From Cloacibacterium caeni (lineage in GTDB: Bacteria > Bacteroidota > Bacteroidia > Flavobacteriales > Weeksellaceae): DNA of 64,000 bases. The DNA lies in contig NZ_OU015319.1 of NCBI RefSeq assembly GCF_907163125.1, positions 62,001-126,000 on the forward strand, written 5' to 3'. Numbering within the stretch: the stretch's first letter is position 1; each line of letters begins with the position of its first letter. A program made the position numbers and the translations under genes. Below the pieces are notes generated by a model. That model was given only the letters and a program-made list of their open reading frames with translations, had not been told where the DNA came from and did not search any database. Shown in pieces: positions 1 through 64,000 of this stretch.

Positions 1-785
1 TTAGAGGGGTAGATTATGTAATTCATGCTGCAGCAATGAAACATGTTCATTTGGCTGAGTATAACCCAGATGAATGCATTAAAACAAATATAGGTGGTGC
101 TCAAAATGTTATTCATGCTGCTTTAGAAACAGGTGTACAAAACGTAGTAGCACTATCAACAGATAAAGCTTGCGCACCAATAAATTTATATGGAGCAACA
201 AAATTGACATCGGATAAATTATTTGTAGCAGCAAATAATATTAAAGGTTGGAATCCTATACGGTTTAGTGTTGTAAGATATGGAAACGTTATGGGATCTA
301 ATGGTTCTGTAATTCCTTTTTTTATTAAAAAAAGAAAAGAGGGAAAATTGCCAATAACTGATCCAACAATGACACGTTTTAATATTTCATTACAAGGAGG
401 AGTAGATATGGTGATGCATGCCATGGAACATGCTTGGGGAGGTGAAATCTTTATTCCTAAAATACCTTCTTACAAAATTACAGATGTTGCGACTGCAATA
501 GCTCCAGAATGTGAATTAGAAATTATAGGGATTCGTCCTGGTGAAAAAATTCATGAGGAAATGATTACATCTTCAGACTCTTTTTACACCTATGATCTAG
601 GTAAATATTACACGATACTGCCTTCAGTACCAAATTTTAATGTTCAAGAATTTATAAAACATTTTAATGCAAAATTAGTACCAGCAGGATTTAACTATAA
701 TTCAGGAGATAATACAGAGTGGGAAACCGTAACAACTTTGCGACAATTAATAAAAGAACACGTAGACTCTAATTTTAAAGCATGA
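1..785 (+). CDS. pseB: UDP-GlcNAc 4,6-dehydratase (inverting), PseB, 5'-truncated by window edge
   Basis: First step of CMP-pseudaminate synthesis: C6-dehydration and C5 inversion of UDP-GlcNAc by a cytosolic SDR enzyme. The reading frame is open from base 3, so the N-terminal Rossmann GxxGxxG part lies outside the window and the ATG at 36 is internal. Visible family marks are HAAAMKHV near the start, STDKA, then LYGATK with the catalytic Tyr and Lys of the YxxxK motif, GNVMGSNGSVIPFF, and RPGEKIHEEM near the C-terminus. Keeping Tyr separates it from the two Met-type dehydratases at 9357 and 42080. Its TGA overlaps the next ATG (ATGA), which indicates translational coupling to pseC. Confidence 0.93.
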   Translation, partial: RGVDYVIHAAAMKHVHLAEYNPDECIKTNIGGAQNVIHAALETGVQNVVALSTDKACAPINLYGATKLTSDKLFVAANNIKGWNPIRFSVVRYGNVMGSNGSVIPFFIKKRKEGKLPITDPTMTRFNISLQGGVDMVMHAMEHAWGGEIFIPKIPSYKITDVATAIAPECELEIIGIRPGEKIHEEMITSSDSFYTYDLGKYYTILPSVPNFNVQEFIKHFNAKLVPAGFNYNSGDNTEWETVTTLRQLIKEHVDSNFKA

Positions 786-1969
786 TGGAAAATAAAGTAA
801 TTCCTTACGGTCGTCAAAATATCACACAAGAGGATATTGATATAGTAGTAGAAGCATTAAAATCTGATTATTTAACTCAAGGTCCAAAAATTCTGGAATT
901 TGAAAATGCTTTTGCAAAATATGTAGGAAGTAAATATGCAGTTGCTGTAGCTAATGGTACAGCTGCATTGCATTTATGTACATTAGCTTTAGATGTTAAA
1001 AAAGGACAAAAAGTAATAACAACCCCAATCACTTTTGCAGCTTCTGCAAATTGTGTACGTTATTGTGATGGGGAGGTAATTTTTGCTGATATAGATCCAG
1101 AAACATATTTGCTTGATTTTGATTCGGTTAAAAGTATATTAGAAGCTTCTCCAATGGGGACTTATCAAGGGATAATACCTGTTGATTTTGCAGGGAGGGC
1201 TGTTGATTTAGAAAAGTTTAGAAAGTTAGCAGATGAATATAACCTTTGGATTATTGAAGATTCATGCCATGCTCCAGGTGGTTGTTTTATTGATGAAAAA
1301 GGTAATGAACAAAATTGTGGGAATGGTAATTTTGCAGATTTAGCCATTTTTTCATTTCATCCTGTAAAGCACATCGCATCAGGAGAAGGGGGGATGATTA
1401 CTACCAATAATGAGGTCTTATATCAGAAGTTATTGATGTTAAGAACTCATGGCATTGTTAAATCGAATGAGTTATATACAAATAGTATTGAGTTTGCAGG
1501 GGGAAAAGACACTTATCCCTTATGGTATATGGAAATGCAAGAATTGGGTTTCAATTATAGATTAACTGATTTTCAAGCTGCTTTAGGTTTAAGTCAGTTA
1601 AAAAGAGCTGATGAAGGTCTTCAAAGAAGACGGGAAATTGCTAAAACCTATTATGAAGCTTTTAAAAATAAATCATTTATAAAAGGACAATCAGGTGTAG
1701 TTGAAGGACATGCTTATCACTTGTATATAATAGAAGTAGAAAATAGATTAGAGTTGTATAATTATTTAAGAACAAAAAATATTTTTGCTCAAATACATTA
1801 TATTCCATGTCATTTGATGCCTTATTATAGAGAATTTGGATGGAAAGAAGGGGATATGCCTAAAGCTGAAAAATATTATAAGCATTGCATTAGTTTGCCT
1901 ATGTACCCAAACTTAACTAAACAAGAACAAGAGTTCGTAATTGAAAATATAATTAAATTTTACTCATAA
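782..1969 (+). CDS. pseC: UDP-4-amino-4,6-dideoxy-N-acetyl-beta-L-altrosamine transaminase, PseC
   Basis: PLP-dependent DegT/DnrJ/EryC1 aminotransferase that puts the 4-amino group on the PseB product. At 395 residues it has normal length. Marks in order: GTAALHL (about 59-65, phosphate cup), IEDSCHAPGG (about 158-167, PLP-binding Asp), and SFHPVKHIASGEGG with Lys196 as the likely Schiff-base lysine. HPVKHI with a following GEGG is typical of PseC rather than of PglE or LegC. Two ATGs are adjacent (782 and 785); the first overlaps the pseB stop. The next gene follows after one base. PseC assignment is secure from motif and position. Confidence 0.93.
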   Translation: MMENKVIPYGRQNITQEDIDIVVEALKSDYLTQGPKILEFENAFAKYVGSKYAVAVANGTAALHLCTLALDVKKGQKVITTPITFAASANCVRYCDGEVIFADIDPETYLLDFDSVKSILEASPMGTYQGIIPVDFAGRAVDLEKFRKLADEYNLWIIEDSCHAPGGCFIDEKGNEQNCGNGNFADLAIFSFHPVKHIASGEGGMITTNNEVLYQKLLMLRTHGIVKSNELYTNSIEFAGGKDTYPLWYMEMQELGFNYRLTDFQAALGLSQLKRADEGLQRRREIAKTYYEAFKNKSFIKGQSGVVEGHAYHLYIIEVENRLELYNYLRTKNIFAQIHYIPCHLMPYYREFGWKEGDMPKAEKYYKHCISLPMYPNLTKQEQEFVIENIIKFYS

Positions 1970-1970
1970 A

Positions 1971-3743
1971 ATGAATTACATAATAGAAGTAGCTAATACT
2001 CATGGAGGAAATAAAGACTATGTAATGAGTCTTATTGATGAATTTAGTCTTTTTGAGGGGCACGGGATGAAATTTCAACCATTACATCCAGATAAAATTG
2101 CTACATCTGATTTTACATGGTATCCAGTTTATCAGGAACTTATGTTTTCTCCTAAAGAATGGAATGAGATTATTAAAAAAGCTGCAATAACTAAAAAAGT
2201 TTGGTTAGATTTGTTTGATACTTATGGAACACAAATTTTAGAAGAAAACTTACAACTGATTTTTGGAATTAAACTTCAAGCTTCTGTACTTTACAATGAA
2301 CACGTTATTCAAGAATTAACCAAAATTGATTGCTCAGATAAAAAGTTAATTGTAAATATTAGTGCAATAGAAAAAGATGAAATCCAAGAACGATTAGATT
2401 ATCTTCAGAATAATATTAATCCTGAAGAAATTTTGATAGAGGTAGGTTTTCAGTCTTATCCTACTGAGTTGGTAGATAGTGGATTGGTTAAATTGGGTTA
2501 TCTAAAAGAACATTTTTCTAATCCTATTGTTTTTGCAGACCATATTGATGGTAAACTTGATGATGCAATTATTTTGCCATTAATAGCTAGTCTTAATGGA
2601 GCTAGTTATATAGAAAAACATGTTATGCATAGTTCACTTGAGACTAAATATGATTATTTTTCTTCTATAACCATTGACATATATACTAAACTCGTTGAAA
2701 AAATTAAAAATTATAAAGAGTTAGAAGGAAAATCATTTATTAATAAAAAGGAACAAACATATCTTATAAATAGTATTCAGAAGCCTATTGCTGCTCGAAA
2801 TATTTCGAAAGGGAAAGGGATTTGTATGATTTCTGATTTAGAATATAGAAGGAGTAATCAAACAGGACTGTCAGCTCTTGAAATTAAAAATTTAATTTCA
2901 AATGGATATATTTTAGCTAGAAATGTTAAAAAAGGCGAAACATTTAAGAGAGAAGACTTTAAAAAGGCTGTTATTGCTGTTGTTATAGCAGGACGATTAA
3001 AATCTTCTCGTTTAAAAAGAAAAGCATTACTACCCATAGGGGAAATCACCTCGGTTGAAAAGTGTATTCAAAGTTGTCTAAAATTACCTGACACATCTTA
3101 TACCATACTAGCAACTAGTATAGATGAAGAGGATTCCGAATTAGAACATTTTACATATTCGCCACAAGTGATATTTCACACTGGACATCCAGATGATGTT
3201 ATCCAAAGATACTTAGATATTGTAAATAAATTAAATATTGATATTATTTATAGAGTAACCGCTGATATGCCATATGTTTCTGAAAAAGTCGCTGAAATTT
3301 TATTAAGAAAACACTTCTTGCAAGGTGCTGATTATACATCTGCAGTAGAAGCAGCGGTTGGTACGGCGCCCGAAGTAATAAATGTACAAGCACTACGTGA
3401 AGTCAAGCAACATTTTCCAAATGCAGATTATTCAGAATATATGACGTGGTATTTTCAAAATAACAAAGAGCATTTTAGAGTTAAATTGGTCGATTTGCCT
3501 AAAGATTTAATTCGAAATTATAGACTCACTCTAGATTATCAAGAAGATTTAGATCTTTTTAATAAGATACAATGTTATCTAGATGAAAAAAAACTTCCAG
3601 AAACTATTGAAAATATATTTGCCTATTTAGACGCAAATCCAGATATTGCTTCATTAAACAGTCATATTACTCTAAAATATAAAACAGATGCGGAGTTGAT
3701 TGCTACATTAAATAGGGTTACAAAAATTACAAAAAATAGCTAG
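1971..3743 (+). CDS. Fusion protein: NeuB-like synthase domain, SAF domain, SpsF-like cytidylyltransferase domain
   Basis: 590 residues in three parts. Residues about 1-255 resemble a NeuB/SpsE nonulosonate synthase (EVANTHGG at 6-13, MKFQP at 33-37, YIEKHVMH at 213-220). Residues about 268-330 resemble a SAF antifreeze-like domain, as usually follows NeuB. Residues about 334-590 resemble a CTP-type nucleotidyltransferase of the SpsF/PseF group (VIAGRLKSSRLKRKALLPIG, with the basic SRLxxKxL motif). Inference: it supplies the CMP-activating step, since no separate pseF is present here, and possibly a synthase step. A complete PseI follows at 5198, so the NeuB part is either redundant, acts on another substrate, or is structural. 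The NeuB N-terminus is diverged (THGG in place of the usual NHNG). Confidence 0.8.
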   Translation: MNYIIEVANTHGGNKDYVMSLIDEFSLFEGHGMKFQPLHPDKIATSDFTWYPVYQELMFSPKEWNEIIKKAAITKKVWLDLFDTYGTQILEENLQLIFGIKLQASVLYNEHVIQELTKIDCSDKKLIVNISAIEKDEIQERLDYLQNNINPEEILIEVGFQSYPTELVDSGLVKLGYLKEHFSNPIVFADHIDGKLDDAIILPLIASLNGASYIEKHVMHSSLETKYDYFSSITIDIYTKLVEKIKNYKELEGKSFINKKEQTYLINSIQKPIAARNISKGKGICMISDLEYRRSNQTGLSALEIKNLISNGYILARNVKKGETFKREDFKKAVIAVVIAGRLKSSRLKRKALLPIGEITSVEKCIQSCLKLPDTSYTILATSIDEEDSELEHFTYSPQVIFHTGHPDDVIQRYLDIVNKLNIDIIYRVTADMPYVSEKVAEILLRKHFLQGADYTSAVEAAVGTAPEVINVQALREVKQHFPNADYSEYMTWYFQNNKEHFRVKLVDLPKDLIRNYRLTLDYQEDLDLFNKIQCYLDEKKLPETIENIFAYLDANPDIASLNSHITLKYKTDAELIATLNRVTKITKNS

Positions 3744-3746
3744 GCA

Positions 3747-4193
3747 ATGATTTTTGATAAACTATATAATTTGTCACTTTATGGAGTTCAATTTTCTTCT
3801 ATAAAGAATCTAATCGACTTATGCGGTGTAGACGATATAGTTAAGATTGATAAAAATACTGAATTGCATGATTTCAAAATAATACCTATTCAGGGAGAAC
3901 CTAATTTAGACTTTGAGAGAAACATTTTAGAGGCTCACATTAAAAATTTTGATATTCATATTACCATCGCTGGTTCTGATATAATTGCTTTTTCAAATAT
4001 TGATGATGAGTGTTATTTGCATAAAGATTATGATGTGGATAACGATTATGCCTTATATAAGTCAAACCAAATTAAAACTATAATTATTCCAGAGGGTTAT
4101 TTTTGCATAATACCTAATCATTTTGCTCATATGGCAATGTATGGTATTTCTAATTCAGTTAAAAAAATAGTAATCAAAATACCTGCCTCGTAA
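3747..4193 (+). CDS. YhcH/YjgK/YiaL (DUF386) family cupin-like protein
   Basis: 148 residues matching the YhcH/YjgK/YiaL family (related to EbgC). Visible family signatures are LEAHIKNFDIHITIAGSDII (about 52-71), YDVDNDYALY, and the C-terminal EGYFCIIPNHFAHM followed by VKKIVIKI. The conserved His and Glu residues that form the metal site in the family are present (EAH, DIH, and H in NHFAHM). Members are thought to act on small sugars or sugar anomers, and several sialic-acid gene clusters carry one. Here it lies 3 bp after the fusion gene and 1 bp before the acetyltransferase gene, so a role in nonulosonate metabolism is inferred; the reaction is not known. Confidence 0.75.
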   Translation: MIFDKLYNLSLYGVQFSSIKNLIDLCGVDDIVKIDKNTELHDFKIIPIQGEPNLDFERNILEAHIKNFDIHITIAGSDIIAFSNIDDECYLHKDYDVDNDYALYKSNQIKTIIIPEGYFCIIPNHFAHMAMYGISNSVKKIVIKIPAS

Positions 4194-4194
4194 A

Positions 4195-5211
4195 ATGAAT
4201 TTTTATAAAGCACTAAACAATCAAATTTTTACATCAGGAAAATATTCTTTAATTCCTATCCGATTTGAAGACAGTTATGCTATAATGCAATGGCGTAATG
4301 AACAAATTTATCACTTGCGTCAAAATAAACCGTTAACCATTGAAGATCAAGACTACTACTTTGAAAATGTAGTTTCTAAATTATTTGAACAAACGCAACC
4401 TAACCAAATATTATTTTCTTTTTTAGAAAATGAAATTTGTATTGGATACGGAGGTTTAGTGCATATTAATTGGATTGACCAAAATGCAGAGATTTCATTT
4501 ATTATGAATACTGTTTTAGAAGAAAATCGATTTAATGAGATATGGACTGCTTATTTGAGTTTGATAGAAAAAGTTGCATTTCATGAATTGAAATTACACA
4601 AAATATTTACATATGCTTTTGATCTTAGACCTCATTTATACGAAGTTTTATTACATTCAAAATTTATTGAGGAAGCTAGGTTAAAAGAACATTGTTTTTT
4701 TAACGGTAAGTTTATAGATGTTTTAATTCATTCAAAGTTTAATAATCATATTGAACTTAGAAGAGCTGTTGATGGAGATGTAAATATTACTTTTGAATGG
4801 GCTTCAAATAAAGTTGTTCGTAAATATGCTATTCAAAAAGGGGAAATTCTGTATGAACCACATAAAAGATGGTTCTTAAATAAAATAAGTGCTAAAGATT
4901 GTATTTATTTTATCGCAGAATTGAATAAAACTCCAATTGGTTCAATTCGATTTGATATAAATAAAAATAACGAAGCATTATTAAGTTTTTTATTAGACCC
5001 AAAGTATCATGGTAAAGGTTTGGGTAAAAAAATATTAGAAAATGGTTGTAATGAACTAATAAAGCACATTGAAGTTTCTAAAATAACAGGTGTTGTACAT
5101 ATTGATAATATTTCCTCATTAAAAACTTTTAAATCATTGGGATTTAATCAAATATCTGAAATTGATTCCTTCATTACATTTGAAAAAAAATATAAATATG
5201 AAAATAGGTAA
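4195..5211 (+). CDS. Double GNAT N-acetyltransferase, PseH-like
   Basis: 338 residues carrying two GNAT-type domains. The first (about 15-175; RFEDSYAIMQWRNE, then CIGYGGLVHI) resembles the family of PseH, which acetylates the 4-amino group of the PseC product. The second (about 180-335; LRRAVDGDVNITFEWASN, then HGKGLGKKIL as the acetyl-CoA loop near 272-281) resembles the GNAT domain often found fused to the C-terminus of the PseG hydrolase. No PseG glycosyl-hydrolase domain is present here or elsewhere in the window. The gene runs 14 bp into pseI. Which half acts on the sugar is unknown. Confidence 0.78.
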   Translation: MNFYKALNNQIFTSGKYSLIPIRFEDSYAIMQWRNEQIYHLRQNKPLTIEDQDYYFENVVSKLFEQTQPNQILFSFLENEICIGYGGLVHINWIDQNAEISFIMNTVLEENRFNEIWTAYLSLIEKVAFHELKLHKIFTYAFDLRPHLYEVLLHSKFIEEARLKEHCFFNGKFIDVLIHSKFNNHIELRRAVDGDVNITFEWASNKVVRKYAIQKGEILYEPHKRWFLNKISAKDCIYFIAELNKTPIGSIRFDINKNNEALLSFLLDPKYHGKGLGKKILENGCNELIKHIEVSKITGVVHIDNISSLKTFKSLGFNQISEIDSFITFEKKYKYENR

Positions 5212-6238
5212 TCTTGAAATAAATAGTGACTCAAAGATTTTTATTATTGCCGAACTTTCGGCGAATCACAATGGTAGTTTAGACACAGCTTTAGAAACTA
5301 TTAGAGCTGCCAAACGTGCTGGTGCCGATTGTATAAAATTACAAACCTACACTGCAGAAACTATTACAATTGATTCAAGAAAAGATGATTTTTTAATTAA
5401 AGGGACCATTTGGGAAGGTCGTAATTTGCACGAATTATACCAAGAGGCATATACGCCTTGGGAGTGGCACCAAGCTTTGTTTGAAGAAGCGAAAAATCAA
5501 GGGTTGATTTGTTTTTCATCACCCTTTGACACTACAGCAGTAGACTTTCTTGAAAGTTTAAATGTTCCTGCTTACAAAATTGCATCCTTTGAGATCACAG
5601 ATATTCCTTTGATTGAATATGTAGCCTCTAAAGGAAAACCTATAATATTATCTACTGGGATAGCGGAAATTGAAGATATTGAATTAGCTATAGATGCTTG
5701 TAAAAGAATGGGAAATCTTGATATTGCTTTGTTAAAATGTACCTCTAGCTATCCAGCCCCTATTGAAGAAGCTAATATGATTATGGTACAAGATTTAGCA
5801 ACTCGTTTTGGAGTAATTTCAGGTTTGTCTGACCATACTATGGGAGCAACAGTTCCAGTAGTGGCTACTTGTTTTGGAGCCAAAATTATTGAAAAACATT
5901 TTATTTTAGATCGTGAAATAGGAGGACCAGATGCTTCCTTTTCTATGAATGAAGAAGAATTTACTGCTATGGTTAAGGCTATTCGTGAGGCAGAAAAAGC
6001 AATAGGAGTGGTAGATTATACCTTAACAGAAAAACAAGCTAAAGGTAAAGATTTTTCAAGATCACTTTATGTAGTACAAGATATTAAAGCTGGTGAAATT
6101 ATTACAAAAGAGAATGTGCGTTCCATTAGACCTGGTTTTGGTCTTCATCCGAAATATTATAATGAGATTTTAGGAAAAAAAGCAATTGTTGACATTGAAA
6201 AAGGAAGTCGATTTGTTTTTCAATTGATTGAATCTTAA
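5198..6238 (+). CDS. pseI: Pseudaminic acid synthase, PseI
   Basis: NeuB-family enzyme condensing PEP with a 2,4-diacetamido-trideoxyhexose to give the nine-carbon acid. 346 residues from the chosen ATG at 5198 (MKIGNLEI). An in-frame ATG at 5162 would add 12 residues with no family match and deeper overlap, so it was not used. Marks: IIAELSANHNG, IKLQTY, FSSPFDTTAVDFL, YKIASFEI, STGIAEI, LLKCTSSYPAP, GLSDHTMG, IIEKHFILDR, and a C-terminal SAF domain (about 285-346). CTSSYPAP and SDHTMG fit PseI better than NeuB or LegI. It overlaps the GNAT gene by 14 bp and ends 29 bp before the ABC exporter. Confidence 0.92.
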   Translation: MKIGNLEINSDSKIFIIAELSANHNGSLDTALETIRAAKRAGADCIKLQTYTAETITIDSRKDDFLIKGTIWEGRNLHELYQEAYTPWEWHQALFEEAKNQGLICFSSPFDTTAVDFLESLNVPAYKIASFEITDIPLIEYVASKGKPIILSTGIAEIEDIELAIDACKRMGNLDIALLKCTSSYPAPIEEANMIMVQDLATRFGVISGLSDHTMGATVPVVATCFGAKIIEKHFILDREIGGPDASFSMNEEEFTAMVKAIREAEKAIGVVDYTLTEKQAKGKDFSRSLYVVQDIKAGEIITKENVRSIRPGFGLHPKYYNEILGKKAIVDIEKGSRFVFQLIES

Positions 6239-6267
6239 AATTTTAATACAACTCTAAAAACAATTAA

Positions 6268-8064
6268 ATGAAATTAGTCAAGAAACTTTTATTAAAATAT
6301 TTTGAAAATCTAGTTTATTTTTATAAACACTTACATTATCGATTATTTATAATGATATTTTTAGGTGTTATTGTAGGGGTTTTGGACGGTCTTGGTTTAG
6401 CTATGTTTATGCCTTTGTTAGAAATGGTAAATAATGTAAATAAGGCTACAGGATCGTCACTAGGAAAGCTTAGATTTTTAGTTCTTGGCATGGAAAGTGT
6501 TGGTTTATCTTTAAATCTTGTTTCAGTATTATTAGTAATGATATTCTTTTTTATATTTAAAGGATTAATAAAATTTTTTGCAAGTATTTATAATGCTACT
6601 CTTCGTAAATTTTTTATAAGTAAATTACGTAATCATTTACTTTATGCTTTTAACAAAATTTCATTCAAATATTTTGTTACTTCTGATATTGGTCGAATTC
6701 AAAATACAATGTCTGTTGAAATAGAAAGAGCTGCAGCAGCATTTTATAATTATGCAAACACCTTGCAAAATGCTGTAATGGTTGTTGTATATGTAGGTTT
6801 TGCTTTTTTTGTTGATATTAAATTTGCAATGTTAGTAACAATTGGAGGATTTTTATCCAATTTTTTGTATAAGACCATTTATAAAAGAACAAAAGGAACC
6901 TCTAGAAAGTTTACTAAAGATTCTCATTCTTATCAGGGGCAAATAATTCAATATGTTAGTAACTTTAAATATTTGAAAGCTACAGCATTATTAGATTTAT
7001 ATGGGAGTCGTCTACAAAAAAATATTATATCGATTGAAAAAAGTAGATTTCATATTGGAAAATTAAATGCAATACTTGAATCAGTTCGTGAACCCATTTT
7101 AATTATAGTAGTTGCTACGGTTATTTTAATTCAAACAACCCTTCTGAAATCTTCTCTAGGTCCAATATTAATTAGTTTATTGTTTTTTTATCGAGCATTA
7201 TCATCTTTAATGAATCTGCAAAATTCATATAACAGATTTTTGGAATTGTCTGGCTCTTTAGATAATTTGATGAACTTCCAACAAGAAATTAACTTAGCAA
7301 AGCAACCAAATGGTTCTTTTTTATTAGAAAGTTTAAATGCTGGTTTTGAGCTGAATTCGGTATTTCTAAAATATGATAACTCTATAGTTCTAAAAAATAT
7401 TAATCTTAATATAAATACCAATGAAACAATTGCTTTTGTTGGAGAAAGCGGAAGTGGGAAAACATCCCTGGTAAATATTTTGGCCGGATTAATACCAGTT
7501 GATGAGGGAACTTTTTATATAAATGGAATAGATTCTAAGACTCTTGATATTAAGTCGTATCAGTCTAAAATTGGTTATATTACGCAAGACCCTGTAATTT
7601 TTAATGATACTATTTTTAATAATGTCACTCTTTGGGCGGAACAGAATGAATTTAATTTAAAAAGATTTAATTCTGTTTTAGAAAAAGCGGCTATTGCTAC
7701 TTTTGTAAAAGAGCAACCTTTAGGAGCTCAAACAATTCTCGGTAATGATGGTGTAAATTTGAGTGGAGGTCAAAAACAACGTATTTCAATAGCAAGAGAA
7801 CTCTTTAAAAACATTAATGTATTAATAATGGATGAAGCTACTTCTGCATTAGATAGTGAAACGGAAAGAGCTATTCAGGAGAGTATAGATGCTCTTAAAG
7901 GGAACTATACAATTTTTATGGTGGCACATAGATTATCAACTATCCGAAATGCCGATAGAATAGTGGTGATGAATAAAGGCGAAATCCAGCAAACAGGCTC
8001 TTTTCAAGAACTTATCGAAACATCTCAAATATTCAAGAAAATGATTGAGATGCAAAAATTTTAA
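6268..8064 (+). CDS. ABC exporter, lipid-linked glycan flippase-like (MsbA/PglK type)
   Basis: Half-size ABC exporter of 598 residues: a six-helix transmembrane domain (about 1-330) fused to an ATPase domain (about 355-598). Visible are Walker A GESGSGKTS (about 392-400), Q-loop region YITQDPVIF, signature LSGGQKQR (about 497-504), Walker B VLIMDEATSALD and the switch histidine in AHRLSTI. Known relatives flip lipid A (MsbA) or lipid-linked oligosaccharides (PglK/WlaB). Position between pseI and a sialyltransferase-like gene suggests that it moves a pseudaminate-containing lipid-linked glycan across the inner membrane (inference). Confidence 0.85.
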   Translation: MKLVKKLLLKYFENLVYFYKHLHYRLFIMIFLGVIVGVLDGLGLAMFMPLLEMVNNVNKATGSSLGKLRFLVLGMESVGLSLNLVSVLLVMIFFFIFKGLIKFFASIYNATLRKFFISKLRNHLLYAFNKISFKYFVTSDIGRIQNTMSVEIERAAAAFYNYANTLQNAVMVVVYVGFAFFVDIKFAMLVTIGGFLSNFLYKTIYKRTKGTSRKFTKDSHSYQGQIIQYVSNFKYLKATALLDLYGSRLQKNIISIEKSRFHIGKLNAILESVREPILIIVVATVILIQTTLLKSSLGPILISLLFFYRALSSLMNLQNSYNRFLELSGSLDNLMNFQQEINLAKQPNGSFLLESLNAGFELNSVFLKYDNSIVLKNINLNINTNETIAFVGESGSGKTSLVNILAGLIPVDEGTFYINGIDSKTLDIKSYQSKIGYITQDPVIFNDTIFNNVTLWAEQNEFNLKRFNSVLEKAAIATFVKEQPLGAQTILGNDGVNLSGGQKQRISIARELFKNINVLIMDEATSALDSETERAIQESIDALKGNYTIFMVAHRLSTIRNADRIVVMNKGEIQQTGSFQELIETSQIFKKMIEMQKF

Positions 8065-8119
8065 AACACATATAAAAAAAAATTAACTGGAATAAAGTTA
8101 TAATTTAATTGAGAAAATT

Positions 8120-9346
8120 ATGAGAATAGGTATAGGGAAAAAAATAACATCATTGTTTGGGTTAAAATATGAATTACTTCTTTTTGATTACAGAAATAGA
8201 AATCCGAGAGCGATTAAATTTCAAGAAGCATTTTTAAAAGATATTAAAACAGATGAATTTTATTATTCGTTTAACCATTTAAAAAAATTAGATTTCCCTA
8301 ATAATTTATTTATTAAGAAAATTTTATTATTAGTTAAAGCAATATTTAAGGAGGAAGATTCTGAAGAAAATTTAATACTTTTATTAGAAAAACATCAGGA
8401 ATACAATATTAAACTTACTAATGGACAATGGCTAGAACTATCGATGTATTTTTTAAGTATGGGATTGTTTGAAAGTGCTTATAAATCAAGACAAATTTCT
8501 TACAAATTCTTTAAATCTTTAAAAAATCGTATTGTTTATCAATTAAATTTCAACAAATTATTTCTTGCCTTATTATTTGATTCTTGTGATATTAATTTTT
8601 TTAAAGCAAAATTGAAAAATACTTCAAAAACTGATTTTTGGAAAAAACTTTTTTATGATTTTAAAGATTCCAAGCAATCTTTGGTTGATTCTGAGTTTAA
8701 GAATTTAATTCATAATAAAAGAATTGCAATAATTGGTCCGTTGGAGTTTAATCGAGATTATAGTTCCGAAATTGAAAAATATGATGTAATTATTGAGTTA
8801 AATGGATTAAAATCTAAAAGAGATAATATTGTTAAAAAATATCATGGTTTCCCTGATATTATATATTATAACAATAGTCAATTAGAAGAACAAAATAAAA
8901 TTGATTTTGATGATGTTATTGATTCTGTGAAATTTGTAGTAATCAAAAATGAAAAGTATTATCACAAATTGATTAAAAAATGTAAAACAAGGGTTATGCC
9001 ATCTACCACTATGCTAAACTGGAATGGGTCTTTTTCTATGATGGAAAATGTAGTTGCAGATGTATTGTTATTTAAACCAAAAGAAATTAAAATTTACGGA
9101 GTTAATCTTTATACTAGTTTTAATTATGATAAATCTTATGGGAATGAACCACCAGATAACCTAAAAACTATAACACTAAATTTTACAGTCCATGATATTT
9201 TTTCTCAGTATTCATTTATGCATAATCTATATAATTTAGGTTTAATTAATGGAGATGATGTATTTGAAGAAGTATTAAAATTAGGCTTACTTGAATATTC
9301 GAGAAAGATGAAAAAAACCTACCCTATCTTTTTGTTAAATCACTAA
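8120..9346 (+). CDS. Sialyltransferase-like protein (GT29/GT42-type motifs), candidate pseudaminyltransferase
   Basis: 408 residues, no signal peptide. The first ~195 residues are Lys/Phe/Leu-rich and predicted helical, with no family I recognise. From about 200 there is KRIAIIGPLEFN, then SSEIEKYDVIIELNG, resembling the donor-binding L-motif of GT29 sialyltransferases and the GT42 start. About 293-325 reads PSTTMLNWNGSFSMM followed by KPKEIKIYGVNLY, resembling the S-motif (PSTG, then YGF/SGIDFY). A late HD pair (FTVHDIFSQ) could hold the catalytic histidine. Next to a pseudaminate block, a role transferring the CMP-activated acid is inferred. Which CAZy family it belongs to cannot be decided by eye. 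Confidence 0.55.
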   Translation: MRIGIGKKITSLFGLKYELLLFDYRNRNPRAIKFQEAFLKDIKTDEFYYSFNHLKKLDFPNNLFIKKILLLVKAIFKEEDSEENLILLLEKHQEYNIKLTNGQWLELSMYFLSMGLFESAYKSRQISYKFFKSLKNRIVYQLNFNKLFLALLFDSCDINFFKAKLKNTSKTDFWKKLFYDFKDSKQSLVDSEFKNLIHNKRIAIIGPLEFNRDYSSEIEKYDVIIELNGLKSKRDNIVKKYHGFPDIIYYNNSQLEEQNKIDFDDVIDSVKFVVIKNEKYYHKLIKKCKTRVMPSTTMLNWNGSFSMMENVVADVLLFKPKEIKIYGVNLYTSFNYDKSYGNEPPDNLKTITLNFTVHDIFSQYSFMHNLYNLGLINGDDVFEEVLKLGLLEYSRKMKKTYPIFLLNH

Positions 9347-9356
9347 TTTAATTGTT

Positions 9357-10544
9357 TTGGAAATTTTAAATTTAATTGGGAGAGTAAAACCATTACTCAC
9401 AAACGACATTGCCTCTTTTGATAATGAGTTAAAAGATTTAGTTCAAAATAATAGATTTTTAGTTATTGGAGGTGCTGGTTCAATTGGACAAGCTGTTACG
9501 AAAGAAATATTTAAGCGCAATCCGAAAAAACTGCATGTGGTAGATATCAGTGAAAATAATTTGGTTGAGTTGGTGCGTGATATTAGAAGTTCTCTAGGTT
9601 ATATTGATGGTGATTTTAGAACCTTTGCTTTAGATATTGCTTCACCTATTTATGATGCCTTCATCAAAGCTGATGGTGCTTATGATTATGTATTGAATTT
9701 ATCGGCTTTGAAGCACGTTCGAAGTGAAAAAGATCCATTTACATTAATGAGAATGATTGAAGTAAATATCTTGAACACTTTAAAAACCATTCAACAAGCT
9801 AAAGATAAAGGCGTAAAAAAATATTTTTGTGTTTCTACAGATAAAGCGGCAAATCCTGTAAACATGATGGGAGCATCCAAACGAATAATGGAATTGTTTT
9901 TAATGAGAGAAAGTAAAACCATACCCATTTCAACCGCTCGTTTTGCCAATGTTGCTTTTTCTGATGGTTCCTTATTGCATGGATTCAATCAAAGAATTCA
10001 AAAAAGACAGCCCATAGTGGCACCCAATGATATTAAAAGATATTTTGTAACCCCTCAAGAATCTGGGGAATTATGCTTAATGTCTTGTTTGTTGGGGGAA
10101 AATAAAGATATCTTTTTTCCAAAATTAAGTGAAGAATTACACCTCATTACCTTTGCAGAAATTGCAGTAAAATATTTGAAAGAGTTAGGTTTCGAAGCAC
10201 ATGAATGCAGTAGTGAAGAAGAAGCAAGAACATTAATTAAAACCCTACCACAAGAAGGGAAATGGCCTTGTTTTTTTACAAATAGTGATACAACGGGGGA
10301 GAAAGACTTTGAAGAGTTTTTCATGGATGGAGAGGTATTGGATATGTCTCGTTTCCAAAACTTAGGAATTGTAAAAAGCAGTCTTTCTTATGAAGATGAA
10401 AATTTAGATCATTTTTTACAGAAGATAAGTCAAATGATGGCGGAACAAAAATGGGAAAAATCAGAAATAGTAGATTTATTTCATCAAATGATTCCAGATT
10501 TTAATCATAAAGAAACAGGTAAATATTTAGATGCTAAAATGTAA
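9357..10544 (+). CDS. legB: LegB-like NDP-GlcNAc 4,6-dehydratase (SMK-type)
   Basis: 395 residues, read from a TTG (9357); no ATG or GTG fits nearby. SDR fold with GGAGSIGQAV (about 38-47), LNLSALKHVRSE, STDKAANPVNMMGASK and RPGEK-like features absent at the C-terminus. The catalytic Tyr is replaced by Met (MMGASK), as is established for FlaA1/WbpM-type dehydratases. It opens the legionaminate block: 4,6-dehydration of a GlcNAc nucleotide before LegC. A GDP rather than UDP sugar is likely because a PtmE-like guanylyltransferase is present downstream (inference). It is separated from legC by the four-helix-bundle cassette. Confidence 0.82.
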   Translation: MEILNLIGRVKPLLTNDIASFDNELKDLVQNNRFLVIGGAGSIGQAVTKEIFKRNPKKLHVVDISENNLVELVRDIRSSLGYIDGDFRTFALDIASPIYDAFIKADGAYDYVLNLSALKHVRSEKDPFTLMRMIEVNILNTLKTIQQAKDKGVKKYFCVSTDKAANPVNMMGASKRIMELFLMRESKTIPISTARFANVAFSDGSLLHGFNQRIQKRQPIVAPNDIKRYFVTPQESGELCLMSCLLGENKDIFFPKLSEELHLITFAEIAVKYLKELGFEAHECSSEEEARTLIKTLPQEGKWPCFFTNSDTTGEKDFEEFFMDGEVLDMSRFQNLGIVKSSLSYEDENLDHFLQKISQMMAEQKWEKSEIVDLFHQMIPDFNHKETGKYLDAKM

Positions 10545-10576
10545 TGGATTGTGGATGCGTCGATTTGTTTAGTCGT
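10545..10576 (+). repeat. Left octamer array of four-helix-bundle cassette 1
   Basis: Starting right after the legB stop, four 8-bp units in strict register: TGGATTGT, GGATGCGT, CGATTTGT, TTAGTCGT. All end in YGT (consensus NNANNYGT or close to it). The last 18 bases (10559-10576) match the reverse complement of 11002-11019 at 15 of 18 positions, so the array has an inverted partner on the other side of the four-helix-bundle gene. The same grammar recurs around the paralogue at 62538-62894. Confidence 0.65.
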
Positions 10577-10601
10577 CTTAAAGCCTTAATAGATATTTAG
10601 A

Positions 10602-10961
10602 ATGAGAATATATGGTTTTGAAAAACTTGAAGTATGGCACGATGCTAAAAATCTAGCTGTTTTAGTTTATCAAATGACTGATTCATTGCCCAATACAGAA
10701 AAATTTGGTCTAGTCAATCAAATTAGACGAGCCATTATTTCTGTTTCATCTAATATTGCTGAGGGATCTTCAAGAAGTACAAAAAAAGATCAGGCTCATT
10801 TTTACACAATGGCTTACAGCAGTATGATAGAAGTTTTAAGTCAACTCCTTATTTCTTATGAATTGGGGTATGTAAGTAAATCTAAATTAGTTGAAGTGAG
10901 ACAAGAGATTGAAAAAGTGACTAATAAATTAAATGCACTGAGAAATTCTTTAAATTTATAA
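10602..10961 (+). CDS. Four-helix-bundle protein (S23 / intervening-sequence protein family)
   Basis: 119 residues, all helical, matching the four-helix-bundle family known from 23S rRNA intervening sequences. Family marks: FEKLEVWHDAK, VNQIRRAIISVSSNIAEG (the IRRA...SNIAEG core), then AYSSMIEVLSQL. The function of free-standing members is not established. It interrupts the legionaminate operon between legB and legC with 57-78 bp spacers, while neighbouring leg genes overlap, so it looks inserted. A paralogue with the same core is at 62538-62894. Both are flanked by inverted arrays of octamers. It has no obvious role in sugar synthesis. Confidence 0.85.
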   Translation: MRIYGFEKLEVWHDAKNLAVLVYQMTDSLPNTEKFGLVNQIRRAIISVSSNIAEGSSRSTKKDQAHFYTMAYSSMIEVLSQLLISYELGYVSKSKLVEVRQEIEKVTNKLNALRNSLNL

Positions 10962-11001
10962 TTAACCATTTTGCCGATAGGTATGTTGTAGATTCGAATT
11001 A

Positions 11002-11033
11002 ACGACTCAACATCTCGACAAATAAACAAAAAA
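11002..11033 (-). repeat. Right octamer array of four-helix-bundle cassette 1 (inverted)
   Basis: Read on the minus strand, four 8-bp units in register: TTTTTTGT, TTATTTGT, CGAGATGT, TGAGTCGT, all ending in YGT or TGT. This mirrors the left array at 10545-10576 in opposite orientation. The array ends 6 bp before the GTG start of legC, so it also forms the leader of the rest of the leg operon. Confidence 0.6.
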
Positions 11034-11039
11034 AATAAA

Positions 11040-12185
11040 GTGAGTTACTTTCAAAACAGTATAGATTTCATTCGAGAAAAATTTGCCTCCAACGAGTTTA
11101 TTCCCTTGCACGCTCCTGTGTTTTCAGGAAACGAGAAAAAATATGTTTTAGATACATTAGATTCTACTTTTGTTTCATCAGTAGGTGCTTATGTAGATCA
11201 AGCAGAACAAGTAATGGCTCAAATAAGTCAAACACAAAAAGCAGTAGCCGTAGTAAATGGAACCTCAGGTTTGCAAATAGCATTACAATTAGCAGGAGTA
11301 CAAAGAGGCGATGAAGTGATTACTCAAGCCCTAACTTTTGTAGCCACTGCAAACGCCATTCATTATACGGGTGCAGAACCTATATTTATTGATGTAGACC
11401 TTGATACAATGGGGTTATCTCCTAAGGCAGTAGAAGAATTTTTACAGGAATTCGGGGAAAAAAGAGAAAATGGAACTTATAATAAAAAAACAGGTAAGAG
11501 AATAGCGGCTTGCGTTCCCATGCATACTTTTGGTTTTCCTGTTCATCTGGAAGCGTTACTTCGCGTATGTGAGGAGTGGAATATCCCAATCGTTGAAGAC
11601 GCAGCAGAATCTTTAGGAAGTTATTACAAAGGAAAGCACACCGGTTCATTCGGTAAATTAGGGGTGTTTTCATTTAATGGAAACAAAATAGTTACTTGCG
11701 GTGGTGGTGGTATGATTGTTACCCAAGACGAAGAATTAGGGCAACTAGGAAAACACTTGACAACAACGGCTAAAGTGCCCCATCCGTACGAATATGTACA
11801 TGATCAGGTAGGATATAATTTTAGAATGCCTAATTTGAATGCAGCTTTAATTTGTGCTCAATTGGAACAATTAGAAATGTTCTTAGCCAATAAAAGAGCA
11901 TTAGCAATAGAATATGCCACTTTTTTTGAAGGGCAAGGAATGAAATTTAGAAAGGAATTAGAACATACAAAAGCCAATTATTGGCTCATGTGTATAGAAT
12001 TAGAGAATAGTAAAGAACGCAATGCATTTTTGAAGTTATCTAATGAAAATAAAGTAATGACTAGACCCATTTGGCAACTGATGTATCGTTTGTCTATGTA
12101 TCAACACTGTTATAGAGATGCACAAAAAAATGCGGAGTATTTAGAAGAAAGAATTGTAAATATACCAAGTAGTGTTAGAGGATAA
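11040..12185 (+). CDS. legC: LegC-type aminotransferase (PLP-dependent, GDP/UDP-4-keto-6-deoxy-GlcNAc C4)
   Basis: DegT-family aminotransferase of 381 residues that installs the 4-amino group in legionaminate synthesis. The start is GTG at 11040 (SYFQNSIDFIREKF). Marks: VNGTSGLQIALQLAG, QALTFVATANAI, VEDAAESLGS, and SFNGNKIVTCGGGG with Lys216 as the likely PLP lysine. The long insert around EFGEKRENGTYNKKTGKRIAA and the MHTFGFP motif are characteristic of LegC. It overlaps the following acetyltransferase gene by 14 bp. The pathway role is also supported by legI, legG, ptmE and legF directly downstream. Confidence 0.9.
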   Translation: MSYFQNSIDFIREKFASNEFIPLHAPVFSGNEKKYVLDTLDSTFVSSVGAYVDQAEQVMAQISQTQKAVAVVNGTSGLQIALQLAGVQRGDEVITQALTFVATANAIHYTGAEPIFIDVDLDTMGLSPKAVEEFLQEFGEKRENGTYNKKTGKRIAACVPMHTFGFPVHLEALLRVCEEWNIPIVEDAAESLGSYYKGKHTGSFGKLGVFSFNGNKIVTCGGGGMIVTQDEELGQLGKHLTTTAKVPHPYEYVHDQVGYNFRMPNLNAALICAQLEQLEMFLANKRALAIEYATFFEGQGMKFRKELEHTKANYWLMCIELENSKERNAFLKLSNENKVMTRPIWQLMYRLSMYQHCYRDAQKNAEYLEERIVNIPSSVRG

Positions 12186-12807
12186 AAAAGTATTTATTTT
12201 TGGCTATTCCGGTCATGCGTATGTCATCATCGAATCTTTGATAGAAATGGGCTATTCTATTGAAGGGTATTTTGATTTTGAAGAAGCGACCGTTAATCCT
12301 TACGGGCTTACTTATTATGGTTTTGAAAAAAAAGTAGCGGTTCAAGAAATTGTTAAAAATAGCTTGGTTTTTCCAACCGTTGGGGATAATGTAATTAGAA
12401 AAAAGTTAGTACATTTTTTTGAAGAATTAAGGCTCAATCAATTTACAGTGATTGATAAAAGCGCAAATGTTTCAAAAACAGCCCAAATAGGATATTCTAC
12501 TTACATTGGAAAAAATACAGCAATTAATGCACAAGCTAAAATTGGAAATGGAGTTATAGTGAATACAGGTGCCATTATAGAGCATGAGTGCCATGTTAAT
12601 GATTTTGTACATGTAGCCCCAGCTAGTGTTTTGTGTGGAAATGTCACTGTAAATAAAAATGTTTTTATTGGTGCTAACACTGTAGTTAAAAACAATATTA
12701 GCATTCATGAAGAGGTAACTATTGGCGCTGGTGCAGTAGTAGTAAAATCAATTGTTGAAAAAGGAATATGGGTAGGAAATCCCACTAGAAAAAATGAAAT
12801 TAAATAA
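12172..12807 (+). CDS. NeuD/PglD-family acetyltransferase, LegH-like
   Basis: 211 residues read from GTG at 12172, inside the end of legC. N-terminal sugar-binding Rossmann-like part (VFIFGYSGHAYVIIESL, GYFDFEE) followed by a left-handed beta-helix of hexapeptide repeats (about 95-205; IGYSTYIGKNTAI, GNGVIVNTGAIIEHECHV). The His in IEHECHV corresponds to the catalytic base of the PglD/NeuD family. In the leg block the expected job is acetyl-CoA-dependent N-acetylation of the 4-amino sugar (the LegH step), inferred from position and family. It overlaps legI by 14 bp. Confidence 0.82.
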   Translation: MLEDKKVFIFGYSGHAYVIIESLIEMGYSIEGYFDFEEATVNPYGLTYYGFEKKVAVQEIVKNSLVFPTVGDNVIRKKLVHFFEELRLNQFTVIDKSANVSKTAQIGYSTYIGKNTAINAQAKIGNGVIVNTGAIIEHECHVNDFVHVAPASVLCGNVTVNKNVFIGANTVVKNNISIHEEVTIGAGAVVVKSIVEKGIWVGNPTRKNEIK

Positions 12808-13822
12808 CGTTTTAATAATTGCAGAAGCAGGTGTAAATCACAATGGTGAATTGCAAAAAGCCATCGAATTAATTGATGCAGCAGCTCATGCTAAAGCAGA
12901 TTATGTCAAATTTCAAACTTTTAAAGCCGAAAAAATTGTAAATCCAACTGCTAAAAAGGCACAATATCAAGTGACTAATATGCAAGGAGAAGGAGATACA
13001 CAATTTGAAATGCTTAAAAAACTAGAAATGGGAGACGATTGGTATCCTATTTTAATACAAAGATGTCAAGAAAAAGGAATACATTTTTTATCCACAGGAT
13101 TTGATCAGGATAGTATTGATTTTTTGAACGATTTCGAAATTCCCTTTTATAAAATTCCTTCAGGCGAAATCACCAATAAACCCTATTTACAACATATCGC
13201 TAGAAAAGGGAAAGATATCATTCTTTCAACAGGAATGGCAGATTTAAAAGAGGTAAAAGAAGCTATCGAAGTAATAGAAGCAGAAGGAATAACAAGAAAT
13301 AGAATTACCGTACTTCACTGTAATACAGAATATCCTACGCCAATGCAAGATGTCAATTTGCTAGCTATGAATCAAATGGCTGAAAAATTGGGCGTACAAA
13401 TAGGTTATTCAGACCATACCCTAGGTATTGAAGTGCCTATTGCCGCAGTTGCATTGGGCGCAAAAGTAATCGAAAAGCATTTTACATTAGATAGAAATCT
13501 TCCAGGTCCTGACCATGCCGCTTCTTTAGAACCAGCTGAATTAAAGGAAATGGTGAAAACGATTCGTAATATTGAATTAGCGATTTCGGGTAGTGGAATA
13601 AAGGAACCTAGTGCGAGCGAAAATAAAAACCGAGCTATTGCCCGTAAGAGTCTTCATTTAAGAGAAGATTTAAAGAAAGATACGGTTTTGCAAGCGCATC
13701 ATTTAATGGCATTGAGACCCGGTGATGGAATTTCGCCAATGGATATAGATCAAGTAATTGGCAAAAAAATAATTGAAGATAAACCCCAAGGTGTAAAATT
13801 AACATGGGAGGATATAAGATGA
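12794..13822 (+). CDS. legI: Legionaminic acid synthase (NeuB family), LegI
   Basis: 342 residues. Condenses PEP with 2,4-diacetamido-2,4,6-trideoxymannose. Marks: IIAEAGVNHNG, VKFQTFKAEK, FLSTGFDQDSIDFL, YKIPSGEI, STGMADL, VLHCNTEYPTP, GYSDHTLG, VIEKHFTLDR with PGPDHAASLEP, and a C-terminal SAF domain (about 282-342, ALRPGDGISP). NTEYPTP and DHAASLEP separate the NeuB/LegI subgroup from PseI. The stop overlaps the legG ATG (ATGA). Sialic acid synthase is the alternative, but legB and legC upstream make legionaminate the better reading. Confidence 0.92.
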   Translation: MKLNNVLIIAEAGVNHNGELQKAIELIDAAAHAKADYVKFQTFKAEKIVNPTAKKAQYQVTNMQGEGDTQFEMLKKLEMGDDWYPILIQRCQEKGIHFLSTGFDQDSIDFLNDFEIPFYKIPSGEITNKPYLQHIARKGKDIILSTGMADLKEVKEAIEVIEAEGITRNRITVLHCNTEYPTPMQDVNLLAMNQMAEKLGVQIGYSDHTLGIEVPIAAVALGAKVIEKHFTLDRNLPGPDHAASLEPAELKEMVKTIRNIELAISGSGIKEPSASENKNRAIARKSLHLREDLKKDTVLQAHHLMALRPGDGISPMDIDQVIGKKIIEDKPQGVKLTWEDIR

Positions 13823-14943
13823 TTAGAGTTGGTGTTTTAACAAGTTCCCGAGCAGATTTTGGTATTTATTTACCTTTACTTAAGGCGTTACAAAAAGAGG
13901 AAGCATTCCATCTTGAATTAATTGTTTTTGGAACGCACCTTTCCAAGTTTCATGGTTACACGGTGGAGCAAATTGAAAGAGAAGGATTTAAAATAGCAAA
14001 AAGAATAGAATCTCTTCTCTTAGGAGATACACCAAGTGCCATAGCTTCCGCCTATGGACTTACGGCACTTAAGTTTGCTGAGTATTGGCAGGAAAATGAA
14101 CAAAGTTTTGATGTTGTTTTTGCATTAGGCGATCGATTTGAAATGGCTGCTGCGGTGACTGCAAGTATTCCGTTTGGTATAAAAATAGCGCATTTGCACG
14201 GTGGAGAAACAACGTTAGGAGCCATTGACAATATTTACAGGCATAGTATTAGTTTAGCAAGTCAATTACACTTTGTGGCAGCGGAGCCATTCGCTAAAAG
14301 ATTAAAACAACTCTTAGATGATGAAAAAGCATCCATATACAATGTGGGTTCCTTGAGTTTAGAGAATTTAAAGAACATTGATTTTTTATCCGTAGAAGCG
14401 TTTAAAAACAAGTGGCAAATTGATTTAAATATAAAAACAATATTGGTTACTGTGCATCCTGAAACGGTAGCTTATCAAAAGAATTTAGCATATTGTGAAG
14501 AAACCATAAAAGCGCTGGAACAATTAGCAAATGAATTCCAAATCGTAATCACCATGCCAAATGCAGATACGGCGGGTATGGTATTTAGAGAAGCTTTTGA
14601 AACACTAGCCAAGAAACAGCAATCTATTAAAATAATTGAAAATTTTGGTACCCAATCGTATTTCACCTGTATGAAGTATGCCAAACTAATGGTAGGCAAT
14701 ACATCAAGTGGAATAGTAGAAGCAGCGAGTTTCCAAAAATATGTACTTAATCTAGGAGATAGACAAAAAGATAGGTTATGTGGTGAAAATGTAATACATG
14801 TACCTTTTAACCACGATTTAATTGTAAAAAACACACTGGAGTATACAGCAAAAGTATACAACGGGGAGAATATTTACTTTAAGTCCAATCCATCGGAAAC
14901 AATAATTCAAATTTTAAAGAAGGAATATGCATCCATATCATAA
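13819..14943 (+). CDS. legG: NeuC-family hydrolysing 2-epimerase, LegG
   Basis: 374 residues from ATG 13819; an ATG at 13804 (five extra residues) was rejected because GGGAGGATATAAG just before 13819 looks like the ribosome site and MIRVGVLTSSRADFG is the family N-terminus. The enzyme removes the nucleotide and epimerises C2, giving the free trideoxymannose for LegI. Marks: SSRADFGIYLPLLKAL, FGTHLSKFHG, LGDRFEMAAA, HLHGGETTLGAIDNIYRHSISL, and NTSSGIVEAASF near the C-terminus. ATGA overlap with legI; 17-bp overlap with the next gene. Confidence 0.9.
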   Translation: MIRVGVLTSSRADFGIYLPLLKALQKEEAFHLELIVFGTHLSKFHGYTVEQIEREGFKIAKRIESLLLGDTPSAIASAYGLTALKFAEYWQENEQSFDVVFALGDRFEMAAAVTASIPFGIKIAHLHGGETTLGAIDNIYRHSISLASQLHFVAAEPFAKRLKQLLDDEKASIYNVGSLSLENLKNIDFLSVEAFKNKWQIDLNIKTILVTVHPETVAYQKNLAYCEETIKALEQLANEFQIVITMPNADTAGMVFREAFETLAKKQQSIKIIENFGTQSYFTCMKYAKLMVGNTSSGIVEAASFQKYVLNLGDRQKDRLCGENVIHVPFNHDLIVKNTLEYTAKVYNGENIYFKSNPSETIIQILKKEYASIS

Positions 14944-15973
14944 ACATCTTGCACATATTGACACGTCTATTCGTCAAGCACTTGAAATATTAGATAAACT
15001 GGCTTCAGACGCCATACTTTTTTTGGTGGATGATGAAAACAAGTTGTTAGGTTCCTTAACAGACGGCGATTTAAGAAGAGGATTTATAAAAGGTTTAGCT
15101 TTTGAGGATCATTTGTCAAAATTCATTCAGCCTAATCCTAAGTTCATTCAACAAGGGAAATATAATTTAAAGGAGATTATTGCATTACGAGAGAAGTTTT
15201 TTACCATATTTCCAGTGGTAGATGCACAGATGAAAATTATCAATGTAGTTAATTTTAGGCATCAAAAATCGTATCTTCCTGTAGATGCATTAATCATGGC
15301 AGGTGGGAGAGGAGAGCGTTTAAAGCCTCTCACAGACAACACCCCAAAACCATTATTAAAAGTGGGAGATAAGCCTATTATTGAGCATAATATAGATCGT
15401 TTGAACACCTATGGCATAGATGATATTTGGATTTCTGTTCGTTATCTAGGAAATCAGCTTGTTGATTATTTTAAAGATGGAAGCGAAAAAGCTTTGCGTA
15501 TCAATTATGTTTGGGAAGAAAATGCTTTGGGAACGGCTGGTGCATTAGCATTAGTAGATGGTTTTATACATGATCATGTATTGATGATGAATTCTGATTT
15601 ATTGACCAACATTGATTTTGAAGATTTATTTTTGTTTTTCGAAGAGCACGAAGCAGATTTGGCGGTAGCTTGTATCCCTTATCAAGTAAATGTTCCTTAT
15701 GCCGTAATGGAAACTAAAGATAAAACAGTTACGGGCTTTAAAGAAAAACCTACTTATACCCATTATTCTAATGCAGGAATTTATTTAATGAAGAAAGAAG
15801 TAATCCATAAAGTGCCTAAAAATGAAACTTTCAATGCTACAGATTTAATGGAAAAGTTGATTCAGGGAGGTAAAAAAGTAGTAGCTTATCCATTGGTAGG
15901 TTATTGGTTAGACATTGGTAAGCATGAGGATTATGAGAAAGCACAACATGATATTAAGCAACTGAAATTCTAA
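14927..15973 (+). CDS. ptmE: PtmE-like sugar-1-phosphate nucleotidyltransferase with CBS domains
   Basis: 348 residues: an N-terminal CBS pair (about 1-115; LFLVDDENKLLGSLTDGDLRRGF) and a nucleotidyltransferase domain (about 120-348; ALIMAGGRGERLKPLTDNTPKPLL as the nucleotide-binding signature). This architecture is that of PtmE, the glucosamine-1-phosphate guanylyltransferase that commits the Campylobacter legionaminate route to GDP-sugars. The gene sits exactly in that role between legG and legF, starting inside legG and abutting legF with no spacer. Substrate and GTP preference are inferred from family and neighbours. Confidence 0.88.
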   Translation: MHPYHKHLAHIDTSIRQALEILDKLASDAILFLVDDENKLLGSLTDGDLRRGFIKGLAFEDHLSKFIQPNPKFIQQGKYNLKEIIALREKFFTIFPVVDAQMKIINVVNFRHQKSYLPVDALIMAGGRGERLKPLTDNTPKPLLKVGDKPIIEHNIDRLNTYGIDDIWISVRYLGNQLVDYFKDGSEKALRINYVWEENALGTAGALALVDGFIHDHVLMMNSDLLTNIDFEDLFLFFEEHEADLAVACIPYQVNVPYAVMETKDKTVTGFKEKPTYTHYSNAGIYLMKKEVIHKVPKNETFNATDLMEKLIQGGKKVVAYPLVGYWLDIGKHEDYEKAQHDIKQLKF

Positions 15974-16660
15974 ATGAAGCCACTAATTGTAATTCCTGCA
16001 AGGGGAGGTTCTAAAGGAGTTCCTAGAAAAAATATAAAAGTATTAGGAGATAAGCCTTTAATACAATATACCATTGATGCAGCAAAAGGTGTTTTTGATG
16101 ACGAATTCATTTGTGTATCTACTGACGATTTCGAAATTAAATCTGTAGTAGAGCAATTAGGGTTGAAAGTTCCATTTTTGCGACCTAATGAATTAGCATC
16201 AGACACGGCGGGTACTTACGAGGTATTGCTTCATGCTATTTCGTACTATGAATCTAAAGGGTATTTTCCAGATACACTCATTCTTTTACAACCTACCTCA
16301 CCGTTTAGAACGAGTGCACATATTAAAGAGGCACTAAAATTATACCATGAATCAATAGACATGGTGGTAAGTGTAAAGGAAACAAAGGCTAATCCCTATT
16401 ATATCCTTTTTGAGGAAGATCGTAATGGCTACTTAAAAAAGACTAAAGAAGCTAATTTTACGAGAAGACAAGATTGTCCGAAAGTTTGGGAATACAATGG
16501 TGCTATTTATATCATCAATGTAAAAGCATTAAAAGAGCGCGCAATTAGCCAATTTACTAAAGTTTGTAAATTTGAAATGGATGAAACATCATCTCACGAT
16601 ATTGATACACTTTTGGATTGGAAAATAGCCGAAATTATTTTACAAGATTTTAAAAAATAA
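15974..16660 (+). CDS. legF: CMP-legionaminic acid synthetase (CMP-NeuAc synthetase family), LegF
   Basis: 228 residues, typical for the family. Transfers CMP from CTP to the nine-carbon acid to give the activated donor. Marks: VIPARGGSKGVPRKNIK (CTP-binding), PLIQYTIDAAK, VSTDD, RPNELASD, LQPTSPFR, VSVKETKANPYY, and SHDIDTLLDW with the metal-binding Asp pair near the end. It follows ptmE directly and is 2 bp before the polysialyltransferase-like gene. This completes a full set legB-C-H-I-G, ptmE, legF. The GlcN-6-P supply enzymes (PtmF/PtmA/PgmL-type) are not in the window. Confidence 0.92.
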   Translation: MKPLIVIPARGGSKGVPRKNIKVLGDKPLIQYTIDAAKGVFDDEFICVSTDDFEIKSVVEQLGLKVPFLRPNELASDTAGTYEVLLHAISYYESKGYFPDTLILLQPTSPFRTSAHIKEALKLYHESIDMVVSVKETKANPYYILFEEDRNGYLKKTKEANFTRRQDCPKVWEYNGAIYIINVKALKERAISQFTKVCKFEMDETSSHDIDTLLDWKIAEIILQDFKK

Positions 16661-16662
16661 TC

Positions 16663-17724
16663 ATGAAGCATATCTTTACCATTCATTCTCCGATTACTTT
16701 TTTTTCTGCATGTGCAGTAATATTTCAAGAAAAGTTAGCTCATGAAGATGTAATTATAATTAATGATGGATATAAAGTTCCTTTTAAAATAGGCACAATA
16801 GTAGACTCTTATCAGCAACAAGAAAAAGGAATCTGGCGAAAAATTAAAAATTTTAACTTAGTAAAAGCGTATGATCAATACATCAAGGAATTAACCCATG
16901 GTCAGCAATTCATAGCTTATATTGATTTAATGCATGCTTACCAAAGATTATTGATCACCCATCCTAACTGTGTAAAATTTAATTTCATTGAAGAAGGAAC
17001 AGCAAGTTATGTAGTGCCAGATAATTTACTTTTTATAACCAATGGAGCGAATCAAGTAACTTTTAGGAATAAAAATAATAAACAATTGGCAATTTCTCTT
17101 TTTCGTGTGATGAGAGGGGTAAATATTAGAGTGTTAAGCCTTCCTTTTAATCCGCAATCTTATGCAGGGATAAATGAGATAAAATTCTATACTTTTTCGG
17201 AACACGGATTTCCAGGAATAGAAAGAGAAAAAAAAATAATATTAAATCCTCATGAAATTGATCCTACAATATGGAGTAATGAAGATTATTATACTCAGAT
17301 TAAGGATGAAGTGATATGGATTGAAGAATCTTTCCCTAGAGTATATAAAGTGGCTGAGGGAAATTATGAAACTGCAATTCTTAAAACAATTGCTCATTTA
17401 AAACAAAAAGGCATAACAAAAATTTTGGTAAAACTAAGACCTAAAAGTAAAGCATCAAATTCTTACTTAATAGATATTTTGAAGAAAAATAATATAAAAG
17501 TAGAAGTCATGCCAAATACTATTATTGCAGAATGGTTATTTATTCAGGCAAAGAATTTACAAGTAATAGGTATTGTCTCATCTTTACTCTTTTACGCTTC
17601 TATTTTTGGACAGCAATCATGGTCATTTTTCGAAGATATAAAAGAAAAACCGGATAACCCATTCGAAAAGATGAAATTTTACTGGGACGAAGTAAATCAT
17701 TTAATTGATGTAAACTTTAATTAG
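16663..17724 (+). CDS. Putative glycosyltransferase, polysialyltransferase-like
   Basis: 353 residues without signal peptide. The N-terminus (FTIHSPITFFSACAVI) and an acidic IEEGTASY motif (about 109-116) followed later by VKLRPKSKASN and GIVSSLLFYAS resemble the alpha-2,8-polysialyltransferase and GT52 families, which have a D/E-D/E-G motif and an HP motif. The HP motif is not clear here (LRPKS is in its place), so the family call is tentative. Its position immediately after legF makes it a good candidate for the enzyme that adds legionaminate to the glycan. Confidence 0.5.
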   Translation: MKHIFTIHSPITFFSACAVIFQEKLAHEDVIIINDGYKVPFKIGTIVDSYQQQEKGIWRKIKNFNLVKAYDQYIKELTHGQQFIAYIDLMHAYQRLLITHPNCVKFNFIEEGTASYVVPDNLLFITNGANQVTFRNKNNKQLAISLFRVMRGVNIRVLSLPFNPQSYAGINEIKFYTFSEHGFPGIEREKKIILNPHEIDPTIWSNEDYYTQIKDEVIWIEESFPRVYKVAEGNYETAILKTIAHLKQKGITKILVKLRPKSKASNSYLIDILKKNNIKVEVMPNTIIAEWLFIQAKNLQVIGIVSSLLFYASIFGQQSWSFFEDIKEKPDNPFEKMKFYWDEVNHLIDVNFN

Positions 17725-17756
17725 ATAATCCCCAAAACACTATTTATATTAATACT

Positions 17757-19049
17757 ATGTTTAAAACGGATAAAGGATATTTAATTTTATTAATGTTTTT
17801 CTCTCCTATATTAGGTTTGATAAATCTTCTTAAAAGTAAAGATGATCGTGTTCTGATATTTTTTGGAATTCTATTTTTTGGAATTGCGGGAAGCTGTTAT
17901 GTATATAGACCAGGTTCAGACGGCGAAAGTCATTTGGCAAATGCAATATTACATTACACAGATATGTCAGTTAAGGTTTTTTTTAATGAATTTTTTGAAT
18001 TAGCTACATTAAATAGTGCTAATTCAGGGGCTAAAGACCTTTATTTACATTGCATATCCTATTTAGCAGCTTCTGTTTTTGGAATCCCAGAGCTTATACA
18101 TGTTTTTGCAGGATTGGTTTTAGGATACTTTTTTTCTAAATCAGTTCTTCTTATATTACAGAATAAATTAAGTGTTAAAAAAAATCGAATTCTAATTGGG
18201 TTTATAATTGTATTATTGTTATACAAAAGTTTAGGTGCTATGAATTCTATTAGAATGTGGACGGGTATGTGGATTTTTTTCTATGGTGCTTTAAGCTATG
18301 CTACTACAAAAAAAAAGAAATATCTTTTGATTTTATTATTATCAATAGTTGTTCATTTTTCCTATCTCGTTGTTTTGATTCCATTTATTGGAGCCTATAT
18401 TTTTAGACGACGAACTCACATTTTAACAATATTTTATTTATTATCTTTTGGACTTACTTTAAATTTTGCAAATATTGAGAATTACATCCCTAAAACTAGT
18501 TTAATCGAAAGCCAGCAGGATGCCTATGTGGTTGATTCTGAAGAGGATGTAGCGCGTATGGAAAGCCGTAACGAAATCCAATCAAAAATTAATCGAAATT
18601 TTTATGTTACCTATGGTGAAGTATTTTTTACTTCAATTTTAATTCCAGGATTAACTTTAGTTTTATTATTTTTCTTTAATAGTAAGTATGCTGATGATCG
18701 TTTTAATTTTTTAATGGCATCAGGGATAGGGTTATTTTCTTTTTCAAATGTAGTTACTTTTTCACCTACCATTTCTGGTCGAGTAAAAATAATTGCGGGA
18801 CTTTTTATTATAGCAGCTACTATCCATTTGCTTTTTACCCTAAAGAAATATCAGCTTTCAAAAAAGAATATAACATTACTAAATAGGATTCTGGTGATAT
18901 TTCTTATTGCATCCATTCCCATGGTACTTTTCCAAATGTCTTATCTCATCCAAATATTAAGTTTCTTTACATTAGTATTGCCACCAGTATCGTGGTTCCT
19001 AGGAAATGCCGATTTTTCTATTAGAGAGGGGATAAGTCACTTATTTTAA
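17757..19049 (+). CDS. Multi-pass membrane protein, Wzy/EpsG-like polysaccharide polymerase
   Basis: 430 residues with roughly eleven hydrophobic segments and a larger loop around 245-280. GTGs and catalytic motifs are not conserved in this class; the pattern of helices with short charged loops, the periplasmic-type loop and the place after leg genes and before a glycosyltransferase suggest an oligosaccharide-repeat polymerase of the EpsG/Wzy kind. The N-terminal YRPGSDGESH segment is the best-conserved-looking part. No close family was recognised, so the call rests on topology and context. A second Wzy-like gene is at 50154. Confidence 0.6.
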   Translation: MFKTDKGYLILLMFFSPILGLINLLKSKDDRVLIFFGILFFGIAGSCYVYRPGSDGESHLANAILHYTDMSVKVFFNEFFELATLNSANSGAKDLYLHCISYLAASVFGIPELIHVFAGLVLGYFFSKSVLLILQNKLSVKKNRILIGFIIVLLLYKSLGAMNSIRMWTGMWIFFYGALSYATTKKKKYLLILLLSIVVHFSYLVVLIPFIGAYIFRRRTHILTIFYLLSFGLTLNFANIENYIPKTSLIESQQDAYVVDSEEDVARMESRNEIQSKINRNFYVTYGEVFFTSILIPGLTLVLLFFFNSKYADDRFNFLMASGIGLFSFSNVVTFSPTISGRVKIIAGLFIIAATIHLLFTLKKYQLSKKNITLLNRILVIFLIASIPMVLFQMSYLIQILSFFTLVLPPVSWFLGNADFSIREGISHLF

Positions 19050-19061
19050 TTAAGAAAAATT

Positions 19062-20219
19062 ATGAATATAGCGTTATTTTTAACTCGAGAATTAGACCCC
19101 AATGCAGGAGGAGTGCAAAGAACTACTTCTAAACTGGCTAAAATTTTTGAAGCACAGAAACATAAAGTAATTATTGTTTCTTATATAAATGATACAAACT
19201 CTGTAAAGGATTATGAGGGGATTAAGTTGTTTCAAGTCAATGAAAGAGAACCCTCAGCATTAAAGAAAATTTTTCAGGAGGAACAAATAGATTGTATCAT
19301 TAATCAGATGGGCGCTTCTTTAGAATTAACAAAACTATTATTGAAAGTAAAGCCTAGAGATACCAAAATCATTAATACCCTAAGAATAAATCCACTCAAT
19401 TTTTATGATAATCATAAGAATACACTCAAAGATTTTTTTGAAAGAAAGAAAATAGGATTTCTAAATACCTATATTACAAGAAAAATAATTTTGGCGTATC
19501 ATATATTTAGACAAAATGTAGAGCTGGGTTTTATCGTAAAAAATACAGATGCATTTGTGATGTTGTCAGAAAAATTTAAACCAGAATTATTATTTTTAGT
19601 ACCAAAACTTAAAAAATACTTACATAAAATACACGGAATCGGAAATCCATTTCTGAGACCTGAATTAGATATTAAGACGCTCCCAAAAGAAAATATAGTA
19701 GTTTATGTAGGAAGTCTTAATATTAGACAAAAAAGAGTAGATTTACTATTAGAAATTTGGGAAAAACTACATGCTCAGTCTCCAGACTGGAAATTTTGGG
19801 TATTAGGAGAGGGTCCTGAGAAAAAAAATATGGAAGAATTTTGCAAAAAAAATAATCTAGATAGAATACATTTTTTTGGTAATGTAAACCCTAATGATTA
19901 TTATAAAAAAGCGAAAATTTTCCACATGACCTCTGCTTTTGAAGGTTTCGGGAATGTATTGATAGAAGCCCAGAGTTATGGCTGTGTACCGATGCTTTTT
20001 GATTCTTATTCTGCTGCCTCAGACATCGTTTATCATAATGAAAATGGAATATTAGTTCAACCATTTGATTGTAATGAATATGCGGCAGAAACAAAAAAAC
20101 TCATGGATAATCCAGAAAAGACTTCTGAACTCGCACTCAATGCCTACGAAAATGTATTAAGATTTTCTTATGAAGAAACCTATAAAAAATGGGAGAAGGT
20201 TTTTGAAACGATTAAATAG
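19062..20219 (+). CDS. Glycosyltransferase family 4
   Basis: 385 residues, GT-B fold. N-terminal FLTRELDPNAGGVQRTTSKLA is the acceptor-side start; the donor domain shows VVYVGSLNIRQKRVDLLLEIWE, WVLGEGPEK, and the E-x7-E motif in SAFEGFGNVLIEAQSYG. Retaining GT4 enzymes typically use UDP- or GDP-sugars at the cytosolic membrane face. Specificity is unknown. The last eight codons (KVFETIK and stop) reappear, with mostly synonymous changes, at 23856-23879 after the dTDP-sugar cassette, which suggests recombination at this 3' end. Confidence 0.85.
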   Translation: MNIALFLTRELDPNAGGVQRTTSKLAKIFEAQKHKVIIVSYINDTNSVKDYEGIKLFQVNEREPSALKKIFQEEQIDCIINQMGASLELTKLLLKVKPRDTKIINTLRINPLNFYDNHKNTLKDFFERKKIGFLNTYITRKIILAYHIFRQNVELGFIVKNTDAFVMLSEKFKPELLFLVPKLKKYLHKIHGIGNPFLRPELDIKTLPKENIVVYVGSLNIRQKRVDLLLEIWEKLHAQSPDWKFWVLGEGPEKKNMEEFCKKNNLDRIHFFGNVNPNDYYKKAKIFHMTSAFEGFGNVLIEAQSYGCVPMLFDSYSAASDIVYHNENGILVQPFDCNEYAAETKKLMDNPEKTSELALNAYENVLRFSYEETYKKWEKVFETIK

Positions 20220-20224
20220 GTTTT
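20196..20224 (+). repeat. Direct repeat copy 1 at the 3' end of the GT4 gene
   Basis: The last codons of the GT4 gene plus five bases downstream. 26 of 29 bases match 23856-23884. The three differences (TTT/TTC, ACG/ACA, ATT/CTT in codons for Phe, Thr, Ile/Leu) are two synonymous and one conservative, as expected if both copies derive from homologous coding ends. Confidence 0.6.
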
Positions 20225-20388
20225 AAAATTAGAATTATTTAGTTTTTTTAATTTTCAAAGAATAAAAATAGTGTAAACACAATAAATTATGATAATCCTG
20301 CTAGACATGTATAGACCAATTAATGTAGTTCTTATCATGAAATGAGCAATATAAAACAGTAATTTTTATTAAATTAATACAAAATAAT

Positions 20389-20793
20389 ATGGATAAACCA
20401 AGAATAATTGATTTACCGAAAATATTTGATCCTAGAGGAAATCTCTCATTCATTGAGAATGAAAAAAATATACCTTTTGAAATTAAAAGAACTTATTGGA
20501 TTTATGATGTTCCAGGAGGAGAAAAAAGAGGTGGTCATGCATACTATCATTTGCAAGAATTTATTGTTGCGTTAAGCGGCAGTTTTGACGTTGTATTACA
20601 TGATGGAGAAAAAGAATTTAGATTTCATCTAAATCGTTCTTATTATGGACTTTATGTTCCTAAAATGTATTGGAGAGAATTGGAAAATTTTTCAACTAAC
20701 TCGCTAGCTTTAATTTTGGCAGATAATGATTATAATGAAGATGATTATATTAGAAATTTTGATAATTTTAAAACAATAAAAAATGGAAAATAA
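20389..20793 (+). CDS. FdtA-like cupin (sugar 3,4-ketoisomerase family), variant active site
   Basis: 134 residues of the WxcM/FdtA/QdtA cupin family, which isomerises dTDP-6-deoxy-4-keto-glucose to the 3-keto sugar. Marks: DPRGNLSFIE, WIYDVPGGEKRGGHAYYHLQE (in part), DDYIR near the C-terminus. In characterised FdtA/QdtA the metal-free active site uses two histidines of an HAH motif; here it is H50-A-Y52, so the second is Tyr. The next gene is a standard HAH version, so this copy may have a changed or accessory role. It overlaps the next gene by 11 bp. The 169 bp upstream (20220-20388) hold only the repeat copy and AT-rich DNA. Confidence 0.78.
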   Translation: MDKPRIIDLPKIFDPRGNLSFIENEKNIPFEIKRTYWIYDVPGGEKRGGHAYYHLQEFIVALSGSFDVVLHDGEKEFRFHLNRSYYGLYVPKMYWRELENFSTNSLALILADNDYNEDDYIRNFDNFKTIKNGK

Positions 20794-21199
20794 TATCACT
20801 GTTTTCGATTGTAATCTTATTTATTTACCTAAAATTGAAAATAGAGCAGGAAATATAACTCCAATTCATAATAATATTGAGATTCCTTTTCAGATAAAAC
20901 GAATTTTTTATTTATACGATATCCCAGGAGGAGAATCAAGAGGAGCTCATGCTCATAAAGAATGTCATCAATTTCTAGTAGCTGCAAGTGGGGCTTATGA
21001 AATATTGTTAGATGATGGAAAGTCAAAAAGATTAGTACAACTAAACAGACCTTATATAGGCTTGCATATTCCACCTGGAATTTGGGCTTCTGAAATCAAT
21101 TTTTCATCTGGATCAATTTGTTTGGTTTTGGCTTCACATGAATACAGTGAAGATGATTATATAAGACAATACTCAGACTTTTTAAATTATAAAAAATGA
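20783..21199 (+). CDS. fdtA: dTDP-6-deoxy-4-keto-hexose 3,4-ketoisomerase, FdtA/QdtA-like
   Basis: 138 residues, cupin fold. Marks: LPKIENRAGNITPIHN, FYLYDIPGGESRGAHAHKE with H56 and H58 in the catalytic HAH motif, HQFLVAASG, LNRPYIGLHIPPGIW. This is the standard form of the enzyme and, with fdtC and fdtB directly following, points to dTDP-3-acetamido-3,6-dideoxy-galactose (Fuc3NAc) or -glucose (Qui3NAc). The C4 configuration cannot be told from sequence by eye. The dTDP-4-keto-6-deoxyglucose substrate would come from rmlA and rmlB at 39464 and 37726. Overlaps fdtC by 4 bp. Confidence 0.88.
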   Translation: MENNITVFDCNLIYLPKIENRAGNITPIHNNIEIPFQIKRIFYLYDIPGGESRGAHAHKECHQFLVAASGAYEILLDDGKSKRLVQLNRPYIGLHIPPGIWASEINFSSGSICLVLASHEYSEDDYIRQYSDFLNYKK

Positions 21200-21747
21200 T
21201 ACACCCATTATCAGACGTTCAGACAGATAAAGTTGGAGAAGGAACAAATGTTTGGCAGTATGCTATAATTCTAAAAGGAGCTACTATTGGAAAAAATTGC
21301 AATATTAATTGTCATACATTCATTGAAAATGATGTTGTTCTTGGAGATAATGTAACAGTAAAATCAGGTGTTTATTTATGGGATGGTATAACAGTAAAAG
21401 ATAACGTTTTTATTGGCCCAAATGTTACGTTTACTAACGATAAAAGGCCTCGTTCTAAAAAATATCCTGATTCTTTTCAAAAAACCATCATAAAAGAAAA
21501 TGCCTCAATAGGAGCAGGAGCTATTATTTTAGGAGGAATAGAAATAGGAGCTAATGCAATGATTGCTGCGGGTTCTTTAGTTACAAAGAATGTACCTGAA
21601 AAAGCCTTAGTAAAAGGAAGTCCTGCTATAGTTTCTGCATGGTTAAATGATGACGGTACAAAAATGGAATATAAGAATGGTTTTTATGAAGATAATAAAG
21701 GTAATAAGTGGCAAGTAATTAATAACGAATTAATATTAAAATTATGA
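21196..21747 (+). CDS. fdtC: dTDP-3-amino-3,6-dideoxyhexose N-acetyltransferase, FdtC-like
   Basis: 183 residues, mostly a left-handed beta-helix of hexapeptide repeats (about 10-145). The N-terminus [20 protein letters not shown] and [17 protein letters not shown] match the WxcM N-terminal/FdtC acetyltransferases; [27 protein letters not shown] forms late coils. A C-terminal tail of about 30 residues ([20 protein letters not shown]) follows the helix. Acetyl-CoA is the expected donor. Starts 4 bp inside fdtA and overlaps fdtB by 4 bp, so the three genes are translated together. Confidence 0.86.
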
Positions 21748-22859
21748 ATAAAGTTCCATTTTTAAATTTCGAACCCATACATTCTGAGATTAAAGTAGAA
21801 ATGTTAAAGGCTTTTGAGGAAGTGTATGATAGTTATTGGTACGTATTAGGAAATAAAGTGAAGCAATTTGAAGAAGAATATGCAAGCTTTAATCATACAA
21901 AAGCATGTGTGGGTGTAAGCAACGGTTTAGATGCATTGCATTTGTCTCTTAAAGCCTTAGGTATTGGCAAAGGAGATGAAGTGATAGTGCCTTCTAATAC
22001 ATATATTGCTACAGTTTTGGCTGTTTCTTATGTTGGAGCAAAACCTGTTTTTGTGGAACCTAATATTGAAACTTACAATATTGATTTTTCAAAGATTGAA
22101 GAAGCAGTTACTCCTAATACTAAAGCAATAATGCCAGTACACCTGTATGGTCAGGCCTGCGAAATGCAACCAATAATGGATATTGCAAAAAAATATAATT
22201 TATTTGTTATAGAAGACAATGCGCAATCGCAGGGAGCCACTTATAAGGAAAAAATCACTGGATCTTGGGGCGATATTAACGGAACAAGTTTTTATCCTGG
22301 GAAAAATTTAGGCGCAATTGGAGATGCAGGAGCTGTAACAACAAATGATGAAAATTTAGCGGAAAAAGTTAAAATTTTACGCAATTACGGGTCACAAAAA
22401 AAATATTACAATGAATTTATTGGTCATAATATGCGTCTAGATGAGTTGCAAGCCTCTTTTTTGAGTGTAAAGTTGAAATATCTAAAAGAATGGACTTTAA
22501 AACGTCAAGAAATAGGCGCTTGGTATGATGAAGCTTTAAAAGAGATCGAAGGATTAATATTGCCAAAGATCGCCGAAGGCGCAACTCATGTTTACCACTT
22601 GTATGTTATTCGCACTAAAAAAAGAGATGAGTTGCAATCTTATTTAACTGAAAAGGGCATAGGAACATTAATCCATTATCCTATACCACCTCATTTACAA
22701 GAAGCATATGAAAGCTTAGGATTAAAAAAAGGAGATTTTCCTATTGCCGAAGAATTGGCAGAAACTTGCTTAAGTTTACCTGTTTGGCCTGGAATGGGGG
22801 TAGAACATGTAGAATTAATTTCAGAAAATATAAAAGCCTTTTTCAATGAACAAATTTAA
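21744..22859 (+). CDS. fdtB: dTDP-3-keto-6-deoxyhexose 3-aminotransferase, FdtB
   Basis: 371 residues, DegT-family PLP enzyme. Marks: [49 protein letters not shown] (in part), [17 protein letters not shown], and [17 protein letters not shown] with Lys187 as the PLP lysine. NGLDAL and YPGKNLGA are hallmarks of the FdtB/QdtB subgroup rather than PglE, PseC or LegC types, all of which also occur in this window. Overlaps GT2 by 14 bp. Confidence 0.9.
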
Positions 22860-23754
22860 GTATCGCTTTACTATTTTTACTCCATGCTACAACTCAGAAA
22901 AATTTTTGGAAAGAGTTTACAGGAGTGTAAAAAATCAGACATATAGAAATTTTGAATGGCTTATAATTAATGATGCTTCTACAGACGGGACAGCTGAATT
23001 GATAAAAAAGTATGAAAAACTTTCTGATTTTCCTATACGAGTAATTAATAATCCAGAAAACAAAATGCTTTATTATAATTTCAATACGGCATTTGATGAA
23101 GCTCAAGGTGAATTGATGATTTTTGCAGGACATGATGATGCCTTTGATGAAATCACTCTCGAGAGATTTAATAAAGTATGGGAGGAATATGGCTCAGACG
23201 AGATTGCAGGAATTTGGTGTAGGTGTAGAGACCAACATGGGAATATAATTGGTTCTTCTTTTCCGAATGATTTGATAATATCTAGTTATCACGAAATGTT
23301 TGAAAAGCACATTTATGGTTCTCAAGAAAGATTCGTTGTTACTCAGACCAAAATATTAAGAGAAAACAAATTTGACTTAACAGGTTACAGAACTGGGGAA
23401 GTATTTTTGTGGTCAGATATTGGGATGAAATACAAAACAATATATATGAATGATGTTTTAAGAACATATTATATTGAACCAGAAAATTCAAATGCTTTAA
23501 CCAAAAGAGGACGAAAAAAAGTTGCTTTAGAAACTTATCTCTACTATATAGAGTTTCTAAATAGATATATTACAAAAGTGCCAAACGCTTATTTTCTTAA
23601 AGCTAGGTTTCATTTTGCTACTGTTTATTATGGAATTATAAGTGATAAACCTTTTTATGGTGTAATAAAAGATATAAAAATGTTATTTTCTAAAATATTT
23701 TGCTCTTTTTTATATCCAATAGCCTTCTTAGTTGCTAAAAAAAATAATGATTAA
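22846..23754 (+). CDS. Glycosyltransferase family 2
   Basis: 302 residues, GT-A fold. N-terminal [21 protein letters not shown], then [14 protein letters not shown], and a DxD-like FAGHDDAF (about 88-95) as the metal/nucleotide site. A hydrophobic C-terminal stretch ([15 protein letters not shown]) suggests membrane attachment. Overlap with fdtB indicates that the deoxy-amino sugar made by the cassette is a plausible donor, but donor and acceptor are inferred only. Confidence 0.83.
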
Positions 23755-23855
23755 ACAAAATTAGAGAGCCCAGTTTTAATTTACATTTTATCTAATTTTT
23801 AACAATAAGAAGTTATAAATAATAGGTCTTAATTTCTATAAATCTATCATTAAAA

Positions 23856-23884
23856 AAGGTTTTCGAAACACTTAAATAGGTTTT
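23856..23884 (+). pseudogene. Relic of a glycosyltransferase 3' end (direct repeat copy 2)
   Basis: Read in frame from 23856: K-V-F-E-T-L-K-stop, almost the same as the C-terminus of the GT4 gene ending at 20219 (K-V-F-E-T-I-K-stop), with the downstream AGGTTTT also shared; 26 of 29 bases match. Upstream codons do not resemble the GT. It therefore looks like the leftover end of a homologous GT gene in the 149-bp gap after the GT2, on the far side of the fdt cassette. No other coding potential is visible in 23755-23903. Confidence 0.5.
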
Positions 23885-23903
23885 TATTTTTTACACTTAA
23901 ACT

Positions 23904-25043
23904 ATGCTATCTAATCTTAAAAATAGAGTAAGAGCTCATTTAATCAATTATAAAGGCTGGAGTACCAAAAGAAAGATTGTCGTTTTTGAAAGCGATGATT
24001 GGGGTGCTATCCGACTTCCAGATATTACAAAAATTGAGGAATACAGAAAACGATATCCTTATCCTAAGAATCCTTATCTTAAATATGATTCTTTAGCTTC
24101 GGAAGAAGACTTAAATGTATTGTTTTCATTGATAAGTGATTGCAAAGATAATTTTGGAAATCATCCAAAATTGACTTTTAACACGGTAGTAGCTAACCCA
24201 GATTTTAAAAAAATTAAAGAATCGGGTTTTAAACAATATTATTATGAACCTTTTACAGAAACGTTAAAAAGATTTTCTAACCATTCTCAATCCTTTAATC
24301 TATGGAAGAATGCAATTGATGAAAAGTTAATGTATCCTCAGTTTCACGGGAGAGAGCATGTAAATGTACCATTATGGTTAGAAGAACTAAGAAATGGAAA
24401 TCAAGAACTCCTAGATGCCTTTGATCTAGGGACGTGGAGTGTTCCAGAAAATAAAAGCTCAATAATTAATCTTCAAGCTTCACTAGATTGGATTAAAGAG
24501 CAACCTTTTACATATCAAAAAGATTTTTTAGAAGAAGGATTAAAAGAATTTCAAACAGTTTTTGGTTTTTGCTCAAAAACAATTATACCAAATAATTATA
24601 TTTTTGATCCTAATCTCAATACTATATTGAAGGAAAATGGTATTAAAGGTGTGCAGGGTATGAAATACCAAAAATTACCTTTAGGAAATTCTTCAAATGG
24701 TAAAAGAGAAATGATTAGAAGATATGTAGGTGATAAAAATGAAGCAGGCTTATTCTATTTGGTAAGAAATTGCGTCTTTGAACCCTCTCAAACGTCAGAT
24801 AATTATGATGATGTATCAATGTGTTTGCAAAATATAGATAATGCTTTTTTTTGGAACAAACCAGCAATTATTGATACACATCGTTTAAATTATATAGGAA
24901 GTTATGATGAAAAAAATAGAGATATAAGTTTAAATAAATTGAGAATTTTGTTGAAAAAAATTTTAAAAAAATGGCATGATGTAGAGTTTATGACATCAAA
25001 TGAATTATTAGATATTATAGAACAAGAAAATTCTCTTTTATAG
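23904..25043 (+). CDS. Polysaccharide (de)acetylase-like protein, ESDDWG/FHGREH family, copy 1
   Basis: 379 residues, no signal peptide. Three short motifs are shared with the paralogue at 28446: VVFESDDWGAIR (about 26-37), PQFHGREHVNV (about 147-157) and DTHRLNYIGS (about 327-336). The acidic pair and paired histidines recall NodB-type carbohydrate esterase metal sites (DD, HxxxH), and proteins of this type are often labelled polysaccharide deacetylase in Bacteroidota. This is a resemblance; no activity is known to me. TLKRFSNHSQSFNLWKNAI matches the same place in copy 2, so the two genes are homologous along their length. Preceded by the relic gap and followed by a 77-bp spacer. Confidence 0.55.
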   Translation: MLSNLKNRVRAHLINYKGWSTKRKIVVFESDDWGAIRLPDITKIEEYRKRYPYPKNPYLKYDSLASEEDLNVLFSLISDCKDNFGNHPKLTFNTVVANPDFKKIKESGFKQYYYEPFTETLKRFSNHSQSFNLWKNAIDEKLMYPQFHGREHVNVPLWLEELRNGNQELLDAFDLGTWSVPENKSSIINLQASLDWIKEQPFTYQKDFLEEGLKEFQTVFGFCSKTIIPNNYIFDPNLNTILKENGIKGVQGMKYQKLPLGNSSNGKREMIRRYVGDKNEAGLFYLVRNCVFEPSQTSDNYDDVSMCLQNIDNAFFWNKPAIIDTHRLNYIGSYDEKNRDISLNKLRILLKKILKKWHDVEFMTSNELLDIIEQENSLL

Positions 25044-25120
25044 TATTTTATACATAATCACAAATAAAACAACTTTGACGAGAAAATAAGATAATAAAAC
25101 TTGTCAGCAAATGATAAAGA

Positions 25121-26137
25121 ATGAGTAAAATTTTAGTAACAGGCGCAGCAGGCTTTATAGGATTTCATGTTAGTAAGAAATTAATTGATTTAGGTTTTGA
25201 AGTTTATGGTATTGATAATTTGAATGCCTATTATGATGTAAGATTAAAACTAGATAGATTAAAAGAATTAGGTATAGATATACAGTCTGAATTATTCATG
25301 AGACAACAGGAGGTGAAAAGCGGAAGCAATGAAAGTTTTCGTTTTTCTCAAATGGATTTGGTAGATGAACACAGATTAGACCACCTTTTTCTTAAAGAAA
25401 AATTTGATGCGGTTATCAATTTAGCAGCACAAGCGGGAGTAAGATACTCCATAGAAAACCCTAAAGCATATATTCAAGCAAATGTAGTAGGCTTTATGAA
25501 TATATTAGAAGCCTGTAGAAGCAATCAGATTAAGCATTTAATCTATGCCTCTAGTTCTTCGGTGTATGGCAATCAGCAAAAAGTACCATTTTCTGAGAAA
25601 GATAGAGTAGATCATCCTATAAGTTTATATGCGGCAACCAAGAAGAGTAATGAATTAATGGCACATGTTTACAGCCATTTATATGGACTAAAAACTACAG
25701 GACTCCGTTTCTTTACCGTTTATGGACCTTGGGGAAGACCAGATATGGCACCATTTTTATTTACAAAAGCCATTTTGAGTGAAACGCCAATTAAGGTGTT
25801 TAATAATGGAGATTTAATGCGAGATTTTACCTATATAGAGGATATTGTAAAAGGAATTATAGAAGTATTGATTACAGATAAAATTCAAGAGAATTATAAT
25901 ATTTATAATATTGGAAATAATACTCCTGTAAAACTATTAGATTTTATACAAGCTGTAGAAGGGGCATGTAACAAAAAAGCCCAATTGGATTTTTACCCAA
26001 TGCAAGATGGAGATGTATACCAAACCTTTGCAGATATAGAGGATTTAAAGGCAGTAACAGGATATATTCCCAAAGTAAAAATTAATGAAGGAATACAAGA
26101 ATTTGTCAATTGGTATAAAGCCTATTTTAAAAAATAA
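25121..26137 (+). CDS. UDP-glucuronate 4-epimerase-like NAD-dependent epimerase
   Basis: 338 residues, extended SDR. Marks: TGAAGFIGFHVSKKL (NAD-binding), IDNLNAYYDVRLK, INLAAQAGVRYSIENPKAY, SSSSVYGNQ, YAATKKSNELMAH (YxxxK), GLRFFTVYGPWGRPDMA. The LAAQAGVRYSI and PWGRPDMA stretches are typical of enzymes interconverting UDP-GlcA and UDP-GalA. UDP-GlcA could come from the UDP-glucose dehydrogenase at 36438, so UDP-galacturonate is the likely product. Followed after 3 bp by a GT4. Confidence 0.88.
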   Translation: MSKILVTGAAGFIGFHVSKKLIDLGFEVYGIDNLNAYYDVRLKLDRLKELGIDIQSELFMRQQEVKSGSNESFRFSQMDLVDEHRLDHLFLKEKFDAVINLAAQAGVRYSIENPKAYIQANVVGFMNILEACRSNQIKHLIYASSSSVYGNQQKVPFSEKDRVDHPISLYAATKKSNELMAHVYSHLYGLKTTGLRFFTVYGPWGRPDMAPFLFTKAILSETPIKVFNNGDLMRDFTYIEDIVKGIIEVLITDKIQENYNIYNIGNNTPVKLLDFIQAVEGACNKKAQLDFYPMQDGDVYQTFADIEDLKAVTGYIPKVKINEGIQEFVNWYKAYFKK

Positions 26138-26140
26138 ATC

Positions 26141-27214
26141 ATGAAAGTTGCGATTGTTATTCCCTCACTGCATGCAGGAGGCATGGAACGGGTGATGTCT
26201 GAATTGTTAAATGAATTTTCTAAAGATAAAACTTTAGAAATACATTTAATACTTTATGGTATAACTAGGGAAATTTTTTATTCTGTACCCGAAAATGTTA
26301 CAATTCATAAACCTTCCTTCGAATTTAAAAATAAATATCGGTTATTTTATACACTAAAAACTTTAATATTTTTAAGAAGACAAATAATAAAAATTGCTCC
26401 TAAAAGCATTCTAAGTTTTGGGGAAAGATGGAATAGTTTTGTCCTTATAGCGTGTTGGGGGTTGAAATATCCTATTTATGTATCAGATAGGTGTCAGCCA
26501 AATAAATCATTAGGAAAGTTGCATAATTGGCTTAGAAATAAACTTTATCCAAAGGCAAAAGGAGTAATTGCACAGACTGAAAAAGGTAAAGCAATATTCG
26601 AAAAAATGTATAAGCATACTAATATTCAGGTGATTGGGAATCCTATTAGACAAATAACATCAGAAAAGAAAATAGATAAAGAAAATATTGTTTTAACAGT
26701 TGGTAGATTGATTGATACAAAGCACCATGACGAGTTAATTCGTTTATTTGTAGAAATTAATGACCCTAATTGGAAACTAATAATTGTAGGTGATGATGCT
26801 TTAAAACAAAAAAATAGAAGTAAACTAGAAAGGTTAATAAAAGAATTAAGAGCAGAAGATAAAGTGGTTTTAGTAGGTAGTCAAAAAGAAGTGGAACCCT
26901 ATTATTTAAAAAGTAAAGTTTTTGCTTTTACATCTAGTTCTGAAGGCTTTCCAAATGTAATTGGTGAAGCCATGTCAGCAGGTTTACCTGTTGTAGCTTT
27001 TGATTGCATGTCGGGCCCTTCTGATATGATAGCCAACGAAAAAAATGGATATTTAATAGAATTGTTTAATTATGAGTCTTTTAAGAAACACTTACAAATT
27101 TTAATGTCTGATGAATCTTTAAGATTGAAATTGGGATTAAATGCTGCAGAAAGCATTCAAGAGTTTAAGATTGATGAAATCTCTAAAAAGTACAAAAAAA
27201 TGATTCTAGAATAA
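26141..27214 (+). CDS. Glycosyltransferase family 4
   Basis: 357 residues, GT-B. N-terminal IVIPSLHAGGMERVMSEL is typical of GT4 enzymes such as those adding GalNAc or Gal; LSFGERWNSF and SDRCQPNKSL are acceptor-side features. Donor side: VLTVGRLIDTKHHDELI, and SSSEGFPNVIGEAMSAGLP with the E-x7-E motif. Its TAA overlaps the ATG of the next gene (TAATG). Confidence 0.87.
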   Translation: MKVAIVIPSLHAGGMERVMSELLNEFSKDKTLEIHLILYGITREIFYSVPENVTIHKPSFEFKNKYRLFYTLKTLIFLRRQIIKIAPKSILSFGERWNSFVLIACWGLKYPIYVSDRCQPNKSLGKLHNWLRNKLYPKAKGVIAQTEKGKAIFEKMYKHTNIQVIGNPIRQITSEKKIDKENIVLTVGRLIDTKHHDELIRLFVEINDPNWKLIIVGDDALKQKNRSKLERLIKELRAEDKVVLVGSQKEVEPYYLKSKVFAFTSSSEGFPNVIGEAMSAGLPVVAFDCMSGPSDMIANEKNGYLIELFNYESFKKHLQILMSDESLRLKLGLNAAESIQEFKIDEISKKYKKMILE

Positions 27215-28434
27215 TGAGAGTTTTACAAATTAACGCAACTGTAAATTCAGGGTCAACAGGAAGAATTGCTGAAGATATAGGCCTAGTTTTAATTAATGTT
27301 GGGCACAAAAGTTATATTGCTTACGGAAGAGGCAATCAGCCGAGTAAATCTAATAAAATCATAATAGGAAATCAATGGGATGCCAATTGGCATGGTGTAG
27401 TTTCACTTTTATTGGATAGACACGGTTTTGCTTCTAGAAAAGCAACTAAACAGTTGATTAATAAAATTGAAGAATTAAAACCAGATGTTATTAATTTACA
27501 TAATATCCATGGGTATTATGTAAATATTGAAATACTATTTGATTATCTGAAAAAAATAAATATCCCAGTAGTGTGGACTTTTCACGACTGTTGGCCTTTT
27601 ACAGGGCATTGTAGTTACTTTGACTCTGTAGCATGTGAAAAATGGAAAACCCATTGCCAGAATTGTCCAAAGAAAAGTTTCTATCCTAAATCTTTATTAA
27701 TAGATAATTCCTTTAAAAATTTTTCTGATAAAAAGCAGATTTTTAATCAGTTAGATAATCTTCATATTATTACACCATCAAATTGGCTGAAAAATCTAGT
27801 AAAACAATCATTTTTATCGAAATTTCCAGTAAGTTGTATTCACAATGGGATAGATCTTTCGAAATTTAGTCCTGTAGAAAATGTAGAAAAATTAATTCAA
27901 AAATGGAATCTAAAGGATAAAATAATTGTTTTGGGAGTAGCCAGCATTTGGGATCGCCGAAAAGGATTGGATGATTTTATCTCTTTATCAAATAAATTAT
28001 CAGATACATACCAGATAATTTTAATAGGTTTAACTAAAAAGCAAATAGCACAATTACCTAAAAATATAATAGGTATTGAAAGAACAGAAAGTATTGAGGA
28101 ATTAGCAGAATATTATAGTTTGGCAAAGGTATTTGTAAATCCTACTTATCAAGATAATTTCCCTACTACAAATATTGAAGCTTTAGCATGTGGTACTCCC
28201 GTAGTTACTTATAATACAGGAGGAAGCCCCGAAGCAATTGATAAAGAAACAGGGATAGTAGTAGAAAAGGGAAATGTAGATGAATTAAGAGACGCTATTG
28301 AAAGAGTGACAAGTGCTAAAACGGAATATTATGAGAAAGAAAAATGCAGAAAAAGAGCGGAAAAGCACTTCGATAAGAACGAAAGGTATCAAGATTATTT
28401 ACAATTGTTTAAAACTCTAGTGAAAGAGAGCTAA
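27214..28434 (+). CDS. Glycosyltransferase family 4, WcaC/WcaL-like
   Basis: 406 residues, GT-B. INATVNSGSTGRIAEDIG at the start, then a Cys-rich segment CEKWKTHCQNCPKKS (about 136-150), which recurs in a subgroup of Bacteroidota and colanic-acid GT4 proteins and may bind metal. Donor side: VLGVASIWDRRKGLDDFI, and PTYQDNFPTTNIEALACGTP with the E motif. Sugar specificity is unknown. It overlaps the preceding gene by one base and is 11 bp before the second deacetylase-like gene. Confidence 0.87.
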   Translation: MRVLQINATVNSGSTGRIAEDIGLVLINVGHKSYIAYGRGNQPSKSNKIIIGNQWDANWHGVVSLLLDRHGFASRKATKQLINKIEELKPDVINLHNIHGYYVNIEILFDYLKKINIPVVWTFHDCWPFTGHCSYFDSVACEKWKTHCQNCPKKSFYPKSLLIDNSFKNFSDKKQIFNQLDNLHIITPSNWLKNLVKQSFLSKFPVSCIHNGIDLSKFSPVENVEKLIQKWNLKDKIIVLGVASIWDRRKGLDDFISLSNKLSDTYQIILIGLTKKQIAQLPKNIIGIERTESIEELAEYYSLAKVFVNPTYQDNFPTTNIEALACGTPVVTYNTGGSPEAIDKETGIVVEKGNVDELRDAIERVTSAKTEYYEKEKCRKRAEKHFDKNERYQDYLQLFKTLVKES

Positions 28435-28445
28435 TATAAAATAGA

Positions 28446-29591
28446 ATGTACACAGGTAACAAAAAATCAGAACTAAGAATATATGTAAGCAATCTTTTTG
28501 GATGGCGAACCAATAGAAAATTAATCGTAATAGAAAGCGACGATTGGGGCTCTGTTTATATGTCAGACAAAAGGGCATTAGAGGAAATGAAGACCAAAGG
28601 AATTCCTTTACATTCTCATTATCTGAAAAATGACACTTTAGAGTCTAATGAAGATATGGAAATGTTGATGGAGGTTCTTAGAAAACATAAAGATTCTTCT
28701 GGTCGTCATGTAGTTATGACTGGTGTAAATGTGGTAGCCAATCCTAATTTTGAAAAAATAAAAGCCAATGGCTTTACGAAATATGAATATGAATTGTTTA
28801 CTGAAACCGCTAAAAGATTCCCGCAGAGTAATAAAATCCACACATTATGGAAACAAGGAATTGAAGAAAGACTTTTAGTTCCAGTATTTCACGGTAGAGA
28901 ACATCTTAATGTACAACGTTGGATGAAACTCCTTCAAGAAGGAAACGAAACGGTAAGAATAGCCTTTGAATATGGAGTAAGTACATTACCAAGAGAAATG
29001 AATGGAGATGAGCTCCCTGATTTACGAGCAGCATTTGATATTGATACCCAAAATGATTTAAAATATTTGGAAAAGGTAATTGATACAGGATTAGATGAAT
29101 TTGAAGCTTTATTTGGTTATAAATCTACTTTTTTTATTCCAACGAATGGTCCTTTTAATAATAATTTAGAAGAATTGTTAAGCAAAAAAGGGGTGAAATA
29201 CATCGGAACAGGAAAAATACAAAGCGAACCATTAGGAGAGGGTAAATATAAAAAGCATTTTCGTTACTTAGGGAAAAAGAATAGATTGGGACAAATGTAC
29301 TTGACTAGGAATTGTTTTTTTGAACCAAACAGTGAAGGATTTCCCATAGAAAGAGATTGGGTATCCTCTTGTTTGAAAGAAATAGAAGTTGCTTTCAACT
29401 GTCGTAAACCTGCTACCATTAGTTCTCATAGAGTGAATTATATGGGAAGCATTAATCCCGAAAATAGAGAAAGAGGATTGAAAAAACTTGATAATTTACT
29501 CGTGCAAATAATTAAAAAATGGCCTGAAGTAGAATTTATAACTTCTATGGAGCTAGGCGATATCATTACAGGGAAAACCCAAGAAAAATAA
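28446..29591 (+). CDS. Polysaccharide (de)acetylase-like protein, ESDDWG/FHGREH family, copy 2
   Basis: 381 residues. Shares with copy 1 (23904) the motifs VIESDDWGSVY (about 28-38), PVFHGREHLNV (about 147-157), SSHRVNYMGS (about 325-334), plus NVVANPNFEKIKANGF and the FFEP segment. DD and the histidines could form a metal site as in carbohydrate esterases, but order and spacing are not those of classical NodB. No signal peptide, so it would act in the cytosol on nucleotide- or lipid-linked sugars if it is an enzyme. The two copies bracket an epimerase and two GT4 genes. The stop overlaps the fcl start by one base. Confidence 0.55.
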   Translation: MYTGNKKSELRIYVSNLFGWRTNRKLIVIESDDWGSVYMSDKRALEEMKTKGIPLHSHYLKNDTLESNEDMEMLMEVLRKHKDSSGRHVVMTGVNVVANPNFEKIKANGFTKYEYELFTETAKRFPQSNKIHTLWKQGIEERLLVPVFHGREHLNVQRWMKLLQEGNETVRIAFEYGVSTLPREMNGDELPDLRAAFDIDTQNDLKYLEKVIDTGLDEFEALFGYKSTFFIPTNGPFNNNLEELLSKKGVKYIGTGKIQSEPLGEGKYKKHFRYLGKKNRLGQMYLTRNCFFEPNSEGFPIERDWVSSCLKEIEVAFNCRKPATISSHRVNYMGSINPENRERGLKKLDNLLVQIIKKWPEVEFITSMELGDIITGKTQEK

Positions 29592-30553
29592 TGAAATCTA
29601 AAAAGATTTACATTGCAGGTCATAAAGGAATGGTAGGCTCTGCAGTTTGGAGGGCACTAGAAGCTAGAGGTTATAAAAACGTATTGGGATGTTCAAAACA
29701 AGATCTTGATTTGAGAAACCAACACCAAGTGAATCATTTTTTTCAAAACGAACAACCCGAAATCGTAATAGATGCCGCAGCATTAGTAGGCGGGATAATG
29801 GCAAATAAAAATAATCCATATCCTTTCATTATGGATAATTTACAAATCCAAATGAACTTAATGGATGCTGCACACCAAAATAATGTAGAGAAATTTATTT
29901 TCTTAGGTTCCTCTTGCATATACCCTAAACATGCACCTCAACCTTTGAAAGAAGAGTATTTGCTTACTGCTCCCTTAGAACCTACCAATGAGTGGTACGC
30001 AATTGCTAAAATTGCAGGAGTAAAAACAATAGAAGCAATAAGGAAACAATACAACAAAGACTTTGTGAGCTTAATGCCCACAAACTTGTATGGGATAAGA
30101 GATAATTTTGACTTGCAAACCTCTCATGTATTACCTGCCATGATTCGAAAATTTCATGAAGCTAAAGAAAAGTCAGAAAAAAAAGGCATAAATGAACCCG
30201 TAGAATTGTGGGGAACAGGAAATCCTAAAAGAGAATTTTTATTTGTAGATGATTTGGCAGAAGCTATAATTTTTGTTATGGAAAATAAACTCGAAGAGAG
30301 TTTATACAATGTAGGATCTGGGGAAGATTTATCTTTAAAAGAACTAGCTTTATTAGTACAAAAAGTTATAGGCCATCAAGGAGAAGTTATTTGGGATACC
30401 TCAAAGCCAGATGGAACACCCAGAAAAGTGATGGAGGTGAGTAAATTGAAAAAAATGGGTTGGTCTCCTAAAATAACATTGGAACAGGGAATTGAAGAAA
30501 CATATCAATGGTTTCTTGAAAATAGAGAGAAAATAAAAGAGATGAAACTGTAG
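29591..30553 (+). CDS. fcl: GDP-L-fucose synthase
   Basis: 320 residues, extended SDR converting GDP-4-keto-6-deoxy-D-mannose to GDP-L-fucose (3,5-epimerase and 4-reductase). Marks: IAGHKGMVGSAVWRALE (NADP-binding), AALVGGIMANKNNPYPF, LGSSCIYPKHAPQPL, and TNEWYAIAKIAG with the YxxxK pair. Strong family match. The GDP-mannose 4,6-dehydratase (gmd) that makes its substrate is not in the window, nor are manB/manC, so they must be elsewhere. The next gene also acts on GDP-mannose. Confidence 0.93.
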   Translation: MKSKKIYIAGHKGMVGSAVWRALEARGYKNVLGCSKQDLDLRNQHQVNHFFQNEQPEIVIDAAALVGGIMANKNNPYPFIMDNLQIQMNLMDAAHQNNVEKFIFLGSSCIYPKHAPQPLKEEYLLTAPLEPTNEWYAIAKIAGVKTIEAIRKQYNKDFVSLMPTNLYGIRDNFDLQTSHVLPAMIRKFHEAKEKSEKKGINEPVELWGTGNPKREFLFVDDLAEAIIFVMENKLEESLYNVGSGEDLSLKELALLVQKVIGHQGEVIWDTSKPDGTPRKVMEVSKLKKMGWSPKITLEQGIEETYQWFLENREKIKEMKL

Positions 30554-30829
30554 AATAAATGAAGCAATAGAATGCCAAATTTCAAAAAAAAATGAATGTG
30601 GCGCTATTAGCAATTTAAGGAAGCAGATGATTATTTTTTTAAAAATAAATTTCTAGTGACTCAAAATAGTGAGTAGAATAATAAAGAGATGATAAACAAG
30701 ACTAAAGAGTAAAATAATCATTCAAATAAATAAAAAAATATTTATTAAATATGAAGATAATATGAATTAAATTTCAAAAAAATCAAGAATTAATTAACGA
30801 ATGTTAAAGCTAAATTCTTTCAAATTTTA
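30554..30829 (+). other. AT-rich intergenic gap, no gene seen
   Basis: About 0.3 kb between fcl and the GDP-mannose 3,5-epimerase gene, one of the few breaks inside the otherwise coupled + strand block. No open frame of note. It contains a 15-bp near-perfect AT palindrome (30738-30752) and ends in a candidate promoter. Confidence 0.6.
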
Positions 30830-30837
30830 TAAATTTG
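30830..30837 (+). promoter_or_regulatory. Bacteroidota -7 promoter box (TAAATTTG)
   Basis: TAAATTTG fits the TAnnTTTG consensus, 43 bp before the ATG at 30880. No clear TTG -33 box was found at 17-23 bp upstream. It would start a new transcript at the GDP-mannose 3,5-epimerase gene. Confidence 0.5.
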
Positions 30838-30879
30838 TATCCAATTAATGAATAAAAAATAATAGTTAAAAATAACAAT

Positions 30880-31902
30880 ATGAAAAATGCACTAGTTTTA
30901 GGTGGTGGTGGTTTTATTGGCGGTCATCTAGCTAAAAGATTAAAAGAAGAGGGGTTTTATGTGAAAATTGTAGACATTAAGCCAAATCACGAATTTTGGG
31001 ATCACAATCTAATTTGTAATGAATATGTACAAGGGGATTTAAGAGATCCAAGAATTGTAGAAAAAGCTTTTGAAGGTAGAGTTTACGATGAGGTATATCA
31101 ATTAGCCGCTGATATGGGAGGTGCAGGATATATTTTTACAGGAGATAATGATGCAAATGTTATGCATAACTCCGCGCTCATTAACCTAAACGTAGTACAT
31201 GAATGTGCAAAAAATAACGTAGGAAGAGTATTTTATTCTTCATCTGCTTGTATGTATCCAGAGCATAATCAGCAAGATCCTAATAATCCAAACTGTGAAG
31301 AAAGTTCTGCTTACCCTGCAAATCCGGATTCTGAATATGGTTGGGAAAAACTTTTTTCAGAACGTCTTTATTTAGCTTTCAATAGAAACTATAAGTTAAA
31401 CGTAAGAGTAGCAAGATTCCATAATATTTTCGGTGAGTTTGGAACATGGATGGGTGGTAAAGAAAAAGCACCAGCAGCAATGTGTAGAAAAGCTGCAGAA
31501 ACAGAAGATGGTGGTACAATAGAAGTTTGGGGAGATGGACAGCAAACACGTTCTTTCTTGCATGTAAATGAATGTGTAGAAGCAGTACTTAGATTGATGA
31601 GACAAGATGATTTCTTAGGGCCTGTAAACATCGGTTCAGAAGAAATGGTAACCATCAATCAATTGGCAGAAATGGCAATTAAACTGTCTGGTAAAAACAT
31701 TAAAATTCACAATATCGGAGGACAAGAATTCAAAGATAAATACGGATTCTCTTGCCCAGTGGGAGTAAAAGGACGTAATAGTGATAATAAATTATACAGA
31801 GAAAAAATCGGTTGGGAAGTAAGCATCCCATTAATCGAAGGAATGAAAACTACCTTTGATTGGATTAATGAGCAAGTAAAACTTCAAAAAAATAATGGCT
31901 AA
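30880..31902 (+). CDS. gme: GDP-mannose 3,5-epimerase (plant GME-like)
   Basis: 340 residues, extended SDR. Very close by motif to the plant enzyme that makes GDP-L-galactose: LAADMGGAGYIFTGDN, FYSSSACMYPEH, ESSAYPANPDSEYGWEKL (catalytic Tyr and Lys), RFHNIFGEFGTWMGGKEKAPA, WGDGQQTRSFLHVNECVEAV, PVNIGSEEMV, VKGRNSDNKL. In plants this leads to ascorbate; here it is inferred to supply GDP-L-galactose (or L-gulose) to a glycosyltransferase. Its own promoter box lies upstream, and it overlaps the next GT by 8 bp. Confidence 0.88.
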   Translation: MKNALVLGGGGFIGGHLAKRLKEEGFYVKIVDIKPNHEFWDHNLICNEYVQGDLRDPRIVEKAFEGRVYDEVYQLAADMGGAGYIFTGDNDANVMHNSALINLNVVHECAKNNVGRVFYSSSACMYPEHNQQDPNNPNCEESSAYPANPDSEYGWEKLFSERLYLAFNRNYKLNVRVARFHNIFGEFGTWMGGKEKAPAAMCRKAAETEDGGTIEVWGDGQQTRSFLHVNECVEAVLRLMRQDDFLGPVNIGSEEMVTINQLAEMAIKLSGKNIKIHNIGGQEFKDKYGFSCPVGVKGRNSDNKLYREKIGWEVSIPLIEGMKTTFDWINEQVKLQKNNG

Positions 31903-33028
31903 AAATAAAACAGTAGTCATTCTAGATCAAGCATCTGGCTATCTTCAAATAGATATGCTGGATGCTTTATCTACAAAATATGATAAGTGCGTAATCATTG
32001 CGGGTACAATTGTAGAAAGAGAAACGAAACTCTCTGAGAAATACAAGTGGCATAAAATTACGAAATACAATAAATCTACGGCATTCAAAAGAATTTACAC
32101 TTGGCTCGCAGCTACCATTCAGATGTTTTTTATTGTATTATGGAAGTACAGAAACGCTAGAATAATCGCGATTACTAATCCGCCAAGTGCACCTTTGGTT
32201 CCTTACCTCTTAAGAGCAAATTATGATATATTAGTTTATGATTTGTATCCAGATGCATTGGTAAATTTTAATTATATTACCAAAGACGGTTGGGCAAATA
32301 AAGTGTTTACCCATTTTACCAAAAAAATGTTTAAAAAGGCAAATACGCTTTACACCTTAACACCAGAATTAGCTAAAGAAACTTCTAAATATGCAGAGGG
32401 AAAAGAAATAAAAATAGTACCGATATGGACCAATAATGAATTTTTCCCTCAGATTGATAGAAATGAAAATCTAATTTTCAAAAAATTAGGAATCGCAAAA
32501 GATACCTTTGTAATTTGTTACTCAGGAAATTTAGGAAAAACACACCCTATTGAAAAATTAGTTGACCTAGCGCATGCATTTAAGAATGAGCCTAATTTTT
32601 ATTTTCTCGTAATTGGAGGAGGTCATAAATACGAACTGATTCATAAATTGATTGAAGAGCAAAAATTAACCAATATTCAATTATTGCCTTGGCAACCTAT
32701 TGAACTACTCCCGCACAACATGCAGGTAGGAAATCTAAACGTGGTAACGCTAGATGAAGGAGCAGCAGATTTAAGTATACCGAGTAAAACGTTTAATTTG
32801 TTGTCAGTAGGGAAGCCCATTTTAGCCATTTGTTCTAAAAGGTCTGCACTGGCAAATTTGTTAGAAAGAAGCAATTGTGGGCGCGCATTTGAAGCCAACG
32901 AAGTAAATGAAATTAAAAGTTTTATTTATCAGCTTCAAAACGAACCAGAGACTTATAAAGCATACAGCGAAAATGCAAAAAAAGCTTCTAATAATTTTAC
33001 AAAAGAAAACGCAATGCAATTTTTATAA
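31895..33028 (+). CDS. Glycosyltransferase family 4, WbuB/WcaI-like
   Basis: 377 residues, GT-B. Starts [16 protein letters not shown]; a hydrophobic segment [14 protein letters not shown] (about 70-83) and [15 protein letters not shown] are typical of the WbuB/WcaI-like group. Donor side: [50 protein letters not shown]. The donor is unknown; the overlap with the GDP-mannose 3,5-epimerase gene makes GDP-L-galactose or another GDP sugar a reasonable guess. The stop overlaps the next ATG (TAATG). Confidence 0.82.
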
Positions 33029-33630
33029 TGTATAAGAAAGGCTTTAAAAGACTAATAGATGTAACAGCTGCAGTGCTGGTTTTAATATTTTTTTCACCCC
33101 TATTTATAGGGGTTTACCTATTATTGATACTGAGTCAGAATTCAGCATTCTTTACACAGGATAGACCAGGGAAGAACGGAAAAATTTTTAAATTAATTAA
33201 ATTTAAAACCATGAGCGACAAGCGAGATGCACAAGGAAATTTATTGCCAGACGCAGAACGCATAACGAAGGTTGGGAAATGGGTAAGAAGTACTTCATTA
33301 GATGAATTGCCACAATTGATTAATGTATTAAAAGGGGATATGAGTTTAATAGGACCTCGTCCCTTATTAATTAAATATTTACCTTTGTATTCAGAAACCC
33401 AAAAACGCAGACATGAAGTAAGACCTGGAATAACAGGATGGGCACAAGTAAATGGCAGAAATGCCATTTCATGGGATAAAAAATTTGAATATGATGTATG
33501 GTATGTAGACCATTTAAGTTTTTTATTGGATTGCAAAATCGTATGGAAAACGATAAAAAAAGTGATCATAAGAGAGGGAATCTCAAGTGATACAAGTGTA
33601 ACAATGGAACCTTTTAAAGGGAATAACTAA
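33028..33630 (+). CDS. PglC/WcaJ-type phosphoglycosyltransferase (bacterial sugar transferase)
   Basis: 200 residues, the small monotopic type with one N-terminal membrane helix ([24 protein letters not shown]). Marks: [46 protein letters not shown] with the catalytic D/E pair region, [14 protein letters not shown]. It starts glycan assembly by moving a sugar-phosphate from a UDP-sugar to undecaprenyl phosphate. PglC-size enzymes often prefer UDP-bacillosamine or related QuiNAc4N sugars, consistent with PglF-, PglE- and PglD-like genes in this window. A second, unrelated initiating enzyme is at 55533. Confidence 0.92.
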
Positions 33631-33646
33631 ATAAAAACATAAAATT

Positions 33647-33877
33647 ATGGAAGCAGAATTTTTAGAAATGATTACAGAAGTATTAGAAATTGAAGACAGA
33701 GAGATTCAATTGGCAGATGCTTTCAGAGACTATGATGAGTGGGACTCATTAGCAAGATTAACATTAATCGCAGAAATAGACGATAAGTATAACATGGTAA
33801 TCGAAGAAGAAGCATTTAAAAATGCAATCACTTTAGGAGATTTACTCAACGAAATTATAAAAAGAACGCAAGCTTAA
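33647..33877 (+). CDS. Acyl carrier protein (dedicated)
   Basis: 76 residues, acidic. EWDSLARL carries the DSL motif with Ser34 for phosphopantetheine attachment. Weakly like the fatty-acid ACP. It stands first in a four-gene set: ACP, KAS III-like, ketoreductase, PglD-like acyltransferase. The likely role (inference) is to carry a short beta-ketoacyl/3-hydroxyacyl chain for N-acylation of an amino sugar. 17 bp after the phosphoglycosyltransferase gene. Confidence 0.9.
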   Translation: MEAEFLEMITEVLEIEDREIQLADAFRDYDEWDSLARLTLIAEIDDKYNMVIEEEAFKNAITLGDLLNEIIKRTQA

Positions 33878-33886
33878 TCCATTTTT

Positions 33887-34948
33887 ATGGCAGATTTATC
33901 TTTTAAAAACGTTGGGATTACGGGTTTAGCAGCAGCAGTACCAAAGAATACTATTGATAATTACAATTACACCCAATTTTTTAATAAAGAAGATGTAAAA
34001 GATATTGTAGACAAAGTAGGGATTAAAGAACGCAGATTTGCCCCAGAAGGAATGTGCGCATCAGACTTATGCTTCGCAGCTGCAGTTAAATTAATTTCGG
34101 ATATGAATATAGATAAATCAGAAATTGATTTGCTAATCTTTATCTCTCAAACTCCTGACTACAGAATGCCCGCAACATCTATTCTCTTACAGAACCGTTT
34201 GGGGCTAGGAAAACATACTGCTGCATTTGACATCAGTTTAGGGTGTTCAGCTTTTGTGTATGGACTATCAGTTGTCTATGGCTTAATGCAGTCGGGAGGC
34301 TTTAGAAAAGCACTTTTATTAGATGGCGAGACCCGTTCTAGAATATATTCTCCTAAAGATAGAAAAACAGCCTTTTTATTCGGAGATGGAGGAATTGCAG
34401 CCCTAATTGAAAGAGATGAAAAATTTGGAGAAAGTTTTTTCTCACTGAATTCTAATGGCGCTCTCTCAGATTTAATTAAAATGGATGCAGGGGGCTATAG
34501 AAATCCTAGTTCACCAGACACATTAACAGAAAAAGTGGTAGATGAGTATGGCAACATAAGAACAGATGAACATGGGTACATGAATGGTGCAGAAGTTTTT
34601 AATTTTGTCTTGAGCGAAATTCCAAAAAATTTCAAATCGGTACTCGAGAAATCAGGAAATACCAATGATACAATAGACTTTAATTTGTTTCATCAAGCCA
34701 ATGACTATATGAATGCTTATTTAGCCAAAAAATTAAAGTTAGAGAAAGAAAAAGTGCCTTCATGTATTGAAAGTTTCGGAAATACATCTTCTGTTTCTAT
34801 ACCTTTAACTATAGCATCTCAATTGCAGAATAAGCTTCAAGGCAATAAAAAATTAATGTTATGCGGTTTTGGTGTGGGGATGTCTTGGGCTACCGCTCAA
34901 ATTAATGTGCAAGATTGTTTTATCAGTAACTTAGTAGAATTAGAATGA
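33887..34948 (+). CDS. 3-oxoacyl-ACP synthase III-like (KAS III / FabH family)
   Basis: 353 residues, thiolase fold. The Cys-His-Asn triad is visible: Cys120 in DISLGCSAFVYGL, His269 in NLFHQAN, Asn299 in SFGNTSSVSIP. KERRFAPEGMCASDL and FLFGDGGIAALIE are also typical. Length slightly above FabH. In this setting it would condense an acyl-CoA starter with malonyl-ACP once to give a short 3-ketoacyl-ACP for the next enzyme. Starter choice is unknown. The stop overlaps the ketoreductase ATG (ATGA). Confidence 0.88.
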   Translation: MADLSFKNVGITGLAAAVPKNTIDNYNYTQFFNKEDVKDIVDKVGIKERRFAPEGMCASDLCFAAAVKLISDMNIDKSEIDLLIFISQTPDYRMPATSILLQNRLGLGKHTAAFDISLGCSAFVYGLSVVYGLMQSGGFRKALLLDGETRSRIYSPKDRKTAFLFGDGGIAALIERDEKFGESFFSLNSNGALSDLIKMDAGGYRNPSSPDTLTEKVVDEYGNIRTDEHGYMNGAEVFNFVLSEIPKNFKSVLEKSGNTNDTIDFNLFHQANDYMNAYLAKKLKLEKEKVPSCIESFGNTSSVSIPLTIASQLQNKLQGNKKLMLCGFGVGMSWATAQINVQDCFISNLVELE

Positions 34949-35709
34949 GTATAAACCCTTTTACCCTACTAAATAAAACCATCGTGGTTACGGGAGCATC
35001 TTCTGGAATCGGAAGACAATGCGCTATTACCCTAAACCAAATGGGAGCTTTTGTAATTTTATTGGGGCGATCAGAGGAAAGATTGTTAGAAACAGTAGGG
35101 AATTTCGAGAACGAAAATTACCAAATCCTAGTGGCGGATGTTACAGATTATGAGCAAACTGCTGGAAAGTTAGAAGATGCTCTTAAAACGGTAGGGAAAG
35201 TAGACGGAATTGTTCATGCAGCGGGAATTTCTACTACATTGCCACTTCGTAACATTACGCCAGAAAAATTACAACCTTTTTTTGAAACCAATGTTTTTGC
35301 TCCTATTGCCATCACTAAGCTTCTTACTAAATTAAAATATGCCAATCCAGATGGGATGAGCATTGTGTTTTTAGCCTCAGTAATGGGAATGGTAGGGGAA
35401 TTAGGGAAAACAACTTATAGTTTAACGAAAGGGGCTCTCGTTTCAGGAACAAAATCTTTAGCTTTAGAATTAGCATCAAAAAAAATAAGAGTAAATTGCG
35501 TAGCTCCAGGAGTTGTAGTAACTCCAATGAGTTCTAATGCAGTCTATGCTCAAGATTCTTCAGCTTATGAAAAAATAAAAAGTTATCATCCGTTAGGACT
35601 TGGTAAGCCAGAAGATGTAGCCAACGCTTGCGCTTTCTTGTTATCAGACGGGGCATGTTGGATCACGGGGACTACATTAGTGATAGACGGAGGATATACA
35701 GCAAGATAA
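34945..35709 (+). CDS. SDR family 3-oxoacyl-ACP reductase-like (FabG-type)
   Basis: 254 residues, classical SDR. VVTGASSGIGRQ (NADP-binding, about 15-26), VHAAGIS (NAG-like), FLASVMGM with catalytic Ser, TYSLTKGA with YxxxK, VNCVAPGVVVTPM, and the C-terminal WITGTTLVIDGG typical of FabG. Inference: reduces the 3-keto group made by the KAS III-like protein to 3-hydroxyacyl-ACP. No dehydratase or enoyl reductase is next to it, so a 3-hydroxyacyl product is expected. 4-bp overlap upstream, 6-bp spacer downstream. Confidence 0.88.
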   Translation: MSINPFTLLNKTIVVTGASSGIGRQCAITLNQMGAFVILLGRSEERLLETVGNFENENYQILVADVTDYEQTAGKLEDALKTVGKVDGIVHAAGISTTLPLRNITPEKLQPFFETNVFAPIAITKLLTKLKYANPDGMSIVFLASVMGMVGELGKTTYSLTKGALVSGTKSLALELASKKIRVNCVAPGVVVTPMSSNAVYAQDSSAYEKIKSYHPLGLGKPEDVANACAFLLSDGACWITGTTLVIDGGYTAR

Positions 35710-35715
35710 TTTAAT

Positions 35716-36363
35716 ATGAAAAAAGTAATAATCATTGGAGCAGGCGGCCATTCCGCTGAAATCACAGACTATATCACCCATTATAATAATTCGGTAGCAC
35801 GAGAACTCTGTTTTGATGTAGTAGGATATATTGATGATAACAAAGAAAGTTATAATAATTACAGTCTCCTAGGTCCTTACATAGGAACCATAAAAGACCA
35901 TGAGGTATCCCAAGATGCAGAATACATTATGGGAATAGCCAATATACAATTTAGAAGAACAATTATTCAAAATTTCCTAGAGAAAGGTGCGAGATTTGCT
36001 ACCCTCATTCATCCTACAGCAATAATTTCTCCCTCTGCTATAGTAGGAGAAGGATGCTTGGTAGCTCACAACGCTTCGATTGGTGCAAAAGCAAGGGTTG
36101 GTAATTTCAATATGTTAAACTCTCGTTGTACTGTAGGGCATGACTCTATTCTAGGAGAATTTAATTTTATTGGACCTCAGGTGGTATTAAGTGGTTTTAC
36201 AAAAGTAGGAAATAACAATATGTTTGGGGTGAATAGTGCTACTATTCCCTCCATTGAAATCGGAGATAATAATACCATTGCAGCAGGGATGATTATCACA
36301 AAAACAGTAAAAGATAATGAAACTCACTTTTATCGTTTTAAAGAAAAAGTAGTGATAACTTAG
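35716..36363 (+). CDS. PglD/NeuD-family N-acyltransferase
   Basis: 215 residues: N-terminal KVIIIGAGGHSAEITDYI sugar-binding part (about 1-100) and left-handed beta-helix (about 100-215; GEGCLVAHNASIGAKARVG, CTVGHDSILGEFNFIGPQVVLSG in part). His in TVGHDS is the family's catalytic base. In Campylobacter PglD acetylates the 4-amino group of UDP-QuiNAc4N. Following ACP, KAS III and KR genes, this one may instead take a hydroxyacyl group from the ACP (inference; the donor cannot be told from sequence). Confidence 0.82.
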   Translation: MKKVIIIGAGGHSAEITDYITHYNNSVARELCFDVVGYIDDNKESYNNYSLLGPYIGTIKDHEVSQDAEYIMGIANIQFRRTIIQNFLEKGARFATLIHPTAIISPSAIVGEGCLVAHNASIGAKARVGNFNMLNSRCTVGHDSILGEFNFIGPQVVLSGFTKVGNNNMFGVNSATIPSIEIGDNNTIAAGMIITKTVKDNETHFYRFKEKVVIT

Positions 36364-36437
36364 CAAATAAATGTAGAATATAATTTATAAAATTAAAATG
36401 ATAATTGATTGAAAAATCAAAAAGTAAAAACAATAAA

Positions 36438-37604
36438 ATGAAAATAACAGTTGTTGGTACAGGATATGTAGGTTTGTCTAATGCGATGCTATTAGCGCAG
36501 AATCATCAAGTGGTAGCATTAGATATTGTTCCGGAGAAAGTAGAACTTCTAAACAGTAAAAAATCACCCATTGAAGATAAAGAAATAACGGAATTTCTAT
36601 CTACAAAAAATTTGAATTTCAAAGCAACTTTGGATAAAGAAGAGGCTTATAAAGATGCGGATTTTGTTATTATAGCTACACCTACAGATTACGATCCGCA
36701 AACCAACTATTTCAATACAAAAAGTGTAGAGAGCGTTCTTATAGAAATGAATCAATACAATCCTGCAGCAGTAGGGGTGATAAAGTCTACGGTTCCAGTA
36801 GGATTTACGAAAAAGATAAAAGAAGATTTAGGAATAGAGAATGTAATGTTTTCTCCAGAATTTTTAAGAGAAGGTAGAGCATTGTATGACAATTTATATC
36901 CTTCTCGCATTATTGTGGGAGAGAGAAGTGAGCGTGCAGAAATTTTTGCGGGTTTATTGAAAGAAGGAGCCATCAAGAAAGATATTCCAGTACTTTTTGC
37001 CGATTCTACAGAAGCAGAAGCGATAAAACTATTTTCAAATACCTATTTAGCATTGCGTGTGGCTTATTTTAATGAATTAGACAGTTATGCTCAAGTTCAT
37101 CATTTAGATAGCAAACAGATTATAGAAGGAGTAAGTTTAGACCCTCGTATCGGTTCGCATTACAATAATCCATCATTTGGATATGGAGGCTATTGCTTGC
37201 CAAAAGACACGAAACAACTATTGGCCAATTATGATGCTGTGCCTAATAATATTATCAAAGCCATCGTAGATGCCAATAGAACACGTAAAGATTTTATAGC
37301 AGATTCTATAATAGAAAGAGCACCGAAAAAAGTAGGAGTATATCGCTTAATAATGAAGGCAGGTTCAGATAATTTCCGAGCGTCTGCCGTTCAAGGGGTG
37401 ATGAAGAGAATAAAAGCTAAAGGAATTGAAGTAGTAGTTTATGAACCCGTTCTCAAAGAAGAAACATTTTTTGGTTCAAAAGTTATGCACGATGTAGAAG
37501 CTTTTAAAAAAGATTGTGATGTCATCATCTCTAATAGAATGACTCCAGAATTAGAAGACGTAGCGGCTAAAGTCTACACCCGAGATTTATTTGGTAATGA
37601 TTAA
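36438..37604 (+). CDS. ugd: UDP-glucose 6-dehydrogenase
   Basis: 388 residues from ATG 36438; a TTG 33 bp upstream only adds a Lys-rich non-homologous leader. Oxidises UDP-glucose to UDP-glucuronate in two NAD steps. Marks: [18 protein letters not shown] (NAD-binding), [41 protein letters not shown], and [11 protein letters not shown] with catalytic Cys253. UDP-glucuronate is the substrate of the epimerase at 25121. The gene is 74 bp after the acyltransferase gene and 121 bp before rmlB. Confidence 0.93.
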
Positions 37605-37725
37605 AATTTATGTACCAAGTAGATTAATATTTAAAATATAAAGATTTTTTTTATAATCAGTTTTTATTGCTAATAATCAATTAAAACTCGTTGTTAGAAA
37701 TGAGTAAAATAAATATATTTAATCC

Positions 37726-38775
37726 ATGAAAACAATCTTAATCACTGGAGGAGCCGGATTTATTGGTTCTCATGTCGTTCGCGAATTCGTTTTAAAATAT
37801 CCAGAATATAAAATTATCAATCTAGATGCTTTAACCTATGCCGGAAATCTAGAAAATTTAAAAGATATCGAAGATTTACCCAACTATCATTTTATAAAAG
37901 CAGATATTGTAGATGCTATACAAGTATTAGATATTTTCGAAAAACATCAGCCAGAGGGAGTAATTCATCTTGCTGCAGAATCACATGTAGACCGTTCTAT
38001 TACCAATCCCTTAGAATTTGTAATGACTAATGTAATTGGGACGGTTAATTTATTAAATGCAGCAAAACACATCTGGAAAGACAATTACGAAGGAAAACGT
38101 TTCCATCATGTGTCTACAGATGAAGTCTTTGGAGCACTAGGAGATGAAGGTTTTTTTACAGAGACCACTAAGTATGATCCACATTCTCCTTACTCTGCTT
38201 CCAAAGCATCATCAGACCATTTTGTAAGAGCTTATCATGATACATATGGCTTACCCATAGTCTTAACCAACTGCTCTAACAATTATGGACCCAACCATTT
38301 TCCAGAAAAATTGATTCCACTGTGCATTCATAACATTCTAAATAATAAACCATTACCTATATATGGAGATGGTAAGTATACTCGAGATTGGTTATTTGTT
38401 ATAGACCACGCCAAAGCTATTGATTTGGTTTTCCACGAAGGTAAAAATGGAGACTCGTATAATGTAGGAGGATTTAATGAATGGAAAAACATAGATTTAG
38501 TAAAAGAGTTGTGTAAACAAATGGATGAAAAATTGGGAAGACCCACAGGTACGTCAGAACAGTTAGTTACATTTGTAAAAGATCGTCCAGGTCACGATTT
38601 GCGTTATGCTATTGATGCCACTAAAATGAATAAAGAATTAGGCTGGAAACCTTCTGTAACTTTCGAAGAAGGTTTATCTATAACCATAGACTGGTTTTTA
38701 GCCAATCAGAAATGGTTAGATAACGTAACTTCTGGAGATTATCAAAACTATTACAATAATCAATACAGTCACTAA
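37726..38775 (+). CDS. rmlB: dTDP-glucose 4,6-dehydratase
   Basis: 349 residues, extended SDR. Marks: TGGAGFIGSHVVREF, LDALTYAGNLENL, HLAAESHVDRSI, HVSTDEVFGAL, YSASKASSDH (YxxxK), TNCSNNYGP, DHAKAIDLV, LGWKPSVTFEEG. Makes dTDP-4-keto-6-deoxyglucose. In this window that product can feed FdtA/FdtB/FdtC at 20.4-22.9 kb as well as RmlC. rmlC follows after 1 bp. Confidence 0.95.
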   Translation: MKTILITGGAGFIGSHVVREFVLKYPEYKIINLDALTYAGNLENLKDIEDLPNYHFIKADIVDAIQVLDIFEKHQPEGVIHLAAESHVDRSITNPLEFVMTNVIGTVNLLNAAKHIWKDNYEGKRFHHVSTDEVFGALGDEGFFTETTKYDPHSPYSASKASSDHFVRAYHDTYGLPIVLTNCSNNYGPNHFPEKLIPLCIHNILNNKPLPIYGDGKYTRDWLFVIDHAKAIDLVFHEGKNGDSYNVGGFNEWKNIDLVKELCKQMDEKLGRPTGTSEQLVTFVKDRPGHDLRYAIDATKMNKELGWKPSVTFEEGLSITIDWFLANQKWLDNVTSGDYQNYYNNQYSH

Positions 38776-38776
38776 T

Positions 38777-39331
38777 ATGAATGCTATAGAAACAAAACTG
38801 AAAGGATGTTTTATTCTAGAACCAATAATAATTACAGATGAAAGAGGTTACTTTTTCGAAGCATTTAATGATAAAAAACTTGAAGAGATTTTAGGCTTTG
38901 ACCCTGGATTTGTTCAAGACAATCAGTCGAAATCTTCTTATGGAGTTATTCGTGGTCTGCATCTACAAAAAGGAGAATTTGCTCAGGCGAAATTAGTGAG
39001 AGTTTTAGAAGGCACTGTTCTTGATGTAGCAGTAGATGCTCGTCCAGAGTCTGAGACTTTCGGACAATTTGTAATGGTAGAATTATCTGCAGAAAATAAA
39101 CGTCAATTGTATGTGCCTCGCGGATTTTTGCATGGTTTCTCCGTAATATCAGAATCAGCTACTTTTTTTTATAAATGTGATAATTACTATCATAAATTAT
39201 CAGAAGAGGGGCTTCATCCATTAGATAAAACTATTGGAATAAATTGGCAAATTCCAGAAGAAAAAATGATACTCTCACAGAAAGATAAAGAATTGCAATC
39301 TTTTGAAAATTTTAAAAACAAACTGATATAA
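38777..39331 (+). CDS. rmlC: dTDP-4-dehydrorhamnose 3,5-epimerase
   Basis: 184 residues, cupin. Marks: GCFILEPIIITDERGYFFEAFN, FVQDNQSKSSYGVIRGLHLQ with the catalytic His, RVLEGTVLDVAVDAR, YVPRGFLHGF. Converts the RmlB product to dTDP-4-keto-L-rhamnose. The usual reductase gene rmlD is absent from the 132-bp gap that follows, so dTDP-L-rhamnose cannot be completed by genes in this window. Confidence 0.94.
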   Translation: MNAIETKLKGCFILEPIIITDERGYFFEAFNDKKLEEILGFDPGFVQDNQSKSSYGVIRGLHLQKGEFAQAKLVRVLEGTVLDVAVDARPESETFGQFVMVELSAENKRQLYVPRGFLHGFSVISESATFFYKCDNYYHKLSEEGLHPLDKTIGINWQIPEEKMILSQKDKELQSFENFKNKLI

Positions 39332-39463
39332 ATATTCAAAAGATAAAAAAAATATAGTTTACAGAGGCAAAATGGACAGTTAGGACAAGCCTTTTACGAA
39401 ATTGGATATGGGAAAAAAGTTTATAGAAAGAGAACTAAAAATCATATTGAAAAATTAAAAAAA
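39332..39463 (+). pseudogene. Gap where rmlD is expected; possible small remnant
   Basis: 132 bp between rmlC and rmlA, the usual place of rmlD in this gene order. Read in frame from 39371 it gives N-G-Q-L-G-Q-A-F, like the GANGQLGQ nucleotide-binding start of RmlD, followed by [10 protein letters not shown] that I do not recognise. A five-residue match is weak, so the absence of rmlD is certain for this window but the remnant is only a suggestion. Confidence 0.25.
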
Positions 39464-40324
39464 ATGAAAGGAATTATTTTAGCCGGAGGTTCTGGTACAC
39501 GTTTGCATCCATTAACTTTAGCAGTGAGTAAACAATTAATGCCAGTTTATGATAAACCGATGATTTATTATCCCTTATCAACACTAATGTTGGCTGGAAT
39601 TAATGAGATTTTAATCATTTCTACTCCTCATGATCTGCCCCATTTCGAAAAATTACTCGGAGATGGCGCTCAGATAGGATGTAAGTTTTCTTATAAAGAA
39701 CAGCCAAGTCCAGATGGATTGGCACAGGCATTTATTCTAGGAGAAGAATTTATTGGAGATGATAAAGTTGCCCTAATCCTAGGAGATAACATTTTTTATG
39801 GCTCTGGAATGTCTCAGTTGTTACAAAATGCGGCTCAGACTGAAGGAGGCGTAATATTTGCCTATCAAGTGGCAGACCCAGAAAGATATGGCGTGGTAGA
39901 GTTTGATGAACAGAATAATGCAATTTCAATTGAGGAAAAACCACAAAACCCTAAATCTAATTTTGCTGTTCCAGGGCTATATTTCTATGATAATTCTGTA
40001 GTAGAAATTGCAAAAAATATCAAACCTTCTCCCCGTGGAGAATTAGAAATTACAGATATTAATGCAGAATATCTGAAACAAGGAAAATTGAAAGTTGGTG
40101 TTTTTGATAGAGGAACGGCATGGCTGGATACTGGTACCATTCAATCTCTTATGCAGGCAGCTCAGTTTGTACAAGTGATTGAGGAGAGACAAGGTCTTAA
40201 AATAGGGGCAATAGAAGAAGTAGCTTATCGTATGGGCTATATCTCAAAAGAAGAACTAAAACAAATAGCAGAACCTTTACGTAAAAGTGGATATGGAGAA
40301 TATTTGTTAAATTTATTTAAATAA
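39464..40324 (+). CDS. rmlA: Glucose-1-phosphate thymidylyltransferase
   Basis: 286 residues. Marks: [37 protein letters not shown] (split over the nucleotide-binding loop), [70 protein letters not shown]. Makes dTDP-glucose, the source of all dTDP sugars in the locus. The following reading frame starts right after its stop. Confidence 0.95.
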
Positions 40325-40588
40325 ATGATAAAAAAAAAACTAGATAAATTCCTTCATTCTGAGCACGAAAGAACTCAAAAAGCAAAAATAAATATTTTTT
40401 ATTCATTAGGAATCAAAGCGGTTAGTGTTTTGATCTATTTGTTATTAGTGCCGGTTACTCTAAAATGTTTAAATACAGCCGAATATGGGGTGTGGCTTAC
40501 TCTTAGCTCTATTTTAATGTGGATTAACACCTTCGATATTGGGTTAGGAAATGTTTTAATGAATATTTTAAAAATAAGAACGGCTTAA
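40325..40588 (+). pseudogene. Truncated Wzx flippase / polysaccharide biosynthesis protein (N-terminal 87 residues)
   Basis: The frame gives a Wzx/MATE-type N-terminus: HERTQKAKINIFYSLGIKAVSVLIYLLLVPVTLKCL then YGVWLTLSSILMWINTFDIGLGNVLMN. Intact proteins of this kind are 400-500 residues and continue after GLGN with many more membrane helices; here the frame changes to KIRTA and stops. Nothing downstream to 40921 continues it in any frame I read. It is thus a decayed gene end, next to a MITE-like element at 40647. An intact Wzx is at 48828. Confidence 0.75.
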
Positions 40589-40646
40589 ACTAAAGGGAAG
40601 GAACAATAATGGGAGCCATTTTTTGGACAGTTAAAATTTTAATAGA

Positions 40647-40849
40647 AATTAAGAGCCTGTTTAAATTTTACTGCTGAAAATTTTTATAGGAATTTTGAGA
40701 TGAATTTTTTGCATCATGTTTGAAGATTTAGCGGGCTAAATCGAAAAAAGGAAGTGAAAAAGGCGCTCAAAAGAACATAAAAATTCAGCAAAGACAAATT
40801 ATAAAGATCAAAAATTATTTTTCGGTAAAATTTAAACAGGCTCTTAATT
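40647..40849. mobile_element. MITE-like element, ~0.2 kb, 21-bp perfect terminal inverted repeats
   Basis: The left end (40651-40671, beginning AAGAGCCTGTTTAAATTTTA) is matched perfectly in inverted orientation at 40825-40845. Flanking AATT on both sides (40647-40650 and 40846-40849) could be a target duplication or part of the repeat. A second inverted pair lies just inside (40673-40687 and 40777-40789). The ~150-bp middle cannot encode a transposase. It is therefore a non-autonomous element or an internally deleted IS; the parent family cannot be named by eye. It sits 58 bp after the truncated wzx. Confidence 0.8.
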
Positions 40850-40921
40850 ATTTGATACTTTCAAATCTTATTTAGATTCAATATTTCATTCATTTAAATA
40901 GGGAATTGCAATATAATTACA

Positions 40922-41680
40922 ATGAAAGATTGGCTTTTAACCATATTTACCATTCATAACTTATTTTTATTGTCAGGAGCTTTTTTGATATATAAATACA
41001 GCAGAACTCGTAAAATATATTGGGGACTAACCTTAGCTATTGGAGTGCTTTGGCTAGCCACTTCTACCTATTACTTACCAGCAAAATGGATGAAATATGA
41101 AGAGAGCCGTCAAAAGAGAATTTTGCCAGCCAATCATAAAGATCAGGTCTACATTCATGTTTTTGGGGCAGGATATATTTTAGATAAACGTTTGAATCCA
41201 TCACAGCAGTTATCTCCTACATCTCTTACTCGTTTGGTTGAAGCGGTTAGATTAATGAAATCTTATCCCAACGCTGTTTTAGTAACTTCAGGACACTCGA
41301 GATATGGCGTAAAATCTCAAGCAGAAGTGGCTAGAGATGCGGCTATTTCTTTAGGAGTTCCTTACAATAGAATAAAAGTATTGACTACTCCTGATAATAC
41401 CTTTACAGAAATTCAGTCTTTTACTCAAAAAATAGGAAATGATGTTTCTGTAATTGCGGTTTCGGATGCTTTACATCTACCAAGGATTCATTTTTTATAC
41501 CATCAATATCCTCACCTGAAAACGTATTATGCTCCTACTAATTATCAAATAAAAGAAGGTCAAAATGGGAGTGTAGGTGTAGATTTTCCCAGTGTAAATT
41601 CCATAGAGATGGTAAACGAAATCATAAAAGAGAGACTGAAATTCGCAAAAGATAAAGCAAAAGTGTATTTTCTGAAATAG
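40922..41680 (+). CDS. DUF218 / YdcF-SanA-ElyC family membrane protein
   Basis: 252 residues. Two N-terminal membrane helices (about 5-24 and 30-50), then a DUF218 domain: YIHVFGAGYILDKRLNP, LTRLVEAVRLMKSYPNAVLVTSGHSRYG, AARDAAISLGVPYNRI, DNTFTEIQSF, VIAVSDALHLPRIHFLY. ElyC/SanA relatives act in envelope integrity and lipid-carrier metabolism in enterobacteria; its exact job is unknown. It is the last gene before the repeat array and the promoter of the second glycan set, and may once have been linked to the broken wzx. Confidence 0.82.
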   Translation: MKDWLLTIFTIHNLFLLSGAFLIYKYSRTRKIYWGLTLAIGVLWLATSTYYLPAKWMKYEESRQKRILPANHKDQVYIHVFGAGYILDKRLNPSQQLSPTSLTRLVEAVRLMKSYPNAVLVTSGHSRYGVKSQAEVARDAAISLGVPYNRIKVLTTPDNTFTEIQSFTQKIGNDVSVIAVSDALHLPRIHFLYHQYPHLKTYYAPTNYQIKEGQNGSVGVDFPSVNSIEMVNEIIKERLKFAKDKAKVYFLK

Positions 41681-41848
41681 ACTTCTTATTAACTGCACAA
41701 TCTGAAAAGATATTCCTATAATTCCAAGCATTTACATCCTTCCCCTATTCTCCGTTCTAAAATTTCCCCTTTCTTACTTTTAAAATTTTACAGTTTTATA
41801 ACTTTCCAACTTTACCTTATATCCTTATATCTACAATCTCAAGTTTCC
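41681..41848 (+). other. Pyrimidine-rich intergenic DNA
   Basis: Between the DUF218 gene and the heptamer array. Strongly C+T-rich on the + strand (runs such as CCTTCCCC and TTTCCCCTTTC) with no open frame of note and no terminator hairpin that I can see. Confidence 0.5.
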
Positions 41849-41953
41849 ATTCTTAATTCTTAATTCTCTATTCTTGGTTCTTGGTTCTTGGTTCTTGATT
41901 CTTGGTTCTTGATTCTTGATTCTTGGCTCTTGGCTCTCGGTTCTATATTCTCT
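41849..41953 (+). repeat. Heptamer tandem array, 15 units of RTTCTTG type
   Basis: Fifteen 7-bp units in strict register. Core units are GTTCTTG and ATTCTTG (three GTTCTTG in a row at 41877-41897, then alternating), with edge variants ATTCTTA, ATTCTCT, GCTCTTG, GCTCTCG and GTTCTAT. The array lies about 50 bp upstream of the -33 region of the promoter for the second glycan set, and has no coding potential. Such arrays can change copy number by slippage; whether this one does is not visible here. Confidence 0.85.
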
Positions 41954-42002
41954 ATTTAACATTCAATTCACAATTCGTTAATACAAATAACTACAAAACA
42001 AA

Positions 42003-42033
42003 TTTGAAAATCATTCAGATTTATGTAAATTTG
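42003..42033 (+). promoter_or_regulatory. Promoter of the export/second glycan set (TTTG-N19-TAAATTTG)
   Basis: TTTG at 42003-42006 and TAAATTTG at 42026-42033, 19 bp apart, match the Bacteroidota -33/-7 consensus. Transcription would begin near 42039, about 40 bp before the ATG at 42080. This is the best-formed promoter in the glycan region. Confidence 0.7.
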
Positions 42034-42036
42034 CAT

Positions 42037-42054
42037 GTCTACTTTTCAGTAGAC
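42037..42054 (+). promoter_or_regulatory. Perfect 6-bp inverted repeat in the 5' leader (GTCTAC-N6-GTAGAC)
   Basis: GTCTAC (42037-42042) and GTAGAC (42049-42054) enclose a 6-base loop, right at the predicted transcription start and 25 bp before the start codon. It could be an operator for a dimeric regulator or a 5' RNA hairpin protecting the message. Confidence 0.5.
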
Positions 42055-42079
42055 AAATACACAAAGATTAAAAGCACCC

Positions 42080-44017
42080 ATGATGACTCAGAAAAATGAA
42101 CCAGAAAACAAGATGAATGAGGTAAATGTTTTACTTACTTTAGCTAATATAAGATATTTACCAAGATATATCATCATCGCAATAGATGTTTTTTTAATTG
42201 GAATTTCTACTTTTTTTTCATTCAAAATACTAGAAAAAGTTTTAAATCAATCAGATTTTATAGCAGAAAGTTTTGCAGGTTATGCTTTAATAATAGCAGT
42301 AAGTCTTTTCTATATGTATGTTTTTAAAACATACGCAGGTATTATAAGACACTCTACTTTTTATGATTTATTGAATCTTTTATGGTCTATTGTAGCCACT
42401 TCATTTACGCTTTGGGCGCTTTCTGGAGCTTATAATATGATGTATGACCATTCGGTTCCTGTAAATGTATCTTTTTTTATCGTTTTTTTCTTCTTTTCAT
42501 TCAGTACGTTATTTATGTTTCGTCTTTTTGTAAAAGAAATGTTTCGCTGGATAAAGGAGTACAAAGACAATTCTCTTAAAAAAAGAATTTTAATTTTAGG
42601 AATTTCTGATTATTCAGTAGCAATCGCAAATTCTATCATAGAAAGTCATAATTTACAATATAAATTAAAAGGTTTTTTAACCAAGAGAAACGATTCTAGA
42701 AATGCCAAAATTTTTGGACTAGATATCATGACTCAAGAAAAATTTATTAAAACCCCAAAAGAAGAGCTAGAAATAGATGGAATCTTAATTCTTAAAGAAA
42801 ATTTATCTGCCAATGAATTAACAGAATGGGTGAATTTGTTTTTAGAAAAAGAAATGGAAATTTTTCAAGCTCCTTTGGTGGAAGAATTCAATCCTGAAAA
42901 AATTCATACCAATATTCGTAGCTTTCAAATAGAAGATTTACTCAATAGAGAACCTATTTGTATTGAAAACGAAGAAGTAAGATTAATTCATGAAAATAAA
43001 TCAGTTCTAGTAACTGGAGGTGCAGGTTCTATTGGGAGCGAAATTGTGAGAAAAGTAGCTTCATATAAACCCTCTAAAGTAGTAGTAGTAGACCAAGCGG
43101 AAACACCGCTGCACGAAATCCAGTTGGAAATGAACGAAAAATTTCCAGATATAGATTTTGAATTCATTTTAGCAGATATTACCAATAAAAAAAGACTCGA
43201 AAGCATCTTTACAAAATTCAATTTTGATTTGGTATATCATGCAGCGGCCTATAAACACGTTCCCATGATCGAAAATAACCCTCACGAAGCAGTTTGGGTA
43301 AATATATTGGGAACAAAAAATCTGGCTAAACTCTCTGTGCAAAATAAGGTGAAAACATTTGTAATGGTTTCTACAGATAAAGCGGTAAATCCTACCAATG
43401 TAATGGGAGCCTCTAAGAGATCTGCAGAATTATTAGTACAATCTTTACAATTTTTACCTGAAAATAAAACCAAATTTATTACCACCAGATTCGGAAATGT
43501 TTTAGGGAGTAACGGTTCTGTAATTCCACTTTTCAAAAAACAAATTGAAGCAGGAGGGCCCATTACCATTACCCACCCAGATATTGTTAGATATTTTATG
43601 ACCATTTCTGAAGCATGCGAATTAGTGCTGCAAGCTTCTACTATGGGAAAAGGAGGCGAAATTTTTGTCTTTGATATGGGTAAGCCGGTGAAAATAAAAG
43701 ATTTAGCAATAAAAATGATTAAGCTTTCAGGAAAAGAACCTGAAAAAGATATTCTATTAAAATATACAGGTTTAAGACCTGGAGAAAAATTATATGAGGA
43801 GTTATTAAGTGATGATGCAAAGAATCTTCCAACACCTCATCATAAAATTATGGTTTCTATGGACCCGTATAAAGAATATAGTGAAATAAAAGATTTAATA
43901 GAACAAATAGAAAACGCTGCACTATCTCACGATAATAATCAAATTGTGAGAATCCTTAAAAACATGGTGCCAGAATTCATCAGCAATAATTCGATTTTCG
44001 AAAAATTAGATCGTTAA
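42080..44017 (+). CDS. CapD/WbpM/PglF-like membrane-bound nucleotide-sugar 4,6-dehydratase
   Basis: 645 residues. Four membrane helices (about 30-150), a first Rossmann-like region (KKRILILGISDYSVAIA), then the catalytic SDR domain: LVTGGAGSIGSEIVRKV, YHAAAYKHVPMIE, STDKAVNPTNVMGASKR (Met for Tyr, the SMK triad known for WbpM), TTRFGNVLGSNGSVIPLF, RPGEKLYEEL. Converts UDP-GlcNAc to UDP-4-keto-6-deoxy-GlcNAc. With the PglE-like aminotransferase (56678) and PglD-like acyltransferase (35716) this gives UDP-QuiNAc4N-type sugars; with the WbpV-like reductase (54631) UDP-QuiNAc or -FucNAc. First gene behind its own promoter; ATG at 42080 and 42083 both possible. Confidence 0.92.
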   Translation: MMTQKNEPENKMNEVNVLLTLANIRYLPRYIIIAIDVFLIGISTFFSFKILEKVLNQSDFIAESFAGYALIIAVSLFYMYVFKTYAGIIRHSTFYDLLNLLWSIVATSFTLWALSGAYNMMYDHSVPVNVSFFIVFFFFSFSTLFMFRLFVKEMFRWIKEYKDNSLKKRILILGISDYSVAIANSIIESHNLQYKLKGFLTKRNDSRNAKIFGLDIMTQEKFIKTPKEELEIDGILILKENLSANELTEWVNLFLEKEMEIFQAPLVEEFNPEKIHTNIRSFQIEDLLNREPICIENEEVRLIHENKSVLVTGGAGSIGSEIVRKVASYKPSKVVVVDQAETPLHEIQLEMNEKFPDIDFEFILADITNKKRLESIFTKFNFDLVYHAAAYKHVPMIENNPHEAVWVNILGTKNLAKLSVQNKVKTFVMVSTDKAVNPTNVMGASKRSAELLVQSLQFLPENKTKFITTRFGNVLGSNGSVIPLFKKQIEAGGPITITHPDIVRYFMTISEACELVLQASTMGKGGEIFVFDMGKPVKIKDLAIKMIKLSGKEPEKDILLKYTGLRPGEKLYEELLSDDAKNLPTPHHKIMVSMDPYKEYSEIKDLIEQIENAALSHDNNQIVRILKNMVPEFISNNSIFEKLDR

Positions 44018-44030
44018 AATAACACTAAGA

Positions 44031-44168
44031 TTACTTTAAATAAGGTTCTTCTTTAAAATTAATAAACACCTTATAAAATCCTTCATTTGAATGAATATAA
44101 CAATGCTGAGGAATATTATTGCAAACTATTATAAAAGCTATGTTTTTTAAATCAGTAATAAATTTCAT
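44031..44168 (-). CDS. Small hypothetical protein, 45 residues (doubtful)
   Basis: Short frame on the minus strand inside the 526-bp gap after the dehydratase gene: starts MKFITDLKNIAF, ends KEEPYLK. Its composition is protein-like (Cys, His, Trp-free, mixed charged and aromatic), and it could be a fragment of a decayed gene. No family recognised. Confidence 0.2.
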   Translation of the reverse strand: MKFITDLKNIAFIIVCNNIPQHCYIHSNEGFYKVFINFKEEPYLK

Positions 44169-44192
44169 GACAAAATCATGAGATTTTTTTAC

Positions 44193-44345
44193 ATGTTAGA
44201 GAATATAAAAAATAATGAAATAAAGGCTTTAAGTCTTTATAGTATAGAAAATAACATTTCACCAATTAAAAATAGAGATGGGGCATACAAAATTTACTAT
44301 TTTTACGTTGGTATAAATGAAAAGAATGATAATAAATTACAATAA
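44193..44345 (+). CDS. Small hypothetical protein, 50 residues (doubtful)
   Basis: Short + strand frame, MLENIKNNEIKALSLYSIEN onwards, ending NDNKLQ, in the same gap. Not recognised. It may be a fragment. Apart from this frame and its minus-strand neighbour, the gap 44018-44543 is AT-rich and holds the wza promoter at its end. Confidence 0.2.
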   Translation: MLENIKNNEIKALSLYSIENNISPIKNRDGAYKIYYFYVGINEKNDNKLQ

Positions 44346-44476
44346 AATAAAGTGGGTGTTAAAATATGGGACTCACGTAGCGAAGCTGTAAAAAAAATAT
44401 AAAAATTATCATGCAAAATTGTATTATCAAAGGTTTTTGACAGTATTAAACATCTATTATTTTATAAAATAAAACC

Positions 44477-44484
44477 TATATTTG
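44477..44484 (+). promoter_or_regulatory. -7 promoter box (TATATTTG) upstream of the export genes
   Basis: TATATTTG fits TAnnTTTG, 60 bp before the ATG at 44544. No well-placed -33 TTG. Downstream the leader contains TACAG-CAGTA-CTGTA (44506-44520), a small perfect inverted repeat close to where transcription would begin. Confidence 0.5.
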
Positions 44485-44543
44485 CATCCTAAAAAAGACA
44501 CTGTTACAGCAGTACTGTATATTTTTAATTATAAATTTAATAA

Positions 44544-45347
44544 ATGAAGAAAAATATTTTTATTTTATTAATAAATCTAGTATTTATTTTTCTAAATTCT
44601 TGTACTAGTCAAAAAAAACTAGATTACCTGCAAAACATCGAAAATGTAGCATTAGAAACATCGATAAAAAATGCTAAATCTACCATCCAGCCTAATGATC
44701 AACTGGTTATTTTGGTAACGGCAAAAGATATGGACGTAGTGAGACCTTTTAACCAAAATTTTTCTTCTGGGCAGATCTTACAATATTCTACAGCTAGCAA
44801 TAATATGCCTACTCAAAATCAGACCTCTACCTCTGGACCTACATATATGGTAGATTCTCAAGGAAATATAGAATTTCCCGTTATTGGAAAGGTCAATACA
44901 GAAAATAAAACCACGGAAGAATTAAGAGATATATTGAAAAAAGAAATCTCAAAATATGTGGTAAATCCACAAGTTTCTGTTAAAAACACCAATTATAAAA
45001 TTACAGTCTTAGGAGAAGTAAATCGTCCTGGAACATATAATATTCCCGAAGCACAGACTACTTTGTTAGAAGTAATGGGTTTAGCTGGTGATTTAACAAT
45101 TTACGGAAATAGAAATGATGTTTTGGTCATTAGAAATGTAGATGGCGTAATAACGAAGCAAAGATTAGATCTTACAAAGGCAGATTTTATAAATTCTCCA
45201 TATTTCTATTTGAAACAAAATGATGTAATTATTGTATCTCCTAATGAAACAAAACAAAAAACGTCTAGATTAGACCCTAATACAGGTATTTACATTTCAG
45301 TAGCCTCAATCGTTGTAACAATTTTAGCCTTGATTTTTAAAAATTAG
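44544..45347 (+). CDS. wza: Wza-like outer-membrane polysaccharide export lipoprotein
   Basis: 267 residues. Lipoprotein signal with lipobox FLNSC (Cys20). Polysaccharide export domain: IQPNDQLVILVTAKD (about 52-66), YMVDSQGNIEFPVIGKVNTENKTTEELRD in part, VNPQVSVKNTNYKITVLGEVNRPGTYN (start of SLBB domain), and a hydrophobic C-terminal helix ISVASIVVTILALIF. Short relative to E. coli Wza, as is usual in Bacteroidota. Forms the outer-membrane exit channel with the Wzc-like protein 3 bp downstream. Confidence 0.9.
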   Translation: MKKNIFILLINLVFIFLNSCTSQKKLDYLQNIENVALETSIKNAKSTIQPNDQLVILVTAKDMDVVRPFNQNFSSGQILQYSTASNNMPTQNQTSTSGPTYMVDSQGNIEFPVIGKVNTENKTTEELRDILKKEISKYVVNPQVSVKNTNYKITVLGEVNRPGTYNIPEAQTTLLEVMGLAGDLTIYGNRNDVLVIRNVDGVITKQRLDLTKADFINSPYFYLKQNDVIIVSPNETKQKTSRLDPNTGIYISVASIVVTILALIFKN

Positions 45348-45350
45348 AAA

Positions 45351-47699
45351 ATGAACAATAATAGTTTCCAAAAAGAAGAAATTCACATAAATGAACTCAT
45401 CAGACCATTTATTAAACGATGGAAATGGTTTGCGTTGAGTGGAATTTTTACATTACTAATTGCTTATTTTTCTATAAAAATACAAAACCCAATTTATGAA
45501 GTAGTATCTACGGTATTGATTAGAGATTCTAAAAAATCAATGGGTGGTCAAGACTTTGAAATGCTTAGAGATTTGTCTGGACTTGGTAAAATGAGTTCTG
45601 ATGGAGTAAATAATGAAATTGAAGTTTTAAAGTCTAAAAAACTCATTACAACTGTAATTAAAGATTTAGGTTTAGAGACAGATATTTATAAACCAGGATT
45701 ATTTAAAGACGCTGAAGTATTTGGTAAAACTTCTCCTATTATTGTAAAAATAGTAAATGAAAAAAGTACTGAAAAGAAACCAGAACCATTATTTCTTTCA
45801 TTAAAAGGAGAAAAAATTACCATAACCAATAAAGAAGGTTTTACTACAGTGACTACTTATAATAAGGTTGTATCATTGCCGAATGCTAATGTTATTTTTT
45901 TTAAAAACAAAATTTATGAACCTAGTAAAGAAAAGTTAGATGAACTTATCATTAATGTTTCTAATATTGAAAACAAAACCATAGACTATCAAAAGCTAAT
46001 TAATGCCTCATTAGTAAATAAAGATGTTACCGTGATTAAATTATCAATGAATTATCCCAATATTGATAAAGCAAAGGATATAATTAATCACTTAGTTGAA
46101 GTCTACAATGCAGATGCTATTAATGATAAAAATGAAGAGTCCAAGAAAACAGCAGAATTTATTGAAGAAAGAATAGCAAACGTAGGTAAAGATTTAGGAA
46201 ATGTAGAAAGTCAAAAAGAACTATTTAAAAGAAAAAATCAAATTACTGATTTAGCTGTTGAAGGAGAACTAGGTCTTAAAACCTCTGCAGAAGCTAGAGC
46301 CAAAGAACTAGAGCTGGCCTCACAATTAGAGTTAACTAATAGCTTAATCTCTTTTGTTTCCAGACAAGGAAACTATCAAGTAATTCCTAATAATATTGGA
46401 TTAGATAATCCAGGAGCAGTAGCTAATATTACAGCTTATAATCAATTAATTCTAGAAAGAAATAGGTTACTAGAGAACGCAACACCTCAAAACCCATTAG
46501 TGATAGAACTTACGTCTCAAATTAATAATTTAAAACCAACTATTTTACAAAATCTTCAAAAAAACAAAAACGGATTGCAGCTGGCTGTAAGTACTTATGA
46601 ACAAGAGCAGAATTTAGTGTCTGGTAAAATTGCAAAAATACCTGCGCAAGAAAAATTGTTTAGAAGCATAGAACGTGAGCAACAAATTAAAGAGTCGCTC
46701 TATTTATTGTTATTACAAAAAAGAGAAGAGACTCAGATATCCCTAGCGGTTACAGCTCCCAAAGCAAGAATTGTAGATAAAGCATTTAAAAATGCTCAGG
46801 TAGCACCTAAATCTTCAATTATTCTATTAGCAGGTTTGTTTTTAGGATTATTAATTCCTTACATTTTTATTTCATTGTTAGAAAGATTTAATAATAAAGT
46901 AAAATCAAAACATGACATTGAAAAAATTTCTAATGGGAAACCTATCATAGGCGAAATTCCTCGTCTAGAAAAAGGAGACCATGATCTAGTGAAGGTAAAT
47001 GATAACTCTCCTTTAGCAGAGTCATTTAGAATTCTAATTACCAATATGAATTTTATGACAAAGAAAAAGAAAGGAAAGGTGGTAATGGTTACTTCAAGTG
47101 TAAAGGGAGAAGGAAAAACATTTATTTCTGTAAATCTTTCATTAACCATAGCGAGCCCTACCAAAAAGACTATTATTATTGGAGCAGATATTAGAAATCC
47201 TCAACTTCAGAGATATAATACAGAAAGAAAAGGTCTAAGCGGGCTTACAGAGTATTTACATAATGAAAGTATGGATATTGAAACGTTAATACATAAAAGT
47301 ATTTTTAATCCTCATCTTGATGTAATGTATTCTGGAAGTATCCCCCCAAATCCTACTGATTTACTTTCTAATGGAAAATTTGAAGCCCTAATCAATATTC
47401 TATCTCAAAGTTATGACTACATAATTCTTGATACAGCTCCATTGATGTTGGTTACAGATTCATTCTTAATCTCAGAATGGGCAGATGTAACATTATATGT
47501 GGTAAGATCACAATACACAGAAAAACTTTTAGTAGAGTTTGCAAACAAGAATATAGAATCTCATAAAATTAAAAACACAGCTTTTGTCATAAATGATGTA
47601 AATAGTGATTATTTCGGGTATGGTAATAAATATGGCTATGGATACGGCGCTAAAGAAAAAACATTTTTTGAGAGAATAAAAGAAAAACTAAATAACTAA
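45351..47699 (+). CDS. wzc: Wzc-like chain-length/BY-kinase polysaccharide co-polymerase
   Basis: 782 residues. Wzz domain between two membrane helices (about 23-42 and 485-507) with a long coiled-coil periplasmic part. Cytosolic BY-kinase: [18 protein letters not shown] (Walker A, about 579-596), [10 protein letters not shown] (A' motif), [15 protein letters not shown] (Walker B). The C-terminus has the Tyr cluster [14 protein letters not shown], the typical autophosphorylation sites. Works with Wza and Wzy in export and chain-length control. Confidence 0.93.
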
Positions 47700-47705
47700 T
47701 CATCT

Positions 47706-48821
47706 ATGAAAAAAAATTTAATCATATTTGGAACTCGTCCAGAAGCAATAAAAATGGCTCCTTTAATTAAGGAGTTTCAAAAACGAGACCAATTTCAAAC
47801 AAAAGTATGTGTCACCGCTCAGCATAGAGAAATGCTAGATCAAGTACTAGATTTTTTTGAAATTACTCCTGATTATGATTTAAATCTTATGAAGCCTAAT
47901 CAAAATTTATATTCCCTAACTTCTGATATTATTACAGGACTTCAGCCCATACTTGAAGAATATAAGCCCGATTATGTCTATGTTCACGGAGATACTACTA
48001 CTACTATGGCAGCAAGTATAGCTTCTTTCTATGCAGGTGCTAAAGTTTGTCATGTAGAGGCAGGATTAAGAACTAATAATAAAAAATCTCCTTTCCCAGA
48101 GGAAATGAATAGACAAATAGCAGGTCGCGTAGCTGATTATCATTTCGTGCCTACGGAAAACTCTGAACAAAACTTAAGGAAGGAAAATATTAAAGAGAAT
48201 AGTATTGTAATTACAGGAAATACAGTTATTGATGCATTACTTTTTAGTTCCAAGAGAGTCCAAAATTTTGAAAATTCCGAAATTTTAGAGCTTAAAAAAA
48301 TAATAGATACGGAGAAGAAAATTATTTTAATAACTGGTCATAGAAGAGAGAATCATGGTTTAGGCTTTATTAATATTTGTGAAGCACTAAAAGAGGTAGC
48401 CTTAAATAATAAGAATGTACAGATTATTTATCCCGTACATTTAAATCCTAATATTAAAGGTCCTGTTTATGAATTACTTTCTGGAATAGAAAATATAAAA
48501 TTAGTTTCCCCATTATCATATCCCGCATTTGTTTGGTTAATGAAAAATGCATATTTAATTATTACAGATTCGGGAGGAATTCAAGAAGAAGCTCCTAGTT
48601 TAGGGAAACCAGTATTAGTAATGAGAGATACTACAGAACGCCCTGAAGCAGTAGATTCTGGAACAGTAATTCTTGTAGGTACAGATAAACAAAAAATTGT
48701 AAAAGAAACTAATATTTTATTAGAAAATACTGAGAAATATTCTTTGATGAGTGAATTACATAATCCTTATGGAGACGGAAAAGCAAGTGAAAGAATAGTA
48801 GATTTTATTGCAAATCTATAG
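47706..48821 (+). CDS. wecB: UDP-N-acetylglucosamine 2-epimerase (non-hydrolysing)
   Basis: 371 residues, GT-B-like fold. Marks: IIFGTRPEAIKMAPLI, TAQHREMLDQVL, VHGDTTTTMAASIASFYAGAKVCHVEAGLRTN (in part), PFPEEMNRQI, TGHRRENHG, ITDSGGIQEEAPSLGKPVLVMRDTTERPEA. Makes UDP-ManNAc, for direct use or for further modification. Seven bp after wzc. Confidence 0.94.
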   Translation: MKKNLIIFGTRPEAIKMAPLIKEFQKRDQFQTKVCVTAQHREMLDQVLDFFEITPDYDLNLMKPNQNLYSLTSDIITGLQPILEEYKPDYVYVHGDTTTTMAASIASFYAGAKVCHVEAGLRTNNKKSPFPEEMNRQIAGRVADYHFVPTENSEQNLRKENIKENSIVITGNTVIDALLFSSKRVQNFENSEILELKKIIDTEKKIILITGHRRENHGLGFINICEALKEVALNNKNVQIIYPVHLNPNIKGPVYELLSGIENIKLVSPLSYPAFVWLMKNAYLIITDSGGIQEEAPSLGKPVLVMRDTTERPEAVDSGTVILVGTDKQKIVKETNILLENTEKYSLMSELHNPYGDGKASERIVDFIANL

Positions 48822-48827
48822 TGGTTT

Positions 48828-50135
48828 ATGCGAAGAATTATACGTGAAAAAATAGTAAAAACACTATCTTCAGATTTAAACAGAAAAATTTTTAGTCAGA
48901 GTTTTTGGATTGTTTTAGGGAATGTAATCTCTAAGTTTACATTGTTAATTGCTACTATCTTTATGGCTAAATATTTAGATAAAGAAGAGTATGGGCAATT
49001 TGGAATCATAAAATCTACAATTTTAATGTTTGCCATGTTTGCTGGTATGGAGCTAGGAATGACCGCAACTAAGTTTATTGCACAATATCGTTTTTCTCAA
49101 AAAAGAAAATTAGAGAGAATTGTAGGGATGTCTACTTTTTTTGCAGTAGTAATTAGCATTCTCATTTCCTTTCTAATTTATCTGTTTGCTATACCTATAG
49201 CGCATCAAATAAATGCTCCGAATTTAAATACAGAAATTAAAATAAGTGCTTTTATTTTATTCTTTTCTTCGGTGAATGGTATACAGAATGGAATTTTAGC
49301 AGGAATAGAAAAATTTAAAGAATTATCTATCAATAGTGCGATGAGCGGAATTATTTCTTCTGTTCTTTTGATATTAGCGGCAAGATTTTATACTTTAGAT
49401 ATTGTAATCATCGCATTTGGAACTAATTACGTTTTATTTTTTATTTTCAATTTTATCACTTTAAGAAAAAAATTCTATTCAGAATTTAAAATTGAATTTT
49501 GGAGCAAAGAGAATTTTAAAGAAATTAAAATACTATGGGATTTTAGCTTTCCAGCTTTTTTAGCGGGATTAATGGTTGCACCAGTGGTTTGGTATGCTAA
49601 TTATGTTTTAGTAAATCAACCCAGTGGATATTTACAAATGGCTAATTTTGATATTGCTAGCCAATGGAGAAATACCATTTTATTCATTCCTGCCGCTTTA
49701 TCGCAAATAGCACTTCCTCTTTTATCTTCAAGAGTAGAAGACAAGGCGCAATACAGAATGGTTTATAATAAAAATCTTAAAATAAATATTGTTCTAGCTT
49801 TTTTTTTAGTAATCGTTTTTGTGATACTTTCTCCATTAATTGTAGATTTTTATGGAGCAAAATATAATGATTTATTATGGCCAATAATAATTATGTTCAT
49901 TACAACAGGATTAATTTCTATAAATAATGTAATTGGTCAGGCTATTGCAAGCCAAGGGAAAATGTGGTTAGGTTTTTATGCTAATCTCATGTGGGCAATT
50001 ATACTTACTGTAAGTACTCATTTTTTAGTTGAAAAAGAAGCTCTAGGTGCTATAGGATTATCATTAGCTTATCTTATAAGCTATTTTTGTCATGCAATCA
50101 TTCAGTTTTTGTATATTAGAAGATATTTAAATTAA
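48828..50135 (+). CDS. wzx: Wzx-type O-antigen / lipid-linked oligosaccharide flippase
   Basis: 435 residues with about 12 hydrophobic segments. The N-terminus FSQSFWIVLGNVISKFTLLI and LDKEEYGQFGIIKST, followed by GMELGMTATKFIAQY, are typical of the polysaccharide-transport (PST/MOP) family. This is the intact flippase of the second set, in contrast to the truncated one at 40325. It moves undecaprenyl-PP-linked repeat units to the periplasm. Followed after 18 bp by a Wzy-like gene. Confidence 0.88.
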   Translation: MRRIIREKIVKTLSSDLNRKIFSQSFWIVLGNVISKFTLLIATIFMAKYLDKEEYGQFGIIKSTILMFAMFAGMELGMTATKFIAQYRFSQKRKLERIVGMSTFFAVVISILISFLIYLFAIPIAHQINAPNLNTEIKISAFILFFSSVNGIQNGILAGIEKFKELSINSAMSGIISSVLLILAARFYTLDIVIIAFGTNYVLFFIFNFITLRKKFYSEFKIEFWSKENFKEIKILWDFSFPAFLAGLMVAPVVWYANYVLVNQPSGYLQMANFDIASQWRNTILFIPAALSQIALPLLSSRVEDKAQYRMVYNKNLKINIVLAFFLVIVFVILSPLIVDFYGAKYNDLLWPIIIMFITTGLISINNVIGQAIASQGKMWLGFYANLMWAIILTVSTHFLVEKEALGAIGLSLAYLISYFCHAIIQFLYIRRYLN

Positions 50136-50153
50136 CATGTAATCTTAAGAGTA

Positions 50154-51506
50154 ATGACGTTTCCTGGATTTTTTGCTATCTTTTTTGCAATAATGATAAT
50201 TATTAAAAAAAAATATAATTTCATTATTGATCCTATGTTTTACATGTTAATGATTTTTATCCTTTTTTTTGGACAGACAAAAGAAATTGTGCTCTCCGAA
50301 AAATCTGAACTAATTTTAACATTATCTTTTTTTATTTTCTTTGGAACCACATATTTTATCCGAAATAGAGAATTAACATTTTTGGTAAATTATTTTCAAA
50401 GAAAAAGCACTGTGCTTAAATCCTTGGACATTAAACCATTAACCGGAAGTCAACAATTTTTCCTTTTTTTAATTGTACTTACTTATATAACTTTTGATTT
50501 GTCATTGAATATATGGTTGTATGGTTCTTTTGAAAAAGCGGTCACTAGATTTTATTTTAGGTTGCCCGAAATAGAAGATGCTCCTACTTATTTAAGTATT
50601 ATTCAGTTTTCACTTTATTCAGTTTCTTCATTAATTTTATTTGTTTTAAGCTATAATAACTCGAAATTTAACACTTCTTCTTTTTATACCAATCTATCTT
50701 TTCTTGCTCTAGCACTTGTCGCTTTTCCAAGAGGAACCAGAGGAGCTATAATTGTGCTATTGATTATTATTATTTTAGCCAAAATTATTTCTAATTTTTC
50801 AAGTGGATTATCACCATTGAAAGGAATTTTATTTTCTCCTAAAGTTTTGTATCCTGGTTTAATTGTGTTATTAATGTTTTTAGCTCTTTCATCTATTCGA
50901 AATAAAGAGATTGATAATTTGGACATGTTACAGAAGACGATAACCGAAATGGATTTTTCACAATCTCAAAAAGATTATAGTTCTACAGAAGGAGACCTTT
51001 TACTCAAAGATTATGAACTATCAGTAAATAAATTTGGAAATACAGTTCCTTATTTGCCTCTAAATTATACTTTAAAAGCAGTATTACTTAATCCTATTCC
51101 CAGAAGTGTATGGAAAGAAAAGCCAGTAGGATTTGGCGTAGCTTTAACCGAAGTGAAATGGGGGGGGCAGAACTTTAATCCTCAGTATCTAGCTGATCTT
51201 AAATGGTCTAATGCAGCTGGTATAGCTGGAGAAGGATGGGCAAATAATGGTATATATGGAGTTATACTATACTCATTTCTTATGGGATTTTATGCCGGAA
51301 TTTTATTAAGATTAGTAGATGCTTTTCTTTTATCTGATAATTACTTCACACTACTTATTAGTCTTCTTTCATTTTTGGCAACCTTACTCACTGTAAGAGG
51401 TGATATTTTATCAGGAATAACTCAAGGTCTTTACCCAATGATATTTTTTTTACTTATTATTTTTTTTATTGAACCATTTATAAGGTATAAGTGGAGTTTT
51501 AATTAA
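50154..51506 (+). CDS. wzy: Wzy-like O-antigen polymerase / oligosaccharide repeat-unit polymerase
   Basis: 450 residues, about 11 hydrophobic segments with one long loop (about 245-360) that includes ALSSIRNKEID and LNPIPRSVWKEKPVGFG. The PIPRxxWxxKP motif is seen in O-antigen repeat-unit polymerases (Wzy/OAPol-type). It stands next to wzx, as expected. Distinct from the EpsG-like protein at 17757. Confidence 0.82.
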   Translation: MTFPGFFAIFFAIMIIIKKKYNFIIDPMFYMLMIFILFFGQTKEIVLSEKSELILTLSFFIFFGTTYFIRNRELTFLVNYFQRKSTVLKSLDIKPLTGSQQFFLFLIVLTYITFDLSLNIWLYGSFEKAVTRFYFRLPEIEDAPTYLSIIQFSLYSVSSLILFVLSYNNSKFNTSSFYTNLSFLALALVAFPRGTRGAIIVLLIIIILAKIISNFSSGLSPLKGILFSPKVLYPGLIVLLMFLALSSIRNKEIDNLDMLQKTITEMDFSQSQKDYSSTEGDLLLKDYELSVNKFGNTVPYLPLNYTLKAVLLNPIPRSVWKEKPVGFGVALTEVKWGGQNFNPQYLADLKWSNAAGIAGEGWANNGIYGVILYSFLMGFYAGILLRLVDAFLLSDNYFTLLISLLSFLATLLTVRGDILSGITQGLYPMIFFLLIIFFIEPFIRYKWSFN

Positions 51507-51518
51507 ACTTTTTTATTT

Positions 51519-52649
51519 ATGAGGAAAGTAATTATTATTCATAAAAATACAATTGAAAAAGAACCTCCAACTCAGATGGTCATCCAGCATCTAAGAGATT
51601 TAGGAGTAGAGGTTACCGTAATTACATTAGGACTTAACGAATTTTGGAAAGACCGTTTTAGAAAAATAAATGTTAACTATATTGAATTAAATTTAGGGAG
51701 TTTCGTAGATCTAGAAAAAAGATCTCTTTTTGTAAAACTAAAAACTTGGTACAAATATAGAAAAGCAGTTCTGGCTCATTTATGGAATAAAGAAAATACT
51801 AATGCTCTAATATGGTTTGTAGATGCAGATAGTCTAGCACCATTATTATTTTCTTCATTGCCTAATAAATTATCATATGTAATGCATATTTTAGAAATGT
51901 ATGATCATTCTAAGTTTTACAGATATGTTATTAATAAATATGTGAAAAAAGCGAAAAGACTTATAGTGTGTGAGGAAATCCGAGCAGCAATTTTTAATGT
52001 TTGGTTTCAACCCAAAAAAATTCCATTAGTTTTACCTAATAAACCCTACAGTTTAGAAGAGAATTCTCTGGCTTTGAACTTTTTGAAAAACCACCAGCCA
52101 GAACTTTACCACCAAATAGTTAATCTCAAAAGAAAAGTAATCCTTTATCAAGGATTAGTTTCTCCAGAAAGAGACTTGTCTTTTATTTTAAAAGCAGTAA
52201 ATAAATTAGGAGAAGAGTATGTACCAGTAATTATGGGACGAGATTATGGAATGATTGAAAAATATAAAAAACAATGTCCATCACTTATACATATTTCTTT
52301 TATTCCTTCTCCTCAGCATCTCTATATTACCTCTTTAGCAAATATTGGGATATTAATGTATGACCCTATATCACTTAATCAGATATTTTGCGCTCCCAAT
52401 AAGATATTTGAGTATTCAGGGTATGGTATCCCCATGATAGGAAATAATATTCCTGGTCTCAAAATTCCTTTCGAAAAGTATAATTGTGGTAGAATTTTTG
52501 ATAATGGTAATATTGATGAATTGTGTCAAAATATTTTAGAAATAAATGAAAACCATGAACAATTTTCTAAAAATGCAATCAGATTATATAATTCAGTAGA
52601 TAATAAAGCATTCTTAAAAAGTGTTTTAGAAGAGCTAGACTATTCCTAA
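51519..52649 (+). CDS. Glycosyltransferase, GT4-like
   Basis: 376 residues, GT-B. HKNTIEKEPPTQMVIQHLRDLG at the start is one acceptor-side feature; donor domain YQGLVSPERDLSFILKAV, ANIGILMYDPIS, FCAPNKIFEYSGYGIPMIG. The E-x7-E motif is replaced by NKIFEYSGYG, as in several GT4 members that take UDP- or GDP-sugars. Specificity unknown. 12 bp after wzy and 8 bp before the next GT. Confidence 0.8.
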   Translation: MRKVIIIHKNTIEKEPPTQMVIQHLRDLGVEVTVITLGLNEFWKDRFRKINVNYIELNLGSFVDLEKRSLFVKLKTWYKYRKAVLAHLWNKENTNALIWFVDADSLAPLLFSSLPNKLSYVMHILEMYDHSKFYRYVINKYVKKAKRLIVCEEIRAAIFNVWFQPKKIPLVLPNKPYSLEENSLALNFLKNHQPELYHQIVNLKRKVILYQGLVSPERDLSFILKAVNKLGEEYVPVIMGRDYGMIEKYKKQCPSLIHISFIPSPQHLYITSLANIGILMYDPISLNQIFCAPNKIFEYSGYGIPMIGNNIPGLKIPFEKYNCGRIFDNGNIDELCQNILEINENHEQFSKNAIRLYNSVDNKAFLKSVLEELDYS

Positions 52650-52657
52650 ATTAATAT

Positions 52658-53797
52658 ATGAAACTAATAATCAATACTACAACTTTAAGTGGGACGGGAG
52701 TTACTCAAGTTGCATTTTCTTTTATTCAAGAATGCAAATCACATCTGCATAATACTTATCATATATTTCTTAGTCCTACTCTTTCTAAAGAGATTGATAA
52801 AACGAGCTTCCCCTCTAATTTTTATTTTTATGATTTTAAGGGGCATCCTCTTTATGGATTAAAAGGTTTTTTTATTAGAAAAAAACTTAAGAATTTAGAA
52901 AAAAAAATAAATCCAGATGTTGTTTTCACTGTTTTTGGTCCAGCTTGTTGGACCCCGAGATCTCCTCACATTACTGGATTTGCGAATTCATATTATGTAT
53001 ATCCAGAATCTCCATTCTATAAAGTCATTCCTTGGAAGGAGAAAATGAGAATACAACTGATGAAATGGGCACATAGATTTTTTTTAAAAAGAAACGGACA
53101 ATATTTTATCTGTGAGACCCAAGATATGTCGCAGCGCTTAGTGAAATTTTTGAAAATAAATAGAAATAATGTTTTTACAGTAAGTAATACATTTAATCAT
53201 TTTTTTGAAAATCCTAATACCGAAAATTTACCAGTTCTATTGCCAAAAAGAGGAGAAGGAGAATTTAGAATAGTATCCTTAGCATCACTTGATATTCACA
53301 AGAATCTTACTGTGATTAATGATGTGGTTCCTATTCTAGAAAAAAAATTACCAGGGAATAAAGTGAAATTTGTTTTAACGGTGGATGAAAACAAGTTTCA
53401 AACCCAATTTAATACTTTGGCTAAATCAAAAATAGTTAATTTAGGAAGAATTCCAGTTAAATTTTGTCCACAATTATATGTAGAATCAGATGTCTTATTT
53501 CTACCTTCTTTAATAGAGTCTTTTTCAGCAAATTATCCTGAAGCAATGAAAATGAAAATGCCTATTCTTACCTCTAATTATTCTTTTGCTACTTCTATTT
53601 GTGGAGATGCAGCATCTTATTTTGATCCTACTAATCCTAATGATATTGCAGATAAAATCATTGAATTAATAGCGAATAAAGAAAAATATGACCAATTATT
53701 GGAAAAGGGAACTATTCAACTTAAAAATTTTGGAACTGCTAAAACAAGAGCATCAAAGTATTTAGAAATTTTTTCAATAATTAAAAATAAATATTAA
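52658..53797 (+). CDS. Glycosyltransferase family 4
   Basis: 379 residues, GT-B. IINTTTLSGTGVTQVAFSFI at the start; donor side IVSLASLDIHKNLTVINDVV, LGRIPVKFCPQLYVESDVLFLPSLIESFSANYPEAMKMKMP (in part), with the ExxxxxxxE motif in ESFSANYPE. The subgroup is not identified. Spacing of 3 bp to the next GT. Confidence 0.82.
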   Translation: MKLIINTTTLSGTGVTQVAFSFIQECKSHLHNTYHIFLSPTLSKEIDKTSFPSNFYFYDFKGHPLYGLKGFFIRKKLKNLEKKINPDVVFTVFGPACWTPRSPHITGFANSYYVYPESPFYKVIPWKEKMRIQLMKWAHRFFLKRNGQYFICETQDMSQRLVKFLKINRNNVFTVSNTFNHFFENPNTENLPVLLPKRGEGEFRIVSLASLDIHKNLTVINDVVPILEKKLPGNKVKFVLTVDENKFQTQFNTLAKSKIVNLGRIPVKFCPQLYVESDVLFLPSLIESFSANYPEAMKMKMPILTSNYSFATSICGDAASYFDPTNPNDIADKIIELIANKEKYDQLLEKGTIQLKNFGTAKTRASKYLEIFSIIKNKY

Positions 53798-53800
53798 AAT

Positions 53801-54631
53801 ATGTTGGTTACGGCTTCAATAGTATTGTACAATAATGATGTTAAAGTTTTATCTGATGCAATAAAAAGTTTTTTAAATTCTAATTTCCCATATAAAAAAC
53901 ATTTATATCTTATTGATAACTCTCCAAATGAGACTCTAAAGCAACTCGTTTCAATATCTCCTGAAAATATAACATATATTTTTAACCCAACAAATCCAGG
54001 ATTTGGGGCGGCACACAATATCGCTATAAAAAGCGTGGAAAAACTAGGAGCTCAATATCATTTAGTTCTGAATCCAGATGTGTATTTCGGTCCAGAGGTA
54101 ATGTCTTCTATTATTAAGTATATGGATGAAAATCCTTCAATTGGTAATATAATGCCCAAAGTACTATATCCAGATGGAAGCTTACAATATCTTGCAAAAC
54201 TTCTACCAACTCCTTATGACTGGATTGGAAGAAGATTTAATCCATTTAAAAAACTAGTAGAAAAACGCAATCAAGTATTTGAACTTCGTTTTACAAATTA
54301 TAATAAAATTATGGACGTTCCTTATCTATCCGGATGTTTCATGTTTTTAAGAATAGAGGCTTTGAAAAAAGTAGGAAGATTTGATGAGAATATTTTCATG
54401 TATGGAGAAGAAACAGATCTTTGTCGTAGATTAATTGATGGAGGATATAGAACAGTTTTTTATCCTGATGTTCAAATTTATCATCATTTCGCAAAAGGAT
54501 CTCATAAATCATGGAGGCTTACAAAAATTGGTATTCAGTCAGCAATGTATTATTTCAGTAAATGGGGATGGATTTTTGATAAAAAACGTAATGTAATTAA
54601 CAAAGAAACTTTAGATAAACTCTTAGACTAA
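53801..54631 (+). CDS. Glycosyltransferase family 2, WbbL/rhamnosyltransferase-like
   Basis: 276 residues, GT-A. VTASIVLYNNDVKVLSDAI, LYLIDNSPNETL, FNPTNPGFGAAHNIAIK, YHLVLNPDVYFGPEV (DxD-like NPDV), MYGEETDLCRRLIDGGY. GFGAAHN and NPDVYF are hallmarks of the WbbL/RfbF group, many of which move rhamnose or FucNAc. Since dTDP-rhamnose cannot be finished with genes here, the donor is open. The stop overlaps the next ATG (TAATG). Confidence 0.85.
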   Translation: MLVTASIVLYNNDVKVLSDAIKSFLNSNFPYKKHLYLIDNSPNETLKQLVSISPENITYIFNPTNPGFGAAHNIAIKSVEKLGAQYHLVLNPDVYFGPEVMSSIIKYMDENPSIGNIMPKVLYPDGSLQYLAKLLPTPYDWIGRRFNPFKKLVEKRNQVFELRFTNYNKIMDVPYLSGCFMFLRIEALKKVGRFDENIFMYGEETDLCRRLIDGGYRTVFYPDVQIYHHFAKGSHKSWRLTKIGIQSAMYYFSKWGWIFDKKRNVINKETLDKLLD

Positions 54632-55530
54632 TGAAGATAATTTTATTTGGTGGATCTGGCTTTATTGGGAAAAATGTAATGAAGAAGTTTCCAAAGAATA
54701 GTATTGTGCCTATTAGTTTGCGCGAAGATGAATGGAAAAATAACTTACCATCTGATACCGAAGTGTTTATTAATCTTATTGGTAAAGCTCATGATCATAA
54801 GGGTGTAGCACGTTATGAAGATTATTATGAAGCAAATGTAGAATTAACAAAACAGATTTTTAATGAATTTTTTAAATCAAAAGCTACGTTGTTAATTCAT
54901 ATAAGTTCTATTGCTGCATTAGAAGAGTTTGCATCACTCCATCCTCTAAATGAAGAAGATATTAATAATCCGATTTCTCATTATGGGAAAACAAAAAGAG
55001 AAGCCGAGTTATGGCTATTAAGGCAAAAACTACCCCCAGAAAAAAAAATAATCATTCTTAGACCTCCATTGGTTCATGGAGAAGGAGATAAAGGAAATCT
55101 AGAACTTCTCTATAAATTTATTTCTAAAGGTATTCCTTATCCCTTAAGTGCCTTTCAAAATAGTCGTTCATTTCTTTCAATCGATAATTTCATTTTTTTT
55201 CTAAAAGAAATTATTAATAATCAAGATAAATTAGATTCTGGAATTTATCACATAGCAGATGATGAAGTCCTTTCTACAAAAGAAATATTAGAAATAATAA
55301 AAAGAGTAGAAAATAAAAAAATCATAGATCTATATATTCCACCTATCGTCATAAAAGTATTGGCTAAAATTGGAGATTTTTCCCCATTTCCTTTAAATAC
55401 AAAACGATTAAAAAAAATGACGAGTAATTTAGAGGTAAGCAATCAAAAAATTAAATCTGTTTTAGACATAAAAAAACTACCCATTTCAGCAGAAAAAGGG
55501 ATAGAAATAACCATTAAAAGTTTTAAATAA
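54631..55530 (+). CDS. WbpV/WreQ-like NAD-dependent reductase (UDP-4-keto-6-deoxy-GlcNAc)
   Basis: 299 residues, extended SDR. IILFGGSGFIGKNVMKKF, INLIGKAHDHKG (the AAxVH/GKAHD region), SSIAAL, SHYGKTKREAE (YxxxK), RPPLVHGEGDKGNLELLYKFI, GIPYPLSAF and RSFLSIDNFIFF. These match the WbpV/WreQ group, which reduces C4 of the WbpM-type product to UDP-QuiNAc or UDP-FucNAc. It is followed by a WbpL-like enzyme after 2 bp, a pair well known from Pseudomonas O-antigen clusters. Confidence 0.82.
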   Translation: MKIILFGGSGFIGKNVMKKFPKNSIVPISLREDEWKNNLPSDTEVFINLIGKAHDHKGVARYEDYYEANVELTKQIFNEFFKSKATLLIHISSIAALEEFASLHPLNEEDINNPISHYGKTKREAELWLLRQKLPPEKKIIILRPPLVHGEGDKGNLELLYKFISKGIPYPLSAFQNSRSFLSIDNFIFFLKEIINNQDKLDSGIYHIADDEVLSTKEILEIIKRVENKKIIDLYIPPIVIKVLAKIGDFSPFPLNTKRLKKMTSNLEVSNQKIKSVLDIKKLPISAEKGIEITIKSFK

Positions 55531-55532
55531 TT

Positions 55533-56513
55533 ATGGAATATCTAATTATTATCATAATACTTTTTGCACTAGAATTATTCTATTTTAAAATAGCAGCTAG
55601 GCATAATATTATTGATAAACCAAATCATAGAAGTTCTCACACAAAAGTAACACTTCGAGGAGGTGGAATCATTTTCCCCATTGCTTTTTTACTATATTTT
55701 GCCGTGAGCATCTTATACAGAAAAGATACGTTTATACCAAAAGAATATTGGGCTTTTGGTTTAGGCCTGCTTATTTTATCAATGATAAGTTTTCTAGATG
55801 ATATTCTTGACTTGTCTACTAAACTTAGACTTTTTTTTCATTTCATTTCCGTTTCACTACTCATTTATTTTTTAGGAATATTATTTTTATTGCCTATTTG
55901 GTTATTACCAATAGTTTTTATATTTATTATTGGAGTACTAAATGCCTATAATTTTATGGACGGAATTAATGGAATCACAGGACTTTACAGCTTTGTAATT
56001 CTATCTACATTATATTACATTAATCAGTATAAAATTATTTTTACAGATGTTAATTTTATTATTTATCCAGTTTTGGCGAGTTTAGTTTTTCTATTTTTTA
56101 ATTTTAGAAAAAAAGCAAAATGTTTTGCAGGAGATGTAGGAAGTATGAGCATTGCTTTTTGGGTATTAGCACTTTTAGGACTACTTGTAATGAAAACCCA
56201 GGAGCTTACTTATTTACTCTTCATAGGAGTATATGGGATAGAAGTGATTTTTACAATTATTCAAAGAATTAAACTAAAAGAAAATATTTTTGAAGCGCAT
56301 CGCCATCATTTGTATCAGCTATTGGTCAATAAAATGAAATGGTCACATCTTTTAGTTTCTACAATGTATGGAGTGATTCAATTGCTGATTAATTTTTCTA
56401 TCATTTATTGGCAACTAAGTTTTATGGAAGGAATTTTATACCTAATATTTCCTACTCTAATAATGTATGTTTTGGCTAAGTTTTACATCTTTAAAACTAC
56501 CGAGACATATTAA
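55533..56513 (+). CDS. WbpL/WecA-like initiating glycosyltransferase (MraY family)
   Basis: 326 residues, about 10 membrane helices. Marks: IDKPNHRSSHTKVTLRGGGI (about 26-45), FLDDILDLSTKLRLFFH (DD pair), AYNFMDGINGI (metal-binding), CFAGDVGSMSIAF, EAHRHHLYQ (HxHH). It transfers a HexNAc-1-P-type sugar to undecaprenyl phosphate. Together with the WbpV-like gene, UDP-QuiNAc or UDP-FucNAc is the likely substrate. The window thus has two chain initiators of different fold. Confidence 0.9.
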   Translation: MEYLIIIIILFALELFYFKIAARHNIIDKPNHRSSHTKVTLRGGGIIFPIAFLLYFAVSILYRKDTFIPKEYWAFGLGLLILSMISFLDDILDLSTKLRLFFHFISVSLLIYFLGILFLLPIWLLPIVFIFIIGVLNAYNFMDGINGITGLYSFVILSTLYYINQYKIIFTDVNFIIYPVLASLVFLFFNFRKKAKCFAGDVGSMSIAFWVLALLGLLVMKTQELTYLLFIGVYGIEVIFTIIQRIKLKENIFEAHRHHLYQLLVNKMKWSHLLVSTMYGVIQLLINFSIIYWQLSFMEGILYLIFPTLIMYVLAKFYIFKTTETY

Positions 56514-56626
56514 TTTTAAAAAATATATAAGATAAAAAATAGTATTTAAAAAAAAATACAAGGATAAAATTAATAAATAATTAAAAAAATATCTTTTGTT
56601 CTAGCTGTTTTTGCGAAAAAATTCTT

Positions 56627-56634
56627 TATTTTTG
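56627..56634 (+). promoter_or_regulatory. -7 promoter box (TATTTTTG)
   Basis: TATTTTTG fits TAnnTTTG, 43 bp before the ATG at 56678, in a 164-bp AT-rich gap. TTTG at 56610-56613 is only 13 bp away, too close for a standard -33 box. The aminotransferase may therefore be transcribed separately. Confidence 0.45.
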
Positions 56635-56677
56635 CGTATAAACAAATTATTAAACGTGCTAATTAAATTAAACACAA

Positions 56678-57808
56678 ATGAAAAATGAAATTTGGCTTTC
56701 ATCTCCACACATGGGTGGTAGTGAAATAAATTTCATTCATGAGGCTTTTGAACAAAATTGGATTGCCCCGCTTGGTCCAAATGTTGGAGGATTCGAAAAA
56801 GATCTTAGAAATTACTTAAATCAAGATGTAGAAGTAGCTGCGCTTAGTTCAGGTACAGCAGCACTTCATCTCGCATTAATTATTTTAGGAATTAAGCAAG
56901 GTGACGAAGTACTGTGTCAATCACTTACCTTTTCTGCTTCTGCCAATCCTATCGTATATGTAGGTGCTACGCCTGTGTTTATTGATAGTGAACCCTATAC
57001 ATGGAATATGTGTCCCGATAGCCTGGAAATGGCAATTAAGGATAGATTAGCTAAAGGCAAGTCCCCAAAGGCTATTATTGTAGTTCACCTTTATGGAATG
57101 CCTGCAAAAATGAATGAAATATTAGAAGTGGCTCAAAAGTACAACATTCCTGTCATAGAAGATGCTGCGGAAGCACTTGGGTCTGCCTATCAAGGCAGAA
57201 AGTGTGGGACTTTTGGACTCATGTCTATTTTAAGTTTTAATGGGAACAAAATTATTACCACTTCTGGTGGAGGAGCTCTTGTTTGCAATACATTAGAACA
57301 GAAAAATAAGGCGGTTTATCTCTCTACTCAAGCCAGAGAAAATGCTCCTCATTATCAGCATTCTGAAATTGGTTATAATTACAGAATGAGCAACGTCTCA
57401 GCTGGGATTGGAAGAGGACAAATGGAAGTTTTGGATAAAAGAGTGGAGGCGAGAAGAAACAATCACTTTTTTTATGTAAAACTTTTCCAAGAAATAGAAG
57501 GAGTTACTGTTTTTAGTGAACCCAATGAAGATTTTTATTCTAATCATTGGCTCTCTGCAGTAACAGTAGATGAAACCATTACAGGATGGTCTAATCATGA
57601 TCTTAGGTTACAGTTTAGAAACGAAAAAATAGAATCTAGACCGCTATGGAAACCTATGCATCTACAGCCTGTTTTTGAAAATTGCATCTATTATGGAAAC
57701 TCGGTTGCCGAAGATTTGTTCAATAAAGGATTATGCTTACCTTCTGGTTCTAATCTTACAGAGGAACAAAAAAATAGAATAAAAGAAGTTGTTTTGAAAA
57801 TGAAGTAA
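56678..57808 (+). CDS. pglE: PglE-like UDP-4-keto-6-deoxy-GlcNAc 4-aminotransferase
   Basis: 376 residues, DegT-family PLP enzyme. The N-terminus LSSPHMGGSEINFIHEAF and NWIAPLGPNVGGFE is highly characteristic of PglE (LSPPHMxGxE, APLGxxVxxFE). ALSSGTAALHLAL, VEDAAEALGS-type IEDAAEALGSAY, and SFNGNKIITTSGGG with Lys191 for PLP follow. Makes UDP-QuiNAc4N from the CapD-like product; the PglD-like acyltransferase at 35716 would acylate it. Last gene of the glycan locus, closed by a terminator. Confidence 0.88.
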   Translation: MKNEIWLSSPHMGGSEINFIHEAFEQNWIAPLGPNVGGFEKDLRNYLNQDVEVAALSSGTAALHLALIILGIKQGDEVLCQSLTFSASANPIVYVGATPVFIDSEPYTWNMCPDSLEMAIKDRLAKGKSPKAIIVVHLYGMPAKMNEILEVAQKYNIPVIEDAAEALGSAYQGRKCGTFGLMSILSFNGNKIITTSGGGALVCNTLEQKNKAVYLSTQARENAPHYQHSEIGYNYRMSNVSAGIGRGQMEVLDKRVEARRNNHFFYVKLFQEIEGVTVFSEPNEDFYSNHWLSAVTVDETITGWSNHDLRLQFRNEKIESRPLWKPMHLQPVFENCIYYGNSVAEDLFNKGLCLPSGSNLTEEQKNRIKEVVLKMK

Positions 57809-57880
57809 AAAAAACAACATAAATTAAATAATTGAAGAGGTTACAAAAAAATTGGGAAGGATTACCCACTATTAATCCCC

Positions 57881-57908
57881 AAAAGCACAGATTTTTCTGT
57901 GCTTTTTT
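57881..57908 (+). terminator. Rho-independent terminator closing the glycan locus
   Basis: AAAAGCACAGA / TCTGTGCTTTT stem with a short T loop and a following T run, 72 bp after the aminotransferase stop. Confidence 0.85.
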
Positions 57909-58273
57909 ATTTGTAGAATAATTATTTAAAACTTAAAAAATCACTCATTCTAGTGATAAAAACATATTTTCGTTAAATTATTTTAAATAGTCTATACCAT
58001 TAAATTCGCAAATCCTTTGAGTCAATTTAAAATAATATATTATTCCTCAAACATAATGTTCTCATAAGCACAATTTTTTTAAGAATGAAGGGGCATATAA
58101 ATAAAATAGGATTTATTAAATAACCTGTATAGTTATTTTAGGACGACACAGGGCGACACATGGTGTATAGATACTCCATAGATAAAGCATAGATAGTGCA
58201 TGAAAAGTGCATGAAATAGATAGGCATATTTTACCTCAAAAAAACTCTTACCTAAAGTTCCTTTTTAATTTCA
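57909..58273 (+). other. Intergenic region before rimO, no gene seen
   Basis: AT-rich, no open frame of note. Around 58140-58215 it contains short direct repeats (CGACACA twice, CATAGAT twice, GTGCATGAAA twice) of unknown meaning. The rimO promoter lies at its end. Confidence 0.5.
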
Positions 58274-58281
58274 TAAATTTG
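58274..58281 (+). promoter_or_regulatory. -7 promoter box of rimO (TAAATTTG)
   Basis: TAAATTTG, 44 bp before the rimO ATG. No clear -33 TTG at the usual distance. Confidence 0.55.
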
Positions 58282-58325
58282 CAACCTTAATTAATTCAAT
58301 ACTTACCATCCATCAATTATCATAC

Positions 58326-59630
58326 ATGAGAACAAAATCTGTAGGCAAAAAGAAAATTAACATCGTAACCCTAGGCTGTTCAAAAAACATCTACGACTCA
58401 GAAGTCTTAATGGGACAACTCAAAGCAAACGGCAAAGAAGTAGTCCACGAACAACGTGGAGACATCGTAGTGATTAACACCTGCGGTTTTATCGATAATG
58501 CCAAAGAAGAATCCATCAATACTATTTTAGATTTTGTAGAAGCTAAAAATAGAGGAGAAGTAGAGAAAGTCTTCGTTACAGGTTGTCTTTCAGAGAGATA
58601 TAAGCCAGATTTAATCAGAGAAATTCCAGATGTAGACCAATATTTTGGGACTAGAGATTTACCAATTTTGCTAAAACATCTTGGTGCTGACTATAAACAT
58701 GAATTAGTAGGAGAACGTTTAACCACTACTCCAAAACATTATGCCTACCTTAAAATCGCTGAAGGTTGTGATAGGCCTTGCGCATTTTGTGCCATTCCTT
58801 TGATGAGAGGAGGTAATGTTTCTACTCCAATTGAAAACCTAGTCATAGAAGCACAAAAACTTGCAAAATCTGGCGTTAAAGAACTCATTTTAATTGCTCA
58901 AGATTTAACGTATTACGGTTTAGATTTATACAAGAAAAGAGCATTAGGAGATTTATTAAAGGAATTGGTAAAAGTAGAAGGAATAGAATGGATTCGTTTG
59001 CATTATGCATTTCCTTCAGGTTTTCCAGAAGATGTATTAGAATTGATTAAATCAGAGCCTAAAATTTGTAATTATATCGATATTCCGCTTCAGCACATCA
59101 ATACAGAAATTTTAAAGGCTATGAAGCGTGGAACCACTTATGAAAAGACCAATGCTTTATTGGATAAATTCCGCGAGAAAGTTCCAGATATGGCAATTAG
59201 AACAACACTAATCGTTGGCTTCCCGGGAGAAACGGAAGAAAAGTTCCAGGAATTAAAAGATTGGGTTCGTACACAACGTTTTGATAGGTTGGGTTGTTTT
59301 ACCTATTCTCACGAAGAAAATACAAGCGCTTATGTGTTAGAAGATGATGTTCCAGAAGAGGTAAAACAGGCAAGAGTAGAAGAAATCATGGAATTGCAGT
59401 CTCAAATTTCTTGGGAAAAGAACCAAGAGAGAATTGGGAAAACTTACAGATGTATTTTTGATAGAAAAGAAGGAAATTATTTCGTGGGAAGAACAGAATA
59501 TGATTCGCCAGATGTAGATAACACGGTTTTAGTGGAAGCAAAAGATACTTATATTTCCATTGGTGAATTTGTAAATATTAAAATTACTTCCGCAGAAGAG
59601 TTTGATTTGTACGGTGAAATTGCAGAATAA
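58326..59630 (+). CDS. rimO: Ribosomal protein S12 methylthiotransferase, RimO
   Basis: 434 residues, radical-SAM methylthiotransferase modifying Asp88 of ribosomal protein S12. N-terminal UPF0004 domain with cluster cysteines in LGCSKNIYDSE, NTCGFID and TGCLSE; radical-SAM CxxxCxxC as Cys148, Cys152, Cys155 in GCDRPCAFCAIPLMRGG; C-terminal TRAM domain. GCSKN and AFCAIPxMRG point to RimO rather than MiaB. Monocistronic with its own promoter and terminator. Confidence 0.95.
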   Translation: MRTKSVGKKKINIVTLGCSKNIYDSEVLMGQLKANGKEVVHEQRGDIVVINTCGFIDNAKEESINTILDFVEAKNRGEVEKVFVTGCLSERYKPDLIREIPDVDQYFGTRDLPILLKHLGADYKHELVGERLTTTPKHYAYLKIAEGCDRPCAFCAIPLMRGGNVSTPIENLVIEAQKLAKSGVKELILIAQDLTYYGLDLYKKRALGDLLKELVKVEGIEWIRLHYAFPSGFPEDVLELIKSEPKICNYIDIPLQHINTEILKAMKRGTTYEKTNALLDKFREKVPDMAIRTTLIVGFPGETEEKFQELKDWVRTQRFDRLGCFTYSHEENTSAYVLEDDVPEEVKQARVEEIMELQSQISWEKNQERIGKTYRCIFDRKEGNYFVGRTEYDSPDVDNTVLVEAKDTYISIGEFVNIKITSAEEFDLYGEIAE

Positions 59631-59701
59631 TATTTATTATTTCTTTGCGAAAAACCATAAAATTTACATTAAGTTAAGTTTAAATTAATGTATTTAAAAA
59701 T

Positions 59702-59732
59702 AAAAAATCATCAATTAATTGGTGATTTTTTT
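59702..59732 (+). terminator. Rho-independent terminator of rimO
   Basis: AAATCATCAATT / AATTGGTGATTT, a 12-bp stem with one T-G wobble, followed by a T run; 72 bp after the rimO stop. Confidence 0.75.
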
Positions 59733-59927
59733 GATTTTATTCAATTGTTTTCGTTGATAATAGTTTTGAATTGATAAAAAACAATGCGTTAAATAGTTAA
59801 TAATGTTAACAATTTTAACATATTTTTTAACATTTTTTAACATTTCCTCTCGTTTACCATGAATAGGTAGTTGAGAGAGTTGTTTAACAAATTTTTAACA
59901 TAAAATTAAGAAAATTTAACAACTTGG

Positions 59928-59959
59928 TTGTGTGCTAAAAGAGGTTCATGATAACTTTG
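59928..59959 (+). promoter_or_regulatory. Promoter of the RlpA-like gene (TTG-N21-TAACTTTG)
   Basis: TTG at 59928-59930 and TAACTTTG at 59952-59959, spacing 21 bp, matching the Bacteroidota consensus. Upstream (59790-59920) is an unusual run of TTTAACA/TTAACATTT-like segments on the + strand, otherwise non-coding. Confidence 0.7.
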
Positions 59960-59989
59960 CGCCTGTAAAACCCACAAAAAATATTCAAA

Positions 59990-60364
59990 ATGATGAAAAG
60001 AGCAATTCTCGTAATCATAATGATGATTTCAACTCTTGGTTTATATTCATTCAAATATAATACCAATGATGCTAAAACAAGTTTTGCATCGTTCTACCAC
60101 GATAAATTTAACGGTAGAAAAACCGCAAGCGGTGAAGTTTTTGATAATTCAAAACTAACTGCTGCGAATATGAGATTACCATTTGGAACGCAAGTAAAAA
60201 TTACTAACTTAAGAACAGGAAAATCTGTTGTAGTTAGAATTAATGACAGAGGTCCATTTCACAGAAGTAGAGCTTTTGATATGACTAAAGCCGCTTTTAA
60301 TGAAATTGGTGATCATGGTTCTGGAACTATTCCTATAGAATATGAAATTGTCGATAACGATTAA
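59990..60364 (+). CDS. RlpA-like double-psi beta-barrel protein, secreted
   Basis: 124 residues. N-terminal signal peptide (KRAILVIIMMISTLGLYS) and one DPBB domain: ASFYHDKFNGRKTASGE, NMRLPFGTQVKITNLRTGKSVVVRINDRGPF (in part), RAFDMTKAAFNEIG. RlpA acts in the periplasm as a septal lytic transglycosylase in Pseudomonas; this short form lacks the C-terminal SPOR domain. A starting Asp/His pair in FYHDKF/INDRGPFH fits the active site. Own promoter and terminator. Confidence 0.85.
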   Translation: MMKRAILVIIMMISTLGLYSFKYNTNDAKTSFASFYHDKFNGRKTASGEVFDNSKLTAANMRLPFGTQVKITNLRTGKSVVVRINDRGPFHRSRAFDMTKAAFNEIGDHGSGTIPIEYEIVDND

Positions 60365-60389
60365 AACCACCTGAAAAGGTGGTTTTTTT
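60363..60389 (+). terminator. Rho-independent terminator of the RlpA-like gene
   Basis: AAAACCACC-TGAAAA-GGTGGTTTT and T run directly after the stop codon; also well placed to serve as the end of xth from the other side. Confidence 0.9.
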
Positions 60390-60409
60390 GTTTATAAAAA
60401 GATCTATTT

Positions 60410-61174
60410 TTAATCTTTTAGTTCAATATATACTGGACAATGGTCACTGTGTACCGCTTCTTTTAAAATCAAAGCTCTTTCCAATTGGTTTTCAAGGGAT
60501 TTTGTGATGAAATGGTAGTCTAATCTCCAACCTAAGTTTTTCGCTCTAGAATTTTGTCTGTAACTCCACCATGAGAATTCTTGCTTATCAGGATGCAAAT
60601 AGCGGAAACTATCAATCAAATTACATTCTTTTAGGAATTTTGTCATCCATTCTCTTTCCACAGGCAAAAATCCTGAAGTGTTTTTTAAACCTTTTGGATT
60701 GTGAATGTCTATTTCTTCATGACAGATATTGAAATCTCCACAAATCACCAAATTTGGTATTTCTTTCTGTAAGTTTTTAATGTATTCTAGAAAATCTTCG
60801 GCAAACTGAAGTTTAAAGTCTAATCGTTCAATATTAGAAGCACTCGGAACATACACAGAAAGCACCGAAAAATCCTCGAAATCTGCTCTTATAATTCTGC
60901 CTTCGTTATCGTAATGCTCAATTCCGCAACCGTATTCTACGTGTTTTGGTTCTATTTTGCTGGCAATTCCAACTCCAGAATAACCTTTTCTCACTGCAGA
61001 ATGCCAATAACTTTTGTAACCAACTTTTTCCAGACTTTCGATGTCTATTTGGTCGTTTCCAGCTTTTGATTCTTGAATACAGATAATATCAGGATTTGCC
61101 ACTTGCAACCAACCGATAAAATCTTTGGTAAAAGCAGCTCTAATTCCGTTAACGTTGTAAGAGATGATTTTCAT
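60410..61174 (-). CDS. xth: Exodeoxyribonuclease III (AP endonuclease family)
   Basis: 254 residues, endonuclease/exonuclease/phosphatase fold, repairing abasic sites and 3' blocked ends. Marks: SYNVNGIRAAFTKDFIGWL, ICIQESKA (metal-binding Glu), YSGVGIASKIEP, ICGDFNICHEEID, WWSYRQNSRAKNLGWRLDYHFI, and HSDHCPVYIEL with the catalytic Asp-His. Length and motifs are as in ExoA/XthA. Confidence 0.94.
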   Translation of the reverse strand: MKIISYNVNGIRAAFTKDFIGWLQVANPDIICIQESKAGNDQIDIESLEKVGYKSYWHSAVRKGYSGVGIASKIEPKHVEYGCGIEHYDNEGRIIRADFEDFSVLSVYVPSASNIERLDFKLQFAEDFLEYIKNLQKEIPNLVICGDFNICHEEIDIHNPKGLKNTSGFLPVEREWMTKFLKECNLIDSFRYLHPDKQEFSWWSYRQNSRAKNLGWRLDYHFITKSLENQLERALILKEAVHSDHCPVYIELKD

Positions 61175-61185
61175 ATTTTTTATTT

Positions 61186-61314
61186 AACCACAAAAGAGAC
61201 AAAAGAAAAGATGAGGTTTTAAAGAATTTCAAAAGGGGCAAAAAGTAATTGTTCTCTCTTTTTTTACTTTTGAAAAACTTATTTTCAATATATTCTTTTG
61301 TGCCTTTTGTGGTT
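61186..61314. repeat. Inverted-repeat element between xth and dus
   Basis: A 22-bp end at 61186-61207 (AACCACAAAAGAGACAAAAG and two more bases) is matched inverted at 61293-61314 with 20 of 22 bases identical. A second, inner pair AAAAGTAA / TTACTTTT sits near 61241-61271. The right end reads as 9-bp units on the + strand (TTCTTTTGT, GCCTTTTGT, GGTTTT). No gene lies inside. It separates two minus-strand genes and could act as a bidirectional hairpin or be a REP/MITE-like element. Confidence 0.7.
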
Positions 61315-61325
61315 TTAAAATTTTA

Positions 61326-62318
61326 CTAGATTTCGATTCTATTTTTATAAAATTCTTCCGTTTCTTCCAGTAATTGATAAAACTCTTCCAAACTTAAAAC
61401 TTGTAAAAATTTGGTTTTGAATTCTTTAAAATGAGAAATTCCACGGAAATAATTGCTGTAATGTTGTCTCATTTCAATCAAGCCCAATCTTTCGCCTTTC
61501 CATTCTGCGCTCCATTCTGCGTGTTGTTTCACGGCAAGAAGTCGGTCAAAAATAGTAGGTTCTGGCAATTTTTCTCCCGTTTCAAAAAAATGTTTGATTT
61601 CATTAAAAATCCAAGGATAACCAATGGCAGCTCTACCAATCATCATTCCATCACAAGCATATTTTTGCTTGTATTCTAAAGCTTTTTCGGGAGAATCAAT
61701 GTCGCCATTACCAAAAATCGGAATTTCAATATTAGGATTTTGTTTAATTTTAGAAATATATTCCCAATCCGCTTCTCCTTTGTACATTTGACTTCTGGTT
61801 CTGGCGTGAATCGTCAACGCTTTAATTCCTGCATCTTGCAATCTCAATGCTACTTCTTCAATATTAATTGTATCAACATCCCAACCTAATCTCGTTTTCA
61901 CCGTAACGGGAAGATGTGTAGAATTTACCACCGCCTTCGTTAAGCGAACCATTAAATCTACATCTTTCAAAACTCCAGCTCCAGCTCCTTTTGCAACCAC
62001 TTTTTTCACAGGGCAACCGAAGTTGATGTCCACAATATCAGGATTTACCGTTTCTACAATTTTGGCAGAAAGCGACATCGCTTCTTCGTCTCCACCAAAA
62101 ATCTGAATTCCTACAGGTCTTTCGTAATCAAAAATATCGAGTTTTTTCCTAGATTTCATCGCATCACGAATCAAGCCTTCAGAAGAAATAAATTCTGAAT
62201 ACATTAAGTCTGCGCCGTGTAATTTGCACAATCTACGGAAAGGAGGATCGCTCACGTCTTCCATAGGTGCCAATAAAAACGGAAAATCAGGAAGTTCTAT
62301 GTTGCCTATTTTTACCAT
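61326..62318 (-). CDS. dusB: tRNA-dihydrouridine synthase, DusB-like
   Basis: 330 residues, FMN TIM barrel with C-terminal helical domain. Marks: LLAPMEDVSDPPFRRLCKLHGADL, SEFISSEGLI, QIFGGDEEAM, DINFGCPVKKVVAKGAGAGVL with the catalytic Cys in FGCP, VKTRLGWD, LTIHARTR, GNGDI, DGMMIGRAAIGYPWIF. Reduces uridine in the tRNA D-loop. The TACCTTTG box five bases upstream of the ATG suggests a leaderless message. Confidence 0.93.
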   Translation of the reverse strand: MVKIGNIELPDFPFLLAPMEDVSDPPFRRLCKLHGADLMYSEFISSEGLIRDAMKSRKKLDIFDYERPVGIQIFGGDEEAMSLSAKIVETVNPDIVDINFGCPVKKVVAKGAGAGVLKDVDLMVRLTKAVVNSTHLPVTVKTRLGWDVDTINIEEVALRLQDAGIKALTIHARTRSQMYKGEADWEYISKIKQNPNIEIPIFGNGDIDSPEKALEYKQKYACDGMMIGRAAIGYPWIFNEIKHFFETGEKLPEPTIFDRLLAVKQHAEWSAEWKGERLGLIEMRQHYSNYFRGISHFKEFKTKFLQVLSLEEFYQLLEETEEFYKNRIEI

Positions 62319-62322
62319 TTTG

Positions 62323-62330
62323 CAAAGGTA
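62323..62330 (-). promoter_or_regulatory. -7 promoter box of dus (TACCTTTG, minus strand)
   Basis: Minus-strand TACCTTTG ends 5 bases before the dus ATG at 62318, so transcription would begin at or next to the A of the start codon. The -33 region falls inside the octamer array beginning at 62341. Confidence 0.5.
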
Positions 62331-62340
62331 GTTTTTTTTG

Positions 62341-62421
62341 TAAAATCGTAAAGTTGTAAAACTGTAAAATCGTGAAACTGTTAAGTTGTTAAACTGTGAA
62401 ATTGTAAAATCGTGAAATTGT
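62341..62421 (+). repeat. Left octamer array of four-helix-bundle cassette 2 (ten units)
   Basis: 62341-62420 is exactly ten 8-bp units with no register slip, e.g. TAAAATCG (three times), TAAAGTTG, TAAAACTG, TGAAACTG, TTAAGTTG, TTAAACTG, TGAAATTG (twice). Consensus TNAARYYG, or NAARYYGT in the register used for cassette 1. No coding potential. Nine inverted copies lie at 62953-63024. Confidence 0.9.
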
Positions 62422-62537
62422 TATTAATCAAATAAAAAAAATCCGATAATTTTTTTACAATATGCAACTTTATGAGCTGATTTTTGCTTTTCAACAAATA
62501 AACCATTTAACAGTTTTAAGATTTAATAAATTCACTG

Positions 62538-62894
62538 TTATTCTAAAGACTTATAAAATGAGTTTAATTGATTGGTAATTAATTCAGTTTTTTCTCTTAA
62601 TTCAATATATTTTTCTTCTGAAATAAAATCTAAATCCCAAGAAAGAATTAGAAAATTAATGACTTCAATACTAGTGCTATATGCAATATTAATAAATTTA
62701 GATTTATCTTTATTGGTATTTCTTGAAACTCCTTCTGCAATATTAGCAGTGATACTTGTACAAGCTCGTCTAATTTGATTTGTAATTCCAAATCTTTCTT
62801 CATCAGGAAAGTTTTTGGTAACTTTATAAATTTCTTTGACCAATTTCCTTGCATTTTGCCATACTTCTAATTTCTCAAAATAAAATGTGTACAT
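62538..62894 (-). CDS. Four-helix-bundle protein (S23 / intervening-sequence protein family), copy 2
   Basis: 118 residues from the ATG at 62894 (MYTFYFEKLEV); an upstream ATG at 62945 would add 17 residues that are not part of the family. Marks shared with copy 1 at 10602: FEKLEVWQNAR, NQIRRACTSITANIAEG, AYSTSIEVINFL. All-helical; function unknown for stand-alone members, family known from 23S rRNA intervening sequences. It sits alone between dus and an outer-membrane gene, framed by inverted octamer arrays at 62341-62421 and 62953-63024. Confidence 0.87.
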   Translation of the reverse strand: MYTFYFEKLEVWQNARKLVKEIYKVTKNFPDEERFGITNQIRRACTSITANIAEGVSRNTNKDKSKFINIAYSTSIEVINFLILSWDLDFISEEKYIELREKTELITNQLNSFYKSLE

Positions 62895-62952
62895 AGTTAT
62901 AGTTTTTATAATTATTATTTGATTTTTCAGAACTTCATAACCCAAGATTAAA

Positions 62953-63024
62953 CAGTTTCACGATTTTACAGTTTAGCAGTTTCACATTTTTACGATTTTA
63001 CAATTTCACAACTTTGCAATTTCA
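62953..63024 (-). repeat. Right octamer array of four-helix-bundle cassette 2 (nine inverted units)
   Basis: On the + strand, nine 8-bp units in register: CAGTTTCA (twice), CGATTTTA (twice), CAGTTTAG, CATTTTTA, CAATTTCA (twice), CAACTTTG. These are the reverse complements of the TNAARYYG units of the left array. The array ends 5 bp before the stop codon side of the outer-membrane gene (63029). Confidence 0.88.
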
Positions 63025-63028
63025 CAAA

Positions 63029-64000
63029 TCAAAAACTCGCTCTCACTTGTACACTTCCAATATGAATTGTTCTTTCGCCAGAATTTCTACCTTCGTAATT
63101 CACGTTGAGTTGAAGGAAAGAGTTTAATGCTTGTTGAAGAATTACACTCCAAACTTGATTTTTGCCAGCTTTTAAACCATCGAGCATTTGATTTCCTACA
63201 ATACTGAAAGCATTTCCCGTAAAATTGTTGTTGATAAAACTGAAATTTCCTCTAATAGACGTTTTTTTATTTTCCCATTGCACGGTTCCTGTTGCATCGA
63301 AGGTTTTTAGATATTCGTCGCCATCTTTTCGGTCTTTTATTTTGTAGGCGGTAGAAACTTCGGTTTGCATACTTTCCGAAAGTTTGTAAATTAATTTTGG
63401 CTTCGTTTCGTAGATGTTCAAAATGTAATCTCTCGTAGAAAATAATTGTGATGAAGATTGATAATTTTGCAACTGATTTTCCCAATCTGCACGGAGATTT
63501 TTATTAAACCAATATCCAAAATTGACCAAATGAGTTTGCGTATTTTTCTTTTCGATGCTGAAGTTGGCATTCACCAAATTTTGATTGTCGATGAAACGAT
63601 AATTTCCGTTCCAACCAGACTTTTCGGTGGGATTGAAAAGTACAGAAAATAGCAAATTCTGATTTTTTAAGATTTGATTATTTTCGGTTTTAAATGGATT
63701 AAATTCTAAAACTCGGCCTTCTTTATAAAACGAATTTTGAGCGTTCAGCGAAATATTGAAATTCCAACGTTTCAAAAACTGATTTTCGGAGTTGAAAACG
63801 ATAGAAGGATTCACAAAAAGGGAAAGTTGTAACTTATTTTTGTTCGAAGGAATGTATTTCACTGTGTTGGTATAAACTCTGATATACTGCGCCAAATCTA
63901 CATATTCTGCAATTTCGAATTCATCTAATTGCTGAATTCCGTCGCCATTATAATCCGTCCATTTGTAAATTCCTTGCCCGTCTGTTACTTTCAGATACTG
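63029..64000 (-). CDS. C-terminal part of a large outer-membrane beta-barrel-type protein (5' end outside window)
   Basis: The frame is open from base 64000 (first codon CAG) to the TGA at 63029, giving 323 residues of an incomplete protein. Near the visible start is DYNGDGIQQLDEFE, a calcium-binding-like DxNxDG loop, followed by AEYVDLAQYIRVYTNTVKYIPSNKNKL. The rest has alternating hydrophobic/polar short strands (LNAQNSFY, GNYRFIDNQNLVNANFSIEKK, FGYWFNKNLRADWENQLQNY; ends GSVQVRASF with an aromatic last residue), typical of outer-membrane barrels. No function recognised; the protein family is common in Flavobacteriia with a DYNGDG repeat before the barrel. Confidence 0.7.
   Translation of the reverse strand, partial: QYLKVTDGQGIYKWTDYNGDGIQQLDEFEIAEYVDLAQYIRVYTNTVKYIPSNKNKLQLSLFVNPSIVFNSENQFLKRWNFNISLNAQNSFYKEGRVLEFNPFKTENNQILKNQNLLFSVLFNPTEKSGWNGNYRFIDNQNLVNANFSIEKKNTQTHLVNFGYWFNKNLRADWENQLQNYQSSSQLFSTRDYILNIYETKPKLIYKLSESMQTEVSTAYKIKDRKDGDEYLKTFDATGTVQWENKKTSIRGNFSFINNNFTGNAFSIVGNQMLDGLKAGKNQVWSVILQQALNSFLQLNVNYEGRNSGERTIHIGSVQVRASF

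Follow-up and report, generated by a model that had tools for sequence, protein, structure and literature searches.

The S23-type gene at 62538-62894 of the window (the whole 64,000-nucleotide stretch of DNA analysed here, from a Cloacibacterium caeni genome of 2.98 Mb in one contig) lies between two inverted arrays of degenerate octamers, and it is suggested here that gene and arrays together form a minimal mobile hairpin element, comparable to the intervening sequences (IVS) of 23S rRNA, in which a pentameric S23 protein reads the repeat unit. We would put the probability of this reading at about 0.6, with binding and movement as inferred parts of it. A preliminary description of this DNA had proposed that gene and arrays constitute a mobile or structured unit, and this is supported by the retention of period and inversion in relatives, by a predicted paired fold and by the existence of both filled and empty sites. 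Across many loci the length of the repeat unit appears to follow the lineage of the S23 protein.

At the window locus the left array (62341-62420, forward strand), which is on the 3' side of the S23 gene, consists of ten unbroken octamers that all fit TNAARYYG with no slip of register. The right array (62953-63024, reverse strand), on the 5' side, has nine inverted octamers, three of which differ from TNAARYYG by one base, and a tenth, weak unit extends to 63032 and overlaps the stop codon of the adjacent gene. Scored with a matrix built from these same units, the left and right arrays reach 99.4 and 85.9 bits, the chance maximum over 20 first-order Markov sequences of 64 kb each being 19.6 bits with the same matrix, and TRF, which is untrained on these units, reports period 8 for both. 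Consensus matching, bit scores and TRF period thus confirm the earlier count of ten octamers on the left and nine inverted octamers on the right without a slip. A weak inner octamer run (62495-62534, reverse strand), found immediately 3' of the S23 stop codon and also present in the congener G001 (L043), scores 18.4 bits, below the chance ceiling, or 21.1 under a second scoring. The pairing of arrays that had been envisaged for the transcript is indeed predicted, with 64 base pairs between the arrays (62341-63024, reverse strand) and the S23 ORF in the loop; the RNA fold of 62335-63035 has an energy of -147.8 kcal/mol (z -4.91), and none of 20 shuffles was equally stable.

This unit is located between two protein-coding ORFs and outside any 23S rRNA gene, and the 64-kb window gave no Rfam match at gathering level. 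Both neighbours are on the reverse strand and co-directional with S23. The downstream neighbour (61326-62318) is dusB-like, a name read from its translation only, and is accompanied by the sequence TACCTTTG at 62323-62330, which we take to be a -7-like box. Upstream is a gene (63029-64000) to which an outer-membrane-protein-like label is given by inference; it runs off the window and ends 5 bp from the nine-unit array, and the arrays extend nearly to the ends of both neighbours. No ORF listed between the arrays is longer than S23, and the remaining ones are of 41 and 68 aa.

The enclosed gene (62538-62894, reverse strand) encodes a protein of 118 aa of the S23 / 23S_rRNA_IVP type. It matches the PF05635 profile with an E-value of 1.8e-36 (125 bits against a cut-off of 33.8) and TIGR02436 with 116.7 bits (cut-off 24), and its AlphaFold2 model is a four-helix bundle with a mean pLDDT of 96.2, so that profile and model agree with its initial identification as an S23-like four-helix-bundle gene. 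S23 matches are found in 81 of 118 sampled Bacteroidota genomes (E <= 1e-12), in up to 14 copies, and we know of no established function for S23/IVS proteins. Judged from dN/dS in three pairs of congeners (0.04 for G000-G004, 0.13 for G000-G001 and 0.02 for G001-G004), the window S23 is under purifying selection, and such selection at a fixed site argues for a protein that is useful to the host or to persistence of the element, beyond any role in moving it. The structures closest to the model are 2gsc and 2rld (2gsc_B, TM 0.94), each with five chains listed, and the next-closest fold is that of Avd, a protein of diversity-generating retroelements (DGR; 4dwl_D, TM 0.79/0.87; Foldseek E 0.02). 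The homology of PF05635 and Avd is noted, and the paper on 2GSC is cited as describing five four-helix bundles, in the portion of PMC10053308 available to us. Similar as the folds are, the Avd profile hits of the window S23 remain under threshold, at 29 against 80 bits for Avd and 33.8 against 40 for bAvd. No reverse transcriptase is linked to the gene, the only RVT_1 match of the genome being at 1084418-1085101, some 960 kb away, and a reverse-transcriptase partner for S23 is accordingly unsupported by linkage.

The locus can be followed in relatives. An S23 orthologue in C. rupense is 97% identical, and three of seven genomes of the genus (G000, G001 and G004) carry the window S23 upstream of the dusB-like gene, between inverted arrays. 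The window S23 is missing from this site in the other four, where there is a spacer of only 23 bp (G002), about 90 bp that we read as inverted heptamers without a gene (G005 and G006) or other sequence (G003). The site is also occupied in a genome of another genus (G010, 75% identity) and at Chryseobacterium and Kaistella loci (L093, L094), and the presence of the element at one place in several genera implies infrequent movement. Between G000 and G004 the S23 proteins are 95% identical, yet the array units have been rewritten on both sides. Other loci of the window subfamily precede genes read as rsmE, cysN, cysS and an apparent tRNA gene, and many loci of the same subfamily elsewhere are still framed by 8-bp units of different sequence. 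A search of relatives with flanks, as advocated in the preliminary description, therefore recovers the 8-bp period and the inversion in many of them, and the comparison of orthologous sites that it also advocated finds places with and without the whole unit, both at the dusB site and on cyanobacterial plasmids.

We extended the comparison to 208 distinct Bacteroidota S23 loci, the 222 in hand having been reduced by one locus cut at a contig end (L135) and by 13 repeats (11 plus L166, the same as L059, and L179, the same as L004). The same period was called on both sides of the gene in 96 of these, of which 48 were at 7, 47 at 8 and one at 9; three had differing periods, 77 an array on a single side and 32 no array. 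Thinning to 135 dissimilar proteins left 55 loci with the same period, three differing, 55 one-sided and 22 without arrays. Both sides agreed in 42 of 67 loci of the window subfamily, in five of 11 paralogues from this genome, in 16 of 23 paralogues from its relatives and in 33 of 107 loci of the phylum sample, which is made up of best-scoring places and is not a random draw. By comparison, only four of 371 ordinary ORFs had matched sides at period 7, 8 or 9, these controls being drawn from the window, with its two S23 genes excluded, and 20 evenly spaced 20-kb pieces; of 1457 control windows taken from other positions of the S23 loci, periods 7, 8 and 9 were called in 49, 9 and 9, respectively. 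A scan of the first 39 S23 loci with the consensus of the window locus had found arrays only at the closest orthologues (L001 and L043-L045). The implication that paralogues have no arrays was overturned by a consensus-free lag test, in which lag 8 was best in 61 of 76 loci upstream and in 61 of 76 downstream (nine of the 76 being repeats). Array lengths close to five units (medians 4.7 and 5.4) were set aside as support for a pentamer, because the detection window favours about that length.

Unit length (7, 8 and rarely 9) tracks the S23 protein lineage and, on the evidence of the protein trees, is heritable. Ten period changes are required on a tree of 205 S23 proteins, a period being available for 165. 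When the set was thinned (difflib similarity under 0.80) and 14 cyanobacterial proteins were added, 118 rows at 7 or 8 required nine changes, as against a minimum of 25 and a mean of 29.6 in 200 label shuffles. Many forks of the thinned tree are unresolved and the periods of its plasmid rows were assigned by eye; the 205-protein tree, like the partner-swap and duplex tests described below, still includes two repeated loci. Switching does occur, as exemplified by a cyanobacterial S23 with 8-nt units (L299) amid nearest rows that mostly have 7.

The two sides of a locus are related by inversion, and they generally agree more closely when compared in inverted than in direct orientation. An inverted match of at least 18/24 is found in 92 of 96 both-sided loci and in 13 of 200 null pairs. 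The unit sequence differs among loci, yet, so far as partner swaps can indicate, it tends to agree between the two sides of one locus: at period 7 an array matches its own partner better than the mean of eight swapped partners in 88 of 95 loci, and better than every one of the eight in 60; at period 8 the corresponding counts are 68 and 25 of 75. Even where no period was called, the own partner exceeds the swap mean in 22 of 27 loci. Predicted RNA duplexes between the flanks are more than 5 kcal/mol stronger than those of shuffles in 67 of 95 loci (period 7) and 63 of 76 (period 8). In the first test of inversion at period 8, 30 of 47 loci conformed. Of the 17 exceptions, 16 do contain, at some position of the 250-bp flanks, an inverted match reaching 18/24 or more, the best direct match being higher in 12, tied in four and lower than the inverted in one, and most have upstream arrays in both directions. 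The two arms agree only weakly in the order of their units, p<0.05 being reached in 12 of 92 loci, and faithful copying from arm to arm is for this reason not claimed. Where the S23 frame is at least 90 aa, both neighbouring ORFs are co-directional with it in 173 of 203 loci and both are opposite in nine, a bias that fits an element living or retained in the sense strand of mRNA.

The window contains a second S23 gene (10602-10961, forward strand), 46% identical to that of the window locus and situated inside a polysaccharide cluster. By eye it has about four octamers per side in inverted orientation. The upstream array (10551-10582, forward strand), which reads GTGGATGC GTCGATTT GTTTAGTC GTCTTAAA, is under the automatic threshold with a lag-8 score of 18/32, lag 9 scoring 20, and the downstream array (10996-11027, reverse strand) has a lag-8 score of 22/32.

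Filled and empty sites are seen most clearly on plasmids. Sixteen loci, 15 cyanobacterial and one from Azospirillum, were fetched from 28 plasmid records with a relative. Their flanks match better in inverted than in direct orientation in 13 of the 16, with the direct match better in L298 and L308 and a tie in L309; by eye the units are heptamers in 12 and octamers in two (L299 and L306), with L294 and L309 ambiguous. In L296 a unit of 428 bp is present between two genes that, in the empty site L311 on a plasmid about 98% identical, lie next to each other without it. The junction has a 5-bp overlap (GTAAT), a possible target-site duplication, which comes from this one close pair and may be microhomology. 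In L297, which has this insertion too, the left array lacks 14 nt, the length of precisely two heptamers, and the corresponding sites in L312 and L317 are occupied by what we read as a decayed S23 remnant and by an inverted heptamer hairpin without a gene. In the further pairs L299/L310, L295/L314-L316, L303/L316, L300/L319 and L320, and L301/L321, the S23-less relatives have short spacers and no array. Empty plasmid sites with spacers of 13, 12 and 3 bp are array-free, which argues that the arrays arrive together with the gene. Two pairs are less clean, the spacer itself differing in L302/L313 and the relative having 245 bp of other sequence in L305/L318, and the insertion in L300 lies within the last codons of the upstream gene. 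Some plasmid S23 genes stand between genes of an operon, namely cas6/cas4 (L298 and L305), cas10/cmr3 (L299) and, in antisense, nrdB/nrdA (L302); S23 elements are thus located within CRISPR-Cas operons in three of the 16 loci (L298, L299 and L305). In L305 an unusually long heptamer array of 275 bp (GTGACAG/GGAACAG, positions 1115-1389 of that locus) was observed on one side of the S23 gene, and its partner, the right array, extends into the 5' end of the annotated cas4. No relative was found in phage records (tblastn, E 1e-5), and no relative was confirmed in IMG/VR with two seven-residue subfamily patterns, a search that reaches close relatives only.

An S23-type ORF is found in many, not all, 23S rRNA IVS. 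The parallel with these sequences drawn in the preliminary description is borne out by one case, an Azospirillum lipoferum plasmid (L304) in which an S23 frame with no stops over the match and with inverted heptamers on both sides lies in a 23S rRNA gene (Rfam RF02541, 2540 bits). In the Coxiella IVS, tandem heptamers (GACAGAT) directly precede the S23 ORF, the RNase III site is at the first heptamer, and removal by RNase III without religation is reported, according to the part of PMC4990558 that was available. From L304, examined directly, and Coxiella, known to us through the same partial source, it follows that at least these intervening sequences have the same architecture at a different site, and the arrangement looks to be shared by some classical 23S intervening sequences. 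The IVS of Coxiella, Leptospira and Alphaproteobacteria share with the window unit an S23-family ORF looped out by a terminal complementary stem and, in Azospirillum, the inverted heptamers; unlike them, the window unit stands between protein genes and its ends are 8-bp arrays.

Arrays also occur without S23. The pattern TNAARYYG has 125 matches in the genome compared with four for a reversed-pattern control, and the matches listed form at least 26 clusters, which are separated by more than 1 kb and include the window locus. The preliminary description would have been refuted by arrays equally common without the gene, and here the outcome is partly against it, since octamer arrays are also gene-less, even in congeners that lack the window S23. 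Octamer hits number 77, 85 and 49 in the carriers G000, G001 and G004, and 57, 23, 13 and 8 in G005, G003, G006 and G002, which are without it; the association of solo arrays with S23 presence in the genus is a trend only, with G005 a clear exception. In 219 sampled intergenic stretches there were 20 calls at period 7 and 14 at period 8, three of these calls coming from the two S23 loci of the window. A 464-kb sample (the window plus 400 kb) has 193 intergenic stretches of 60-600 bp, in which arrays were called 21 times, with the window locus included and any stretch callable at both periods. Three of the 21 have an inverted partner (at least 16/20) in the same gap without S23, and seven have a direct partner; the three gaps look like non-autonomous forms.

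Several individual arrays were also observed. At 41775-41944 of the window, between two genes, an octamer run is followed by about 13 heptamers (TTCTTGG/TTCTTGA); this gap contains no S23 gene, and a clear inverted partner is lacking. A pair of inverted octamer arrays separated by six bases (L025:1501-1602, G000:C1:378398-378499), about 2.3 kb from another S23 gene, looks like a gene-less hairpin form. Two near-identical ten-unit octamer arrays in the same orientation, 4.5 kb apart (L035 and L039, from G000:C1:1581678 and 1586133 on), suggest segmental duplication or array copying.

Other repeats invite comparison. Short tandem heptamer repeats of cyanobacteria are known as STRR. These and the TAACTGA repeats are short tandem units of fixed length between genes, and the heptamers on either side of cyanobacterial S23 genes broadly belong to this kind, whereas the window unit is of 8 bp and in a Bacteroidota genome. 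According to the parts of the paper at hand, TAACTGA heptamers occur in Beggiatoaceae, cyanobacteria and Bacteroidetes, no mechanism of transmission is seen, and S1, Csp or Csr proteins are suggested as binders (PMC4679880); the terms 'S23', 'four helix' and '23S rRNA' are absent from its main text. Heptamer-like sequences such as ttgtcagttgtcagttgtca lie between genes of the Nostoc hyp operon (PMC2408588), and neither of these two papers, in the portions available, ties heptamer repeats to S23. A further likeness, in inverted ends and gene-less look-alikes (L317 and the sampled hairpins of the window genome), is to MITEs and REP-RAYT elements, which have inverted ends and short gene-less forms. 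Terminal inverted repeats as in MITEs or IS are present here, but they take the form of counted units in arrays, with no fixed terminal sequence, and, unlike those elements, no transposase ORF is seen in the list of ORFs between the window arrays. In a literature search limited to titles and the beginnings of abstracts, no report was found of S23 genes framed by inverted arrays outside rRNA, nor any description of unit length following S23 lineage.

The mechanism we favour is of an element of about 0.4-0.7 kb, composed of one S23 gene with two inverted arrays whose degenerate units have a fixed length; it would reside between genes, usually in sense, and would probably be transcribed along with its neighbours. 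The two arrays would base-pair to give a long RNA stem whose loop contains the S23 ORF, a structure like that of the 23S IVS. S23 pentamers may then bind the array, each protomer taking roughly one unit, which would set the unit length; processing of the stem by an RNase III-type enzyme may free the neighbouring mRNAs, again as in the 23S IVS; and slippage together with template switching between the arms may rewrite the arrays while an S23-compatible step is kept. Sequence comparison shows how gene and arrays are laid out, that the arrays are inverted and match each other within a locus, that unit length is inherited with the protein lineage, that the whole unit can be present or absent at orthologous sites, that in one case an array changed by two units, and that gene-less look-alikes exist; S23 binding, processing of the RNA stem and the way of movement are inferred. 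An action of S23 on the repeats is not shown and rests solely on the way unit length correlates with the lineage of the protein, there being no binding data. This lack counts against the element model, as do the 32 of 208 loci with no array, the 77 of 208 with an array on one side, the switches of unit length, the three plasmid loci in which the direct match is better or equal (L298, L308 and L309), the weak agreement in unit order, the many octamer arrays of G005, the fixed position of the dusB-site element and the lack of a linked reverse transcriptase.

Another possibility is that the arrangement is regulatory. TRAP, a ring protein on periodic RNA, provides a model for an array-binding regulator, and S23 could be such a regulator, with its own arrays for autoregulation and the solo arrays as its regulon, spread by ordinary horizontal transfer and recombination with no mobility of its own. 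Purifying selection at a fixed site (dN/dS 0.02-0.13, three pairs), the filling of the same site in several genera and the many solo arrays with the window-type unit in the genome would all be expected of such a module. We nevertheless regard it as unlikely, as gene and both arrays have been gained at several unrelated sites on closely related plasmids, decayed and gene-less versions exist at one plasmid site, and an S23 frame lies within 23S rRNA. That selection on the protein, together with the retention of unit length while unit sequence turns over, also speaks against an inert relic, meaning a selfish IVS-like insertion that is currently inactive and whose stem is tolerated between genes; stops inside the match in some copies (for example L158, L163 and places in G358 and G378) and the decayed remnant in L312 would suit a relic, which we hold to be improbable. 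Little more can be expected of the notion that the arrays are ordinary intergenic repeats at which S23 genes merely prefer to insert or persist. The frequency of arrays without S23 in the 219 intergenic stretches (20 at period 7, 14 at period 8) lends it some weight, but the empty plasmid sites are array-free, unit length tracks the protein, and matched two-sided arrays are rare at other ORFs (4/371).

The reading of the locus as a mobile hairpin element can be taken further, as a tentative possibility that we think somewhat more likely to fail than to hold. S23 lineages of pentamers would each bind nucleic acid at an exact step, of 7, 8 or 9 nt, and would thereby dictate the array step, and the 23S IVS, many intergenic heptamer and octamer arrays of Bacteroidota and the heptamers of cyanobacteria would be autonomous, gene-less and decayed footprints of one ancient mobile-hairpin superfamily, with arrays rewritten in steps set by the protein. 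S23/IVS proteins are common and structurally solved, and unit length links them to tandem heptamers, for which, in cyanobacteria and other bacteria, no partner protein or mechanism was found in the partly available literature. If this link is true, some 23S intervening sequences would be one target site of a wider element family, and the pattern as a whole is pointing to an unrecognised family of mobile hairpin elements.
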